DNA of 64,000 nucleotides from Isoetes taiwanensis (lineage: Eukaryota; Streptophyta; Lycopodiopsida; Isoetales; Isoetaceae): NCBI GenBank assembly GCA_021234155.1, contig JAJEKV010000131.1, positions 62,001-126,000 on the forward strand, written 5' to 3'. The notes below the pieces were generated by a model, which saw nothing but the letters and a program-made list of their open reading frames with translations, was not told where the DNA came from and made no database searches. The position numbers were made by a program, and so were the translations under genes. Shown here in pieces: positions 1-64,000 of this stretch. Each line of letters starts with the position of its first letter. Position 1 is the first letter of the stretch.

Positions 1-290
1 AGCCCTGCTTAACACCAACTGTACTTTCTACTTTGTGGCTCTGATCAAAGGGAAAGGCGAGCTCAACAAGAACCTGCTGATAGAGACATGCCACTGCTTC
101 CCGCAACTCCAATGGTATAGCTATAGCCTCTAACCTAGTTTGCAATTTGTCTCTATGTACTCTGTCAAACGCCTTTGACAGATCCATAAAGGCACAATAC
201 ACCTTATTTCCTCTTCCCTTAGCGCTTTCTGTGATCACCCGCAAGGTAACAAGATGATCAACTTTGCCAAATAAGTAAATGGGTCATTCA
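1..290 (-). mobile_element. LINE reverse transcriptase fragment, cut by the window edge
   Basis: Read on the minus strand, this stretch encodes part of a non-LTR reverse transcriptase. The catalytic motif A region reads FMDLSKAFDRVHRDKL, and about 45 residues later the motif B start reads VGVKQG, right at the window edge. The frame stays open from about position 290 to 1. The YADD motif would lie outside the window. The motifs identify a LINE RT domain; the family cannot be named. It resembles the RT at 59.4-60.0 kb (shared VGVKQG spacing) more than the one at 10 kb (GVRQGCPLAP). Confidence 0.85.
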
Positions 291-399
291 AACTTAAATC
301 CTCTTCATCATAAACTCCTTCAGGAACTAAAGGGGCAAAACAAACTGCTGCAATATATACAGGTGAGGCACCTCCTTTTATTTTAATCCACACAAAGGC

Positions 400-735
400 T
401 TTTCATCTTGCAGCAGGGTGGTTGCGTTGGACTATCTGGAAAACACGAAGACTGGTAATCTGTAAAGGTTTGGATGTGGCAGATAACCGCGTTCTCCAAG
501 AAGCTCAAGGTCGCATTGCTAAGTCGTACCAATGTTCTTCACTTGCTCCTCGTAAGAGGCAATTAATCTTTGAGGAGTATTTGGATGTGCGCTCTTATGC
601 TTAGGCAGGTTGTTTCATTCAGTGGGTCTCTGCTTATCCGCTGAGTTATTCCTGTCTTTGCACTTGTATTTGATTCTTTGATTAAATAAAGTCTGACGTC
701 CTTCAACAAAAAAAAAAAAAAAAAAAAAAAAAAAA
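400..735 (+). mobile_element. Retroposon 3' end with poly(A) tail
   Basis: A 60-codon open stretch (422-604) is followed by an untranslated tail, a polyadenylation signal AATAAA at 685-690 and an uninterrupted A tract at 708-735. Signal plus tail in this order marks the 3' end of a reverse-transcribed insertion on the plus strand. The peptide contains LRWTIWKTRR, which resembles the tryptophan-rich C-terminus of plant LINE ORF2 proteins, but this is weak. It could instead be a processed copy of a cellular mRNA. Confidence 0.55.
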
Positions 736-797
736 CATACACTAGTTGTGTCTACTAGCCCTAACAACTATAATATTCTTGCAAACATGTTTTCGTG

Positions 798-1039
798 CAA
801 AGCAAGCTATCCCACCAAAGCCTCTCCCTTTAGCTCCTCTTTTCTCATTCCATAATGTATGCACTTTCTCAAAGCCATTAATCTCTCCAATTAGCACCTT
901 CGTGTTCCCAAATTTCTACAAAGCAAGCTATCCCACCAAAGCCTCTCCCTTTAGCTCCTCTTTTCTCATTCCATAATGTATGCACTTTCTCAAAGCCATT
1001 AATCTCTCCAATTAGCACCTTCGTGTTCCCAAATTTCTA
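798..1039. repeat. 121-bp tandem duplication
   Basis: Two nearly identical 121-bp units lie head to tail (798-918 and 919-1039), beginning CAAAGCAAGCTATCCCACCA. The high identity suggests a recent duplication. The minus strand has short open stretches here and next to it (1085-1350), but stops break them. Confidence 0.95.
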
Positions 1040-1154
1040 CAAAAATAATCAAAATCTTTTACTGCTTCTTGAACAGTGATCAACTTTCTGCAGCTAAGAC
1101 TATGGATGTTCCGTATGCCAAACCTAAGGGTCTTGAGTTCCTAGAAGCGATCTC

Positions 1155-1324
1155 GCACTATAACTCTACCGCCCTGGATATATGCATGTTTGCCCATTGC
1201 TTTAAGTTCCTTCACCTCAGTCAATAAACTCTGCAATTCGCACTATAACTCTACCGCCCTAGATATATGCATGTTTACCCATTGCTTTAAGTTCCTTCAC
1301 CTCAGTCAATAAACTCTGCAATTC
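1155..1324. repeat. 85-bp tandem duplication
   Basis: Two 85-bp units (1155-1239, 1240-1324) differ at only a few bases. On the minus strand each unit encodes the same peptide (LLTEVKELKAMGKHAYI...), and one copy has a stop where the other has CAG (Gln). The underlying sequence therefore looks like a decayed coding region, possibly LINE-derived, that was duplicated. Confidence 0.93.
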
Positions 1325-1349
1325 CATTTGCTGCTTGGGACTTAGATCC

Positions 1350-2990
1350 TCTTATCCATAGTTTTTGCCCTTTTAAAGCACTTCTATTATGCAAGACTCT
1401 ATTTCGAGCTTCCACATCTCGAAAGCGCATGATTATAGGCCTAGGCAGCGTATAAGAAACTTTACCAGAAACTTATTGCAGCGGCCTTGCGAACAACTTG
1501 CTTTTGTATCTTGTGAGTTAGCTTTAAATCATCTCTACAATTTCCTCTTTTTCCATCTCACATTTTCGAGTGTTTCGACCATGTTCTAAAGGTAACCCAC
1601 TTAGCCATTTGAGCTTGGAAGAGGAGTTAGGCTACTTTGGCAGGTCGAAGGCAAAATGAGTACTGGTAGGAGGATTAAGATGTAGCCTCCAATTCTATGT
1701 ATATCCAAAAGATTAAGCACAAGATGCATAGGGGTTGCCCTTTACAAATTCAAGGCTTCTAGACTCCAGGCTAATTGGAAAGGCTCTTGCTAGAATAAAG
1801 TCCACAGCTGAGGATTCGGAGTTGTCTACAAACAATAGAATCAATGGCTCCTCTATAAAACATAAAAACAGGGTAAAAGATATTCTGTCGCATCCGCCTA
1901 TCACGCTTCAACACATGGCAAGAATTCTTTTAAAGAATGTTGAATGAAAATCAAGTCACGGAGGTCTAATAGTTTTACTCAGCGTTCTCCTCTTGAGCGA
2001 CGGTTTCAACAGACAATCTGCACTTTTACCTTGCATTCTCTCCACTTTCACCCTACAATCTATAATTTTACCTTCCATTCTCTCCAATTTCACCATGCAG
2101 AATATCTTTCACCCTGTTTCCACCTCGAAATTCACCCTGTTTCCACCTCGAAATTCAGACCGGGGTGTGGTTCTTGTATACATAGATATGGGCAAGTGGA
2201 GCTTTCTGCGTCAAACAGCTTATACTTATTTACATTCGTTTGTACTTTCACATTCTAGCTTCTTAGGATATCAACATTATCAACATGATTCAACGTTCGA
2301 ACCCTAACAAAACCCTGCCAAACACACCCTCAACGTCAAATTAATTACATACTAAGGTGTGAATATTTGCCTTAAAAGTGGCAAACATTGCAAGGTTCTC
2401 TTGCAGTTAAAGCGTACCAACGTAATAGACTCCTCAATTAGGATCACATTTTCCGTACCCAATGATGGACAGTGCTAAATTATACAAAGAATTAGCTGGT
2501 CATGCAGAAATAATCAGCATGCCTTTCTGGAAAGACATAGGTTTACGAATCGGCCAATTAAAGCAAGTCCCCAGTGGCACTCTTCTCGCAATCATAAAAG
2601 CGCCTTTGATGAAATGACATAGCTGCAAGGATGGTTAACAGCAAGCGCAAGAAATGCAAAGACAGGAAAGCTTCTTAAATTGTGTGAATGTAAGTCAGTC
2701 TTGTCCAGTAAGTTATTTTTCACACCATATTATGAGCTTCATTTCCAACTTTCCTACTAAATTTAGACATGGCCTGCCTTCAGCTGTTATTATTTTGTGC
2801 TTAGGCCTTGTTCCCAAATGCACTGGAAGCATAAGTCCTTACTACTTCTCTTTCCTCATCCTTGTACCTTTGAATTTAATCAAACAGTTCAGTGTCACTT
2901 CCCGCATCCAATCAATACAAGCATGAACATTAAAGGCTGCACATAATAAGAAGTCAAACTCTGTTATGCACTTCGTATACTCTGCACATC
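1350..2990. other. No recognisable gene
   Basis: Only short overlapping open frames on both strands, with no recognised domain. There is a low-complexity pyrimidine-rich stretch near 2020-2160 with partly repeated phrases such as CACCCTGTTTCCACCTCGAAATTC, present twice at about 2110-2158. Nothing else is supported. Confidence 0.5.
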
Positions 2991-2991
2991 T

Positions 2992-4210
2992 TCAATCTAC
3001 TGACAGGCACAATGACCATGCTTTAGCAGTTCTCTGTTTCTTTATATACACTGTCCTTAGTCCAGCTTTGCAGTACCCATCAATGAGGATGCTGTAGGCA
3101 ATGACATCAAGGGCGCAACCTCTTTTAGATGCCTCCTGGACAAGATCTCGGGCTTCTTCAACTTTTCCAGCCTTACAAAGACCATCCAAAAGTGCACCAT
3201 ACATCACAATATCAGAAATGCAGCCTCACTCTGTTGCCCCTTTTAACACCATAGAAGCATCATCAAGAAATCCAGCCTTACAAAAAGCATTTAAAACAAT
3301 GGTATACCTGAAGACCTATGGCAAGCAACCTTTTTTAGCCATTGTTTGGAGAACACTGCAAGCTTCAAAAAGTCCATCTGCCTGGCCCATTCAGATATGA
3401 GTCATAAGTTACAACAGTTGGAACACACTTATTTGCAGACATGTCCCCCAAAAGCTTCTTAGCCTTGTCCATCTGGTGAGTCTTGCAAAGACCATTCATA
3501 ATAGAGTCATACGTAAAAGCATTCAGTGAGCTTTTGAACCATTTCCTCAAAAACTTTATATGCTTCTGTGACTTAAATAGCCTTACACATGCCATCCATA
3601 AAAGTGCTATAAGTTACAACATCTACACCCTCTGGATACCATCTCATCAAAAAGTTTTTGGGCAGCACCTACATTTCCAGATTTGCATAGTCCATCCAAT
3701 ACGATACTATATGTGATAATATCTGGATTTACACCCATTCCTATGAAAAATTTTTGAGCTTCATTTACTTGACTAGAAGTCCATTAAGATAGCTATTATA
3801 AGTGACTATGTCTGGCACACAACCACATTCACCCAGCTGTTCAAAGAGCTTTCGTGCCTCATCAATTTTATTGAATCTACACAGACCATTTAGAAGGGAT
3901 TTATAAGTTATAGCATTGGGTGCACAACCACATTTACACATCTCATCAAATATTTCATAAGCCTTGTCCAAGTTGCCTGCTCTAGCAAAACCATTGATGA
4001 GAGAGGTGTAAGTCACAACAGTGGGCTTGCACCCTGTCTTCCTCATTTCCTCTAGTAATTCATAACCTGAGGTTAATTTGTCTGTCTTGCAGTATCCATC
4101 AAGCAGAGTATTGTATACTACCACATCAGGGGGACATTTTACTGTTCCCATTTCTAAGAACAAATGTGCAGCCCTATCAATTTCACCTACTTTGCAAAAT
4201 AACAACTTAA
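2992..4210 (-). pseudogene. P-class pentatricopeptide repeat (PPR) pseudogene
   Basis: The minus strand encodes a run of 35-residue P-class PPR repeats. Typical phrases are PDVVVYNTLLDGYCK, PTVVTYTSLINGFARAG and PNAITYKSLLNGLCR. P-class PPR proteins are helical-repeat RNA-binding proteins that act in mitochondria or plastids. The first four to five repeats (4200-3780) are in one frame. Below that the repeats continue in other frames (PDIITYSIVLDGLCK near 3700, FTYDSIMNGLCK near 3490, LDVIAYSILIDGYCKAG near 3110), with at least four frameshifts or stops. No start codon or targeting peptide is seen at the 5' end. It is probably an inactive fragment; small introns could explain some breaks but not all. 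Confidence 0.88.
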
Positions 4211-4247
4211 CTACTCTGAAAATGAAAACAGAAGGAAAATGATAGCT

Positions 4248-4361
4248 GGAAACGTTACATAAAGGGGCAACCCGAGGCGACACTCAGAAACATTACACAA
4301 AAGGCCAACCCGAGGCGACACTCAGAAACATTACACAAAAGGCCAACCTCGAATGGTTTGC
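4248..4361. repeat. 38-bp tandem repeat, three units
   Basis: Three units of about 38 bp start at 4248, 4286 and 4324. Each contains GAAACATTACACAAAAGGCCAACC with small differences in the first copy. They lie just beyond the 5' end of the PPR remnant. Confidence 0.9.
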
Positions 4362-4575
4362 CACATCAATTGTATATGCTTACCAAAATATAAGCAAGAT
4401 CCTACAAAAACAGCTCACAACTACATCTATACAAAAAGCAACTTTTCTACAAGAAGCTCCCCCAAACTCTGACAAGTATTGTCAATCCATTTGAAGTGTT
4501 CCTCCTTTTATCTGTAAACAAAGATCCACAATATTTAGAGATCCCAAGCAACATCTTTTGTTTTGCATTATTACA

Positions 4576-5849
4576 TTAATTATTCCTTACCGCGGTCATG
4601 AGCTCATTGGCATTCTCCTCATTGAAACCTAGGGCTGCAAGTACCTGTTGTCCAGCGGAGCCCTTCTGGTTCCATAATCCAAGAAGCAACAACGTCGCTG
4701 TTACCTCACCTTTGCAACCTGAAAGTGAAGAACTAGTTTCATAATCAAACAATTGAATCTAAAACTTTCTCTCATGATTCATTAACCAATTTACTCTGAC
4801 AAATTTCGTCATAAATGGTTCAAACTTCAGGCCGCTACATCTGGCAACACAGATTAATTAATGACAGATAGACTGGACAATCTAATGACATTAGAGGAAC
4901 ATTTCAATTTATACCCTTTGACATGTCCTATAGATGAAGCTAGAAAAAAATCTGCACATTACCAATCTTTTTATGTTCACTAACAGCCCAGTCGAGCGCT
5001 TTCTGTGCAGGCTCAGTAAGGGGTGGATGCTCAGGACTAAAAAAGTACATATCAGCCTTTCCAAGCACTCTAATAATCTCTTCCCGGACTCTAAACATAG
5101 TGACACCATTAGCCCGCAAATAACGTGCAGCATAGCTTGTGCCTGAGAAGGTATTCCCAACAGATCAGTCTCAAATCAGGCATTTTAAACTATAAGCTTC
5201 CACTTCGTGAAAACACCCAATTTTGGCACGAATATTTTCCAGGGAAGTGAATTTACCTTCAGTAAGCATCCCCATCAGTAATGCCTCAGTTCCAGTGGTT
5301 GGATATTTCAACTTGCGTGCTTCTAATTCAGCCATGCTAAATGACTTGATAGCTCTTGCAGACCATCTATCAGCGAAATCATTTTATTTATCAGTTGGTC
5401 ACAACTAGTAAAAACTTAATAAGTATATCTATTACCTAATGCATCTGCCTTAAAGGTGGAACTACTCACTTGGCTTGACCACCTTGAAGAATCGATTCTG
5501 GATTCCTACGGAGATAGAGCAACACCAACAAACCAAATTAGTAGCTTGCTCCCCTGCCCAAATTACATAACACAAGGATAAGAACCACATACGCAGTAGG
5601 AAGGACCATGGCAACAATGCGGGACAGTCGCAGAGAGCGATTCTCGACATTTGAAGCTGTCAAGGAAAGAGATGGGAATGGGAAACCTAGCAACTGACTC
5701 CTCCCAAAACCAGCTGACCTCGCATTTCCATGTCTGATGCGAGCTGACGAAGACGAGGTGAATGTGGAAAATTGGAATGGAGAATTCGAAAGCAGGGAGA
5801 CAGCTTCAACCTTGATGCCATGGCAGGCAAGCGAGGCCGCCATATCCAT
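4576..5849 (-). CDS. CLPT: CLPT, plastid Clp protease accessory protein, five exons
   Basis: Exons 5849-5593, 5505-5470, 5366-5257, 5142-4963 and 4718-4576 join with consistent phases through GT-AG introns into 241 codons, ending NELMTAVRNN. The length matches CLPT1/CLPT2 of flowering plants. The N-terminus is rich in Ser/Arg and poor in acid residues, as expected for a chloroplast transit peptide. The mature part has family hallmarks: KWSARAIKSF, ELEARKLKYPTTGTEALLMG, GKADMYFFSPEHPPLTE and the final LLLLGLWNQKGSAGQQVLAALGF. Together these form the double Clp-N-like domain. CLPT proteins bind the ClpP/R ring of the stromal Clp protease and help assemble or stabilise it. The start at 5849 has a second in-frame Met two codons later. 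No frameshift or stop is seen, so the gene looks functional. Symbol is by family; CLPT1 versus CLPT2 cannot be decided. Confidence 0.93.
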
Positions 5850-5936
5850 AGCTCCAGCTCCTCGGTTTTAGGGTTTGCAGGTAGAAAAGATTCGATTCGA
5901 ATACTTATCAGTGCTCGGATTTGAAGGTCTAATTTT

Positions 5937-6050
5937 TGGGTTGCCCCTAGGGGGGCAAACCCTTGTTTATGTGCGGTATAGAATATCCCTAGGATATGCT
6001 GGTGACTGCTACAAACCTATTCTTCCCTGTAAATTCTCGGTCACCTGCGT
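5937..6050 (+). repeat. Dispersed repeat starting with a palindrome (copy 1)
   Basis: It begins with GGGTTGCCCCTAGGGGGGCAA, nearly a perfect palindrome, and continues through GGATATGCTGGTGACTGCT and TGTAAATTCTCGGTCA. The same order of blocks recurs at 17,424-17,560. It is an interspersed repeat of unknown class lying just upstream of CLPT on the other strand. Confidence 0.8.
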
Positions 6051-7340
6051 TCTGGATCAGGGATGCTTGAACCGGCTAATTGAGAAGACAGACGAAGCTC
6101 CAATCTTGCATTCCTTATTTCTGTGTGTGCCACAGGCTTTTGGTGTTACATGTTACAGCTCCCTAAAGATTGCAGTTTTGGAGCTTTGAGCTCCTCATTT
6201 TGTCGTTTTGTTAAATATGAAATGTTGAATGCCCGCACCCTAAAACTAAACAGTGCCTTGTGTGGGTGAATGCGTGATTGGATTCTTGAAATTTCTGGTA
6301 AAAAGCCTTGTTGACTCCAGGAGAACATTGGCTCGTGGTCGTCGACCATCTTAGAATTTGCGAGGGTTTGACTAGAACTATGCCATGCGGGGTTTCTCCA
6401 TCTTAAGCTGAAAATTCCACGATGCATTACCAAGTGTCCATCATTCTTTGTAGCTTTTGAGAAGCTAACTATGCCTTCTATATCCACGATGGGTATGCGG
6501 GAAATTGGGGCTAGCGAAATATGCTTGGCCCTAGAAAGATTCTATGAAGTAGTCTTGCGATTCAGTGCATGTTTTTCCATTTTCTCATTCGATGCATTAG
6601 AAAAAAATTGTATACAATGAGCCCCGTTGATCCCGAGGAATTGGGGAAGTCCGGGTTTCATTCATTTTGGGGCAACCCAAGAACAAATTTCAATGCATAG
6701 AATGAAGCCATGGAACTTCATGCAAGGTGAGACTTTTGCACTCATTGTTGCTTCTTTCCGGTTGTTTTGCTAACTCTACTATAAACAGGGATGAACTTGG
6801 ATCGACATTCCGGATATTTACATTGTTGTTTCAGAATTGGTGGTTTACTCTTGAAGAGCTTCTCTTTTTACTAGACCGGATATTTTCCAATTTTGCAAAC
6901 CATTTGGCGACTCAAACCACCAAGCACTTTGTGGAAATGGGGTGAGAACGACCTTTTTGCCTCTTAGCTTCAAACACGACAACACCACGGATGGCAACAT
7001 CCCTTTCCTTGGTTCTTCTTTGTAAGTTCATATTTGATATTTCCTTTTATTTGCTTCATTCGCTTCATAATTGATCTTCCCTTCAATCCCTTTTCACTTG
7101 GTTCATTCGCAGTGCACATGTCTGCAACATATCGCTTGGACATCCAACATATCGCTTGGACATCCTGGGAAACATGTACATAGTTCCCACATGCATAATA
7201 GGCATTATGGCAAAGTTTTGGAGTTCAGCTATGCATTCTAGCTATGTAGCCTTGGAGTTCAGTGATGCATTCTGGCTATGGCGGCTTCTGGGCCTTTGCA
7301 ATTTGGCAGTATGGCAGGCAGTGTTACTTTCTTCTCTTTT
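6050..7340. other. No recognisable gene
   Basis: Short open frames on both strands show no known domain. A small direct duplication, ACATATCGCTTGGACATCC, occurs twice at 7127-7163. Otherwise nothing supportable. Confidence 0.5.
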
Positions 7341-7738
7341 TTTTTTTTTTTTTTTTTTTGAAGGTGAGAGATGTTTTTTCCATTAATTAATTAAAGCCAT
7401 ACAGTAGTCTTACTAATGGGAGTAAAAGCTTCCACATTAGCATAGTGTTTAGTATAGTGATCCAAAAAGAGATTAGTAGTTGCATGTAATTAGCAACCAC
7501 TTCAAAAAAATAGCAACAGACAAGGAAGATAAATGAAATGTATATAGAATTCTGCTTTGCCCCCTATGAGAGAGCTCCAATAGATCTTGACCGAGATGCC
7601 AAGCAATGAGATCCAAAAAAACCTGCAAGAAGAACATGGACTTCCAAGTACCAGAGACTAATGTTAATCAAAGTAGACATATTATTGAGCATCAGCAGAT
7701 TTAAGTGGTTCATAATTTTAGGCTAATGTATGGAAGGA

Positions 7739-7803
7739 GGGATGACATGTGAAGTGGATCAGAAGAAAAAAGGGATGACATGTGAAGTGGATCAGAAGAA
7801 AAT
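7739..7803. repeat. 33-bp tandem duplication
   Basis: GATGACATGTGAAGTGGATC with its flank is present twice with a 33-bp period, just after the stop codon of the open stretch 7811-8280. Confidence 0.9.
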
Positions 7804-7810
7804 TGCAGAC

Positions 7811-8280
7811 TCATTGGTGCATGACCTGGTCAAAAATTCTGTTGTACACCCAGTAGAAGCCCTTGTCTGTTCCAAATTTGTAGCTGCTGTGTTCAGATCC
7901 ATTTTCCATGAACAAGTGGTGGCTGTCCTCCTTACCCATCAAGATCAGCAAGGTACCATAAAGATCTGCTAGCATCTTATGGGAGTAATACAACTCTCTG
8001 TATCTGCTCAACTGCCTATCCGTCAAGGAATAGTGATACATAAACAGGAAGTTGAATAGACAGTACATCTGCACAACCTCCCTGCAATACATTTTAGCCC
8101 AAGATTGTTCATTGCTATTCCTTCTGACCTCATATAATTTGATATCCTCATCTGATGCACCTGGCCCTGGTGGCTGCAGATCTGTAACCCCAGTGCTATT
8201 GTAGTACAGAGTTGCTTCGTGATAGCTCAGCATGGAGTCGAATTTATTTCTGCCCTCCCCTTTGAGAAATTCAAGATATT
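7811..8280 (-). CDS. Unrecognised 156-codon open stretch downstream of the LINE RT
   Basis: An uninterrupted minus-strand frame runs from about 8280 to a stop at 7811, starting near EYLEFLKGEGRNKFD and ending NRIFDQVMHQ. Composition is protein-like (many aromatic and charged residues, few Ser/Leu runs). I do not recognise the family. It overlaps the end of the LINE ORF2 frame, which stops at 8271. A pyrimidine-rich stretch followed by AG immediately precedes it on the minus strand, so it could be an exon of a captured host gene. Its position between RT and poly(A) tract makes it part of the transposed unit or a later insertion. Not RNase H: the expected acidic motifs are absent. Confidence 0.45.
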
Positions 8281-11041
8281 CTATTAAGAAGATCAGAGAA
8301 AGGAGCATTAGAATTGACAACATGCAAATTTGAAGCAAAAATATTAAAACCACTAAAGAAATTGCCAATGTGATCCCAGCTCCTGTCATAAGAGTCAGCA
8401 AATTTATTTCTGTGAGCAGTAACATAAGCTTCTAAGTCTAACTGGAAACTCAATCTTGATCCAGAAAGTTGAGAATTTCTTATGACCATAAATAATCCTA
8501 TTTCTGGATTTCCAAATATTCCAGAGAGCAGTGAACATGATAGTATTTTTAAAAGCATCATTGCTCTGAATGCACTGGAGCAAATTACCTGCATTGTTGA
8601 CATTGAAGTAGTGACCAAATTTACTATAAAACCAATTCCAGAAGGTCACCAAATTTGGACAGTTAAAAATATGCTGCAAGGTTTCATCATGGGAACAATT
8701 GGAATGACATGCTGGCACTATATTTGGGTTTCTCTTAGCTACAGAAACAAGGTTAGGAAGACTGTTTTGGGCAATCAACCAAATGAAGTAGTTAACTTTA
8801 GGAGGACAGTAAGAATTCCATGTATTCCTGAACAAAGTTTTACACTCAGCTGCAGAGATAGACCATTTAATGCCAGCTTTGACAGGAGTGGCCTTATAAT
8901 TAATTTTGGCATAGACCTTACTGACCTTGTATGTACTGATGCCATTGATTTTCCAAAGAAGACTGTTGTCACAATTATCAATATTAGTACAAAGAGCAAG
9001 GGTATTTTTGAAATGAAGAAAAATAGCTTTGTCTGTCGAGGTGCCATGAATTAGCCTCCTTAAATTTGTCCAGGTAATGAATTGCCCATTACTGTAAAGA
9101 TTCCTGACAGCAGTAATTCCATGGGAGCTCCACTTCCTATAAGTTTTTGGATGCTTCAAAGCCAAAATATTTCCATCACGGTCTTTGAACCCAGCAGACC
9201 AAAAGAGGGAAGATTGCATGTTATGCTCTTGTAAATCAGATTCCTCAAAGCAATGATGAATAGCATTCTAGGCTTTGATTAAGTTGTGCATAAGGGGAGA
9301 TGTGTTCTTACCTGGATGAATGTTGCAAAAAGCAGACTCAGGCAGAGAGTGTTTAATGGAAGGGTGCCCTTGAGGATATGAACATGAGATCCAATGTCTA
9401 ATGAATATGGAGGCCATTGAATTATTACCAGCCAGAGTTCTCCAGATGAACTTACCAGCTAATGCACAAGCTTGAAGATACAGATTTTTGCATCCTAATC
9501 CACCTTCACTTTTGGATCGAGTGAGAGTGTCCCAGTTGACAGAATGGTTTCCATTCCAAATAAAATTTCTAATAGTCTTCTCCAACTCATTATAGATAGA
9601 TTTAGGGGCCACCAAAGCAGAGGAGAAGTATATGTGAGATGCTGCCAGAACAGAATTAGCAATTAGAGTTCTACCTGCTAGGGAAAGAGTGTTTCTAAAA
9701 ATATTCAACTTTTTCCTTATTCTCTGCAGAATAGGATCCCATAAGCCATTTATATTAGGATTCAGAGACAGGGGCATACCAAGGAGCTTAGTAGCTTGCA
9801 TTTCATTCAACACTTTGATGCCACATAAGGAGTCTCGAGTGTACTTTTATTGATATTCAAATATATTCCAGAGGCAGCTGAAAATAAGTCAATGATACTT
9901 AGGAAGTTGGCAATATTATCAGGCTTGGAATCAAGGAAAGCAAACGTGTCATCTGCATATTGGGAGATAATTAAGCTGCCCTTGTTGTGAGGGAGATCAA
10001 GTCCTTTGATTTTGCCACATTCCTGATTAAAGTCACTGCCTTAGTTAACAAATCAGCCACCACTAAAAATAAATATGGAGCTAAAGGGCAACCCTGTCTG
10101 ACCCCTTTGGCAAGCTTGAAAAAATTGGATGGTGAGTCATTTATAAGAACAGAAGAGTTGGCCATAGAGTTTAGGCCAAAGATGAGGGAAATTATTTTAG
10201 AGTTGAAGCCAATTTTAGTCAAAGCAAACTCAAGGAAATTCCAGTTGACAGAATCAAAAGCCCTTTTGAAGTCCAGTTTGAGGAGCACACATTTCTGAGA
10301 GGAGACTTTGTTCCAATGCAATCCCTCCATAGCTGTAATATAATTGTCAAGAATAAATCTGTTTGGTAAGAAAGCAGATTGCTTGATATCAATGTGCTGT
10401 TGGAGAAAAGGCTTAACTCTGTTGGCAATGATCTTTGCACAAAGCTTGTAAGTAGAGTTAGTTAAAGAAATGGGTCTCCAATCAGAGAAAGAGGCAGGCT
10501 TATCAACTTTAGGAATTAGAGTGATGAAACCAGCAGAGATGGAGGAGTGTAGATGGTCTGCCCTCCAAAAACCATGGACAAGCTTCACAATATCCACCTT
10601 TAATAAATCCCAAAAGTGCAAATAAAATTCGGGTGGAATGCCATCAGGTCCTGGAGATTTCCCTTTGTTGAAGCTCATGAGAACTCTGTAAATTTCAAGC
10701 TCAGAGGGGAGAGCAGCTATTGAATCATCCATAAGGCTATGATTGTTTGGAATGATCTTGTTTATTAAAGAGGTGAACTCAGCACTCTTCAAGGAAACAT
10801 CAGGACAATCAGGCTTTTCACTGAAAAGAGAAGCATACTGATCATGAAAGTATTTCTTAATCTCAGAAGGGGTATCAATGTTACCATTCTCAGATTGGAC
10901 ATGCACAATGGAGTTATTTAACATCCTATTTTTGGCAGTCCTATAGAAAAATTTTGAGCTACCAATATCCGTTTCCTTATTATATTTGATTTTGCATCTG
11001 ATAGCATAGCTCTTGGCCTCGAGGTCAAGCGAGAAAATGTG
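8271..11041 (-). pseudogene. LINE ORF2 reverse transcriptase, frameshifted
   Basis: RT motifs in order on the minus strand: GKSPGPDGIPPEF (about 10,650), LIPKVDKPASFSDWRPISL (about 10,490), LKLDFKRAFDSVNW (motif A, about 10,270), GVRQGCPLAPYLF (motif B, about 10,095), QYADDTFAF (motif C, 9,945-9,970). The zinc-binding domain follows (NYFIWLIAQ, then a Cys/His cluster ending ETLQHIFNC at about 8,690). The frame changes near 10,025, near 9,810, near 9,260 and near 8,450, so it cannot make the full protein. The frame 11,509-9,971 is continuous across the 11,041 junction only by chance; its first 160 or so codons belong to the GC-rich block. Confidence 0.88.
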
Positions 11042-12450
11042 CATCCCCCCCTCAACCAATCCCGCCAAGACCCCCTTGGTGGCGGATGCCTCGACCCCAC
11101 AAGCTCCCGCTCGCCGTGCCTCTCCCAATGTGCGGGTGTGAGGTCCCTGTCCCACGCATGTGGGGCGCCCCTTCAAAGATCTTGCCCCGACGCAATATAT
11201 ATGCGCGTTCGCGAACAGCGAATATGACAATGCTGTGATTCTGACCCGGTATGCTTGAGCCCCATGGCGGCCGCCGGGAAATGTGAACCCGCCCAGGAAT
11301 GTCATCCGATCGAGAATGTGTGTTCTGGATGTTGTGGGGCGACTCTCCCCCCCCTCCTCGGCATGCCTCGCACTACGGTTGTGGCCTTTCCGCTGCAGCC
11401 TCTTGGAGTTCTGCAGCCTGCGGGTCAAAGGTGGGCGAGGGCCGAGGCCCGTCTTTGGGTGGTGGTGGTGGTGGCTGGGATGGCGTGGGGTGGCTTTGAG
11501 CGGGGGCATCGGTCGTGGTCCCGGCTGCCGGTGTCAAATGTGCATACCGGGGGGAGGGTTGCGGGTAGCGGCCGCGAGCCGCCGTCCCCTACCCCCTCGA
11601 AGTTGGGAGCCGCGACAGTTTGCGGGGCCTTTTTGTTGCTTGGCCATCTCCCCATGCGCGACCGGGCTGCGGTGACTATGAACCTCGGTAGGGGAGACCA
11701 CGGTCACGTCTACGGATGGCTACCCGCTAACCCCTAGAGCTCCGGGCTCACGAGTAGCGCGGGCGTGCTCGAGCCCGGCACGGGCGCCCGTCCAGGCTTC
11801 TTTTGCTGCTCGTCGTTCAAGAACCCGGTTGTGTGCGGATGTACGCAGAGCCGGCTGCGCCCCGTGCCATGGTGGTGGCTTCCTCAACCTCGACAAGCCG
11901 GGACACCGTGACCATCGCCTCGTGCATTGCCCCTCCCTCTCCCGTGTCATGGTGTCGGAGTAGTGAACCACGAGTCTAGGCAGAGCCGCATGTCCGCGAG
12001 CTCCCCGCCCGCCTTTATTTGCATTCGAAGTGTGCGGGGCCAAGACCATCTTCGTCGCGGCCGTGGCGGGGTCTCCGAACTGTGATCGCGGTTCTTCTCA
12101 CCACCCGGTTGCCTTCCGAGCACATGGGGTCCGAGGACTCCATCTCCAACGCCATGCCAGCCCGGGGGCTGTTAGCCTCAATACGCACCTTTGTTAGCCT
12201 CCACGCCCGCTTTGGCGTGGCTCCAATTCTCTGCCGCGGCATGAGTTCCCCCGTGTGGTCTGAGCAATCAATCCCCTACCGGCCGGGCCGGCTACCGAGG
12301 GGCCTTAGCCTTAGCCCAGCCTCCTTCTTCATGGAGGATGACTCTCCCACATCCATGATGGCTGATCGGGGACCGTTTATGTGGCGGCCCCGCCTTGGTT
12401 TTCCCAGTGGCCCATCTTACGTGGCCATGACTTCCAAAGTTTGAGGGGTC
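11042..12450. other. GC-rich block of unknown origin
   Basis: Base composition changes sharply here, from AT-rich LINE sequence to DNA dense in G, C and CpG (for example CCGGCCGGGCCGGCTACCG-like runs near 12,285), then returns to AT-rich after 12,450. Several frames on both strands stay open (11,255-11,737 and 12,019-12,444 plus; 11,720-12,049 and 12,015-12,242 minus), as expected for GC-rich DNA. None shows a domain I recognise. It could be an LTR/leader of a retroelement, a decayed CpG-rich promoter region, or transferred DNA. The sequence alone does not decide. Confidence 0.55.
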
Positions 12451-12880
12451 TCTGGCTGCGAAAAGTGTGCCCAGAATCCAATTTGGGGACTCAAAATCGC
12501 GGTCAGAGCATCTTTTGGGGGTTTGGGGATTTTAGGGCTAGAGAGAGATTGTAAACCCTAGAGAGAGAAAGCCAGAAAGGGGCAAATCAAGGGGGCTCTA
12601 TGCAAGGGCAGTGAAGGCAAGTATCTCAAGGAAGGGGAAGAAATTGATCATGCCCTTTGGTGTGTTGGTTATCACAAAAGGTGCTAGCGGGTAACATCGT
12701 GAATCGAAATATAGAAATTGCAAGCATGGTTTGAATATCACGAATGGTTAGGTGCGTGCAAAACCTATAATTATATGGCCATTTTGCTATGGTTTGCATA
12801 TGATTCTATTGTTGTATTTGTATGAGGGTATGCCAATAGTAGTTATAGAGCGTGTTGTATTTCTTGTTAGTTTGCACTCC
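12450..12880. other. Leader-like AT-rich stretch, no gene
   Basis: It contains AAACCCTAGAGAGAGAAAG (12,552-12,570), a telo-box-like plus GAGA motif common in plant 5' leaders, but there is no open frame behind it. It may be the leader of an LTR or an abandoned gene. Confidence 0.4.
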
Positions 12881-12896
12881 CAACCTATGGTTTTGA

Positions 12897-12996
12897 CATG
12901 CCGCGCATTGCATATTTGCATGCACACACATAGCATGCATGCATCTTTTGCAATGCATGCACACATTGCATGTATACCATGCCATGCATGCATGTT
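12897..12996. promoter_or_regulatory. Cluster of CATGCA / GCATGC motifs
   Basis: Within 100 bp there are about ten overlapping CATGCA or TGCATG words, many as palindromic GCATGC. CATGCA is the RY element bound by plant B3-domain factors (FUS3/ABI3 type). Nothing shows that it regulates a gene here; a simple purine-pyrimidine microsatellite is the other explanation. Confidence 0.4.
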
Positions 12997-13914
12997 GAGT
13001 CCCTTTAGTATTTAACACCATGCAGGGCACATTGCTTACTTTCTTTTGCGGCCATATAGGTATTTTCACATAAGAGACATATAACATTCATCTTCACGAT
13101 AAATTTGCAGATTAGCTTTGTTTGTATGAGAGCTAGAATTCACAAATCCCCTGTTCATACAGATATAGCTTATTATGCTCGAGTAGCAAGGTGTGATACT
13201 GTGTTCATACAGGTAGCAAGGTCTAGTATTATGTTCATAAGAATCTGGTATGCATTTGAGATGTGATAAGCTGACAGTGATGCTTATGGATCATGAAAGT
13301 TCTATAATGGATTGCAAAAATGCTCTATTGATTTTGAATCGACCCATGAGGACATGGGTTGAATTTACACACACTTGATATGTAGTGACAGTATAAAAAT
13401 CTTAGGAGAAAAGAAAAGGGCATAAATTTTTGTGAGGGTTTCTGGAAGATGGCAGCAGGAGCAATTTCTGGGCAGTTTTGCTAGTTGAACTTTGGAGCAT
13501 CATATCTCGACGATCACGAATCCTTTTTAGGTAATTTTTACTTTTTTCTGAAAAGATTTTTGAATGAGGTTTCTGGATTGGGTCTGATCATGCCGAAATT
13601 CTCTATATGTGGAAAATATCGCAGAAAGAGTGGTGATGGGCCCGAATTGACTGCACTGTGTATCTTTTTTAATAGTTTGATTCCTGGAGCTAGGAGCTGA
13701 AAAGAGGGAAAATGCAGGTATTTCTAGTGAAGTTTCAAACTAGACATGTAAATATATAGATGATACATCCTGATATTTTTAGTGCCTTGTATGTAAGAAT
13801 CACATAGATATAGTGACAATTAATAGTATATTTACAAACTTGTTATTAGTGTTCATGCAAGCCTTGATGGGATCTCGGGTTACCTGGAGGGCTAACCTGG
13901 CAGGCCCGTTACAG
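12997..13914. other. No gene; retroelement-like non-coding DNA
   Basis: No open frame with a domain. The phrase GGAGCATCATATCTCGACGATCACGAATCC (13,485-13,514) resembles text common in plant LTR regions, but no LTR pair or TG...CA borders were found. Confidence 0.35.
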
Positions 13915-14214
13915 AAACAATAATATTCTTGTCTGTCCTTCTGCTAGGGCAAATTTTTATCCTCACGAAATTAATTTCCTAGCCAAGTCGCTATTGGACG
14001 ATGTTATGATGGATTTCTCATCACTGACTATGTTGGTAAGATCTAATATTCGCACTTCTGCTATTTTAAGTATAATGTCGCCATTCTTAGTACTTTCAAC
14101 CCTGCATTTGCTTCCCCTAATTCCATCCTTTAGGTCAGACCCTCATAACCTTGAATCTGGAGTAAATTTTGCTGGTGCTAGTTGTGGTTTATATAATATA
14201 ACTGGATCCGCCCC
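13915..14214 (+). pseudogene. GDSL esterase/lipase exon fragments (two exons)
   Basis: Exon 13,915-14,035 follows an AG acceptor and starts in phase to give GNNNILV, the usual block after the GDSL nucleophile exon. It continues ARANFYPHEINF and GRCYDGFLITDYV, then a GTAAG donor. Exon 14,091-14,214 (AG acceptor, GT donor) reads PLIPSFRSDPHNLESGVNFAG. These are conserved blocks of plant GDSL hydrolases, secreted esterases acting on lipids and cutin-type esters. One base is missing between INF and GRCYDG, shifting the frame. The catalytic Ser exon and the C-terminal Asp/His exon are not found nearby. It is a gene fragment that kept an intron, so it was copied as DNA. Confidence 0.8.
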
Positions 14215-15560
14215 GTAAATTCTTCGTACTCTTTTGTTTTATTTGTTCCAATATTTCCCGAATTCATACTTATTTTGCTCTAGTTTTCAAATTCTAAAAG
14301 GTATTACAACAACTTGAATTTTCCTATACCTTTACTGGCACAAGTAAGAGACTTCCAGCAAGTAAAGCAGTGTCTAAGTGCTCAAAAAGGCATACTGCGT
14401 CCAAAATAATAAATGATTCAATATTTTGATAGCAATATGATAGCAACAAGGGAGATCCTACCCGCAGCTTCGGACTCAAGGGGTTTGGCCCGGCAGACTT
14501 GGGCCTCCGAAGTCATTGCGCATGTAATTCATGGCAATGGATTTGGCTGGCATAAGAACATAGCTGAGGGTAGTCCACACCATCCGCCCCTCCTGTGCAC
14601 ACTTTGCAGAGTAGGTTGAAAAGTATTGGGACCGGGCCGTAGCCTGCCGGGTACATAGCCAAGAGGGCTACTACTGGGTTGCATCTCCCCAGCCCCGATG
14701 AGGCAGGAGGAGAGTCACCTCTCCTCTAGGGGCATGCATGCCCATCACAGGCAGCTAGAGGGCCACTGCCCTTATTCGACTTAACCTCATGGAAGGCGAC
14801 GCATCGCCCCAAAGGTGTCGAGCTCATGCCTTGCCCACACACAAGGCAAGCCATTAAGCCTAGTTCACTAAGGTTCCTGGTAGGCTTTACACACCAGAGG
14901 AACCATTCAGTGATGGGACAAGTCCCCCTTCATCGGCCTAGCCCCTCCACCTACAACCGTGTGGGCTCACGTTACCTGAGCCGCATAATTGGGAACTAGT
15001 AGGCTATCTAGGATCATCTGCTACACAAGCTTTAGGCCTCTACCCCCTTCCCAATACATGGAGGTCACAAAGTGAAATACCAACATCATCACAGAACTGA
15101 AATGAATAATAACATCTAATCTATCCACCTAAACATCCAAAGTTAGGTTCCTTTGTTAGGGCTTATGATCTCGGGATCTATAAGGCCTCTAAAGCTGAAC
15201 TAACATGCTAAACCAGCTCATTGCCTAGCCCAAAGGCGGCTTTGCACAACAGAATGACTAATTACCTGGTACTCGACCTACTCCAGATCCTCGGAATGCA
15301 TCCACGCCTTTGATCCTGCTGAAGACTGCTGCTACTCGAAGATCTGTTGTGCAAAGGCGGCTTTACAGAGTCTGGCAATGCGGATTTGGGTCCTAGCTTG
15401 GCCGGAATGGCTTAAAAGAACCCTAAATGCGAGAGAAGGAAAGGAGCTCAAGGAAAACCCTAAATGCAAAGAGAAGAAAAGGTTTAGGGTTTAAGGGAAA
15501 AGCCCTTATATAGAAACCCTTAGGATTAGGTTAGACATTGGCCAAATGGGGTTTAGCCAT
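14215..15560 (-). other. Possible LTR or promoter-plus-leader, minus strand
   Basis: On the minus strand a TATA-like CTATATAAGGG (near 15,510-15,520) is followed by repeated AAACCCTAAA/TTTAGGG telo-box motifs (15,420-15,500), then about 1 kb of GC-richer non-coding sequence with hairpin-forming words (GCCTTG...CAAGGC near 14,840). AGGCGGCTTTGCACAACAG (15,235-15,253) and its near inverse (15,340-15,365) face each other. This looks like a transcribed non-coding leader or LTR. No matching second LTR is seen. Confidence 0.35.
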
Positions 15561-15621
15561 TTGGCAATGGGGGCCATGGGGTTTATAATTGTGTATGTTT
15601 ATTTAACATGCACAACATTCG

Positions 15622-15666
15622 AGGTTGCCCCCCTAGGTGCAACTCTTGCCCCCCTAGGTGCAACCC
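15622..15666. repeat. Two copies of TTGCCCCCCTAGGTGCAAC
   Basis: The 19-bp word occurs twice in direct repeat with a 23-bp period. Its core, TTGCCCC(CC)TAGG, is shared with the palindromes that open the dispersed repeats at 5,937 and 17,424. Confidence 0.85.
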
Positions 15667-17267
15667 TTTTTGGCCTCCAAGTACATGTCATTTGTGACAT
15701 GTACGTGTGACGTGGCAATATAATATATGTATTTGGGTCGTATATTATGTTGGAACGTCACAAGGACATTATCATTGTCATCGATCCAGACTTGGCAGTG
15801 GATCTGCTAGCCACTACGGGCATGATGTAATGCATCTGCGACTTATGGTGAGCAGGTGCATGAGACGGTGGACGAGATTGCCTCGTCCACCTCCTGTTGT
15901 GTAACCAGCAGATTCTTGAAGATGATAGCTCTTGCAGGGATTGGGACCATGTCGCTTGTTTCAGAAGACGAGCTAACAGCCCATGAGCACTTTGAGGTGT
16001 TTGAAGAGGGGGTGTGCCTCAACCAGCCTTGCAGGCTCAATCGAGCATGACCACGAGGAGTTTGTTCCATTCGATCTATTGTTAACTTGCTGCAAGCGAA
16101 ATTCGCATGTGGTTAGAAAGGATCTAGCACAATACTTGAAAATCAAAGAAACAAAGAAACAATTGAAGCTTACTTGAAGCAACTTCAAATGGCGCTAGAT
16201 TGAATGCCCCTCTGTGCATTGCAACGGATTAATTGCCTCCATTTTATAGAGGGAAGGACTAGAGACGAGGTGATTGTCCAATCCCTCAATTGGTGTCAAA
16301 TATGGGCATTAAATTACTGGTACCTCAATTCCCAGGTCCACAACGTCCTGAATGCTTAGGCTTACCACATCAATCTCTAATCCGCGGTCTGAATCAATCT
16401 ATTTTGTGAGGTATGCTTCGAGTTTTAGAGGCAATTAGGGTAAGTATTAGCAGGTTAGGTTTAAATTAGACATCAGTTTCATGATGAGAGATGCTCGTGA
16501 CGAGAAGGGCTACACATGTGAAACCTCGGGGGTACCTTGACGAGGGGTCCTCGTGACCCTAATGCGTGCGAACCTGTCCGCGGTAGTGGGGTCTACTCGC
16601 ACCCGTTGATGGGCCCTAAACCACCGCAACAGTCTACACCTGCCGTGGTACGTGGGATGTTTTGCCACGTATGCAGGGAGTCAGCCACCTCGCAGGGGGC
16701 TCCTTGCCCCCCCTCCCCCCTCTCCCCCTTTTTTTTGGGCAACAATTGGAGATTGAAATTGCAATATCTCGGTCAAAAAAATTATCCACGTCGTAGCTTA
16801 ACTTCCCACGATTCAAAAACACTTGAAGTTACCAAAATCCGTGCTGGATTTGTAGGTAATTTGTAATGGCATCCCTTAAGTGCTTAAAAGGGGCTTACTA
16901 TACCCTAGTTCTTCACCTTTTTTAAATTTAGAAGTTATGCTATTACATTTTTGAAAACTAGGTGTAATTTTTAAAAAGCAGGGTGATTTGGGCATATTCA
17001 TAATTAAGATGGGCAAATGGACGCAAGACAAGCTATACATTTTGCCCTTGACATCGCGAGGTATTTTCACTCTTGGCTGACTTGGAAGAATAAGGAATTG
17101 CAAGTGTTTGAGAAAATCTAGGATTTAATAAACATATAAAAGCACAAATATGACAAAGCATTACTGTGAGAGAGCTATTAAACATGAAACCGTGGTCAAT
17201 GACACTCCATTGGACTTGTGAAGATGGAAGTGTTGAAAGCTATTTTGCAAATTCCATCGTGAACTTA
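15667..17267. other. No recognisable gene
   Basis: Overlapping small frames occur on both strands around 15,840-16,190, with no known domain. A short polypyrimidine tract (16,710-16,738) is present. Confidence 0.45.
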
Positions 17268-17297
17268 TTTTTTCTTCTTCTTCTTCTTCTTCTTCAT
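17268..17297. repeat. (TTC)n microsatellite
   Basis: A T run followed by about eight TTC units. Confidence 0.95.
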
Positions 17298-17423
17298 TGC
17301 ATAAAAGTAGAAACATCAATGTCAATACTACATATGGTTTGCGCATTTGGCCATGCCAAAACTTATGGAAAGAATTAATTTGTTATCCCGCTTGAGCATC
17401 TATTCATGGGCATCCTTTATTTT

Positions 17424-17560
17424 GGGTTGCCCCTAGGGGGCAAACCCTCGTTTACGTGGGTATGTCGGCATATCCAGGTATATGCCGGCATATGCCTAGC
17501 ATATCCTGGTGACTGCTCCAAACTGCTGATGCCTGTAAACTCTCGGTCATCCAGCCCCAT
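17424..17560 (+). repeat. Dispersed repeat starting with a palindrome (copy 2)
   Basis: It opens GGTTGCCCCTAGGGGGCAAACC and then shares ordered blocks (ATATCCTGGTGACTGCTCC, TGTAAACTCTCGGTCA) with the copy at 5,937-6,050. An extra segment with ATATCC/GGATAT-like inverted words (GGCATATCCAGGTATATGCC) lies inside. Same orientation as copy 1. Confidence 0.8.
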
Positions 17561-18481
17561 TCCTTCGCAGGCGTGGCTATGGCGCAGCTCGGCCCTTCTT
17601 CTTCTTCCAAGCTCAAAATCCCAGGTTGGAACACATATCGTAGTGGTATTTCCCTTGAGATAGTTGTAGTCTCCATTTCTACAATTTTTATTTCAGACCT
17701 AGCTTCAAGAGAAACCTCTTCCTCGGTTAATGCAGATGAAGGAGCCGTTCTTTTGCAGGAAGCTGTTCTAAGATGTGAAGATCCTACAGATGCTCCAAGC
17801 CAGATGCCAGATGCCGCAGATGAGCATCATGGTGTGAGCTTTCTGTAGCTATAAATGTGTTTCAGCATGACTTCTAATTTTTTGATGACGAGGTTAAAGC
17901 TCCACAAAAATAAGTCATCCTTATACCAGTCCGAGATGGAATTTTGCTCGCCGGATCTACTCAAGGTCAGTAAAGCCTGCAAATAATGCATTTTCAGAAA
18001 CTCTTGCCAGATATTCTTTATTTTCATTATTTCCAGTGGAGCTTGGAGCTTGAAGCTCTGTTGCCTGCGATTTTAAAAATGGACCCAGCTGCAGATTAGG
18101 AGATTAGGAGCTTCTATAAGTTCCTTCTCCTCTTAATTATTTCTGGATTTTTCCTAGCCATGGTAGATGCTTGGAATGGTGATTCCAGAGGTGGGGCTGG
18201 AAGCAAAAAAGGTTAAGATATATGCACTATTTCGAGCCTCCAGTGTCTGGTCATGTTTGTGAGCCAGATCCCATATATGTGCTCATGATCTGCCAAGGTG
18301 CCGGATCTTGCCTTAAAGCCAGTTCTTGGCTCTGATTTATGCCAGAGAAGGTGCTAGATCTACCTAGTTTATCTGGCTATGGCGGTGCAGATCATGCCAG
18401 CTCATTTCGGTTGGTAACCGGCTAAACAATGGGAGCCGGCCGTTAAACCCCTTGTTGTAGCAGAGCCCCCTGCTCCAAGAA

Positions 18482-19549
18482 ATGGGCTTAGAACAGAGAT
18501 GGCGCTTTTCGTTCCTTCTGGGTTGTACATTGCTTGGTCTCTTCAGATGGTGAGCATTCCTTTTTTTCTACTTTTAGATTCTCATCATGGCAGCATTAGG
18601 CTTTAAATCTCTCTAAACAAGTAGATCTGCTTCTTTTTCTTATGCATTTTCATTAGTTTTGTGGATCCTATGCATATATTGACCCTGTAGTTTTTGTTAA
18701 ACAAAGCCTTCTCATATTTGAAGGCCCAGTTCACAATATTTTACTTTCTAGCTATATTGTTCTTGTATTACTGTATCTTTGAAATTCGTGGATGCAGACA
18801 TACTTGCTAGTGGATTTTTCAAGAAAAACAGCATTGCTAGTGGATTTCTCAAGAAAGATTGCATTTGACATAGTGTATCTAGTGTTAGATATAAAATGTT
18901 AGGAATGTCCAGCATAGAAAGTCCTAAACTTATGCCTGTTTTGTGTAGTTTTAACAGTATAATCCATAGTTTGCAATGTTCTAGACAAATGGTGACATTA
19001 ACAAATCAATGGATGCTTAGCAGATGCAACCAATACGCAGGTACTGAGTAACATCAATTCCTATAGGAAGAAAGCAGGGTATCCTGTGTTGACAGAAAAT
19101 GCAGGGGCAGCTTGTCTGGCAGGCAAGATCCTGGATAAGTTGGACAGCCCATGCGACAATAGCACTGAAAAATTTACATTAGGATTTGATCCTCAATATC
19201 CAGACTATCCTGATATGGTTAAATCTTGTAAGCTGAAGATTGTAAACACAACTGGTGGCCAGGTTCTTACAGACTGCAACCCATCTAGCAAATCTTCCAC
19301 CAGCAAAATTGTGACTCGAACTTCACTACGTCACTAGAATATCAGAAATACATAAACTCTACTGATTATACTTCTGCTGGGGTTGCTTCAGAGAACGTGT
19401 GGGTGGTTCTGATCCTGGCAACCAATACAAGTAATGGAAATTACCTTCAAACAAGTCGGGCGGAGACTAGTGCGCTCACAAACTTTGGATTTGCAAGCAT
19501 TTTCTCTGGACTTCTCACCATATTTCTTTTCTTCCTATCACTGTACTGA
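18482..19549 (+). pseudogene. GPI-anchored protein of the At5g19230/At3g06035 type, probably frameshifted
   Basis: The main exon reads VLSNINSYRKKAGYPVLTENAGAACLAGK, then a Cys-containing region (SPCDNS, SCKLKIVNTTGG, LTDC). In a second frame it continues NFTTSLEYQKYINS and ENVWVVLILATNTSNGNYL, ending in a hydrophobic tail (SIFSGLLTIFLFFLSLY, stop at 19,549). This order matches the small plant family of secreted, glycosylated, GPI-anchored proteins of unknown function. The tail is the GPI signal. A one-to-two-base shift near 19,305 separates the halves. Two start codons are possible (18,482 and 18,499). The first gives a good signal peptide (FSFLLGCTLLGLF) but a poor phase to the main exon; the second joins in phase through GT-AG but has a weaker signal. 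It may be a pseudogene, or the model lacks a small intron. Confidence 0.7.
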
Positions 19550-21950
19550 AATTTGAGATTAAAGATTGGTTCTACATTTGTTCTATTCTAGTTTTGTTCT
19601 CAATTTTTAGTGACAAGCTATAAGATTGATTGCTCTCACGGTATTTTTTTTGTGGCGGGTAGGTGAAGCATTGGAAAACAGTTCTTTAACATTTATTGCA
19701 ACATGATTAGAATAATGGACATTAAACCCATTTACCACAACATGACAGCTGTTGTAGAAATAGAGATAAAGTGGCAAAAATGGAAGCAGGAATTGCCACC
19801 ATCAAGGCCATTACTGGAAATTTACAGGCTGACGTGCATCTTTTTATACGCTTTGCCTTTCAAAAATAATGTCCAAAGGAATCTTTACTCTCTAATCTTT
19901 AGTTGCATGAATCCACTCCTTGTTGATGTTCCACATAACATCACCATAAAGCATTGCCTATACGACCAAGAAGACATGCCACTTCCACTCCTCCATCTAT
20001 TGCCTTGCCTCACAAGGTATGCATATGGTGGTTTTTTTTGACATCTTGAATGATCCAGAGGACAATATGCTCCCACGGAGCAACGACAAAATCCAGAGGA
20101 GCATGTAGCCAAAGTCTAGAAGATGGGCGTGCTCACTATAATGACCCTTTAGGGCAAGGATCAATATATCAAAGCTCGTATCCTTAAATTGCTTCATGAG
20201 CTTGCATTTATTAGGCTGTTAGAGAAGAAAGTGTTGCCAAAGAAGCGATGAATTCAACTAGCAGAACAAATGGTGTAATCCTCAAACTACTACAAGCTTA
20301 CCCCAATCCATTCTCCCCAACAGAACTTACGTCAAGGGAAACTTATATTTTTTTTTTTTTGGAAGGAAAGATAAAATTTGTATTCAGATAGGAAGAATTA
20401 CATCAAAAAGATCCCTTAAGGACCATATAACCTTGAAGTACAATGGATCCCTTATGGATCCCTTATGGATGAAATTGTGCAAGCCACTTGTATATAGTTA
20501 TTGACATTGTAAACCTGCCATTTTGAATTGAAAATACAATGATGTCATTCTTTTATAAGAATTCATGTTCACCTTTCGTTCTCTTTTGAGTATGTTTTTT
20601 TTCCAGTCCTTTATGCATTTTATGTTTTCATTGTGTTGATAGATAGCAAGCAGTTCTTTCTCATTATGCAGGAAATTGGTACTAATTATTGTCATGTTTT
20701 CTGAGTTGGCAGGTTCTATTTCTGTGGAACTTTGTTTAGCATACTAAAAGGCATAGATTTTGCCCAATAGTTTGTTGCTTCAGTGTAACTATTTTGCCTA
20801 ATAGTTTGTCTCTATTCAATTGATGCTGTAATAGCAAATAGATAATGCTCCTCTCCTAAGGTAGTGAGCCCATTAACATGGTTTTCTGGCATTGATTGTT
20901 TTTAAATGAAATACAAGAATCATGACCAGATAGCAATTAGACAAGGATGTGCCTTGCACTGATGACATTTGTTGAATGGAATAATGGGATTTACCTCACC
21001 ATGGACTGACCAATTCTTGTCAGTTCAATCCAAACAGATTTTGGAAATCGTGGACGAAAAAGGATATTGTCAAACTGCAACAGTAAGATAAGGTGTAGTC
21101 TCCGAGTTCCAATAAAACTAAGTATCTAGAAAAGATGTAAAATATTCATTCTTGCGAGTTGTGCTAAATTTCTATGTGACTAGCACTTTGGTGGTGGATG
21201 CATATGTCAAATGTGGAGTCCGTCCAGAGTTATGATTCTCAACCTTATTCAATGCAGTTCTTATTAGCCAAGACTGTGTATAGCTTTAAAAAGGAGCATA
21301 GGGAACAATCTTCTTGGTCCGTCCATAATTACAATTGCTTATAGCCTTATGAAGGAGCATAAATAATCACCCTACTGGATGCTTCTGACACAACAACAAA
21401 ATATGTATCATTTGTTCCAGACAGAGAATGCCACCTTAAGTTCATTTGGGTAAAGATTGTTATAAAGGCCAACTATATTGAGGTTGTTTTTATCAGCTCC
21501 TCAAATACAGTTTACTAAGTGTATAAGTGTTGTTCTCTTTCAGCTTTAACTTACACGATTTAGCAATATTTAGTTCCTTGAAGGTGTTTTGGATTACTAT
21601 TACTATTCAAATAAGTATATAGTGGAGCACAACTTATACTGTGTTTGCTGGTAGATATGTTTCACATTTGTACCTTACATAAGGGTTAATTACGGGCATG
21701 CTAGCCATATCCATGGTAGAACTCTGAAGAACTGTTAGTTCTTATGCCAATACATAAAAGGCCTTCACATTGAATCTATTGTCCTTATGCTAGTTGAAGG
21801 TCCTTGTGCAACACTTGTAATCATGGACTTGATAATGTAAATGGACATCCATGTTCTACTATAGCTCTCATACGTACTGTATGTTCATTTAAGCTTATAA
21901 GATTGATTATGAACATTATATATGGACCTTAACTAACTTCCCATGCACAA
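19550..21950. other. No recognisable gene; LINE-like poly(T) end at about 20,347
   Basis: A T tract at about 20,347-20,361 followed by GGAAGGAAAGATAAAATTTG resembles the reversed 3' end of a plant LINE or SINE (poly(A) on the minus strand). No coding domain follows. The rest is AT-rich with short frames only. Confidence 0.4.
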
Positions 21951-21969
21951 CCTTTTACATTTCATGTTC

Positions 21970-22155
21970 TACTTCAACATGCTTAAAAATATAATTCCAA
22001 GGGTATTGCATCATTCCCTCTAACTATAAGCTAGAGATTGTGCAAATGAAGTAGCAATTTTGATTGATTGTGAAAACATGACTTTGAAGTATGAATTAAG
22101 CCACTTCACCCTCGGGCCATGGAGGGCAACCCTCCGTGCGCAGCACCTTGTTTTA
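21970..22155 (+). repeat. Dispersed element, copy A (internally shortened)
   Basis: Left block GGGTATTGCATCATTCCCTCTAACTATAAGCTAGAGATTGTGCAA (22,000-22,044) and right block GGGCAACCCTCCGTGCGCAGCACCTTG (22,126-22,152) both recur, in the same order, in copy B (61,990-62,640). The middle is missing here. Confidence 0.85.
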
Positions 22156-23470
22156 CTTTGCAAGGGTCCTAATTTCTTATTTCAAAAAATTCACAAGTGA
22201 CTCATTGTCTAGTATTATTTGATCTACATTTGATGCATCTCCCTTGTTGACATTATGGCTATGTATTATCTTCTTCTATATCCATAGAGTGGTAACATAA
22301 TATTTCAGGGGAATCAATTATCTTCTTGAGTCCAAAGCCAAGTGAATCGTATTGTGATTTGAAACCAAGATAATCTCTATTATGTTTGATAAATAATTGT
22401 GGAACTTCTTTTAATATATTTCATTGCAGAAATATCTAGCATTATAACAGGGGGTTACTTTTGTATTTTTGTACGTTTTTTCCTATGGTTTTGCTAAGAT
22501 TTGGTCGCCGTATTTTGAAGACGTACTAATGCGTACTTCTAGAGTGCGCATACGCTCACACATTAATTTTTATGACATTTTTTAATGGTTACACCTATGA
22601 TTTTTGAGGATAACTGCAATGGAAGCATGGAAGGCTCGATGAAGGATACTTTAGGGTTAATCGAAGAAGGATACTTTAGGGTTTAGGGTTAATAGACTGT
22701 ATGTGGTTTTTTTGGCAGGGCTTGGGAAGGGGAAGGGGGATGCAGGTCTCGAGGATGCCAAGCCAGAAGACCCCGCTTCATACCCTAGAATTGCACCGCG
22801 CTTCTGTATTCTGGCTTTCTAGTTGTCACGGTCATTTTTGCAAGCCAAAGATGCAAGCTAGCATCACCAATGATGATGAATCCGACTGCATCGGCCAGCA
22901 ACAGGCATCGTCAGCTTCAAGATTTACACAGGCCTCCCTTTTTACCCTTTCTGTACCATACATATTCGACCAGATTAAATGCCTAAGGACTACGTAATTC
23001 ACCGGCAGTTCATACCTTTCTCAAACGGCCATTAGTTTTTGGCCGGCCCTTAGTTTTAGTTTCCCAGGGCTCAGGGATGCAAACGGGAAGGCAGGTCTTG
23101 AGGATTGCCCTTAGTTTTTCACTAGAACAGGGATTGGAGCAGAGTCGTTTTCCAAGATCTCTTATTGATTGAAAAGTCTTTGCCCGTGCCTTTTGCCTGT
23201 AGACTGGGCACGGTTTCTCAGCTTATTTGCTAGATATTCAAACGGTTCTTTTTCTGCTGTACAGATCATTCTTTGTGGAAGCTGCCATGGCAAATGGAAT
23301 TATATTAGCTTTGCTTATTCAGATATGTCTGATGTTGGTGATCGTGACTACAATAGAGCTCGTACTGGATTTTGGGCTTCCAAGGTTCTACCAAAGACTC
23401 CTCTTGTAAATTCTTCTTACTTGAATGAAAAGCCATATCTCTAGTAGTTCTAGATCTCCATACAATGTTT
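22156..23470. other. No gene recognised; short repeats
   Basis: GAAGGATACTTTAGGGTTA occurs twice (22,639-22,683), next to TTTAGGGTTTAGGGTTA. Frames at 22,701-22,997 and 23,227-23,409 have no known domain. Confidence 0.4.
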
Positions 23471-23474
23471 GTAG

Positions 23475-23976
<502 letters not shown>

Positions 23977-26260
23977 TTTCTAACAAATTTGGTTGCATTA
24001 TATCAGTTAAGTATATAGGTCGAATTGCTCCTAGAAAGCAAATATAGTGAACAGAACTGACATGCATCTTGTAAATGCATAGGCTTAAGACGTATGCTGG
24101 ATATGGAACCAGTGTATGTTTTCTCTAAATTTAGTTTAAATATCTATTGTAGTAGATAGACCATAATATTATTATTTGAACTATGAAGTTGCCCTAATGG
24201 CATGATAGCCAGATTATTTGTTAGCCATTATTACTATTTGAACTATGAAGTTGCCCTAATGCATGAACTATTTAATGGCATATCTGATGCAAGCTATGAA
24301 GTTCAAATGCACTATTATTCTCTAAATATTCCAGGGTTTTTTTTTTGTATTCTAATGTCACCATCACAATGACTAATTTTTTGATCTACTTGCTTATTAT
24401 ACATTGTATTATAGAAATGCCTATTTAAACATATCTACGACATCATTACAATTCAGGCCCAAATATGTTTTTAATACAACAACACATATAACACATGACA
24501 CATATAATATAACTAAAGACAGTCTACTTCGTTCATCAATTCTTAGGGCCCCAAAGGGGCCCAAAAATTTTTGGGTTAACACACAAACCATTACATCCAA
24601 CACTCTAAAATTAAATCCCCCTTCAAACCCCCTTTGATTTGGGTGCATATTCAGGGGGGGTGAGGTAGGGCAGCGAGAGCCCCTATAATTATGTTTTGCG
24701 CGGACAAAATCAACACCATATAGTATATTACCTCAAATCTTAGAGTATTGTGCAAATCTTGTTATACAGTATAATAAATTCCATATATCCATACCCCAGA
24801 AATGAGGAACTTTGTGTACAGTGTAGATTAAGGAATAAGGGGTGAATATGCCTATCCAACAACTCTCGTTGCCCAGAGTCACCCCCCGTGTGAATACAAC
24901 ATATTTCAACATATAGCATATACTAGATATACTAGATATATACAACATATTTCAAGTTCAAGCAACATATTTGAAGCAATCACTTTTTATAAGCAGATTA
25001 TGCCACATCAATCATAAAGTGAAATCTCTAAGTCAATACAATATAACATTTTTTAGTGAATCATAAATAACAAAGTGCAACATCCCATATTTATTGACTG
25101 CCAAAAGCATACAGTCGCAAGAAAACAATGATCAAATTTGGATATAACAATTGCAACCTTACTTACAAAAACAAACCATAAATTAATATGATGCCTTTGG
25201 ATTTGAACCAATGTACAAACCGGCATCACGAAATTTGAAACACAACATTAACTACCCTTTCTATTCAAAAAACTATTCTATTCTATTCTACCCTTTTTTA
25301 AATAATCTGAGACGCTTAACTATCAACACAACAACCTAACAAAAAACCTCGACCCAAATCATCGATGATGATTATTCATCCACTATGCGCACTACCACTG
25401 CACACCTCCAACTGTTCAAGGAGTGTTAACTTCCCAAAAATGAAACTACATGACATAAAGAAACACCTTCCACGTTTTCAAACACAATTTCCTGTTACAA
25501 CATAATATTTTGGCAAATTTCGAACGAAATTTGTTGTATTAGAATACAATTGCTTTTGTGTTTTCCTCCAGAATTTACACATGAATGTTCATTAGTTGTA
25601 AGTCTTCTTGCATCGTAAGTGTCCCTTAATGAACTAAAAGATGGGCAACACTCTTGTAACACCTGCCTGCTACACCTACAGTGTCATTGCATATATCAAG
25701 GACTTTCCCATGTTAGCATGCAGTCTTTAAAGCTAGACACCATCTACCTTCTTAAGTTGCGCATTTGCAAACACCATAGTCAAGGACAAGTTGAAGTGTT
25801 TTAGCTCAGAATATATGTTGCACATACTTTTACACATTGCAGACCAAGTTATAGCTTAATAGTTGTTATGTATGAACCTATGGTTGTTGCACCCATGGGC
25901 TAATGCCTATTAATTTCGTAGTTGTATTTTAACTTCACTAGTATCTCTATTTAGTAGACGTCTCATATCTCCAAAGCTTTAACAAGTTTTTTTTTTTGTT
26001 TTTTCGAGGGATTATATTAGACGGTCAACATCCATCACACATGTATGGGACATGTATAAGAAATCACATGCAGCGATATATGGTGTGCATTCCAACTTTA
26101 ACTATGACTTATCTATGAGTTGGTACATCCTGGCCAGCCCCTGCATTAGATGTTGATCACAGCCTCAGTACGGATGCTCAAATCATACCTTCAAGAGGTC
26201 ATGGATGTCCGAGATCGGCTCGGTCCTTGGGCACTTGCCTGATATATGTACTATTTATTT
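23977..26260. other. AT-rich DNA without genes
   Basis: A direct duplication, TATTTGAACTATGAAGTTGCCCTAATG, occurs at about 24,173 and 24,235. A T-rich tract (25,988-26,004) is followed by CGAGGGATTATATTAGACGG. No domain found in any frame. Confidence 0.45.
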
Positions 26261-26269
26261 CCCCTCATG

Positions 26270-26445
26270 ATAGGTGTCTGTACAGTTTGACAGCAATCTT
26301 ATTCCTGTCACGGTTTTCCCCCCAGAAACCCTTCAGGACGAGCGTTTTTTAACCCGAATAGTAATACATTTGTTGCACCTCCTTTTTGGATCACATAGGC
26401 CGATTGGTCTTCGTGGATGATAAAAACTCTATTCTATTCTATTTT
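26270..26445 (+). repeat. Dispersed repeat, 3' end copy 1
   Basis: It shares with 27,240-27,405 the ordered words TGTACAG, CAGCAAT(C/T)TTATT, GAAAC(A/C)CTTCAGGAC, AATGGATTTG/AATACATTTG and CGTGGA(C/T)AATAAAA, then ATTC repeats. It looks like the 3' end of a retroposon family; two related copies lie about 970 bp apart. Confidence 0.65.
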
Positions 26446-27239
26446 ATTCTCATATGGATAGAGGTATAGTTTCATCAAATACAATGCTTCTTGTTATGCA
26501 TTTCTTTTGACAGAGTTCCGGCACTTCTATACCAACTTTCAAGCATTTACAAAAGTGACATCACCTAAAATACTTTTTTCAGTGACCGCCAAATTCTTTT
26601 TGAATTTAAAAGCCTAGATTACAACACCGTTCAAAAATACCAATGACCTCCATGTATCATGCTCTATTTTCAACAAATACGCTAAACCAGGCAACATGTA
26701 CATATTTTTTTCTCGTTGCTACCAAGTACATGAGGGCAACCCCTTGTGCAATAGCACCTTGTTTCTTTGGCCTTTTATTGTTGGCTACTTTCCTTACTTT
26801 GTCAGTCTACTTTCATGCATCCTCCATATATACCAGTGCTTTGAAAATGGTCAAGACAACACAATACGAATGCCAAATTAATTCCACACTACCTCGTGAT
26901 CCACAATACATACTGTCACACTTATTTGTAAGGAGATGTACAACAATTGCGTCCATTCACGTTGTGCACGGCATCTCATAATTGAAATAGACAAATGAAC
27001 TCGTGAGGGGCATGGAAAGAGGGTATGCCAGTGTCCTCAAATGGGAGCCATTGTAGATGGCACACTTTGGATTTGTCCAGCACTTGTAGCTATACGACCA
27101 AGATATATAGGCTTGAATACACCTAATCGACTGCTACACATGCTCTTGCAGATGTCTATAGTAATAGCACTATCATCTTATGCCCAAGAAATTCCGGACA
27201 AGTAACGCCTTGCATCAACATATATTGACATTACATATG

Positions 27240-27405
27240 TACAGATGTACAATTTATCAGCAATTTTATTATTGTTAAGGTTTTTGTCTTGGAAACACTT
27301 CAGGACAAGGTTTTTTTACTCCTAGATAACAATGGATTTGATGTACTTTTTCTTGTATTTTGGGTCCCATAGACCTTCTAGTCTCCGTGGACAATAAAAT
27401 TCAAT
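27240..27405 (+). repeat. Dispersed repeat, 3' end copy 2
   Basis: See the copy at 26,270 for the shared blocks. This copy ends GACAATAAAATTCAATTCGATTC. Confidence 0.65.
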
Positions 27406-30400
27406 TCGATTCTTCACCATGTGCATGAGCTCCAAGTGTACTTCTTAAGGTTGTCCATCATGTCCTGGGATCATCACGACGAGCAAGTCATCTAGCATCA
27501 AGATCGTGTCTTTTTCCTCGATGACAAAACGTCTAAGTATCCATACTTGCTCATATTTCCTCACCCGATGTCGAGCAACTCCAAAAGGTTTCCATTCGCA
27601 TAAGAATCCAAAATTCATCTTATGACTCAGATATCAATGAAACACACTCGGAGCCCTTCCACGTGGACAATGTTCATGGGGGGGATCTGGCAGTGTGGAA
27701 AGGTGGGTATGTGCCTAAGGCAGCAATATTCAAAGAGGATTACCATTGATAAACAGGAATTTAGCCAAGTAACTTTGCATGATAGAGATAATTCAAAGAA
27801 TGTAATAAGAAATATCCCTAGATACTATAGGGAATGGATTGAGCTCTCCCCCCCCAATTCCTAAGAATTGAGAGATTCTTGATGAGGTTAGCCAGTTAGA
27901 GAAATATGGCTAAGATTCCACATCCACCTATCCCTTTCCCAAGCCCTTTGATGATAGATCAAACATATCACAATAGAGGCATGACTTTGAGCTCAGAGTT
28001 CACATCAATCACAACAGAGTCTATAATATTGCCCCTCAATCTAAAGAGCTTATTGGAGCTCAAGCATTATGCCTAAGCATCTTAAAGCATGCCTAAGGAT
28101 TACCCCTACCTCTACTCCATGAAGACTCGATCCATTAGGATTGAGGAGGCCACTAACAAGCTAGTTCATGCTAGTTGAGAACTATTACAAGTTTTTTATC
28201 CTCAAGCACGACATGTAGAGCGCTCTGGTCTTACCAAAAATCATCAGACGTGCTCTTCTCATGACAATACCTTCATACGTGATATGCAGATCAAAGACGG
28301 GTGTGTATTGGAAACCAAAATAGTCTATTCCATCTATTATTTTATCTTTCAGCCCATGATCTATTACTTCGAGTTCTATGTTATCTTTGCATGCATTTAG
28401 TATAAATAACATATATCAGAAATAAATAGAATAGAATATAATGTATTTTTATCGTCCACTAAGACTAACTGAGAAATATCATCCATCTATTTCTAAACCA
28501 CAAAATTGATAATACTCCATAAAAGCATATAGCTAAAAAATCACCAGAGGAGGTGCCATATCTGCATAATCGATGGAAATTGTTCTAGATTCAAAAAAGA
28601 GGAGTGAGCACTTTAGGTCGAGAGAGCAGGATAGAAACAAGCAAGAAAAGGCCAAATAAGATCTGATATTGCCATTAATAGCTGATAATGAGTTCATATA
28701 GCAACTGGCATATTACATGCTTTATGTATTTGCATGGAATCTTTATAGAATCTCAAGGAAATTTTGCAATATCATGGAGAATCTTAATAGAATCTTAGAA
28801 AACTTCAAAGAATGTTATGGAATTTTTCGAGAGGTAGTGTTAAGGGTATGTTGGCATATTTAGAACTTATAGAAACTCGAAAAATATGTACTTCCCATTG
28901 TACATACATCTAACTTCATGCAGTCCTACATAATACAACCACTTGTCTATATATATGATGAGTAGAGGTGAAAAACAAATTTCAGACAAAAAAAAAATCC
29001 AGAAGTAATTACATTTTGGAAGCTCAACATGTATGGCATTCGCAATAGAAGTGGAATAAGGAAACGCCTTAGTTTGAAGGCATGCACTCCCTTTTCTTCT
29101 GTTCTGGTGCTATAGGCATTTTTTTTTCCTTTAATTATTGTTTGTAACTTTCGAGCTTTCTAGAATGTTCGTGTACCAACAAACAATTGAGTCTAACTTT
29201 GGTTTCACCCATCCGACACATTCAATTCTTCTTCTGCTAGGGTAAGGGAAAGACGATAATGAACTTTTCGTTGTTGAAAACTTTCTCACAACTTCCTTTT
29301 CATTAGACGCCCGCTTTTTCGTAGGGGCTGAAAGCGTAAGAAGGTTTTGATTCAAACTTCTGCGATAATTTGTTTTATGGCAAGCCTTGCCTGTCTGCTT
29401 TCTAATTCTTTGGAGCAGGTCGAACTTGCTTTTCCATTTGAAATGTATAAACACGTGTGCTAACACTTGAATGTCCTTTTACTTTGCAAAGACCGTACTT
29501 TAGTGCCATGCAATGTATTATCTTAAATTCATTGTGATGGCATTGACGTTGGGCGTCTTCATCCAAGGCTTTCTCTCAATATTATAATATGTTTTTGAAA
29601 AGTCACGCTATTTTTTAGGGGTTTGTTGCTGCTTTTGGTGAGATTACTTGAGACGACTAATATTATAGGTATTATAGAGCTCTCTATTGTTTGCAGAAGT
29701 CTCTTCCTTCATACTTTATCAATGTTATGAACTGCACAGCAAGTTACAAAGAAGCCAGAAACATCTAATCTTTATTTCTAGCAGGTTATCTTTGCATGCT
29801 GCTTTCCTTTTGTTGGTCCTCTTATACTTCTTGGCAAAGATGATCATGGGTAAAACCTTAGTCCCTGGTTGATTATAGCAATATTTGCAATCTTTCCCTT
29901 GCAACTGGACTCAAATTTCAAAATATGAATATGAATATGAATATAAATATATTAGTCATGCCCATGTAGGACCTTGAAGCATTGGAGCATAAAAGGTACA
30001 TAATTACAACTTTAACGATGAAGAACAGTGAGAGTTAACATCTCTAATTTGATAACCTACTCTTTTGATCTATATAAAAAAGAGAATGAAATTTCGAGCA
30101 ACTGACACCGTGTTTGAGTCTGGTCTCCTGATAAGCAAGGAAACTGACAAATACATGGTTTTCATCTTCGTGAAAGACAACCGAGAATTACGTGAGTACA
30201 GAATCTACCCTAGAAATACCAAATGGAAGGCCGTATATATCATCTGGGATGTGGTTAATCCGGACACCCATTATCAGCCATGAAGAACCACGAAATTTCA
30301 AGCCCAAAAACCAACTATTTTTGCACATTGTTTTATTGCTGCTCTATTTCACCTCAAATCTCTTTGATCCATGTCCTCGATCAGAAGCATTTCAATTAAG

Positions 30401-30570
30401 ATACTCTCAATTCAACTGGAAATACAAGATTTTGGTAACTCTCTTTTAGAAATATTCCACAATATGTCAAGTAGCAAAATTTATCAGAGAACTTCTTGCA
30501 AAATCATTGACATCAATGGCACAAATTAGATCTTCTTTGTTGGACATAAATCAGCCTCATCACCGTCACC
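27406..30570. other. No recognisable gene
   Basis: Scattered frames of 60-110 codons occur (for example 28,185-28,412 minus, 29,131-29,466 minus, 30,065-30,283 plus), none with a domain I can name. GAATAT repeats lie near 29,925-29,950. Confidence 0.45.
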
Positions 30571-30576
30571 GTCACC

Positions 30577-30797
<221 letters not shown>

Positions 30798-31280
30798 ATT
30801 AACAAATATCTTCAGAATGCTGCTCTCATAGTTGAAACTAGAATAGAATAGATCAACGCCAGGCATTAGCAAATTAGCACTTTAGTAGCAAAAGAACTCT
30901 ACTGTGTTGAATATGTAATGGAGCGCATTTTAGGTTTACAAATCGTTTCAACTGAGGCAGTATCTGATTCCACTATACAAGCCTACCTTTGGGATGAGTT
31001 GTCCATGTGTTTGATAGTCATGAGACATCATGGGCAATTCGAATCAATGACTCACACGTGCATTTCACTTTTATCCACCAACTAAGATATTATAAAGCAT
31101 TGTTTTCTCTACTGAAATCCATAAATGCAAAGTTAGTACTTGATCATACTTCATTAGACAATATCAATTACAAAAATAATTACAAAGCAAATAATGTCCA
31201 TTCTTGCCAATATCAACATGTGCTATTGTCAAAAGTTGCACATATGGATGTTAAAGGCTGAGTACATGCCCAGGATATTA

Positions 31281-31310
31281 GCCTGGCAATGCCGGGCACA
31301 CGTTCACTAG
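31281..31310 (+). mobile_element. Helitron 3' end, plus strand
   Basis: The hairpin GCCTGGC-AAT-GCCGGGC (31,281-31,297) is followed nine bases later by CTAG (31,307-31,310) and then T. A GC-rich hairpin about 10 nt before a terminal CTAG, inserted before T, is the standard Helitron 3' end. The 5' end (TC after an A) upstream could not be placed. Confidence 0.6.
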
Positions 31311-32949
31311 TTGAGAATTGAATTCAATGCTCAATTTCCAAGAAGATTTTCCTAAAACAGTGAAAGAATGATTTCAGCAAAAGTTGCACCAAATGATTTT
31401 CCTATGGATTTTTTGCTTAATTCCAATTTCCAAGGTTTCTCAAGTGTGTCTTGATTATGCCTTAGAAAGTCAAAAGCAAATGCCTGAACAGATTTATAGA
31501 TATAGAGCCCCCTGACCTGGTCAATTTTGAGTCAATGGCCCAACCCGAGAGCTATTTTTAGCCAGTAAATTTGTAAGCAACCTTTCTAATTATTGCTTAA
31601 TGGTTTATATTCTTTGGTTTCTCTGAAGTGTGTATCTAAAAAATCTTGCTCAAAAATTTGTTGGTTTGATGCTAAAAGGATTTTTTTTACTAATATTTTT
31701 CTTGTGCAGGAGAACAGAGAAACTAATCTGATAGTTCTATTGCTGGTTATCTTTTTGTGCTAGGAATAGCTTTTTATAAATGTTGAATAATCTATGAGAT
31801 TACAGCAATATGCATGGCATGAAAACTCGGTCTGCTATAATCCAGGAAGAACATTAAGATTTGTTGAAAAGCTTTTCTATCTAATTTTTGAAAGGCTGAG
31901 ACTATCCTAAGCAGCCTTATCATCTTTGCCTTTTCCTTTTAAATGAATTAACATGCATGCAACAAGACCATAGTAGAATGATAGTTATAATGATCTACTT
32001 AGACGATTCTTTTACCTTGAAAGTCTAACCTACAGTGGCATCAAAGTGATAGAATATAATCAATTCATATTTGCATCAGGTCTGCAGAAACTCTGAAGCA
32101 AGGTAGGTCACTCGAAGCTCATCTAACCCCATCAACAATGAGTTGCTAAGATCAATAAACTCCCGCAGAAGCCGACCCGACTTTGAGATGATTTCCCTTT
32201 TTAAATTTCCCATTCCGATCTGTTCTTGGCACTGAATCATTTTTGTTTAGTCCGGGCAGGTTTAAAGTTTCTTGATGCAGAAGGATCCAATTCGGGTGCT
32301 CAGGCTTATGATTGCTCAGTTAGATCCAACAAAAAGGCCGGATCTTGGTCTGGCCTTCTTAGGGTTCAAGAATTTTCAAGCAAAAAATATCCCACAGGCA
32401 TCGAGGAGAAAAGAATCCTTGGTATATAAGGCATAAAGTAGCTCAATTTATAAATTCACGTGCTGCCTTCACGTGGGATTTGGCCCGTTGCCACCCACAT
32501 GCCCGAGGGTACCACGTGGGGGGTTGGATGAAAGGAGGTCTATGCTAGGGGGGTAGATAGGAAACATTTTTTTTTATTTCAAGAACTAAGGCACGAATCC
32601 CAAGAATTCAAATTCAAAGGTCTAAACAAGGTCTTTTTTTGGAACTTTTTGCATCATATGGAATCTTTTTTGATACCCTTCTTAATGGAAGAATTTTTTT
32701 GAGAAAAAGGAATTTTTTATTTTTGAGCAAAAAAGGTTTAGGAAATGGTGATGTGGCAAGTTTGAGGTGTAAATGGGCAATCTCATGATGACATGGCATG
32801 ATGATGTGGCAAAAAATCTTCCCCCTAGTCAAAAACTTTGTTGAGATGGAAAAATGATGTGGATGACTTGTGATGATGATGCAACATTTTTCTTGGTGAG
32901 GTGGATAATATGTGATGATGTGGCATATTTTTGCAAATTTATAATGGTA
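31311..32949. other. No recognisable gene between two Helitron ends
   Basis: This lies between 3' ends that face each other. A small frame at 32,226-32,429 has no domain. The sequence around 32,440-32,540 is locally GC-rich. Confidence 0.4.
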
Positions 32950-32978
32950 CTAGTTACGGTGCCCAGCGTTGCTGGGCA
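32950..32978 (-). mobile_element. Helitron 3' end, minus strand
   Basis: Read on the minus strand: the hairpin TGCCCAGC-AAC-GCTGGGCA, then CCGTAA and terminal CTAG, followed by T. The first 29 bases match the terminus of the complete Helitron at 37,159 at most positions (GGTGCC, AGCGTTGCTGGGC), so both belong to one family. The body extends to higher coordinates; its 5' end was not found. Confidence 0.7.
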
Positions 32979-33142
32979 TAATTTGAAAACATGTAAATGT
33001 TGAAAACCAGTAAAGTTGCTTTAATTTTCGTTGTTTCTAACTTTTGATTACCTTTGTTGTTTTTATTTGTTGGAAGAATGGTTATATATCCAAGTGTATT
33101 GCTCTAACATGATATGGTGATTTAAAACACTTAGACATACAA

Positions 33143-33205
33143 GAAATTTATCGCGGCGGCCAAGAAATTTATCGCGGCGGCCAAGGCCGCCGCGAATATT
33201 TCTCT
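33143..33205. repeat. GCGGCGGCC inverted repeat, CACTA-like terminus
   Basis: ACAAGAAATTTATCGCGGCGGCC is present as two direct units and then inverted (GGCCGCCGCGAATATTTCT), giving a hairpin of about 19 bp. The outer TACAAGAAA resembles the CACTACAAGAAA ends of plant CACTA elements. The inverse partner GGCCGTCGCGATAAATTTCTTGTA lies at 37,022-37,046. Confidence 0.6.
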
Positions 33206-33300
33206 TTCCTGCAATACGAACATTGGGGGGATGAGCAACTAGTCGTGCGCATTCGTTGCAAAAGAAGCACTTTGATGAGTAGTCAATTACCGTGCATCCC

Positions 33301-33352
33301 AGTACATTAGGGCATACATATTTTTAGTACATTAGGGCATACATATTTTGTA
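33301..33352. repeat. 26-bp tandem duplication
   Basis: AGTACATTAGGGCATACATA plus flank is repeated head to tail. Confidence 0.9.
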
Positions 33353-35104
33353 TATGGATTATAAACAGCTAATTATTTAGCAACATGAAAAACTTTTTAA
33401 ATTAGGGTCTAAGCATTATTGTATCCTAGGGGTGGGTTATTCTGTAGATAATGGGTACCATGAGGTAGAGTTGCAGGTGATCCCCAAGCCAAATTTCATG
33501 GCAAAATATGTCAGCATAGGCAACTATGGCAGAAAACCCAATGTTGGCACATGGCTTAGCATATATTTTGTGGCAAAATACCGTAACCCTAAAATTTCTG
33601 TAGGGTAACAATGGATGTAAACGAGTTGGCAAAACATAGGTCCTATCAATTCATGCAGGTGCAAAGAGCTATACAGAGCTATACAGAGTCCTTGGTTACA
33701 GAGTCTGCGTTTTCATTTTAAATGCACCCATAGAGATTTGACCAGAGGCAATGTTGGATCAATGCATTTTGTTTTTGCCTATGGAACTTTTGCCTCTATG
33801 ATCTTATTTCTAAAAGCAGTAATAAGAGCTTTGGTATCCTTTAAAAATTCAAATTTAGATGCAATTTTTTTCCAAAAACAAAGATGGATTTGCCTTGGTC
33901 TCAAAGCTTCTGCTGCATGGTAGACAAAAAAATATGGGTCTCAAATATTCTGGAATTTCTCATTTTAGGTTGCAAGCATTCTCAAATTCCTCAGAGTTCT
34001 TGTCTTGCGCATATAATTCATCACATTTGTAAGCATTGTCTTGGTTATAAAGAGTGTGATAGCCCTTGGAGTGGGAATCCTTCGGATTCAAAATACTCCA
34101 TTCATTATCAATATGGCCAGATGCTTTAGTCTTGAATCAGTTTCTTTTTTCTAATTTTTCTCTGAGCGGTGCCCAAGCCCTAGTTGATTTTTCATCTTAG
34201 AAAGAAGAAATGTAAGGAAAATAACAATTCTATACTTATGCTACCTCCTCGTCATCATAAACATTCTTCTGGGAGAGCATAGAAGTCCCTATGAGGTTGA
34301 GCAGATTGCACCTGCCTAGAAGCGCCATAAAAAATTTGCCTAGAAGCACTGAAGTCCTAAACTCCTGCATTTTTGTTTTCCTCCAATATCTGCATAGCTT
34401 TCAGGCATGTTTTATAAAAGACCAATATTGTATCAGTGTTAAATTGTCAATGTTGATGCGAAGTGGCGTAATACAACAATCACTTCACACCCGTTTGCGA
34501 GTCTGTAACAGGTAGTTCTCCACATGCCCAGGTTTGTCAGGCATGATCAAGGATCACCTGCTAGGCACTTTGTTACTTCATTTCATTTGCCAATTGAATA
34601 GCCTCTTCCTCTTCACAGCCCTGCCAAATGATTTAAGATCCTATACTTTGTGTGCATATTGTAACAAATGTTTGAAAAGACATGCAAGTACTGTCCATAT
34701 TGTAACAACGTGCTTGAAAAACATGAAAGTACCAATCTTTAGTAGTGCTTTCTCTAGCCAAAAAAAGTGCTCATAATTGGGTCCAGCTGGAGCTATTTCC
34801 CTGCATTTCTTATGCATGTTAGGAACATTAAAAAGTACTTATAATTTTTGAAAAAACAGATGGTTAAAGACACCTTGCCATCACCTCTAGTGACGCTGAG
34901 CCAAAGTAAAAAACTTGTTATATTTCTATTAGAAGATCCAATAGACCTGAAAAGTGGCATGCACCAGTCAAATGTGCCTGTCAAACTAAAACATAACCAG
35001 AGATTCTAGAGACATAATTGAAAAGTCTAAAAAGCTTACCCAAACATGGCGTATTTGTTGAGACACATCTAACAAATAGAAGTAGGAATTCAAATAGAAC
35101 TTAC
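33353..35104. other. No recognisable gene
   Basis: Short frames on both strands without a known domain. Confidence 0.4.
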
Positions 35105-35183
35105 TGGCAATACCAGGCACGCGCTTGCCATTTGAAAACCTTCCAGTAGCATCCGCCAGAAAATCAATCCCATATAGTGGACG
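35105..35183 (-). pseudogene. GDSL esterase/lipase exon fragment
   Basis: On the minus strand the peptide PLYGIDFLADATGRFSNGKR precedes VPGIA and a GTAAGT donor. YGIDF plus TGRFSNGR is a conserved block of plant GDSL hydrolases, found a short way after the catalytic Ser. No other GDSL exon is visible on either side and no clear acceptor precedes it. It is a second GDSL remnant, not a copy of the one at 13.9 kb (different residues). Confidence 0.7.
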
Positions 35184-35871
35184 ACACAAAAAAACCGCAG
35201 CAATAGCACAAAGAAACCTGAACGAAAACCGCATTTTTTGCTTCCAGGTTTGGCTATGGCGATCTCCAATGAATGCAGGCATTCAGAACCGGTATAGGTC
35301 CGTTAAAGGCACAAAAAAAGCAGAGTCGAAAGGATGAAAGTTCCTCCTCATTGGAATGAATGCGCTAGATGCCAGCAGCCAGAGTCAGATACACAAAAAA
35401 TGCGCATCCCCTCTCATGCAAATAAAAAAATGTTCATAGAAAATCTGCTATAGAGACACAAAATGGAAGAACGGATGAACTAATGGCGCCTATTGGCCTC
35501 CAAATCAAGCCGAAATCAGGCCAAATCAAGCCGAAACCGAGGAACAACCGAGCAGCAATGCCCAACCGAGGAACAGATGCCACCGCTGCCGCTGCCGCCA
35601 TAGCATTCAGATGGAAGCATTCAGATTGTTGCCGCCATAGCTTCTACCGACTCCAGTTGCTCTGCCAGCATTAGAAGAAGCAATCGCCATCGCCGGAGCA
35701 CAGTATAACTCGTTGCCAGGCGTTGAGCAGGATGTTATTTCGAAAAATACGTGGCAGGTAAACATCAAAATAGATTGCGGCGCAGAAAAATTGAATGCGA
35801 CAAAAACAAAAATGAAAAATTAAAGACTGCTTTATATGCTTAAATTCGGCAAAAAACATTTATCAACACTA

Positions 35872-35990
35872 TAACACTAAACCAGTATAATGACGGTGCC
35901 TTGCTTTATTGAGCTAACACTAAACCGGTCTAATGAAGGTGCCTTGCTTTGTTGAGCTAACACTAAACAGGTCTAATGACGGTGCCTTGA
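35872..35990. repeat. 43-bp tandem repeat, nearly three units
   Basis: Units starting TAACACTAAACCGGTCTAATG begin at 35,872, 35,915 and 35,958 and contain GGTGCCTTG. They lie about 100 bp upstream of a TATA box. Confidence 0.9.
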
Positions 35991-36083
35991 ATAATATACC
36001 CTAGATGATATAGCTGGCGGGAATTTCATACCTGGCGTGTTATTTGAGGCAATCATTTATTCACGCTAATTTCTAATTAACCC

Positions 36084-36091
36084 TATATAAA
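36084..36091 (+). promoter_or_regulatory. TATA box candidate
   Basis: TATATAAA in an AT/GC-mixed context, about 60 bp before a first ATG (36,149) and 95 bp before the open frame at 36,179, with a pyrimidine-rich leader (CCATTCCTTCC) between. Spacing fits a plant core promoter. Confidence 0.5.
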
Positions 36092-36178
36092 TCCGGTTCA
36101 CGCTCTCAAGACCTCCATTCCTTCCAATTTTTTTTTCTCTGCCCGTCATGAAGCGTTCGGCCTCATCGTTCGACCTTC

Positions 36179-36496
36179 ATGAAGAACCCGAGGGTCTCCT
36201 CAAAGAGACGTCAGGTTGAAGAAGCCCCACAATTCCCCCCCATTGATTTTCTGTCCCAATTCTCCTCTGATTCTGATTCAGAGGATGAAGAGGAGGAAGA
36301 GGACGATCAGGACTCTCAAGAATTCATGACCGCTCTGCTTCAGGGTTGGCTCGACCCTGAAACAGAGAATGAAATCTCTGAAGCGGAGTCTTCCCAAATG
36401 AAATATAACAAATCTTTGCTTGCCTCCATCCCAATCACCCTAGCAACTACCATTGGTGGGTGGAAATCCCACAATATCTTTTTGAGATGGTACTAA
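36179..36496 (+). CDS. Hypothetical acidic protein, 105 aa
   Basis: The frame starts MKNPRVSSKRRQ (a basic, possible nuclear signal), followed by a hydrophobic FPPIDFLSQF and a Ser/Asp/Glu-rich stretch (SDSDSEDEEEEEDDQD, residues 31-46), then ALLQGWLDPETENEIS. No family recognised. A TATA box and a tandem-repeat promoter region precede it. An upstream ATG at 36,149 in another frame (23 codons) overlaps the start and would act as an upstream ORF or shows that the true N-terminus is frameshifted. It could be the first exon of a larger gene. Confidence 0.4.
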   Translation: MKNPRVSSKRRQVEEAPQFPPIDFLSQFSSDSDSEDEEEEEDDQDSQEFMTALLQGWLDPETENEISEAESSQMKYNKSLLASIPITLATTIGGWKSHNIFLRWY

Positions 36497-37044
36497 CATT
36501 TACAGTTTTTTTAACTGCATTTATATTGAGAGTGCAAATTTTGTAGTCGTCGTTAGAAACAATAACTCTGTATCCTTAAAATGTGCATGGGAGCACAAAA
36601 AAAAATTGGGTTCATATTCAAGAGAACATTGCATTGATCATTAATAGTGGGTTAAATAATTGCACATGTTTAGAACCAAAAAAGTTTATCATAGCGGCCT
36701 TGGGAACATAGTGTATGAAGTTGCCATGTACATTCACAGATAGAAGCCCTCAATTCTGCCTAATTTGATTGAAGCCCTCCTCCAAATTTGATTGATTGCA
36801 AACTCAAGTATGTGCTTGATTAGTGTTCAATTTTCTATTGGAAAGGATTTCATACTAGGATGGTCTGGATGAAACTTACAACATCCAAACATAAAACATG
36901 TTCAAGAATGTCATTTGCACTATTTAAACTAAAAGAAGCCCATTATTACTCAGGTAATGCATTATGAAACATCGAACTTAATAATAGGTCCAACCTTACA
37001 TGTCGTCATGAACCAAAGACAAGGCCGTCGCGATAAATTTCTTG
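36497..37044. other. No gene; ends in a CACTA-like terminus
   Basis: AT-rich non-coding. The last 23 bases (37,022-37,044) are the inverse of the word at 33,143, immediately outside the large inverted repeat. Confidence 0.45.
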
Positions 37045-38617
37045 TATTAGTTAAGATTTGTTGAGAAATTCAGACACGTTTTTGGAGTATTCGAAACTTT
37101 GAATAGACAAGCAACCGATGATGGTGTTAATTTAATGAGGCAAAGAATTCGTTTCTCACTAGTAATGGTGCCGAGCGTTGCTGGGCCGATCCTTTGAGGC
37201 AAATATCCTAGCCACAGCGCTCCTCTTTGCATTTTTGGTAGTGTACAGGTACGCCTATTATACAACAACTTTGATGATTATTGAAGTGCAGGGGGGTTAC
37301 AATTTCAACTGAGCAATTTTGCCATGTTCTGCAATCGCTTATTGTCTTTTGATTCTTCTTACAGATGTGTAAGAATCGAAACAACCTCCTACTTTTTAAG
37401 GATGAGAACGCACTTTTGTTTTGAGATGTGGGTTTGGGGTTTGACATTTACCATATTAAATCAAATTAAATTAATGATCTAAACAAACACCGAATGTTTT
37501 GTAGCTATGTGGGACAACAAATGTCTACTCCAATGTGAATACGCCCCTTTCAACAGATGCAACCATTGGTGCAACAAATGTTCAAGCCAATGTGAATATG
37601 CCCCTTCAAATGTAAGCAACCGGATTAGAATATGCAACCAAGTCCTAGACATGTGATACATTTCGGGCATTTTGCATTGGCAAAGATTGCCATGATTGAA
37701 ATGGAAGGCTAAGGGACAGATGTATAACCGTGCTAATGGGCACAAATTCAAAAGTGGTTTGGGTTGATTCCAATGTTCTCAAATGTTGGTTCGAATCTTT
37801 GGATAACATGGGGCCGAAATCTGCGGGGAAAATAATATATGATCGGTAGGGACAATCCTTCAAAAGGAATGGAGAAAATTGACATATTACACGGTCACAA
37901 AGATCCTTGAGCCCTCTATGATCTCCCCGCTCCATTCTACAAGGAACAGCTCCATTCTCAGGAACAAAAGTTGTATGTGGGTGGGATGACATAAAGACAT
38001 AACGTTATAAAGTCTACTTACGTCAACTTATTGTAAATCACCCAGGCTTTGGGCAAAGCATTTCTGCGCAAAGATTGGCAAGACGAAAGGGCAAGACACC
38101 ATAAACATCATATCTTTCTCGTATAGATAGGATCTAATTACTATCTAGGACAATCTTTGACAATATTATCGATGAAGTTAGGAGGGTTATTTCGTGCTTT
38201 TACGCTTTGATCATGAAAACTTCCATTTCGAGATATATATGACACAAGGCCTCGATATTCTCAGCTGTCATGTACCATATTTACTTCCAAGCAACTACAC
38301 CATGTTGTGCTAAAAGGACTAAAGTTTAGATGCGACGCTTTACGGATACAAACATATATCCTTATTTGAACGTTTGTATTCCCTATCGATGTAATCTTTC
38401 TCATTTCGTTATCTCCACTTATTACGATCTTTGATCAATAAGTGCATAAATCCTTCTTCCGACGCCAAAGAATACAGTGTGGCCGGACTCATTGACCAAG
38501 TGCACGTATCAAAGGTTCTCTACTACAATTTCAACTTTTCAAAATTGAATATATATCTTATATTTCTACCCAAAAATTCCATACTAAAGTTTTAGAGACA
38601 TGGAAGAAGGATCTCAC

Positions 38618-38890
38618 CCGAGCCAAAGGGAGCGTGCATTCTCTAGAACTTCTGTTGCTTTCGTGTCATATTCCCTCCACCTTTCAATGAAATCAACAAA
38701 TTAAAAAAAGTGCAAGTTCTAAGAATTTTTTAAATGAAACGTACTTCCTCTGCTGCAGGCGGTGCTGACGTTCGGAAGCCCGGAGATGGACATGCCAGGC
38801 AGCATCCTCCTCCCGCCATGCTCTGTTAATGCTACTATCTAAGGACATAAGGAATGCATGGGCAACGTCTCCCGCGCTCGCCGCCGCCAT
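38618..38890 (-). pseudogene. Two exons of an unidentified gene inside the Helitron
   Basis: Exon 38,890-38,745 starts MAAASAGDVAHAFLMSLDSS and ends in phase 2 at a GTACGT donor. Exon 38,680-38,618, after an AG acceptor, completes the split Lys codon and reads WREYDTKATEVLENARSLWL up to a GTGAGA donor. The join is in frame, with helical, charged sequence (REEDAAWHVHLRASERQ) suggesting a coiled coil. The family is not recognised. Phase-compatible exons with both splice sites are typical of Helitron gene capture. Confidence 0.6.
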
Positions 38891-38992
38891 GGTGCGGTAC
38901 ATCTTTGCTTCAAATAGTTTCTCGCAGATAGGCTACTGGGTTATGCCCCTTGGATCTGCAAGTTTATCTCCCTTACATTTGGCCGTCCAACT

Positions 38993-39056
38993 TCTAGACC
39001 AAATCTGGACCGCCCAATTTAGGTTCTAGACCAAATCTGGACCGCCCAATTTAGGG
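38993..39056. repeat. 32-bp tandem duplication near the Helitron 5' end
   Basis: TTCTAGACCAAATCTGGACC plus GCCCAATTTAGG occurs twice. Confidence 0.9.
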
Positions 39057-39851
39057 CGCGATGCACTACTTACACCAAAACATTATAATATAAGAAGATA
39101 GCTAAAAAACAGCAAGGAAACCTAAGAGCCATGGACGCCCACGAAGCAACATCTGGAGAAAAAAAAACCGAGCAAATTGGGGCCATTCTCCGGACTGCTG
39201 CAAGATGAAGAATAGGAAAGGCTTTAACTTATTAGGCTTACGATGGGTAATCTGGCTGTGCTTTTCCTGGCATAACAAGTTGCATAACAAGTTGAATCTG
39301 GTCACTGCATAACAAGTTGCCCTTCAATGGAAAACCGCGATCAACATGTGTGTTTTTGAGCAAACAACAGTGTGTTTTTGAGCTTTTTGCTTCAGGCCCA
39401 GCCTGGCTTTTTTTATCATGTTCTGTCTCTGCCCTTTTTTTATTGTGCAAATCTAGCAAACAAATCGTTGCCCCGTATTAAATTATCCGCAAACGATTCA
39501 GGGATAATATGCTTGATGCTAGAAGCATTCACCTTATTCCGTTTTAATACTTTTCTTCAAAGCATCCCATGTCAAGCGCTGATACTCGGGGCAGCTTTTA
39601 TCCTTCTGTCCATTTTTTCAGCATCAGCCTTGATTCTTCTGTTTAAATGGTATTCACTGGTCCTTGGCACCTCGACCGCTATAGCTAGACTCTCTGAGTT
39701 AGACGGTTAGATCATAATAATCTCTGAGCCCAATGGTTTAAGACCTGTGGAATACTTGCCTTAGATAGAATATAAAGAAAGACAAGTGGTATTTAGAATT
39801 GAACTGAATTGAATCGACGGGTTTTTTATCGTCCAAGAAGAGCACTAAGCT

Positions 39852-41393
39852 ATATGAGGAGGAGACGCGGTCTTACAACATTCTTGTAGAACTTTGTGGT
39901 ACGAAGGGTGAGGAGGCTACTCATGGCACAAGCAAGTAAAGAAGTGGCAGTCATGACCAAGAAAGTAGTCCTGTAACAATGCGACCCAAAGCACTGGTCA
40001 CTGCCCACCGCCACTTGTCGGTCATACAAAAACCCAGCCAATCTGACGGAGAGGAAATAAGTCCCCAAAGCCTTGGCAACATAGGTAAAGTTTTGCAGAG
40101 TGCCAAAGTTTTTTAGACCAAAAATTTCGGCTATGATGGTATAGAGAACAGCCCATCAAGCTCCAATAGAAATCCCCACTAAAATGGATCCAAGGAACGA
40201 GCTCCCGGAATGGCTATGCCCGTAACAAGGTTTCCGGCTGCCGAATTCCAAGCACCGGGGCCAAAAACAGGGGCCTTGGAACGGCTTTTTTAAGGAGATG
40301 GTCTGATAAAAACCCACCCGACCCTCCAAGGAAATCCCAAATGCTGAGCAAAGCAACAAAAGTGTTGGTTTGGAGGTCGGAGTAGCCAAGAGCGATGCCA
40401 ATCTGCCCCAAATTGTTGTATACAGTAAGCGCTGCACCCACTCCACATGTGGTAGATATGAAAATGAAAATCATGTCCAGGCTTTTGACGGCCTGAAACA
40501 CAGTGAAATCGTCGCCGTAGCTGGGGGCTACGATATCTGGAATTTTTGGGGCCTCAATCTGAGGCTCCTCAACGCCGTTTATCTGAAGCCAAATCTCCTC
40601 CACAGGCTGAAAATTTGCAGAGAACATGACAATCGGAATGGGCAGCAGAAGAATGAATACCATGGCAGCAAACAAGCCCTTGGCTACATTGTTGGACAAA
40701 TTCTTTACATGTTGTGTCACAATCATGACCATTAAATACGCAGCAAGGAGCAGAACAGCGAAGAGGAGCTTATACATGATTCTGGAGTCGTTGGAAGAGG
40801 CACGATCCGGCAGAGGCAGCTCTCGGATGAGGAAACGTAAAACAGATTGGGAGGGCGTATGGGAAGCATCCGAAAGCAGAAGAATAAATGCGCTGGGATT
40901 TGTGGAGAACCAGGCTTGGAAGATCAGAGTGAAGGAAGCCCCGCTGAGGCCTTGGGTGCTGTCTAGCAGGCTGAGAAGCATGCTCTGATTGTTTGGAAAA
41001 TTATTGGCGCATACCACCAACACTGCAGTCGTGGTGAACGCTACCGAGGCCCCCACTATGCATATATACAAGCATAACTCCCACACTTGTGGATGCGCTA
41101 CCCTATGGGTCACCGAGAGCCATATCATCACATACCCAACAATATTTAGCCCTGACCCTATCCCAAGCACCACCCATGACCCCCATGTTGTACACCACCC
41201 CCGACACTATCCCCGCCAAGGTGCCTAGCTCCTTGAAGAAACTCATTGTGTTTATCTCCTCCTGATTGTAGCCTAGCGAGGTCTTGATGTGCTCCGAAAA
41301 GAGACTGAAGGTGTTCAGCGAACCTCCTGACGATACCATCACATAGAAGCTCGCTAGTGCAACCATCCATCTGCTCGCTTCCATTCGTCTCAT
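39852..41393 (-). pseudogene. Nodulin-like (NFD4-type) MFS transporter pseudogene
   Basis: The minus strand starts MRRMEASRWMVALASFYVMV and continues SGGSLNTFSLFSEHIKTSLG and NTMSFFKELGTLAGI, the hallmark N-terminus of plant nodulin-like major facilitator proteins. Next come ELCLYICIVGAS, NFPNNQSMLLSLLDSTQGLSGA, a long central loop, IFISTTCGVGAALTVYNNLGQIG, and the C-terminal YTIIAEIFGLKNFGTLQNF. These are membrane proteins of about 12 helices; substrates are mostly unknown. The frame is broken by one extra G near 41,165, by two shifts near 40,200-40,250, and by a TGA where the family has a coding residue (GA*WAVLY, near 40,157). No introns are visible. It lies wholly inside the inverted repeat and is almost certainly not functional. 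Confidence 0.9.
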
Positions 41394-42114
41394 TCTTTCC
41401 TCAAATTGATTCTATCTCTCCATTGTTTGCCTCCACCCGCTAGCTATGCATGAGTGGACCAAAGTGGTCTTTCCTTAAGTCGTTCAACCATTTCCTAGTG
41501 TCATCATAAAACATCGACGAGTCTCTCATTCCCATCCACACCCGCTAGCTATGCATGAGCTAGCAAAAATACACATGTTGATCTCCATTGAATGGCAACT
41601 TGTTATGCAGTGACCAGATTCAACTTGTTATGCAACTAGTTATGCCAGGAAAAGCACAACCAGATTACCCATCGTAAGCCTAATAAGTTAACGCCTTTCC
41701 TATTCTTCATCTTGCAGCAGTCCGGAGAATGGCCCCAGTTTGCTCGGTTTTTTTTTTTCTCCAGATGTTGCTTCGTGGGCGTCCATGGCTCTTAGGTTTC
41801 CTTGTTGTTTGTTAGGTATGAGAAACGAATTCTTTGCCTCATTAAATTAACACCATCATCTTTTCGCCATTATCGGTTGCTTGTCTATTCAAAGTTTCGA
41901 ATACTCCAAAAACGTGTTTGAATTTCTCAACAAATCTTAACTAATATCCAAAAACGTGTCTGAATTTCTCAACAAATCTTAACTAATATGTGTCGGCAAC
42001 TCTATCACATCACCATGCACACCTTATGCCAGCCCATAATAATAAATATGCCAGCCTGTAATGCATGGGTTGCGGATGGGGGGCATGAGAAACTCCCTCA
42101 TCTTAATACCCTTA

Positions 42115-42985
42115 GGGTGGCTTCACACTCGCCGTTATATTATGTTAAACTCTTAATATAACGGCACCTCCTTTATGTTAGAATAACATAGCCAGGAGAT
42201 TTCACTTCACAATGGCAGTTACAGTAAAAATTAATATAATAAAAACTGTTAGAGATGCTTCAGACTGCATTGCATCCTTCTGTTAGATTAAAGATTAGCA
42301 TAATAGAAATTGTTTAAGATTGCTTCACACTGCAAAACGCTGTTACATTAGATCCAAAACTAGTATAACAGCTGCCGTTAAAGATTGATTCACACTGAAT
42401 CCCGCTGTTAGCCCAAACAAGCTTGAACACAAACGAAAGCATGAGCAATACAGATTCAAGCGGACATAATATCAAAATAGCAAGTGATTGAGTATAGAAA
42501 AGGATGATATTAGAAGGAAAATACTGATTTTGCAATCTTGGATGAGCTTTCAGGCACGATTCTTTTATGCTACCAAAAACAATCACAAAACTGTAAAGAA
42601 CTGATCTTTCCTGTTACAAGGAGCTATTGTGCACTGTAAAATCATCTACAAGCATCAAATCCACCATCAGAGACCACCGTAAATGCTTTAGGGCTGCCCA
42701 AAACGCGATCTTCCGCCTTCAATCCTTCTTAACGGAGCTTAAGGGATGGTCTTGGTAGGGGCTAAGTTAGGACGGCAAATTTTAGGGCCAGTTAGCTGTC
42801 GTTTAGGTTTAACCTAACGGAAACCCAATATGAAGCAGAGTTAAGATGCACCGTTTGCCTAACTGTACCGCTAAGTTTTAATCCCTTCCTAATTTAACAG
42901 CAAATCCTAACGACACTAATGTGAAGGCCAGTTAGCTCGATTTTCTTAACATAACGGGATTTAACCCCTCAGTGTGAAGTGGCCC
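42115..42985. mobile_element. PIF/Harbinger-like non-autonomous element, TTA target duplication
   Basis: The ends GGGTGGCTTCACACT (42,115) and AGTGTGAAGTGGCCC (42,985) are inverted copies matching at 12 or 13 of 15 positions, flanked by TTA on both sides (42,112-42,114 and 42,986-42,988). A TTA duplication with GGG-starting terminal repeats fits PIF/Harbinger. Length is 871 bp and no transposase is encoded. Inside, degenerate units of about 69 bp repeat TTCACACTG...CGCTGTTA (42,180-42,410), resembling the end itself. It ends about 120 bp before the dioxygenase start codon, so it forms its promoter region. Confidence 0.82.
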
Positions 42986-43106
42986 TTATTAGGATAGAAT
43001 AAAATAGGATAGGATAGGATAAAATATGGGTGAATGAGAAACCAACATCCAAACACACTCGCCCATTCTCCTTGATTGCTTTGTCTTGCTTCCAACGTTT
43101 CTCATC

Positions 43107-44434
43107 ATGGTTCTTTGCTCGTCCTCCTTGCCAAGAGGTGTGAAGTTCTTGGTGGAATCTGGTGTTCCCATAGATGAAATCCCTGATAAATATATCAAAC
43201 CATTGGATAAACGTCCAATCATGGATGAGGTGATGCCTGGCGATTCGATTCCAGTGATTGACCTTCAAGGGCTGATTGATGGATCAAATCTTGAAAAAGT
43301 GACGAAAGACATTGCTGACGCTTCAAAAACATGGGGGATCTTTCAAGTTAGCGACTAGAATTAATCTCATTTCCATTTTGATTACTTTGAGAATTCTAAT
43401 TTTGAGATTAAAATAGGTGATCAACCATGGAGTTCCAAAGCCCATGATCGAGGCTATGGTCGATGGAGTGCATGAGTTTTTTAAGTTGCCAATCGAAGAA
43501 AAGATGGTGCACTACACCGAGGAAGTGTTCAATCCTATCCGATATTGTACGAGCATGACCCCTTCTAAGGAGTCTCATATGGAGTGGCATGACCACCTCC
43601 AACATTACTTTGCTGCTGGAGACGTAGAAAACCATCCTTGGTCCCTCTTGGGCTTGCCTTCTTATGAGTAAGTCACTATCTCTTAGCTGTAGACCTTAGC
43701 AAGAAGGTCCCTCAAGTGTCAACATTTTGTAGATGATTACACTTTTATTAGGCTAATATTTTTTTCTTCCATTTCTTTGGCATCAAACTAGACGTGCAGC
43801 AAAAGAGTATGCCATGAAAATTTCATTCCTTGCAAAGCGGTTGAAGTCTGCCTTATCCCAAGGATTAGGACTTGAACCAAACTGCATCGAAAAAGATTTT
43901 GGAAAACAGGAGATCATTATGCGGTCGAACTATTATCCACCGTGTCCTAGACCTGATCTTGCGCTTGGCATGAATGGACATACGGATAGTGGTGGCATCA
44001 CTATTTTGTTACAAGACCAAGTCGGTGGATTGCAAGCTCTCAAGGATGGACGTTGGTATGCTATAAATCCCATTCCAAATGCACTTACAATAAACATTGC
44101 TGACCAAATAGAGGTATTGTAAATTTTATTTCAAAGTTATGCATATTAGGAATGAGAAAATATAATCTAAGTGGTTGAATGTTTGATGTTGTAGATCTTG
44201 AGCAATGGGGCATATAAAAGTATTGAACATCGAGTGTTGGTCAACTCAAAACTTCCACGTCTATCAATTGCAACATTCTGCAATCCTTCAAAGGATGCAT
44301 TGATTGGGCCCATGCATGAGCTTGTAGGCGAGAATAACCCACCTTTATACAAGCATACGTTGTATGGTGAGCACATCACCAACGTGTATTCGACCTACCT
44401 TGATGGAAAGCATTCCAAGCTGCTTGAAAAGTGA
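43107..44434 (+). CDS. 2-oxoglutarate/Fe(II)-dependent dioxygenase, four exons
   Basis: Exons 43,107-43,346, 43,417-43,667, 43,792-44,113 and 44,195-44,434 join through GT-AG introns with matching phases into 350 codons. The N-terminal DIOX_N block includes DSIPVIDLQGL and WGIFQVINHGVP. The Fe(II) site shows His and Asp in NGHTDSGG and the distal His in SIEHRVLVN; the 2-oxoglutarate Arg is in PRLSIATF. NYYPPCPRPDLALG is also typical. The exon layout and blocks such as LLQDQVGGLQ and ILSNGAYKSIEHR are close to feruloyl-CoA 6-hydroxylase-like and related plant oxidases of specialised metabolism. The substrate cannot be told from sequence. All key residues are present, with no break. ATG 43,107 gives the usual N-terminus; its upstream sequence is the PIF-like element. 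Confidence 0.93.
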
Positions 44435-45185
44435 TAGTAATTAATATGACAAGTATCCTTTTGTTGTCCTCACCTACTATCACTCATATCTAATTCAGTG
44501 TCAATTTTTGTTTGATAAATATTTGTTTGATGCTATTTGTTTGAAGCATCCTCGTGGTGACACGTATGTGCAAACAAAATTTTAAGAAAAGAATGCGGCA
44601 TTTATGATATGCACTTATTGTGCATTTATGGCGGCTGGCTATGGTGGCTAGAAGATTGCACAGCCTTTTTCCTATTTCGTCCTCTGCCACTGCTAAATTG
44701 TGGTGCAAATCCACATGTTCTATCTGCATTCAAGAATTCCGACCTCAAGGTATCAATAACGGTGAAGAACAAAGAGGCCAAAAAAAGAAATTTGGTTCAA
44801 ATCTTTCTAGTTCCCATCAAGCTGAATGTTTTACCATCTCGTGCTAAGGATTTCGGCTGTACGCTAAAGATTCTTTCATGCCGTTAAAGGTTTTGGCTGT
44901 GGCAAAAAATTTCATCTGTGTGATTTTGGCTGTGGCTAAAGTTTTTGTTATTCTTTTGTGGATTAAGGAAGACCCTTCTACAACAAGCTTGCCTGCACAA
45001 ATGCAATCAGATACTTCCCAAATTTTTCCTCTCAAGATGCATTTTGAACAAAGAAACAAAAGCAAATATGCTAGAACTAGATCGCAGGGGCAATGCAATG
45101 GATTCGCCTCCATCGTATATTTATGAATCCAGCAGAGCATCGATTGTTTTGGTTCCGTTTGGCAAATTACTAGCTTCAGATTATC
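44435..45185. other. 3' flank of the dioxygenase; degenerate repeats
   Basis: Words like TTTCGGCTGT / TTTTGGCTGTGGC(A/T)AAA repeat near 44,850-44,945. No gene recognised. Confidence 0.45.
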
Positions 45186-45189
45186 ATGT

Positions 45190-45480
45190 TGCAAAGAAAA
45201 CAAGGTGCTGCGCACGGAGGGTTGCCCTCCCATGGCCCAAGAGTGTGTTTTCATGTTTGTTGTCGCCGTTTCATTTTCATGGTTTTTGTTGGGTGTGTGG
45301 GGGGTTATTAATGGTTTGAACGGGGGGTTTTGTTTTGTGTTGTTTTATTTTCTTTTGTTTATGAATTGTGCATGGACCAAGGCTATTTCTAGCATGGTGC
45401 TTATGACTTGAGATCCTTGACATGAGATGTTTATTATGTTTTTTGCCTGTGCTTTACATAGCTTGTAGCAAGAGGCGCCA
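45190..45480 (-). repeat. Dispersed element, copy C (inverted)
   Basis: The reverse complement matches copy B (62,370-62,640) over about 250 bp. It includes GGGCAACCCTCCGTGCGCAGCACCTTGTTTT, the stretch with AACAACACAAAACAAAACCCCC, and GGTCCATGCACAATTCATAAAC. It is 3' of the dioxygenase gene. Confidence 0.9.
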
Positions 45481-47597
45481 TCATTGTATATTTTGCATCA
45501 ATACATTGTATGCCTTTGCTATATGCATATAGACAAAAGCCATGAGCAGAACAACACTGATCTCAAGCAGAGTGGATCAAATAAAAATGCTGCAAAAATG
45601 GTTGAGGCTTGATTTAAGATGGCTAGAATGGAAGGATATGAAAAACCGTCATGGGCTAAGGGGAAACTTTGCATGATAATCTAAAACATACATGCAATAT
45701 GCCAAGGACATGGCCTTTAGTCCAAAAGGGGCCCTATGGTCCAAAGAGGGCCTTTGGTCCAAAGAAGGACCAAAGGGAGGCGTGCATGCTATATAGTAGC
45801 TCGGGGGAGAGCTCTGGGCAGTCTGGTGGTCTTAGCTGAGGGCTCGTGGTTGGGTGGTGAGATAGCGTGCCACGTCAAGAGTCCGTTTTAATACAACACC
45901 ACCAGCTGGGAAATGAATGCAGTGGATTGCAATACTATAATAATAGATCAGCAAAAATCTCAAACAGAGTAAGGCAAAAAATTAGTGTGATAAAAATAAA
46001 GAGACAACAAACCAAACAGTTAAATTCTCATGTTTGTCCGACCTGAACATGAATCGCAAATCCAATTGAAATTTGTCAAAGACTTGTTCGATAGTCTCAC
46101 TCAAGAAATGTACATGAACTCATAAACTAGACATAGGAACACAAATATGATTGTCCTAGACTTGGTAGAATTCCGTACACCAGTGGCAACCCATTACAAG
46201 GTCCTTGTAGCTCGTTTACAAGTAGTTAATAACATGAGAGATGTTCACAAAGAGAGATGTCCACAGTGAACTTACTAGATCTGTAGTAGAGCTGCTAATC
46301 TTCAAGACAAAATTCCCACACAAAGCATGTGGACTCAAAACTGGCAATCCATTCCAAAAGTCGCTACGAAATGCAGCATTAAGGCAGATTTGGGGTCTCA
46401 AAATGGCCCATATCTTGGATGCCAGAATTCCATGTCATGTTTCTCGCGACCAATGATGTTTGCGCATTTTTTTCCAAAGTCAGTATTAGTTGGCAAGTAG
46501 AAAGAGGAGCAGGCTTACTTGGCATCCACATGGCGAAATTTCCCCGGGGGGTTCACACATGTGCGTCGACGGAGAAGGGGTTTTTTCGAAAAAAAATAGT
46601 ACGTATACCTGCGGTCGCTGATACGTTTTGGCGCCCAGATGTATGCATTTTCCACGGTCCGGTGATGGATTTCTTGGAGCTACTAAGGCGTAAGAGTACG
46701 TTTTAGGGCTTTGAATCCGAAGCTTGCTGCCAGAAAAACGTTTTAGGATTTGGTGTTTCGGAGGTAATGTTTTGAGTTTTTTTTTGTCCTGTTTCCTTGC
46801 CCATAAAACTATCTTATAGAGTTTGGTTATGAACGGAGGCCCTATTATAATGATTTGAGAAGCTGAATGCTTTATTTCGTGGCTGTTGATGTTGATACAA
46901 CAATTTGGAGCTATGCCTGAATGGCAGATGTTAGATCTATCAACAATGCGAAAGAATGCTGCACAAAAGCCACGAAACACTAGTCAAATGCCGGATATGG
47001 CACTATCACATTTCGTTTTGCCTGAAACGATTAGGCCAGGATCGCCATAGCTAACCCTTGTTGGTTGTTGCAGATGGAGAAGAATAAACAAAACGGACAT
47101 GCTAGTAGCAGACGAAATATCTGTTGAAGGCCTGTGCCTCAGCAAAAATCAGTGATATTGGAGTAGACCGATCGCTCTTATGAGGTTCCAAACCTGTTAA
47201 TAGCATTTTTGCCTTGGATGTTGCGCCTACTCGTGAGCATAGTTGATGCTTATGCTATTCAAAAGCTAGGTTATTTGAGGGCGAGTGACACTGATATGGC
47301 TAATACATTGTTTTACATGAGCAGAGGTAAGCATCTGTTACCTTGTTTGTTCCTGCAAGTTAGATGGTCTATTGTTCCCATATAACTTCGTTTCAGGATC
47401 ATGCTTAGCTGCATATTTGATGGACAAGCAAGGGCGATGCCTCTTGATGATTGTTAGTTTATGTGGCATGGTATTGTCTTATGTACAATGAGATGACAGA
47501 AAAATATGCTGCCAAACTGAGTTTAACGTGTTTCCAACATACAGGTAGGCTACATGAATAAATACTGGACCTGCAATATTGAATGTTGATCATGTAT
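45481..47597. other. No recognisable gene
   Basis: Repeats of GGTCCAAAG(G/A)(G/A)GG lie at 45,718-45,778. A frame around 47,205-47,330 (AYAIQKLGYLRASDTDMANTL-like) is exon-like and followed by GGTAAG, but I cannot name it. Confidence 0.4.
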
Positions 47598-47602
47598 TGC
47601 AG

Positions 47603-47656
47603 AGTTGGATATGTTGTCCTTACAAGTGTAGATAGAGATGACCTACCTGATGGAGG
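47603..47656 (+). pseudogene. Lipoyl synthase exon fragment
   Basis: After a CAG acceptor, the frame reads VGYVVLTSVDRDDLPDGG, the invariant block of radical-SAM lipoyl synthases, which attach sulfur to octanoyl groups in mitochondria or plastids. No other part of the enzyme (neither Cys cluster) is found nearby. It sits 80 bp from the LINE breakpoint at 47,735. Confidence 0.75.
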
Positions 47657-48210
47657 CAAGAAAGTTCCCTTACTCCTGCTATACCAGGTATCAATTTGTG
47701 GTATATGCTATGCTAACTTAAAAGTAAGTTACTTCATGTGGATTTAATTTGGTTCTCTAAGATCTCCTCCCCAATTTGAAGATTAGGATTGTGGGGATCA
47801 TTCTGGAGCTGAGTTCTAACATCCCTCATTTGAGCTAAGAGATTATCCTTATGTCTAGATCTCTTTTTAAATGCAGACTTTGACCAGTTCTTAATCCAAG
47901 ATTTGATCTGCTTGAGCTTGAAATAAAAGTTTTTCATAGATTGGGAGCCATAGGGAGTGTCCATGTCATTTTGACATTGACCATTTTGTCCATTTTGCAG
48001 ATTTAAGATGAAATTCTTGAAGTCTAGACAGAACTTCTCACTGTGGAGGAGAGAACAATTGAACTTAAATGGAGTGTTCCCCTCCTTTGGCAAGTTTAGC
48101 AAGTGAGTGGTGTGAAGAAATTGAGGCTGATGATCTGAAATGGAGGTGGCCTCATCACTGCTCACATAACAATTATCCCAAAATGACCCTGATGAATTCG
48201 AGACATAGAA

Positions 48211-48801
48211 TCAGTAAACTCTTTTGGAATTTTTTTGCTTATTTGTCCAAGTGAAGTTTGAAGTTGAGGAAGGAACATGAATAAGATTGATATCAGAGAT
48301 CAAGGAATCCCAACTGACTCTTTCAACAGAGGACATATTAATTTTATTCCCTAACTTCATATCCCAATTTGGAGTGTTATTGAAGTCTCCAGAGACCACC
48401 CAATTCATAGAAGGCTGAGAAGAAATCCAAGAGTTAATCTGAGGCCAGATATTTTCTCTCTCCTTTGGGCATGTGGGGGCATAGACATTAACAACTCCAA
48501 AGTTAGAGCTATTTAATTTGAAAATGACAGCTTGCCAGCATCTACTAGGGCTGTTATAAAAGAAGACATGAGACAAGGATTTCCAAATAATGGCTATTCC
48601 CCCACTAGTGCCATTGGCTTCAATCCAAATGGAAGTAGAACCTGGATAAATCCACTCAGATAAATTTGAGCTCTCAAATTTTGGCAACTTGGTTTCCTGA
48701 AGCAAGATAATATCGGACTTATAAGATCTGAGCTGAGAAATGGCTCTCCTTCTCTTAATAGGGCCTTTAATCCCTCTAACATTCCAACTAATTATCTTCA
48801 T
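48211..48801 (-). CDS. LINE endonuclease (APE type), N-terminal part of ORF2
   Basis: It starts MKIISWNVRGIKGP. Motifs of the exonuclease/endonuclease/phosphatase fold follow: ILLQETKLP (catalytic Glu), GGIAIIWK, VVNVYAPT and VVSGDFNNTPN (catalytic Asp and Asn). This enzyme nicks target DNA and primes reverse transcription. The frame stops at 48,211 after NKQKNSKRVY and continues in another frame (48,165-47,734: SDHQP, then a Lys-rich linker), so one base was gained or lost near 48,205. The final SDHxP motif is present in the continuing frame. Confidence 0.9.
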   Translation of the reverse strand: MKIISWNVRGIKGPIKRRRAISQLRSYKSDIILLQETKLPKFESSNLSEWIYPGSTSIWIEANGTSGGIAIIWKSLSHVFFYNSPSRCWQAVIFKLNSSNFGVVNVYAPTCPKERENIWPQINSWISSQPSMNWVVSGDFNNTPNWDMKLGNKINMSSVERVSWDSLISDINLIHVPSSTSNFTWTNKQKNSKRVY

Positions 48802-48843
48802 CAGAATGTGAATTAAGTCAGAATGAAAAGAAAGAGGAGAGAA

Positions 48844-51312
48844 TTATCTATTTCTCCTATTCTTCCTGCTTCTTGTATTTCCAGCTGGGGTTTTGTGAAT
48901 ATTGGGCTGAGTATCAGACTTGGCTGAGGTCTTTTTTTTCCTCTTAGATTTAGAAGCAGAAATTGGCTTTTTATTTCCATAAGAAATATTCAGGTAATTT
49001 TCTTTTCCCCAGTTTTCCTTGTCACTCTCGCTGTCATCATCAGTACATCCACCAGGGACAAATTCAAACATATTTAAACAATCTTCTAATTCATCTAATT
49101 CACTTGAGTTATAGTAGAGAGGTACTTGCCTTTGTGAATCATCTTCAATGTTCTCTGCATTTGAATTGCCCGAATTTACTGGGTCCAAGCAGTGCCAGGT
49201 GCCATCAGAGCCTTTATCTGAAGCAGTATCTCTTTGTGGATCATCTTCTTTGATCTTTGCATTTGAATTACCTGAGTTTGCTGAGTTCAAGCAGAGCCAG
49301 GTGCCATCAGAGCCTTTATCTGAAGCAGTATCTCTTACTAGGTCTAGTGTCTCTTGAACCATATCCCCCACAGCTGTTGGAGTAACAGAACTTACTTTGG
49401 CAATTTGCATATCTTGGTTGTTGGAGAGAGAAAGCAAACCATCTTCCAGGGTTGCCAATTGGTCTGCAATTTCCTTAGAAATGGGAGATGTAGTATTTGG
49501 TATGGATGTAGGCAAATTTTCAAGATCAATTAGGGAGCCAACAAGTAGCAGCTGGCAGTCAGTAGTGTTTGTAGTGGGGAATGAAGTGTTTTCCTGTCCA
49601 CATTTATCTGCTAAATTGCTCAATAATAAATCTACATGTTGATCAGCATCTAGACTAGCAAGTACCTGGAATTGATTGAAACAATCAATATTGTCAACCA
49701 CATGAGTTTCATCTTCAGATTGGACTTGGAAGTTTGAAAGTCCCTTCACTGGTGCAGTTGAATCTGATTCTTTTGAAATAAAATCTTGATTTGGTGGAGC
49801 CAGATGAGTTGTAGTTTTAATGCTGTCTGTTGATGAAGTTTCCTGAGATGTGCAAGTTTTTGAAACTTCCTGGGCTTTAATGGTATAATTGTCTGCCAAA
49901 ATTTGATCACATATCTTCAAGCCTTTAAGAATGGCTTTTTTCTGACTTGCATGGCCCTTATTAAGTAATGGAACACTCTTACCTTTGGCTTGAGCTAGGT
50001 GTTCAGAGTTTTGCCTAGCCTCAGCCATCACATTGTTCAAAACATTGTGAAGATTATCTGTTGATGAATCAATCTGTTGAACATGAGCTTTTCCCTTGGC
50101 TTTGTACCTTTCATAATTTTGCAGCACCTTAATACCTGAGTAGTTGTCCTTGTTGAGATAAGCCTTTTGAGTAAATGGTAGTTTCCCATAATCTTGAGGT
50201 GCAGAAGAAAGTTTCTTAACTTGGTTATTCCTGATTCTTTTCTTACTGCCATTGACTGTGTGCCAATTGTGATCTTGACTCCTGTTGACTTGTATGTCTG
50301 TCAGTACTGAATTTCCTGACTTCTCAGATATATGCAGGCCCTTAGATTTATTAGTTTCTGCAGATTTGTTGGAGTTATCCAATGGAGGTATCGTATAGCT
50401 CTCCAAATTTGAATTTGAACTCATCAGACAATCATTGTACCAAAAGTGCCTCTTTAGACAATTTTGGCATTGAGGAGGTAAGCCAGACCATCTCAAGTAT
50501 AGGTAGGAACTCTGGCCAAAGGCATCAGAGAAAGGAATGGATGTAGGAATATTTTTGGATAGATCAAGTTGAACAAAAGCTCTTGGGGATCTCGAGGGAG
50601 AATAATCAGTGCAGATATAAGAGCCAATAGAGTTGAAAAGTAGATTGAAGCATTCCTCATTCCAGTAAATGGGATTTAATCCCTGCAATGTAGTGGAAGC
50701 CACACAGAAATTATGCATGCTTTCTGAGCTCAATTTAGGATGCCATTTTAGAAAAGACATATGATAGGACTCGAAGGTTAGGGTACCAAGTTTAAGAAAG
50801 TAGTTTGCTGTTCTTTGATTGCCACATTCCATCATAATGTAGGGGAAGTTAAGCCAGTACATGGCATGAATGAGGATCCCTTTGTGGAGATTGAGACAGA
50901 AGGCCCATAATTTATCTAAAGACAGCCCAGACTTAGTGACCTTTATGAGCACAGCAGTATTCTGGAGAGAAGAAATTTTTGAATGAACAGAAGGGAGATC
51001 AAGAGAAATACCATGATATAATTTTTGTTTGCTCCCCTCTATTGGTCGAAGTTCAGTCAAAGCAGCATCATAAACATCACCTGGTTGGATCTCAGCATTT
51101 GGCTTGGGAACCCCGTAAGGAAGAGGTATTTGGGAAGCTGGATCAATCACAGGAACCCGACCCCACATATCAGGATCTCTTTGGCAAAGTATATGAATAG
51201 TTTGATATGAGGATATGAGTGTTACTATACCAGGAGCAAGCGAAGTGACCACAACTTCTGGAGAAGAGGATCTCCCAGCATTCTTTTTCTTCTGCATGAT
51301 GTCATTCTGCAA
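48844..51312 (-). CDS. LINE ORF1 protein, 822 codons, intact
   Basis: A long uninterrupted frame ends 43 bp before the endonuclease start. The N-terminal third resembles the nucleic-acid-binding DUF4283 region of plant LINEs (GILIHAMYWLNFPYIMMEC), followed by a zinc-knuckle-like CQNCLKRHFWYNDC (CX2CX3HX5C, slightly off the usual spacing). The rest is low-complexity Ser/Asn/Asp-rich sequence, and the last 40 residues are strongly basic (SKSKRKKKTSAK), suggesting nuclear or RNA targeting. Near the C-terminus a 34-residue unit starting DTASDKGSDGTW is duplicated. Function by family: an RNA-binding chaperone of the retrotransposon. The absence of any stop in 2.4 kb suggests recent activity. Confidence 0.85.
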   Translation of the reverse strand: MQNDIMQKKKNAGRSSSPEVVVTSLAPGIVTLISSYQTIHILCQRDPDMWGRVPVIDPASQIPLPYGVPKPNAEIQPGDVYDAALTELRPIEGSKQKLYHGISLDLPSVHSKISSLQNTAVLIKVTKSGLSLDKLWAFCLNLHKGILIHAMYWLNFPYIMMECGNQRTANYFLKLGTLTFESYHMSFLKWHPKLSSESMHNFCVASTTLQGLNPIYWNEECFNLLFNSIGSYICTDYSPSRSPRAFVQLDLSKNIPTSIPFSDAFGQSSYLYLRWSGLPPQCQNCLKRHFWYNDCLMSSNSNLESYTIPPLDNSNKSAETNKSKGLHISEKSGNSVLTDIQVNRSQDHNWHTVNGSKKRIRNNQVKKLSSAPQDYGKLPFTQKAYLNKDNYSGIKVLQNYERYKAKGKAHVQQIDSSTDNLHNVLNNVMAEARQNSEHLAQAKGKSVPLLNKGHASQKKAILKGLKICDQILADNYTIKAQEVSKTCTSQETSSTDSIKTTTHLAPPNQDFISKESDSTAPVKGLSNFQVQSEDETHVVDNIDCFNQFQVLASLDADQHVDLLLSNLADKCGQENTSFPTTNTTDCQLLLVGSLIDLENLPTSIPNTTSPISKEIADQLATLEDGLLSLSNNQDMQIAKVSSVTPTAVGDMVQETLDLVRDTASDKGSDGTWLCLNSANSGNSNAKIKEDDPQRDTASDKGSDGTWHCLDPVNSGNSNAENIEDDSQRQVPLYYNSSELDELEDCLNMFEFVPGGCTDDDSESDKENWGKENYLNISYGNKKPISASKSKRKKKTSAKSDTQPNIHKTPAGNTRSRKNRRNR
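49134..49338. repeat. 102-bp in-frame tandem duplication within LINE ORF1
   Basis: GCCATCAGAGCCTTTATCTG occurs at 49,201 and 49,303. The 102-bp period keeps the frame and yields two copies of a 34-residue unit with several amino-acid differences. Confidence 0.92.
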
Positions 51313-52860
51313 ATGACGTGTATGTGTCAGAAACTAGACAATTATCAACATTGCTAGCATCGTCCTTAGGGAAATAAATGGGCGGCACAGCTGATATTGC
51401 TGCTAGCATTGGAATATCAGAAACATGCGCTCAGCTTCTTCATGACATGTTGGCATCGATTTTTTCCAATGAAGAGTTAAATGCAGATCTTTTGGCAAAA
51501 GCACCAGTAGATGAAATTGAGTCTGTTGGCATAGATGTTGATGATATCCTTCTTTTTTTCTTATCTGTTAATCTATTGGAAAGTTCCTCCATGGCCGCAT
51601 AAAGATGTTGCAGCTGTGGCAGTTTGAACTGTAGCCTGTCATCTAAATTTGTTGAAGCCCTCTTCATTCTACAGTAAATACTACATAATGCCAGTCTATG
51701 AAATGAAGGAACCATTTTTGTTAACTTGGTTTACAGACCAAATTATTGAGTCATTCTTATTTCCATATGTTGTTGTGCTGAACCTTAGGTTCGTATTTCC
51801 TTTTTTACTTGGCTATGCAACAAGGCCGATCTGCATTCCCTCCACTATTTTAGCGGTTGTTCCAGGTGCAGAAAAACAGGAATATCTGGAGACATGTACC
51901 CGTTGCAAGTTTTTGATGCCGTTTCAGCGGAATCTGCATTGGTTTCAGCGGAATCTGCATTGGTACAGTTGCCAATGCATAAAGATGATGTTGAGGTTAC
52001 GCAAGAAGTTTATTGTCGAGAAGTGCTTTTTTTGTATTACCCAACTGTGTGCCAAAAAGAGATTAAATAAGAAGAAACCGAGATACTATAGCTCGAGAAG
52101 ATGGTGAAAAATTAAGCAAGTGTTGGTCAAATTTGATTCGTGCTTAAAAACAACTTATTCTTCAGCGACTTGTGCTTTGTCCCAATTTCATATCTCCAGA
52201 GATTTCTAGAAAGGTAAGCGTAGCAACAGTTGTTGGTTCAAGTGCAAAGATGGATTGTAACTTTCAGCTTCTGGAATTTTAGCAAGCATATGCTATCAAT
52301 ACGCTGATGTTAGAGTTCTTGGAAATAATGGATCTTCATACAAAAAAACTATGACAAACTGCTTAGGCATGCGGCTCATAACATAACACAGTTGCAATGG
52401 TTCTAATTTTGGCTTTGGGTGTTTTGCATATTTCACACAGGGCACTTGATTTGCCTCCAAAGTTTCTGTGTTGGTACCTTGGAAAATACAACACTCAAGT
52501 TTCTGTGTTGGTACCTTGGAAAATACAACACTCTGTGAACGTCTTAGTCCGTTGCAAAATTGGCTTCTAAGACTTGCATGTGTTTTCTTGTCGAGTTGAA
52601 TACATAACCGAGTAATTAATGGTAAGAAAGCATGTCCATAGTGGCTTCTATCTTGCTTTATCTTCTATTCGAAATTGGTTATTTTATTTGGTGGCATGAG
52701 AAGAAAAGTTCAACTTATATTATTTTATGAGTGAATTGTTGAGTTATTGTTTTATGAGTGAACTGTTGTGCAGTGTTTTCTCCGTGTAGTTTTTCTGTGT
52801 TGAAGCATCTTTTAACCACCATGTTGTCCCATTTTACATGCTCGCTTGGCTTATTTTCTT
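51313..52860. other. No recognised gene; small duplications
   Basis: A 74-codon plus frame (51,378-51,602) and a minus frame across it are both protein-like, but I could not assign either. GGTTTCAGCGGAATCTGCATT-type words repeat at 51,924-51,962. Also a 37-bp tandem duplication (52,459-52,534). Confidence 0.4.
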
Positions 52861-52944
52861 ATGGCTATCGGGAGCCTTGGAGCCATTGCACATGGTTTTG
52901 CATTACCTGCACTTTCTATTATATTTGGAAACTTTATTGACATG
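52861..52944 (+). pseudogene. ABCB-type transporter exon fragment
   Basis: The 28-codon stretch GSLGAIAHGFALPALSIIFG followed by NFIDM and a GTAGGT donor matches the first transmembrane helix region of plant P-glycoprotein-like (ABCB) transporters (usual form LG..GA..HG..LP.F...FG). No Walker motifs or later exons were found downstream. It is an isolated exon. Confidence 0.65.
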
Positions 52945-53835
52945 GTAGGTTGGCCCATAATCCTCAGAAGATGTATCAGAAAGTAACTAAGCCTTTCCAT
53001 GTTTCTTTGTTCTATTTATTGTAGCAATTTATGGTCCTCTTAGACATGTTGAGTAAAGGGTTCATAGAGAAAATTTCATGACATATTGAAAATTCCATGA
53101 CTTGGTTGTTGAATAAGTGCTTGGAACTCAAGATAAATCAAGCAATCTACTCTTTAGCTTCCCCGTGCTATTGCGCGAATTTATAGGCTTTCATTTTATA
53201 GTTTCCTGGGCTATTGTACAATCAAATTTTCTTCCAATGGTGAGGTATGTAGCCTCAAGAATTACTGATTGTGGCCATGTTGGTGTCAGAGGGAAGCGCA
53301 CAAGTTGGAATTGTGGCATCCCATAAAATATGCAATTTTAACATTATGCATAATTGAGGTCCATTTGTTTTGCTCCTCATGTCTTCTAGACGTCATTTTT
53401 CAAACCAGAAGGCAATTGATTTTTGTTAATAAACATCTACTTATTCAGCATGTAGCAGCTTGCAAAGTTTTTCATACCTCATTAGCCCAACCCAAGAGGT
53501 CATTTATATTCTTGATTTTCTCATGGTGTCACTTGTGATTTGTCACAACATCTTACACTAGTAAATGAGAGAAAATTCTTTAATGCTTATAGAAGCACGC
53601 AAATTTATCATATTTTTCACGGTATGGTGCCATGCTCTATGATGTCGATGATATTTTTCACGCAAGGATTTCTATAAAGTAGGCCATGACATGCGTGCTT
53701 ATAGCTAGCTTCAACGTGTCTTACATACGAATAAAGGTTTCTCTAGAACTTTTTCCAGCTAGTGAAACCTTGGGAAGAATTTGACAACAGAGGAGGATAG
53801 GGAAAAGCTTACTGCCTCCAACATTGTAACAGGGA
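52945..53835. other. No recognisable gene
   Basis: AT-rich sequence with short frames only. Confidence 0.4.
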
Positions 53836-55360
53836 ATGAACAATTGGAAGTATCAAGAAAAAAAAGGCTTCAAAACAAATGGCTTCATTGATGTGCCCAA
53901 AATTGCCTTGTTGCTCGAACGTTGTTCTAGTACCAAGGCTTTGTCAGAAGGTCAACAGATTCATTGCTACATAATGCAAAATGGATTGGATCAGCATGTG
54001 GTCCTATCTAATTTGCTTATACAAATGTATGGCAAGTGTGAAGATTTGCAGAATGCAAGGGTCAGATTTGACAAGATGTGCATTCTAACGTTTATTCTTG
54101 AATATCTTAATTGCGGTTTATGTCCAACATAGGCACCTTGAAGAAGCAATCGTGCTTTTTATCGATGCCCATGCGGGACATAGTAACTTGGAGCACAATG
54201 ATTGGCATATGGACAGCAAGGCAACTTAGAGATGGCCATTAAGTTTTTCAAGCAAATGCCTCAGCAGAATATGGTATCCTGGAATGCCATCATTATGGCT
54301 CTCATTAAACAAGGGCATATCAAGGAAGTTGATCAGTGGTTCGAACAAATGCCTCAATGTAATGTAATTTCATGGAACACTATGATTGCTAGTCACGCAG
54401 AACATGGGCAACTTGAGGACGCCTTGAAACTCCTTGCAAGAATGTCTGTGAGAAATGTCGTTACATGGAATTCTATAATTGGAGGTTTTATAAAGAGGGC
54501 AATAAGGCTTGTATACTATTTCAACGAATGCCACAACGTGATGTAGCGTCCTACAATGCTATGATCTCAGCCTTTGTTGGGGCTGCCAACTTAATGAGGC
54601 AGTATATCTCTTTAAACAAATGCCTTATAAGGATGTCATTTTATGGACTGATGATCAGTAACAACATTCTCTGCTGGCATGTCGTTTTAATAGTGGATGT
54701 GGTAATGTTGATTATTAACATTGCTATCAAACATTAAGGAAATTTCATGCTGCAAATAGCTACTTGCTTTGAGTTCAAAATATCTGGTCTGCAATACTCT
54801 TGGCTCTTGCCCTCTCCTAGCCTCAATGACATCTGGCTTAGAATGGCCAAATATTTGCTCAACAACTAGATTATAATTCCATCTAGAGGAGGTTTGCTTT
54901 GAAGATGTGTACAAAGTGTTCAACCAAATGCGTGAAAGGAATATTATATCATGTTCAACCATGATTGCAAAGACACATAGAGCATGGTTATGGAAAAGAG
55001 GCATTTGGCATTTATCAACAAATGCGCTTAGCAAAGGAGAGTCCAAACACCATTATCTACATAGTTCTTCTCAACGGTTGTGCCACTTTAGTTTTTTAAC
55101 GTAAGGCAAATTAATTCATGCACATGCTATATAGTATGGGTTTGAATCAAGAACTATCGTTGGGAATGCCCTCATCAATATGCATGGGAAGACCGATAAT
55201 CAATGATGCGCCCCGAGATTTTCAACCGGATGGATGAGAAAGATGTCATATCTTGGAATACAATTGTTGCAATGTATTCCCATTATGGTTTTTTCAAAGA
55301 GGCCCACTAACTTTTTCAAATGTGACGCAGCTGCATGGCTTCAAACCGGATGAGGCATGT
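53836..55360 (+). pseudogene. PLS-class PPR pseudogene
   Basis: It begins near VPKIALLLERCSSTKALSEG and QIHCYIMQNGLDQHVVLSNL, the typical start of a plant PLS-type PPR protein. Repeats follow: NMVSWNAIIMALIKQGHI, NVISWNTMIASHAEHGQ, NVVTWNSIIGGF, DVASYNAMISAF, NIISCSTMIA. Decayed NALINMHGK and DVISWNTIVAMYSHYG-like units occur near 55,160-55,290. The reading frame changes at least five times and stops interrupt it. No E/DYW editing domain is visible. Such proteins bind organellar RNA, often for C-to-U editing. A non-PPR stretch at about 54,740-54,900 probably is an insertion. Confidence 0.85.
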
Positions 55361-55678
55361 TCATCAAAGATTCTAAATGCATGCACTACCGAGCTTCAAT
55401 GAAAGCCGCAAGAGTTTAAGTTATGCATCTTTCACTGGTCTGTGTAGTACTGTTGTTGGATTGGGTTGTTGTAGGCCTATTCTTTTGGTGGATTCAAAAG
55501 TAATTTTGGGAATTGTTGTTGGAAGTATAGTTGCCATCTTTTGTCTCATATTTGTGGTGATCAGATTTAGGATGATCTTGAAGCAATTGCAGAAATGGTA
55601 TCTAACCTTAAACAGACAATGAAAGCAGTTGTAATGCCGCACAAATTCTAGCTCCTATTTCTATGTGGTTGTCTTTGC

Positions 55679-55783
55679 AAATACAACTTGGAGTTCTACA
55701 CCTTACATACAATGACTTACATTCTAGAAAATACAACTTGGAGTTCTACAAGGACATACACTGACTTACACTCTAGAAAATAC
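55679..55783. repeat. 50-bp tandem duplication
   Basis: AAAATACAACTTGGAGTTCTACA with flank occurs twice with small differences. Confidence 0.88.
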
Positions 55784-56950
55784 AGGCCAGTGTATGAAGT
55801 TGCGAGTTAATATTTTTCCTTAACAGTAGCCATCCTCAAGAAACAGTTGGTGAAGGAGAGAGAACGAATCTCCACATTAGAAGAGCGTGTGCGCCACCGA
55901 ATGACCGCTTTGGGCTGGCCGACTTTTTGAGCCAGCAAATAAGCACGGGGTATTGTCGCCGCTTAAGAAGTGAATTCATGGCAACATCTCAAACACCGAA
56001 TGAGGTTACCCAAATGATTGATAGGATCCATCAACAAAAAGACAGATGAGATATCACAACCGCAGAGAGAGCTCAGAACAAGCAAAGGGAACAGATTACA
56101 CAGCTTGGCTATCAAGTAGCAGCGCGCCTTGGCGGACCATGAAGCTAGAATGCATCGATGCAAGCGAGGGTTGGACACCCTAGAAAAGAGACAAACTGTA
56201 AGGACAAGAAGCGATCCGTGCTCGACCCCTAGAGAAGAGGATGGCCGAAGTTTCACCGAGAGATGTATGATCTCCGCCGAGATGAACGAATGTGCACTTG
56301 CCCGAGGCAAAGATCAACGGTGCCTAATGCCGGAGGCGAGGGTGGCCCAGTGGAATCGCAGTGTCCTTCGCGAGGAGCAGGATCACCAACCCCGCCGGCT
56401 GAACCTCATTGTCCGGGCTTGCCCAAGAGCATGGGGAAGATCTGCCAGCTAAGCTTAATGCCATGGTGGCCGATGTACTACAACCGCAAGATTTGGGTGA
56501 GAAACCCACTGCAGCCTGGGGCCAAACATGAGACCCGACCGGTCAAATTCACGCTGTTGGACCAGCATCAAAGATTCTATTGCCGCAACGCCGCTAGCCG
56601 GGAAGGGGACATCAATATACTTGGACACGATCTTACCCAAAGGCAACAAAAGGAGAGACGAGAGGAGTTCACAAAAATCGCATGTCGACAAAGGGGGGAT
56701 CGGCAGTGCTTGGTTAATGGCAAGATGAAGGTGTTTGTACCTCCACGGCCAACAAAGAGTGCAGAGGCAGCGCAACGGCGATGGGGCCAGTGGACATCTA
56801 GACCTTTCACCTCCTCCCAGACGGCAAAACCGTGATGCAACAACCAGACCCAAAGGTTTCGCACCATCTCGAACGGCCCCCGCAACCTCGTCGAGCCGGT
56901 GCAGGACAACCGCCACAGGCGAAAGATAGGGACGGTGTTCCACTTGTATC

Positions 56951-57770
56951 ATGGAACTCAGAGGGGATTCCCCGGAAGAAGGGCAGCGACCTTGTTGGGA
57001 TTGCTACAGGTATGGACATCATCTTCTTGCAAGAGACATGGGAATATCGTGGGCATCACCACGGACATCCCGGATACCAAGATTTCGCCAAGCATGCGCC
57101 ATGGCAAGCGAGGATATGGAGGGGTGGCATGCTACTTCAAAGATGCTATAGCAGCCACGGTCTCACTCCACAAAGGTCGGACAGACTTAACCGCTACCGT
57201 GGGTGAGAGTACCGAGCCTCAACATCGCCCATTGTTTATTGCATCCGCGCTATATACCCCATGCAAAATCTAAGTTCTACCAGTCCGTGGAGGCGCATTA
57301 CGGATGTACAAATGCTTTATAGAGACTCAGATGATGACATAGAGCAATATTGCGCGCAAAGGGCACGCGCTCTTGTTAGAGATTTCAATGCCCGCACCGC
57401 ATAAACCGTAGCCGTTACCTTCCAGGGAGAGGCCGATTTTGACCCACTGCTTGAAACAACCGCACCCCAACATGCCGCATACCTCAAGATACAACACCAA
57501 CGCTTTGGAAGGGAGTTGGTTCAACTCACGTCTTTGACATGGTAGTGTGCAATGGTATGATCGATGGCCACAATCGTGGGGTTTTACTTGCAAGAGCGAT
57601 AGACATGATGGCGGAGCTAGCGTGGTAGACTACCTCCTTGCTCCAAAGGGTAGGACTTGACATGGTCACGAGCTCTCAATTGGCACACCTAACAGAGATG
57701 AGGAGGCTTTGTTCTAACCACTATCCACTTTATGTCACTTTGGATTGGGAGCACTCAGTAGCGCAATCAC
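56951..57770 (+). pseudogene. Endonuclease domain of the second LINE
   Basis: VSWNSEGIPRKK and DIIFLQETWEY (catalytic Glu) at about 56,937-57,040 are in one frame. GYGGVACYFKDAI and a VYAP-like segment follow in the next. A RDFNAR motif near 57,380 corresponds to GDFNAR. Final blocks (NGMIDGHNRG, NHYPLYVTL in place of SDHxP) are in further frames. The frame breaks make it non-functional. Confidence 0.75.
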
Positions 57771-58079
57771 AGAGTAGGAACCATCAGGGGTTTGTGATAC
57801 ACCCCCGACTACCGAAAGCAAGCAGAATATGAGTCTGTGTTGGAACGTGAACTGCAGGGGATTGATGCTCTTTGCACGTTACATGATAGGTGGGAGTGGC
57901 TTGTAAACGCCTTACTCACAGCAGCTAGTGCATGCTTTGCAAAATGAGGGATCGCCGCGAATGGACACCGCTTAGCTTCCCTCGTAATCCCCGGTTTGAC
58001 GCCGAAAGTGCAAGGCTCTAAAGATCCAATCAACTGCCTCGATCCGTGAGCATGCGGGCAAGAAGCCATTCAGGACTAT

Positions 58080-59330
58080 AGATGTTATGAGCTACACCAA
58101 TAGCTCTGATAAATCCAACTCTAGTTCACCAAAACTAGAACAAGTTCCTAAACCACAAGGAAATTATTGGTAGTTCTCCACCCAACCGGACCTACCGGTG
58201 TAGAGTTCTGGCAGAATTAATGGCAAAGCAGAAGGCAATGGCAAAGCTTCACAACTAGTTTCGGAATTATCGGCAAAGGGAAGCTCAATTGGCTTTTGGG
58301 CGTCATGAGACTTAAGGCTGGTTCGGAATCGGCAAAGCAATAATTGATGACGCCCCCAATCCGAAGATGGCCGTTGATGGAGTCCCTGAAGTTTCGATGC
58401 AAGCCTTCTTAAGAATCCGATGCTGCCTCCCTCTAAATCTGTCGCTGATCCCTTTTTAAAAAGGCCCGATGCCTTTTGCCATATTCGGCTCTTCCTATTA
58501 AGATTGGCCTTAATAATACTTAACCATTAATATCATAATATCTTAGAGATATTATTTAACTATTACAAACATAAGATGTCTTTGCCAATATGTCTGCCTT
58601 GCCTTGCCATTATTTCGCCAATCTCACACACCCATGCTAGTCCACCAAGACCAACGTTCACGGCCACTCCCCCGAGCTACCATATTCATAACGATTCCTC
58701 CCTTTTTGAAGGCAACTGACCTCAGTTGTGTCCATAAATAAATTAAGCACCAACTTAATTTATCCAATTGAGCACCAACTCAATGCATTTTAGGTTCAAG
58801 TTTGAGGTAATGATCTCACAAATAGCACCAGCTATTCATGACGATCGCTTTTGTTGAGGCTATAGGTTTGGATAAAGTAAATCCTATGTTTATTCTAATT
58901 TAATTAAATCTCCTAATACAAGAATTGGGTCAAGTTTGTAAGAATTTTAAGGATTCCATTGAGGCACCAACCTCTGCCAGTAGCACCAACTACTGATTGC
59001 AATTTACTTAGACACCAATCTAAAATTGCAATTTCATCCATTAATGATTACAAGTATGGCACCAACCATAATTTTGTATTATATTAATGGCATGAACAAT
59101 CATCTTAAAGAAATATAACAATTTTAGATATAAAATATCTAAATTCTAAACTAAATCCTTAGTCATGCTACTTTTTACCAGGTAAATAATAACCTATCTT
59201 CAGTTTGCGGTTCTCTTCCTCCATATGCGCTACGTGAGCTGCTTTCTTCTCCGCTTTTAACTTCTCATCTTCATCTAAACCTGGATCTATTTCCTCTATG
59301 TGAACATTATGCATTTGCCCTTCAATGCTT
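58080..59330. other. Insertion carrying an array of hairpins with the loop CACCAA
   Basis: Nine perfect inverted repeats share a six-base loop. Stems (left arm) and positions: GAGCTA 58,089-58,106; TCTAGTT 58,120-58,139; ATAAATTAAG 58,738-58,763; ATTGAG 58,767-58,784; AATAG 58,821-58,836 (loop CACCAG); GAGG 58,961-58,974; CAGTAG 58,978-58,995; TTAGA 59,008-59,023; TATGG 59,055-59,070. The last two extend through small bulges (TTGCAATT...AATTGCAA; CCATTAAT...ATTAATGG). Between the groups lie other perfect palindromes without this loop: TTCTTAAGAA 58,406-58,415; CCTTTTTAAAAAGG 58,451-58,464; TATTAAG-ATTGGC-CTTAATA 58,496-58,515; ATAATATCT-TAG-AGATATTAT 58,535-58,555; CAACTGA-CC-TCAGTTG 58,713-58,728. 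GGCAAAG occurs four times at 58,220-58,340. No protein is encoded. The exact borders are uncertain. Confidence 0.8.
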
Positions 59331-59359
59331 TTTCGTGGCCCAGCTTGCTAGGGCCAGCT

Positions 59360-60027
59360 TTGCTAGGGCCTCTGACAGCGATTATTAACCAGGCCATAAG
59401 GGAGGGCCTCCCGGGGGAGTGGATGGTTAGCAAGGTCACCCCAATTCATAAGACAGGTAATAGGGATGATTCGGCGAACTACCGCATGATCATGATGAGC
59501 CCATTACTCGCAAAGCTTTTAGCAGGTGTGGTGGAGAAGAAGTTAACTCAGTGGGCTGAGGAAGCTGGAGTGCGTGGAGTTGGCCAGGCGGGGTTTCGCC
59601 CTGCCCACTCCACAATCGACCATATATTCACTCTCAGAATCCTTATGGAAGCTACTCGCAATGCGCGGCGTGACCTGTACTGCTGTTTCGTAGATTTCAA
59701 GATGGCATATGATACGGTCCCTCGGGACCTGTTGTGGCAGCATTTGCAGGCGCTGCATGCCCCACAGGACTTACAAAATGTCATCTATAGACTCTATGAT
59801 GGGATATATGCTGCATTGCCTGCATCAGATCAGCGAGTTGCTAGCACCATAGGGGTTAAACAGGGATGTCCGTTATCTCCAACGCTCTTTGGTCTCGACA
59901 TTGACAAGTTGGAGACATGGATGCAAGAACATGTGGGCAGTGGCCCGCAGCTACCAGAGGCATACAGTATAAGGCAATTGCTCTATGCAGACGATGTAGA
60001 CTTGCTATCCCATACAACCAGGAGTAT
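59360..60027 (+). pseudogene. Reverse transcriptase of the second LINE (front part)
   Basis: One open frame holds the RT core: VTPIHKTGNRDDSANYRMI, FRPAHSTIDHIFTL, YCCFVDFKMAYDTVPR (motif A Asp), IGVKQGCPLSPTLFG (motif B) and LLYADDVDLLSH (motif C). The frame runs into the inserted element at 60,028, just after SHTTRSI. Confidence 0.9.
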
Positions 60028-60580
60028 CATTAGAGGAAAAATGAGATCACATTTTGTCCCATTAAGGGATGCTTAAAATTCCATGTCAGCTTTTTAAACT
60101 GTCCAATAAGAGAAGAGCTCCAGTATATCTCATTCCAGTATTATGTGGCAGCCTGTAATTAATGCAACTGCAACTAACTTCTGTAGTATTATTTTTTCAT
60201 TATAACTTTTGATCCAGAACTCCGATTCAAAAAACTTTTTGTAGCAATGGGTTCGTCTTCACAAGATCTATCTAGTGATAATCCATTCATACATCTTTTA
60301 CGATATAAATATATAAGAAATAAGCAAAAAATCATATTTTTTTAAGGTTAACGCATATGATCATATTGAAATACATCATAACTATATATTATTGGAAAGA
60401 TCTTTTCATTCCGCATCTAATACAACAAACGCCGCAACATTTTGGCAAGTGGATCAAAAGTTATGGGGGAAAAACAACAGCAATAAAGTTGGTGCTGCAT
60501 TAATTGCAGTTAATAGAGGGTAGCCATTCCATTGGAGGATTCTTATGGGGATGAAATGAGATCTCAAATTTCCTCTAATG
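60028..60580. mobile_element. Non-autonomous TIR transposon inserted in the LINE RT
   Basis: The ends CATTAGAGGAAA...TGAGATC (60,028) and GAGATCTCA...TTTCCTCTAATG (60,580) are inverted copies over about 38 bp with roughly three quarters identity. Removing 553 bp restores the LINE reading from TTRSI to QQHLDALSGFCD, which proves an insertion. Subterminal words (ATTAATGCAACTGCAACTAA near 60,160 and TGCATTAATTGCAGTTAAT near 60,500) are also inverted. No transposase and no clear target duplication. The superfamily is undecided. Confidence 0.82.
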
Positions 60581-61320
60581 GCAGCAGCATTTGGACGCTC
60601 TTAGTGGGTTCTGTGACACAACATGAATGACGGTGAACCTGCAGAAAACTAAGCTCCTGGCAGTCCTTTCCTCGCAGCATGATATCCCAGATCCCTATTA
60701 CAGAGGATAGAAGGTGGATGTTGTAAGGACCTTCAAGTATCTGGGAATCGACTTTTGCGCAAGCATGTTATGGGATGACTGTGTGGAAAGACGGGTCACG
60801 GGGATGGAAAGCCCTCAGATGCTATGCGAGTATTAGCCGCTACGTATCAGACCTATGTGGATCAGGCACGAGAGCACACCTGCTCGAGAGCACTCGCTGA
60901 ACCAAAGATTGTTGTATGGGGTAGAGGTCCGGGGTCCAAAGAATTAGCAAGAACACCCGATAAGCTAGAGAGGGTGCAAAAGGCCTTCTTAGCATACAAC
61001 CTAGGTATCAAGGACACGGCCTTATCGATTTTGCTATATGAGACCGGGTTCGCCCCGCAACATTCCGCTTATGCGAGACATCTTGCATATTTCCACAAGG
61101 TCACCAAAGATGGATGCACAACGCCTTCCCCGAGGGCTTTGTTATTGGCACAAGAGCCACAACGACCAAGAGGGTATGGCAGAGACCGCCGTGGGTGGTT
61201 CGCAATGTGGTCTATAGACTACCAGCCAGATTGTGGCTATGCCCGATGCCCGTGGACAGGCTGCACACCAATGAGCTTTGCCACCACTCTCGGGATGCAA
61301 ATACTGTGCAAAGCCTAAAA
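60581..61320 (+). pseudogene. C-terminal part of the second LINE ORF2
   Basis: It resumes QQHLDALSGFCD, then VNLQKTKLLAVL and FKYLGIDF, the usual thumb region. A later open frame (60,824-61,318) has KLERVQKAFLAYNLGIKD and LLYETGFAPQHSAYARHL, matching the C-terminal region of such LINEs. There are internal stops (for example TGA near 60,624). Confidence 0.8.
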
Positions 61321-61882
61321 CAGAGCATTACCACACGCAAATTAATCCAACACCGAACATGGCCCACACCAAGATTTGAAAGCGCATATATCTATGAAGA
61401 AACAGAGAGCTATTGCCTCCGCGGAGGACGGGTCCCATCATCTCGTAATTGAAACAGTCGTTGGACTACGTGATGGAGGGGCGTAGAATCCCCCGCATGA
61501 GAGAATATGCCAAAGTGTTGCCACATGCGCATGAGAGATGAGCACCATGCTCGCAAGAGTGTCCGCATATACGCATATCCAAGCAACACATGCTGATCTT
61601 AGATGCTCTGCGGCACCGCTGCATCAATTGCTGGCATCGCCAATGGTTGCACATCTCGCATCCTACATTTTGCAAGCATTTACCGTTAGAGAATCCCTTA
61701 CAGGACAATGGATCTGAGAGCCTACTACCAGGGTTTTTCCTCCCATGTGGGGGTTTTTTCATCCCAGTAGTAGGGACACATTGTATAGTAGCATTTGTCT
61801 TTTTGGTGTGGTTTTATCTGCTTTGTGTACTGCATGTACCGTCTCATAGGTCAAGTTTGGCCTCCGCGGACGTTAAAATATA

Positions 61883-61909
61883 CTTCCTTCCTTCCTTCCT
61901 TCCTTCCTT
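61883..61909. repeat. (CTTC)n microsatellite
   Basis: About seven CTTC units, possibly the 3' tail of the LINE. Confidence 0.9.
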
Positions 61910-61989
61910 ATCCAAGCTTACATTTAATATTATTGGCTTCATAGAACTTACAAAGAGTTATGCAGTTATTGAAGACTATTCATTATTCT

Positions 61990-62640
61990 ACTTTAACATG
62001 CTTAGAAATTTAATTCGCAAGGGTATTGCATCATTCCCTCTAACTATAAGCTAGAGATTGTGCAAGTGATTACATCTTAAACTTAAGCTACTAGAATCCA
62101 ACAACACATCTAGGCTATAAGTTATGCCTCAAGCATTCTTACATCATATTGATACCATTCTTACACCATATCAATGAAATTTCAAACTAGCACTCTTGGT
62201 CTTGGTCATCCACTGGTCCAAACTTAAAACATAGAAATTGCACTGCACCGCACCCCCTGCATCAATGCTCATATATGGCTACGATCTCTAAAGGTGTCAT
62301 ATCTAGGTCTTGGAATTGTTGTTGATGCTTTAGAACATAAAAACAACAAATAATGCCTCTTCCTACAAAGTATGTAAAGCTGCAGGCAAAAAGAATAATA
62401 AAAATCTCATGTCAGGAATCTCAAGTCATTAGCACCATGCTAGAAATAGGCTTGGTCCATGCACAATTCATAAACAAAGGAAAATAAAACAACACAAAAC
62501 AAAACCCCCCTTTCAAACCATTAATAACCCAACAAGAACCATGAAACTAAACGACAGCAAGAAACATGAAAACACACTCTCGGGCCACCGAAGGGCAACC
62601 CTCCGTGCGCAGCACCTTGTTTTTCTAGGGACGGGCAAAA
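61990..62640 (+). repeat. Dispersed element, copy B (longest)
   Basis: It contains both the left block (GGGTATTGCATCATTCCCTCTAACTATAAGC, 62,022) and the right block (GGGCAACCCTCCGTGCGCAGCACCTTG, 62,592), with about 540 bp between. Copy A has the same ends without the middle; copy C has the right 250 bp, inverted. A weaker relative of the right end occurs at 26,729-26,760. Confidence 0.88.
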
Positions 62641-64000
62641 TAGTGTTATGCCTTTCAGATGACAAGAAGTCCATAAAATCTAACCTTTCAAATGCCATGA
62701 GAAATTTTTGAATGGCAGAAACTAAAATTTGCCTCAAAAATGTAGAAGAATCTACTCATGGAATAACCTTTCTCATGAAACTACTACTTAAATGTAAATA
62801 GGCCTAGATAGTTTAAAGCTTTTACATCTCATCAACATATTCAAGTGCCATTGCACTCCTCTTGTTTGATTCGTACTAGTCCTTGTCGCATGCTTGCCAA
62901 TCTATGCTTTCAAATAAATCATTCCATAATGACCATCATTGTTGCATCAAGTGTTTCTAACTTCATGTTAGATCTTCTAGCACTTTTGATAGCATTTTAG
63001 AGGGGAAACCTCTCTCACAAGAGGTCGTACTTCTAGGAATAACCATACAACATGTACATTCTAAATCATTGAGGAAATATGTTGTATAGTAGTATTTATC
63101 ATTTATACTAGAAAAATATGTTGTAGGAATATTAGCAAATAAGACGAGCAACTCTTTATTCCTAGCCTTCTAAATGACATGGATGGCTTGTTTTTGACAT
63201 TCCTTATGACAGGCAATTGCCCATGTGCCGCCCTTCATTTGCCATACAAAAAAAAAAAAAAAAAAAAAATCACCTGTTTTGACGGGCAAAAATGCTAAAA
63301 GCATGCATGAAAACCGTCAAATTTGAGCCCTGGTACTTATGTATATGCATACGGAACCATGTGGATGGTGGACCCTGGGATGGCACATGTTATTTTGCAA
63401 TTGGAATACGATTCCACCTAGCAGAGGCCTCCATCTGGCTGCAGAGGATGTTTTGAAGTGTTCCTCTTACATCCTCCAATTTTTTAAATGAAGTATGCAA
63501 GATCAAACTATGGAGATGCCACATTTCGACATTTGATTTGAAACTTGAGCATCATGTTTATTATGTTTGGTAATGCACGACTGTCAAGATTCCCGCCATA
63601 CTCCAGCCTTGTTGACTCGTAGCTCAGAGGGAAGAGTTATGTCTGCTATATCATTTTTGCATTTTCATTATATATGGATTGGACAATTTTGAGAAGCCCT
63701 TATGGCAAAGCTAGACAAAATGCTCATTGTTCCCATTAGTTTGAACCGCCAGAGTTCCGCATAAATTGCATGGGCAACTTTAAAATTTCAAATGCTTCAC
63801 AAAGGCAACTGAAAGCAACTTTAAACATTTTAGATGCTTCAAAAGAGCATCTGAAAAACTCGAGCTTTGTCTTGTTGTATCCTGGTTTTTGCCCTCTTGT
63901 GATAATCTCTTTTGTCCTCTTCTGGTAATAAATTCTTGGAGAGTCCCTAAAAAATTGAGGTAATGGATGGGAGTGCTGAATTGGTCTCGGACTTAAGATG
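62641..64000. other. No recognisable gene; poly(A) tract at 63,248-63,269
   Basis: An A run of 22 without an AATAAA signal just before it is the only notable feature. Frames are short and unassigned. Confidence 0.45.

What the first reader, a model, noticed from the sequence alone, without database searches (positions are those of the whole stretch)
58089..59070. Nine hairpins with different stems but one conserved loop, CACCAA
Within 1 kb, CACCAA (once CACCAG) is flanked nine times by perfectly complementary arms of 4-10 bp. The arms differ from site to site (GAGCTA, TCTAGTT, ATAAATTAAG, ATTGAG, AATAG, GAGG, CAGTAG, TTAGA, TATGG). Variable stems with a fixed loop is the pattern expected when a structure is under selection, or when one process creates inverted copies around a fixed hexamer. 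I scanned other CACCAA occurrences in the window by eye and none has such arms. Possible meanings: recognition hairpins for an RNA- or DNA-binding protein, folding sites of a replicating single-stranded element, or scars of a template-switching insertion mechanism. I know of no described plant element like it.
Basis: seen in the sequence. Interest (0 to 1): 0.93.

Follow-up and report, generated by a model that had tools for sequence, protein, structure and literature searches.

The report
Conserved-loop RNA hairpins in plant retrotransposon
The nine hairpins are real and belong to the tail of a plant jumping gene that copies itself through RNA; related copies keep the same loop on matching stems, which suggests tags that a protein reads on the element's RNA.

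Summary
In detail: nine CACCAA/G hairpins (arms 4-10 bp), unique in the window and far beyond chance. They are part of a truncated LTR retrotransposon on the MINUS strand (58083-59339), nested in a LINE. In RNA sense the loop is UUGGUG; a tenth hairpin (58643) appears once G-U pairs are allowed. The genome search gave 65 matching pieces in 37 stretches, a lower bound. A complete copy (L245) has identical 612-bp LTRs, a 5-bp target duplication, a primer-binding site, one intact Gag frame with a CCHC knuckle, no pol, seven hairpins in the 3'UTR and three per LTR. Across 36 copies, loops and stems differ 0.06 per site against 0.16 in the rest of the 3'UTR and 0.14 in the gag end. Gag-less relatives keep the hairpins, so they probably act in cis. 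The parts read of two more distant Gag relatives, one with pol, lack them. Best reading: a multicopy RNA recognition signal, most likely Gag-binding packaging hairpins; loops GGUG and (rarely) GGAG are those bound by HIV-1 nucleocapsid (PMC3759924). Binding is untested. I found no prior description.

The parts
58083..59339 (-). 5'-truncated LTR retrotransposon copy (sense strand = minus): end of gag, 3'UTR, PPT, 3' LTR; nested in a LINE
   Evidence: repeat edges shared by genome copies; anatomy by comparison with complete copy L245
59171..59339 (-). C-terminal end of the Gag coding frame (...RKLKIGYYLPGKK), stop codon 59168-59170
   Evidence: 98% identical over residues 364-419 to the 419-aa Gag frame of L245
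58708..59167 (-). 3'UTR with seven UUGGUG-loop hairpins (one reads CUGGUG in the window copy)
58694..58707 (-). polypurine tract (sense AAAAAGGGAGGAAT) just before the 3' LTR
   Evidence: sequence; conserved in copies; position before the 3' LTR in L245
58083..58693 (-). 3' LTR, 611 bp; sense ends CGTTATGA...TCATAACA (TGATATGA...TCATATCA in L245)
   Evidence: 58083 to about 58690 occurs a second time in L245, L246, L252; two identical LTRs in L245
58089..58106 (-). hairpin GAGCUA-UUGGUG-UAGCUC, last 25 nt of the LTR, next to the primer-binding site in complete copy L245
58120..58139 (-). hairpin UCUAGUU-UUGGUG-AACUAGA near the LTR end
58738..58763 (-). hairpin AUAAAUUAAG-UUGGUG-CUUAAUUUAU
58767..58784 (-). 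hairpin AUUGAG-UUGGUG-CUCAAU
58816..58841 (-). hairpin UCAUGAAUAG-CUGGUG-CUAUUUGUGA (10 bp with two G-U pairs; 30 of 36 aligned copies have loop UUGGUG)
58961..58974 (-). hairpin GAGG-UUGGUG-CCUC
58978..58995 (-). hairpin CAGUAG-UUGGUG-CUACUG
58996..59032 (-). hairpin UUAGA-UUGGUG-UCUAA (59008-59023) with an outer AUUGCAAUU/AAUUGCAAU helix
59055..59070 (-). hairpin UAUGG-UUGGUG-CCAUA, first after the Gag stop
59279..60076 (+). open frame holding the host LINE's reverse transcriptase, resuming after the retrotransposon (LINE sequence from about 59340)
   Evidence: RVT_1 E=2.4e-21, residues 57-248; boundary

Best explanation
The segment is the 3' end of a small Ty3/gypsy-type LTR retrotransposon that in its complete form (L245) encodes only Gag. 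Its RNA carries about ten short hairpins with variable stems and one loop, UUGGUG (rarely UUGGAG): three in each LTR and seven between the Gag stop codon and the polypurine tract. SHOWN: element anatomy, many copies, pairing kept in copies, conservation of loop and stems, presence in Gag-less relatives. INFERRED: the loops are read, many at a time, by one protein on the element's RNA. The most likely reader is the element's own Gag through its CCHC zinc knuckle, so that the array marks the RNA for encapsidation; Gag-less relatives keep the array and are packaged in trans. Pol is presumably supplied by another element.
For: Anatomy (complete copy L245): TSD CGAAC, LTRs identical over 612 bp, PBS motif TGGTATCAGAGC, 419-aa frame with Retrotrans_gag E=2.9e-17 and Ty3_capsid E=1.4e-7 and a CCHC box by eye, PPT. 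One strand: 15 UUGG(U/A)G words in L245, 13 on stems >=4, against 0 words on the other strand; in 19 Gag-bearing loci 159 of 175 sense UUGGUG words stand on stems >=4 and 0 of 21 antisense ones. G-U pairs in sense are frequent and shared, e.g. inside the 58643 and 58826 stems (27-32 of 36 copies). Conservation: loop 0.062, stem 0.064, other 3'UTR 0.159, gag C-term 0.137 mean pairwise difference; loop exactly TTGGTG in 294 of 348 complete cases. Pairing: 97.2% of cells against 34-45% for slid partners; 11 two-sided cells, reached by 0 of 500 shuffles (slid versions 3-8). Cis role: five separate loci without Gag match (L273, L274, L275, L277, L279) have 57 of 82 sense words on stems, two tandem-array pieces 26 of 32. 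Genome-wide: 169 triple-array matches (overlapping and tandem ones counted apart) against 1 for the reversed pattern. Divergent families (Gag ends 41% and 71% identical) have other stems with the same loop after the Gag end. HIV-1 nucleocapsid binds GGAG- or GGUG-containing loops in psi (PMC3759924, passages read); the loops here contain GGUG and, in some copies, GGAG.
Against: No binding, packaging or expression data. More distant Gag relatives (42-43% identity), including one with pol, show no such hairpin in the parts read, so the array is not a general feature of this Gag type. Seven of ten hairpins lie in the 3'UTR, whereas classical retroviral packaging signals lie mainly in the 5' leader (recalled). 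Among close copies stems vary little: extra pair types did not exceed shuffles (122 of 500 reached the value). Departures from the majority Watson-Crick pair were sense G-U 52, A-C/C-A 27 and other 35 cells, a modest strand bias. Stems were defined from the window's own sense pairing, which favours G-U over A-C at stem ends and pairing over slid versions; cells are not independent. The whole 3'UTR block is not more exceptional in sense than in antisense: z -4.05 (minus), -4.84 (plus), -4.27 as plus-strand DNA. In Gag-less L279 only 8 of 20 words stand on stems.
Confidence: 0.55

Rival explanations
1. Host-directed RNA element: the hairpins bind a host protein and serve export, stability, localisation or translation of the Gag mRNA, as constitutive transport elements or Smaug-type recognition hairpins do elsewhere (recalled).
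For: Most hairpins lie in the 3'UTR, right after the Gag end; conserved loop with free stems is typical of protein-read hairpins. The CUGGUG loop variant fits the Smaug CNGG rule (recalled).
Against: Gag-less relatives, with no Gag match to export or translate, keep the hairpins and some have extra ones. The usual loop UUGGUG does not fit CNGG (first base C in 2 of 348 complete loops). Three hairpins per LTR, two of them beside the PBS in L245, suggest a role in the replication cycle.
Confidence: 0.25
2. tRNA capture: the loop UUGGU is complementary to a tRNA 3' end (ACCA) and repeats the start of the element's own primer-binding site (UUGGUAUC), so the array concentrates primer tRNA or supports strand transfer.
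For: PBS context ATTGGTATCAGAGC in L245 and L277 shares TTGGT with the loops.
Against: The shared word is short and every PBS that starts with TGG would share part of it. The loop U at position 2, which would face the last A of the tRNA, is the position that changes most often (22 cells).
Confidence: 0.1
3. Mutational process: hairpins created or spread by a template-switch or mobile-hairpin mechanism, without function.
For: Extra copies of one hairpin occur in some subfamilies (extra tgag/ctca hairpins in L273, L275, L277), and plastid stem-loop repeats with a partly fixed loop are known to proliferate in Equisetum (PMC3098776).
Against: Ordered, inherited set in many copies; one strand only; lower divergence than the surroundings and than the gag end; two-sided changes.
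Confidence: 0.05
4. Chance or compositional artefact.
For: None found.
Against: Shuffles and genome-wide control pattern.
Confidence: 0.01

Closest known systems
[quoted passage not shown]
   Same: LTRs with a gag domain and no pol; non-autonomous class named in PMC10552921 (passages read; its exact criteria are cited there to other papers and are recalled here)
   Different: The hairpin array is not mentioned in the passages I saw, and a text search for TR-GAG with hairpin found 0 papers
Retroviral packaging signal psi, HIV-1 stem-loops with GGAG or GGUG loops bound by nucleocapsid
   Same: Short hairpins whose loop contains GGUG (sometimes GGAG), in the RNA of an element whose Gag has a CCHC zinc knuckle (PMC3759924, passages read)
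   Different: About ten repeated hairpins with one loop, mostly in the 3'UTR; Gag here is of Ty3/gypsy type with one CCHC box seen; binding not shown
Gag-derived proteins and retrotransposon capsids that associate with their own mRNA (Copia, PEG10, Arc)
   Same: Capsid domain related to Arc by sequence (all 8 PDB sequences found are Arc; best E=3.4e-6); Copia associates with its own mRNA (PMC11835246, passage read); PEG10 packaging its own mRNA (title seen in a reference list)
   Different: No repeated fixed-loop hairpins known to me in those mRNAs (recalled)
Equisetum plastid trnY-trnE stem-loop repeats
   Same: Dozens of short hairpins with stems of 3-13 bp and a partly conserved loop (PMC3098776, passages read)
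   Different: 7-nt A-rich loop with AAA next to the stem, plastid spacer, suggested origin from a tRNA anticodon arm; here a 6-nt UUGGUG loop in a retrotransposon

Membership tests
LTR retrotransposon (Ty3/gypsy Gag type) | two direct LTRs with a short target duplication | tested here: met
   L245: LTRs identical over 612 bp, TSD CGAAC; the window copy itself is truncated and has one LTR
LTR retrotransposon (Ty3/gypsy Gag type) | primer-binding site after the 5' LTR and polypurine tract before the 3' LTR | tested here: met
   TGGTATCAGAGC two bases after the LTR and AGAAAGGGAGGAAT before the 3' LTR of L245; that this PBS fits initiator tRNA-Met is recalled
LTR retrotransposon (Ty3/gypsy Gag type) | Gag capsid domain of Ty3/gypsy type | tested here: met
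   Retrotrans_gag 63.1 bits (cut-off 24.1), Ty3_capsid 31.6 bits (cut-off 29.1)
TR-GAG | gag present, no pol in the element (criterion recalled) | tested here: met
   Single long internal sense frame of 419 aa in L245, followed by 3'UTR, PPT and LTR; pol domains were not searched for separately, but the rest of the internal region is about 460 bp
Retroviral-type packaging signal | needed for and sufficient for encapsidation; bound by nucleocapsid | not testable with these tools
   needs binding and packaging assays
Retroviral-type packaging signal | cis-acting: kept in copies that lack the coding region | tested here: met
   L273, L274, L275, L277, L279 and tandem arrays L290-L302 have no Gag match but carry the hairpins; retention fits a cis role but does not prove it
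Equisetum-type stem-loop repeats | 7-nt loop with AAA next to the stem, plastid spacer | tested here: not met
   6-nt UUGGUG loop in a retrotransposon
Smaug recognition element | CNGG loop (recalled) | tested here: not met
   first loop base is C in 2 of 348 complete loops
Rfam family | match at gathering score | tested here: not met
   0 matches in the window

The most novel reading that the evidence does not exclude
A modular RNA address: about ten copies per RNA of a hairpin whose loop UUGG(U/A)G, not its stem, is read by the CCHC knuckle of a Gag-only plant retrotransposon. The array selects the element's RNA for encapsidation, has been inherited and re-stemmed by compensatory change across several families, and is exploited by Gag-less derivatives. 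It would be a repeated, loop-only packaging signal in a plant LTR retrotransposon.
Probability: 0.4. Interest if true: 0.85.

Novelty: new variant of a known kind. Interest (0 to 1): 0.72.

Why it matters
How plant LTR retrotransposons, and above all non-autonomous ones, select their own RNA is largely unknown (recalled). Here a likely cis-acting RNA signal is visible from sequence alone, with a defined loop, natural loop and stem variants, Gag-bearing and Gag-less versions, and more distant Gag relatives that seem to lack it. That makes loop-specific Gag binding directly testable in vitro.

Tried and rejected
Tested and rejected: (1) chance. (2) A known RNA family: 0 Rfam matches, 0 tRNAs. 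(4) The insertion-scar idea, and an early guess that hairpins 1 and 2 interrupt LINE coding: wrong, both lie inside the LTR. (5) A relative of the LINE in viral contigs: none. (6) A general Gag-family signal: the Gag-pol relative at C966 and a Gag relative with a 400-aa frame at C1018 show no such hairpin, but only 3.6 kb and 2.2 kb of them were read, not whole elements. (7) Literature: ten text searches gave no description of this array; only open-licence papers are held, and I read passages, not whole papers.

Limits: one genome, unnamed species, no transcript data. In one search only 40 of 958 first-look candidates were scored. The 36-row alignment A1 left out loci L278 and L280 and second element pieces in some loci. 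Sense strand per locus was taken as the strand with more hairpins or loop words. One search counted nine Gag-less loci of which some overlap (L277 with L308; L290-L292); one search repeats the count without overlaps and is the one used. Counts of cells are not independent because copies are related. One search also shows no Gag match for loci that may simply not cover the gag region (for example L239, L246, L251, L267); these are not used as Gag-less evidence. In one search, 100 of 6791 first-look candidates were scored.

Full report
The observation. The window is plant DNA (PPR, nodulin-like transporter, 2OG oxygenase and LINE-type protein fragments) from a 1.66-Gb genome. All nine hairpins exist as described. 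CACCAA sites outside the stretch have arms of at most 2 bp. Seven exact CACCAA hairpins with arms of 5 or more compare with a maximum of 3 hairpins sharing any one loop word (5-10 nt) in 200 shuffles.

Strand. On the minus strand every one of the ten sites folds more stably than on the plus strand (10 of 10); the minus strand is also richer in G and U, so this alone is weak, and the z-score of the whole 3'UTR block is no better on the minus strand (-4.05) than on the plus strand (-4.84). More telling are two sites where G-U pairs extend the stem: 58643 (3 to 7 bp) and 58826 (5 to 10 bp), and the fact that minus is the coding strand of the element. The only loop variant in the window, CACCAG, reads CUGGUG in sense and replaces a possible U-G loop-closing pair by C-G.

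What it is. A genome search found 65 matching pieces in 37 stretches, window included, as a lower bound; many start exactly at window 58083. Many fetched copies also stop matching at 59339, where the LINE resumes. A complete copy, L245, explains the anatomy. It has TSD CGAAC, LTRs TGATATGA...TCATATCA identical over 612 bp, PBS, a 419-aa frame, 3'UTR, PPT and a second LTR. The frame is Gag of Ty3/gypsy type with a CCHC box by eye, related in sequence to Arc capsid domains. The window copy keeps only the last 56 Gag codons, the 3'UTR and the 3' LTR. Hairpins 58095 and 58127 lie at the LTR end, which in L245 adjoins the PBS; 58643 lies near the LTR start, and the other seven between the Gag stop and the PPT.

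Selection on structure. In 37 loci, 271 hairpins with at least 4 Watson-Crick pairs were found, largely in the same order copy after copy. On the 36-row alignment A1, mean pairwise difference is 0.062 in loops, 0.064 in stems, 0.159 in the rest of the 3'UTR, 0.137 in the gag end and 0.298 in the rest of the LTR. Of stem cells 97.2% pair, against 34-45% when partners are slid (the stems were taken from the window copy, which favours the unslid version). The 11 two-sided cells exceed all 500 shuffles (mean 2.7) and the slid versions (3-8), while the number of extra pair types does not exceed shuffles. Two-sided changes include C-G to U-A in the U5 hairpin (GAGCUA/UAGCUC to GAGUUA/UAACUC in L258, L269, L271), U-A to C-G in 58748 and G-C to A-U in 58965. 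Departures from the majority pair were otherwise sense G-U 52, A-C/C-A 27, other 35. Divergent families show longer re-stemmed versions: UAUGG/CCAUA against AGUACUAUGG/CCAUAGUAUU (L313) and GUUGGUC/GACUAGC against GAUGUUAGUC/GACUAGCAUC (L312). Whether these two are strict positional counterparts was judged by eye.

Loop. UUGGUG is exact in 294 of 348 complete loops; position 2 varies most (22 cells), positions 1 and 3-6 7-11 cells each. UUGGAG occurs in 5 of 348, on a 6-bp stem in both LTRs of L245, whose identical LTRs mark a recent insertion, and on an 11-bp stem in L313.

Cis action. Loci L273, L274, L275 and L277 have LTR pieces on both sides of an internal region without any Gag match and keep the array; L277 has the PBS word and further hairpins after it. 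Tandem arrays of such units (L290-L302) keep it too. Counted without overlapping loci, 57 of 82 sense UUGGUG words stand on stems of 4 or more in five Gag-less loci (8 of 20 in L279, the weakest), 26 of 32 in two array pieces and 159 of 175 in 19 Gag-bearing loci; antisense words do so in 0 of 3, 0 of 3 and 0 of 21. Over the 75 genome loci then held, 165 of 303 unique sense words have a 4-bp Watson-Crick stem against 4 of 71 antisense (sense chosen as the strand with more hairpins). Genome-wide, the triple pattern has 169 matches, overlapping and tandem ones counted apart, against 1 for the reversed control.

Limits of distribution. A Gag search listed 104 matches from 100 scored of 6791 first-look candidates: a group at 53-100% identity that includes the hairpin copies, and a group at 41-49% in which four matches lie in open frames of 1109-1573 aa, presumably gag-pol. 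Pieces of one of these (C966: L314, L315; PBS word, integrase- and chromodomain-like sequence by eye, LTRs 94% alike) and of one relative with a 400-aa frame (C1018: L316, L317) hold no UUGG(U/A)G or CUGG(U/A)G word on a stem of 4 or more. The array is therefore a trait of this clade and of a few related families rather than of the whole Gag group; but only parts of two elements were read.

Mechanism. A repeated hairpin with fixed loop and free stem is best read as a multivalent site for a protein that contacts the loop. Because Gag-less derivatives keep it and it sits both beside the PBS and in the 3'UTR, I favour packaging by Gag. [quoted passage not shown] This is an analogy, not a test. 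Rivals are a host-protein element and tRNA 3'-end capture (loop UUGGU equals the bases around the PBS start).

Comparison. By anatomy L245 is a TR-GAG element (class named in PMC10552921, passages read; criteria recalled). The nearest published pattern of fixed loop and variable stem that I found, Equisetum plastid repeats (PMC3098776, passages read), differs in loop, genome and context. Ten text searches gave no report of the array (listed in Tried and rejected).

Noticed in passing
window 60038-60560: The LINE is interrupted a second time by a short element with imperfect terminal inverted repeats (60173-60216 / 60450-60493, 73% complementary), apparently a MITE-like insertion; its limits were judged by eye.
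   Followed up: no
window 30580-30779: A perfect (ATG) microsatellite of 66.7 copies (200 bp, 100% matches).
   Followed up: no
window, many places (e.g. 798-1043, 7738-7802, 38992-39055, 52460-52533): Many two-copy tandem duplications of 20-121 bp with 100% identity.
   Followed up: no
L290-L302 (C233) and L282-L288 (C38): Tandem arrays of units without Gag match carrying the hairpins, with spacings of about 1.17/1.95 kb and about 1.46 kb: retrotransposon pieces amplified like satellites.
   Followed up: partly
L251:240-595 and L267:318-660: Both loci hold pieces of the same LINE region (window 59402-60027) a few hundred bases from the retrotransposon, on the other side than in the window; shared target preference or coincidence.
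   Followed up: no
G000:C966:499693-505561: Three Gag relatives (42-45%) lie within 6 kb of each other on one contig.
   Followed up: no
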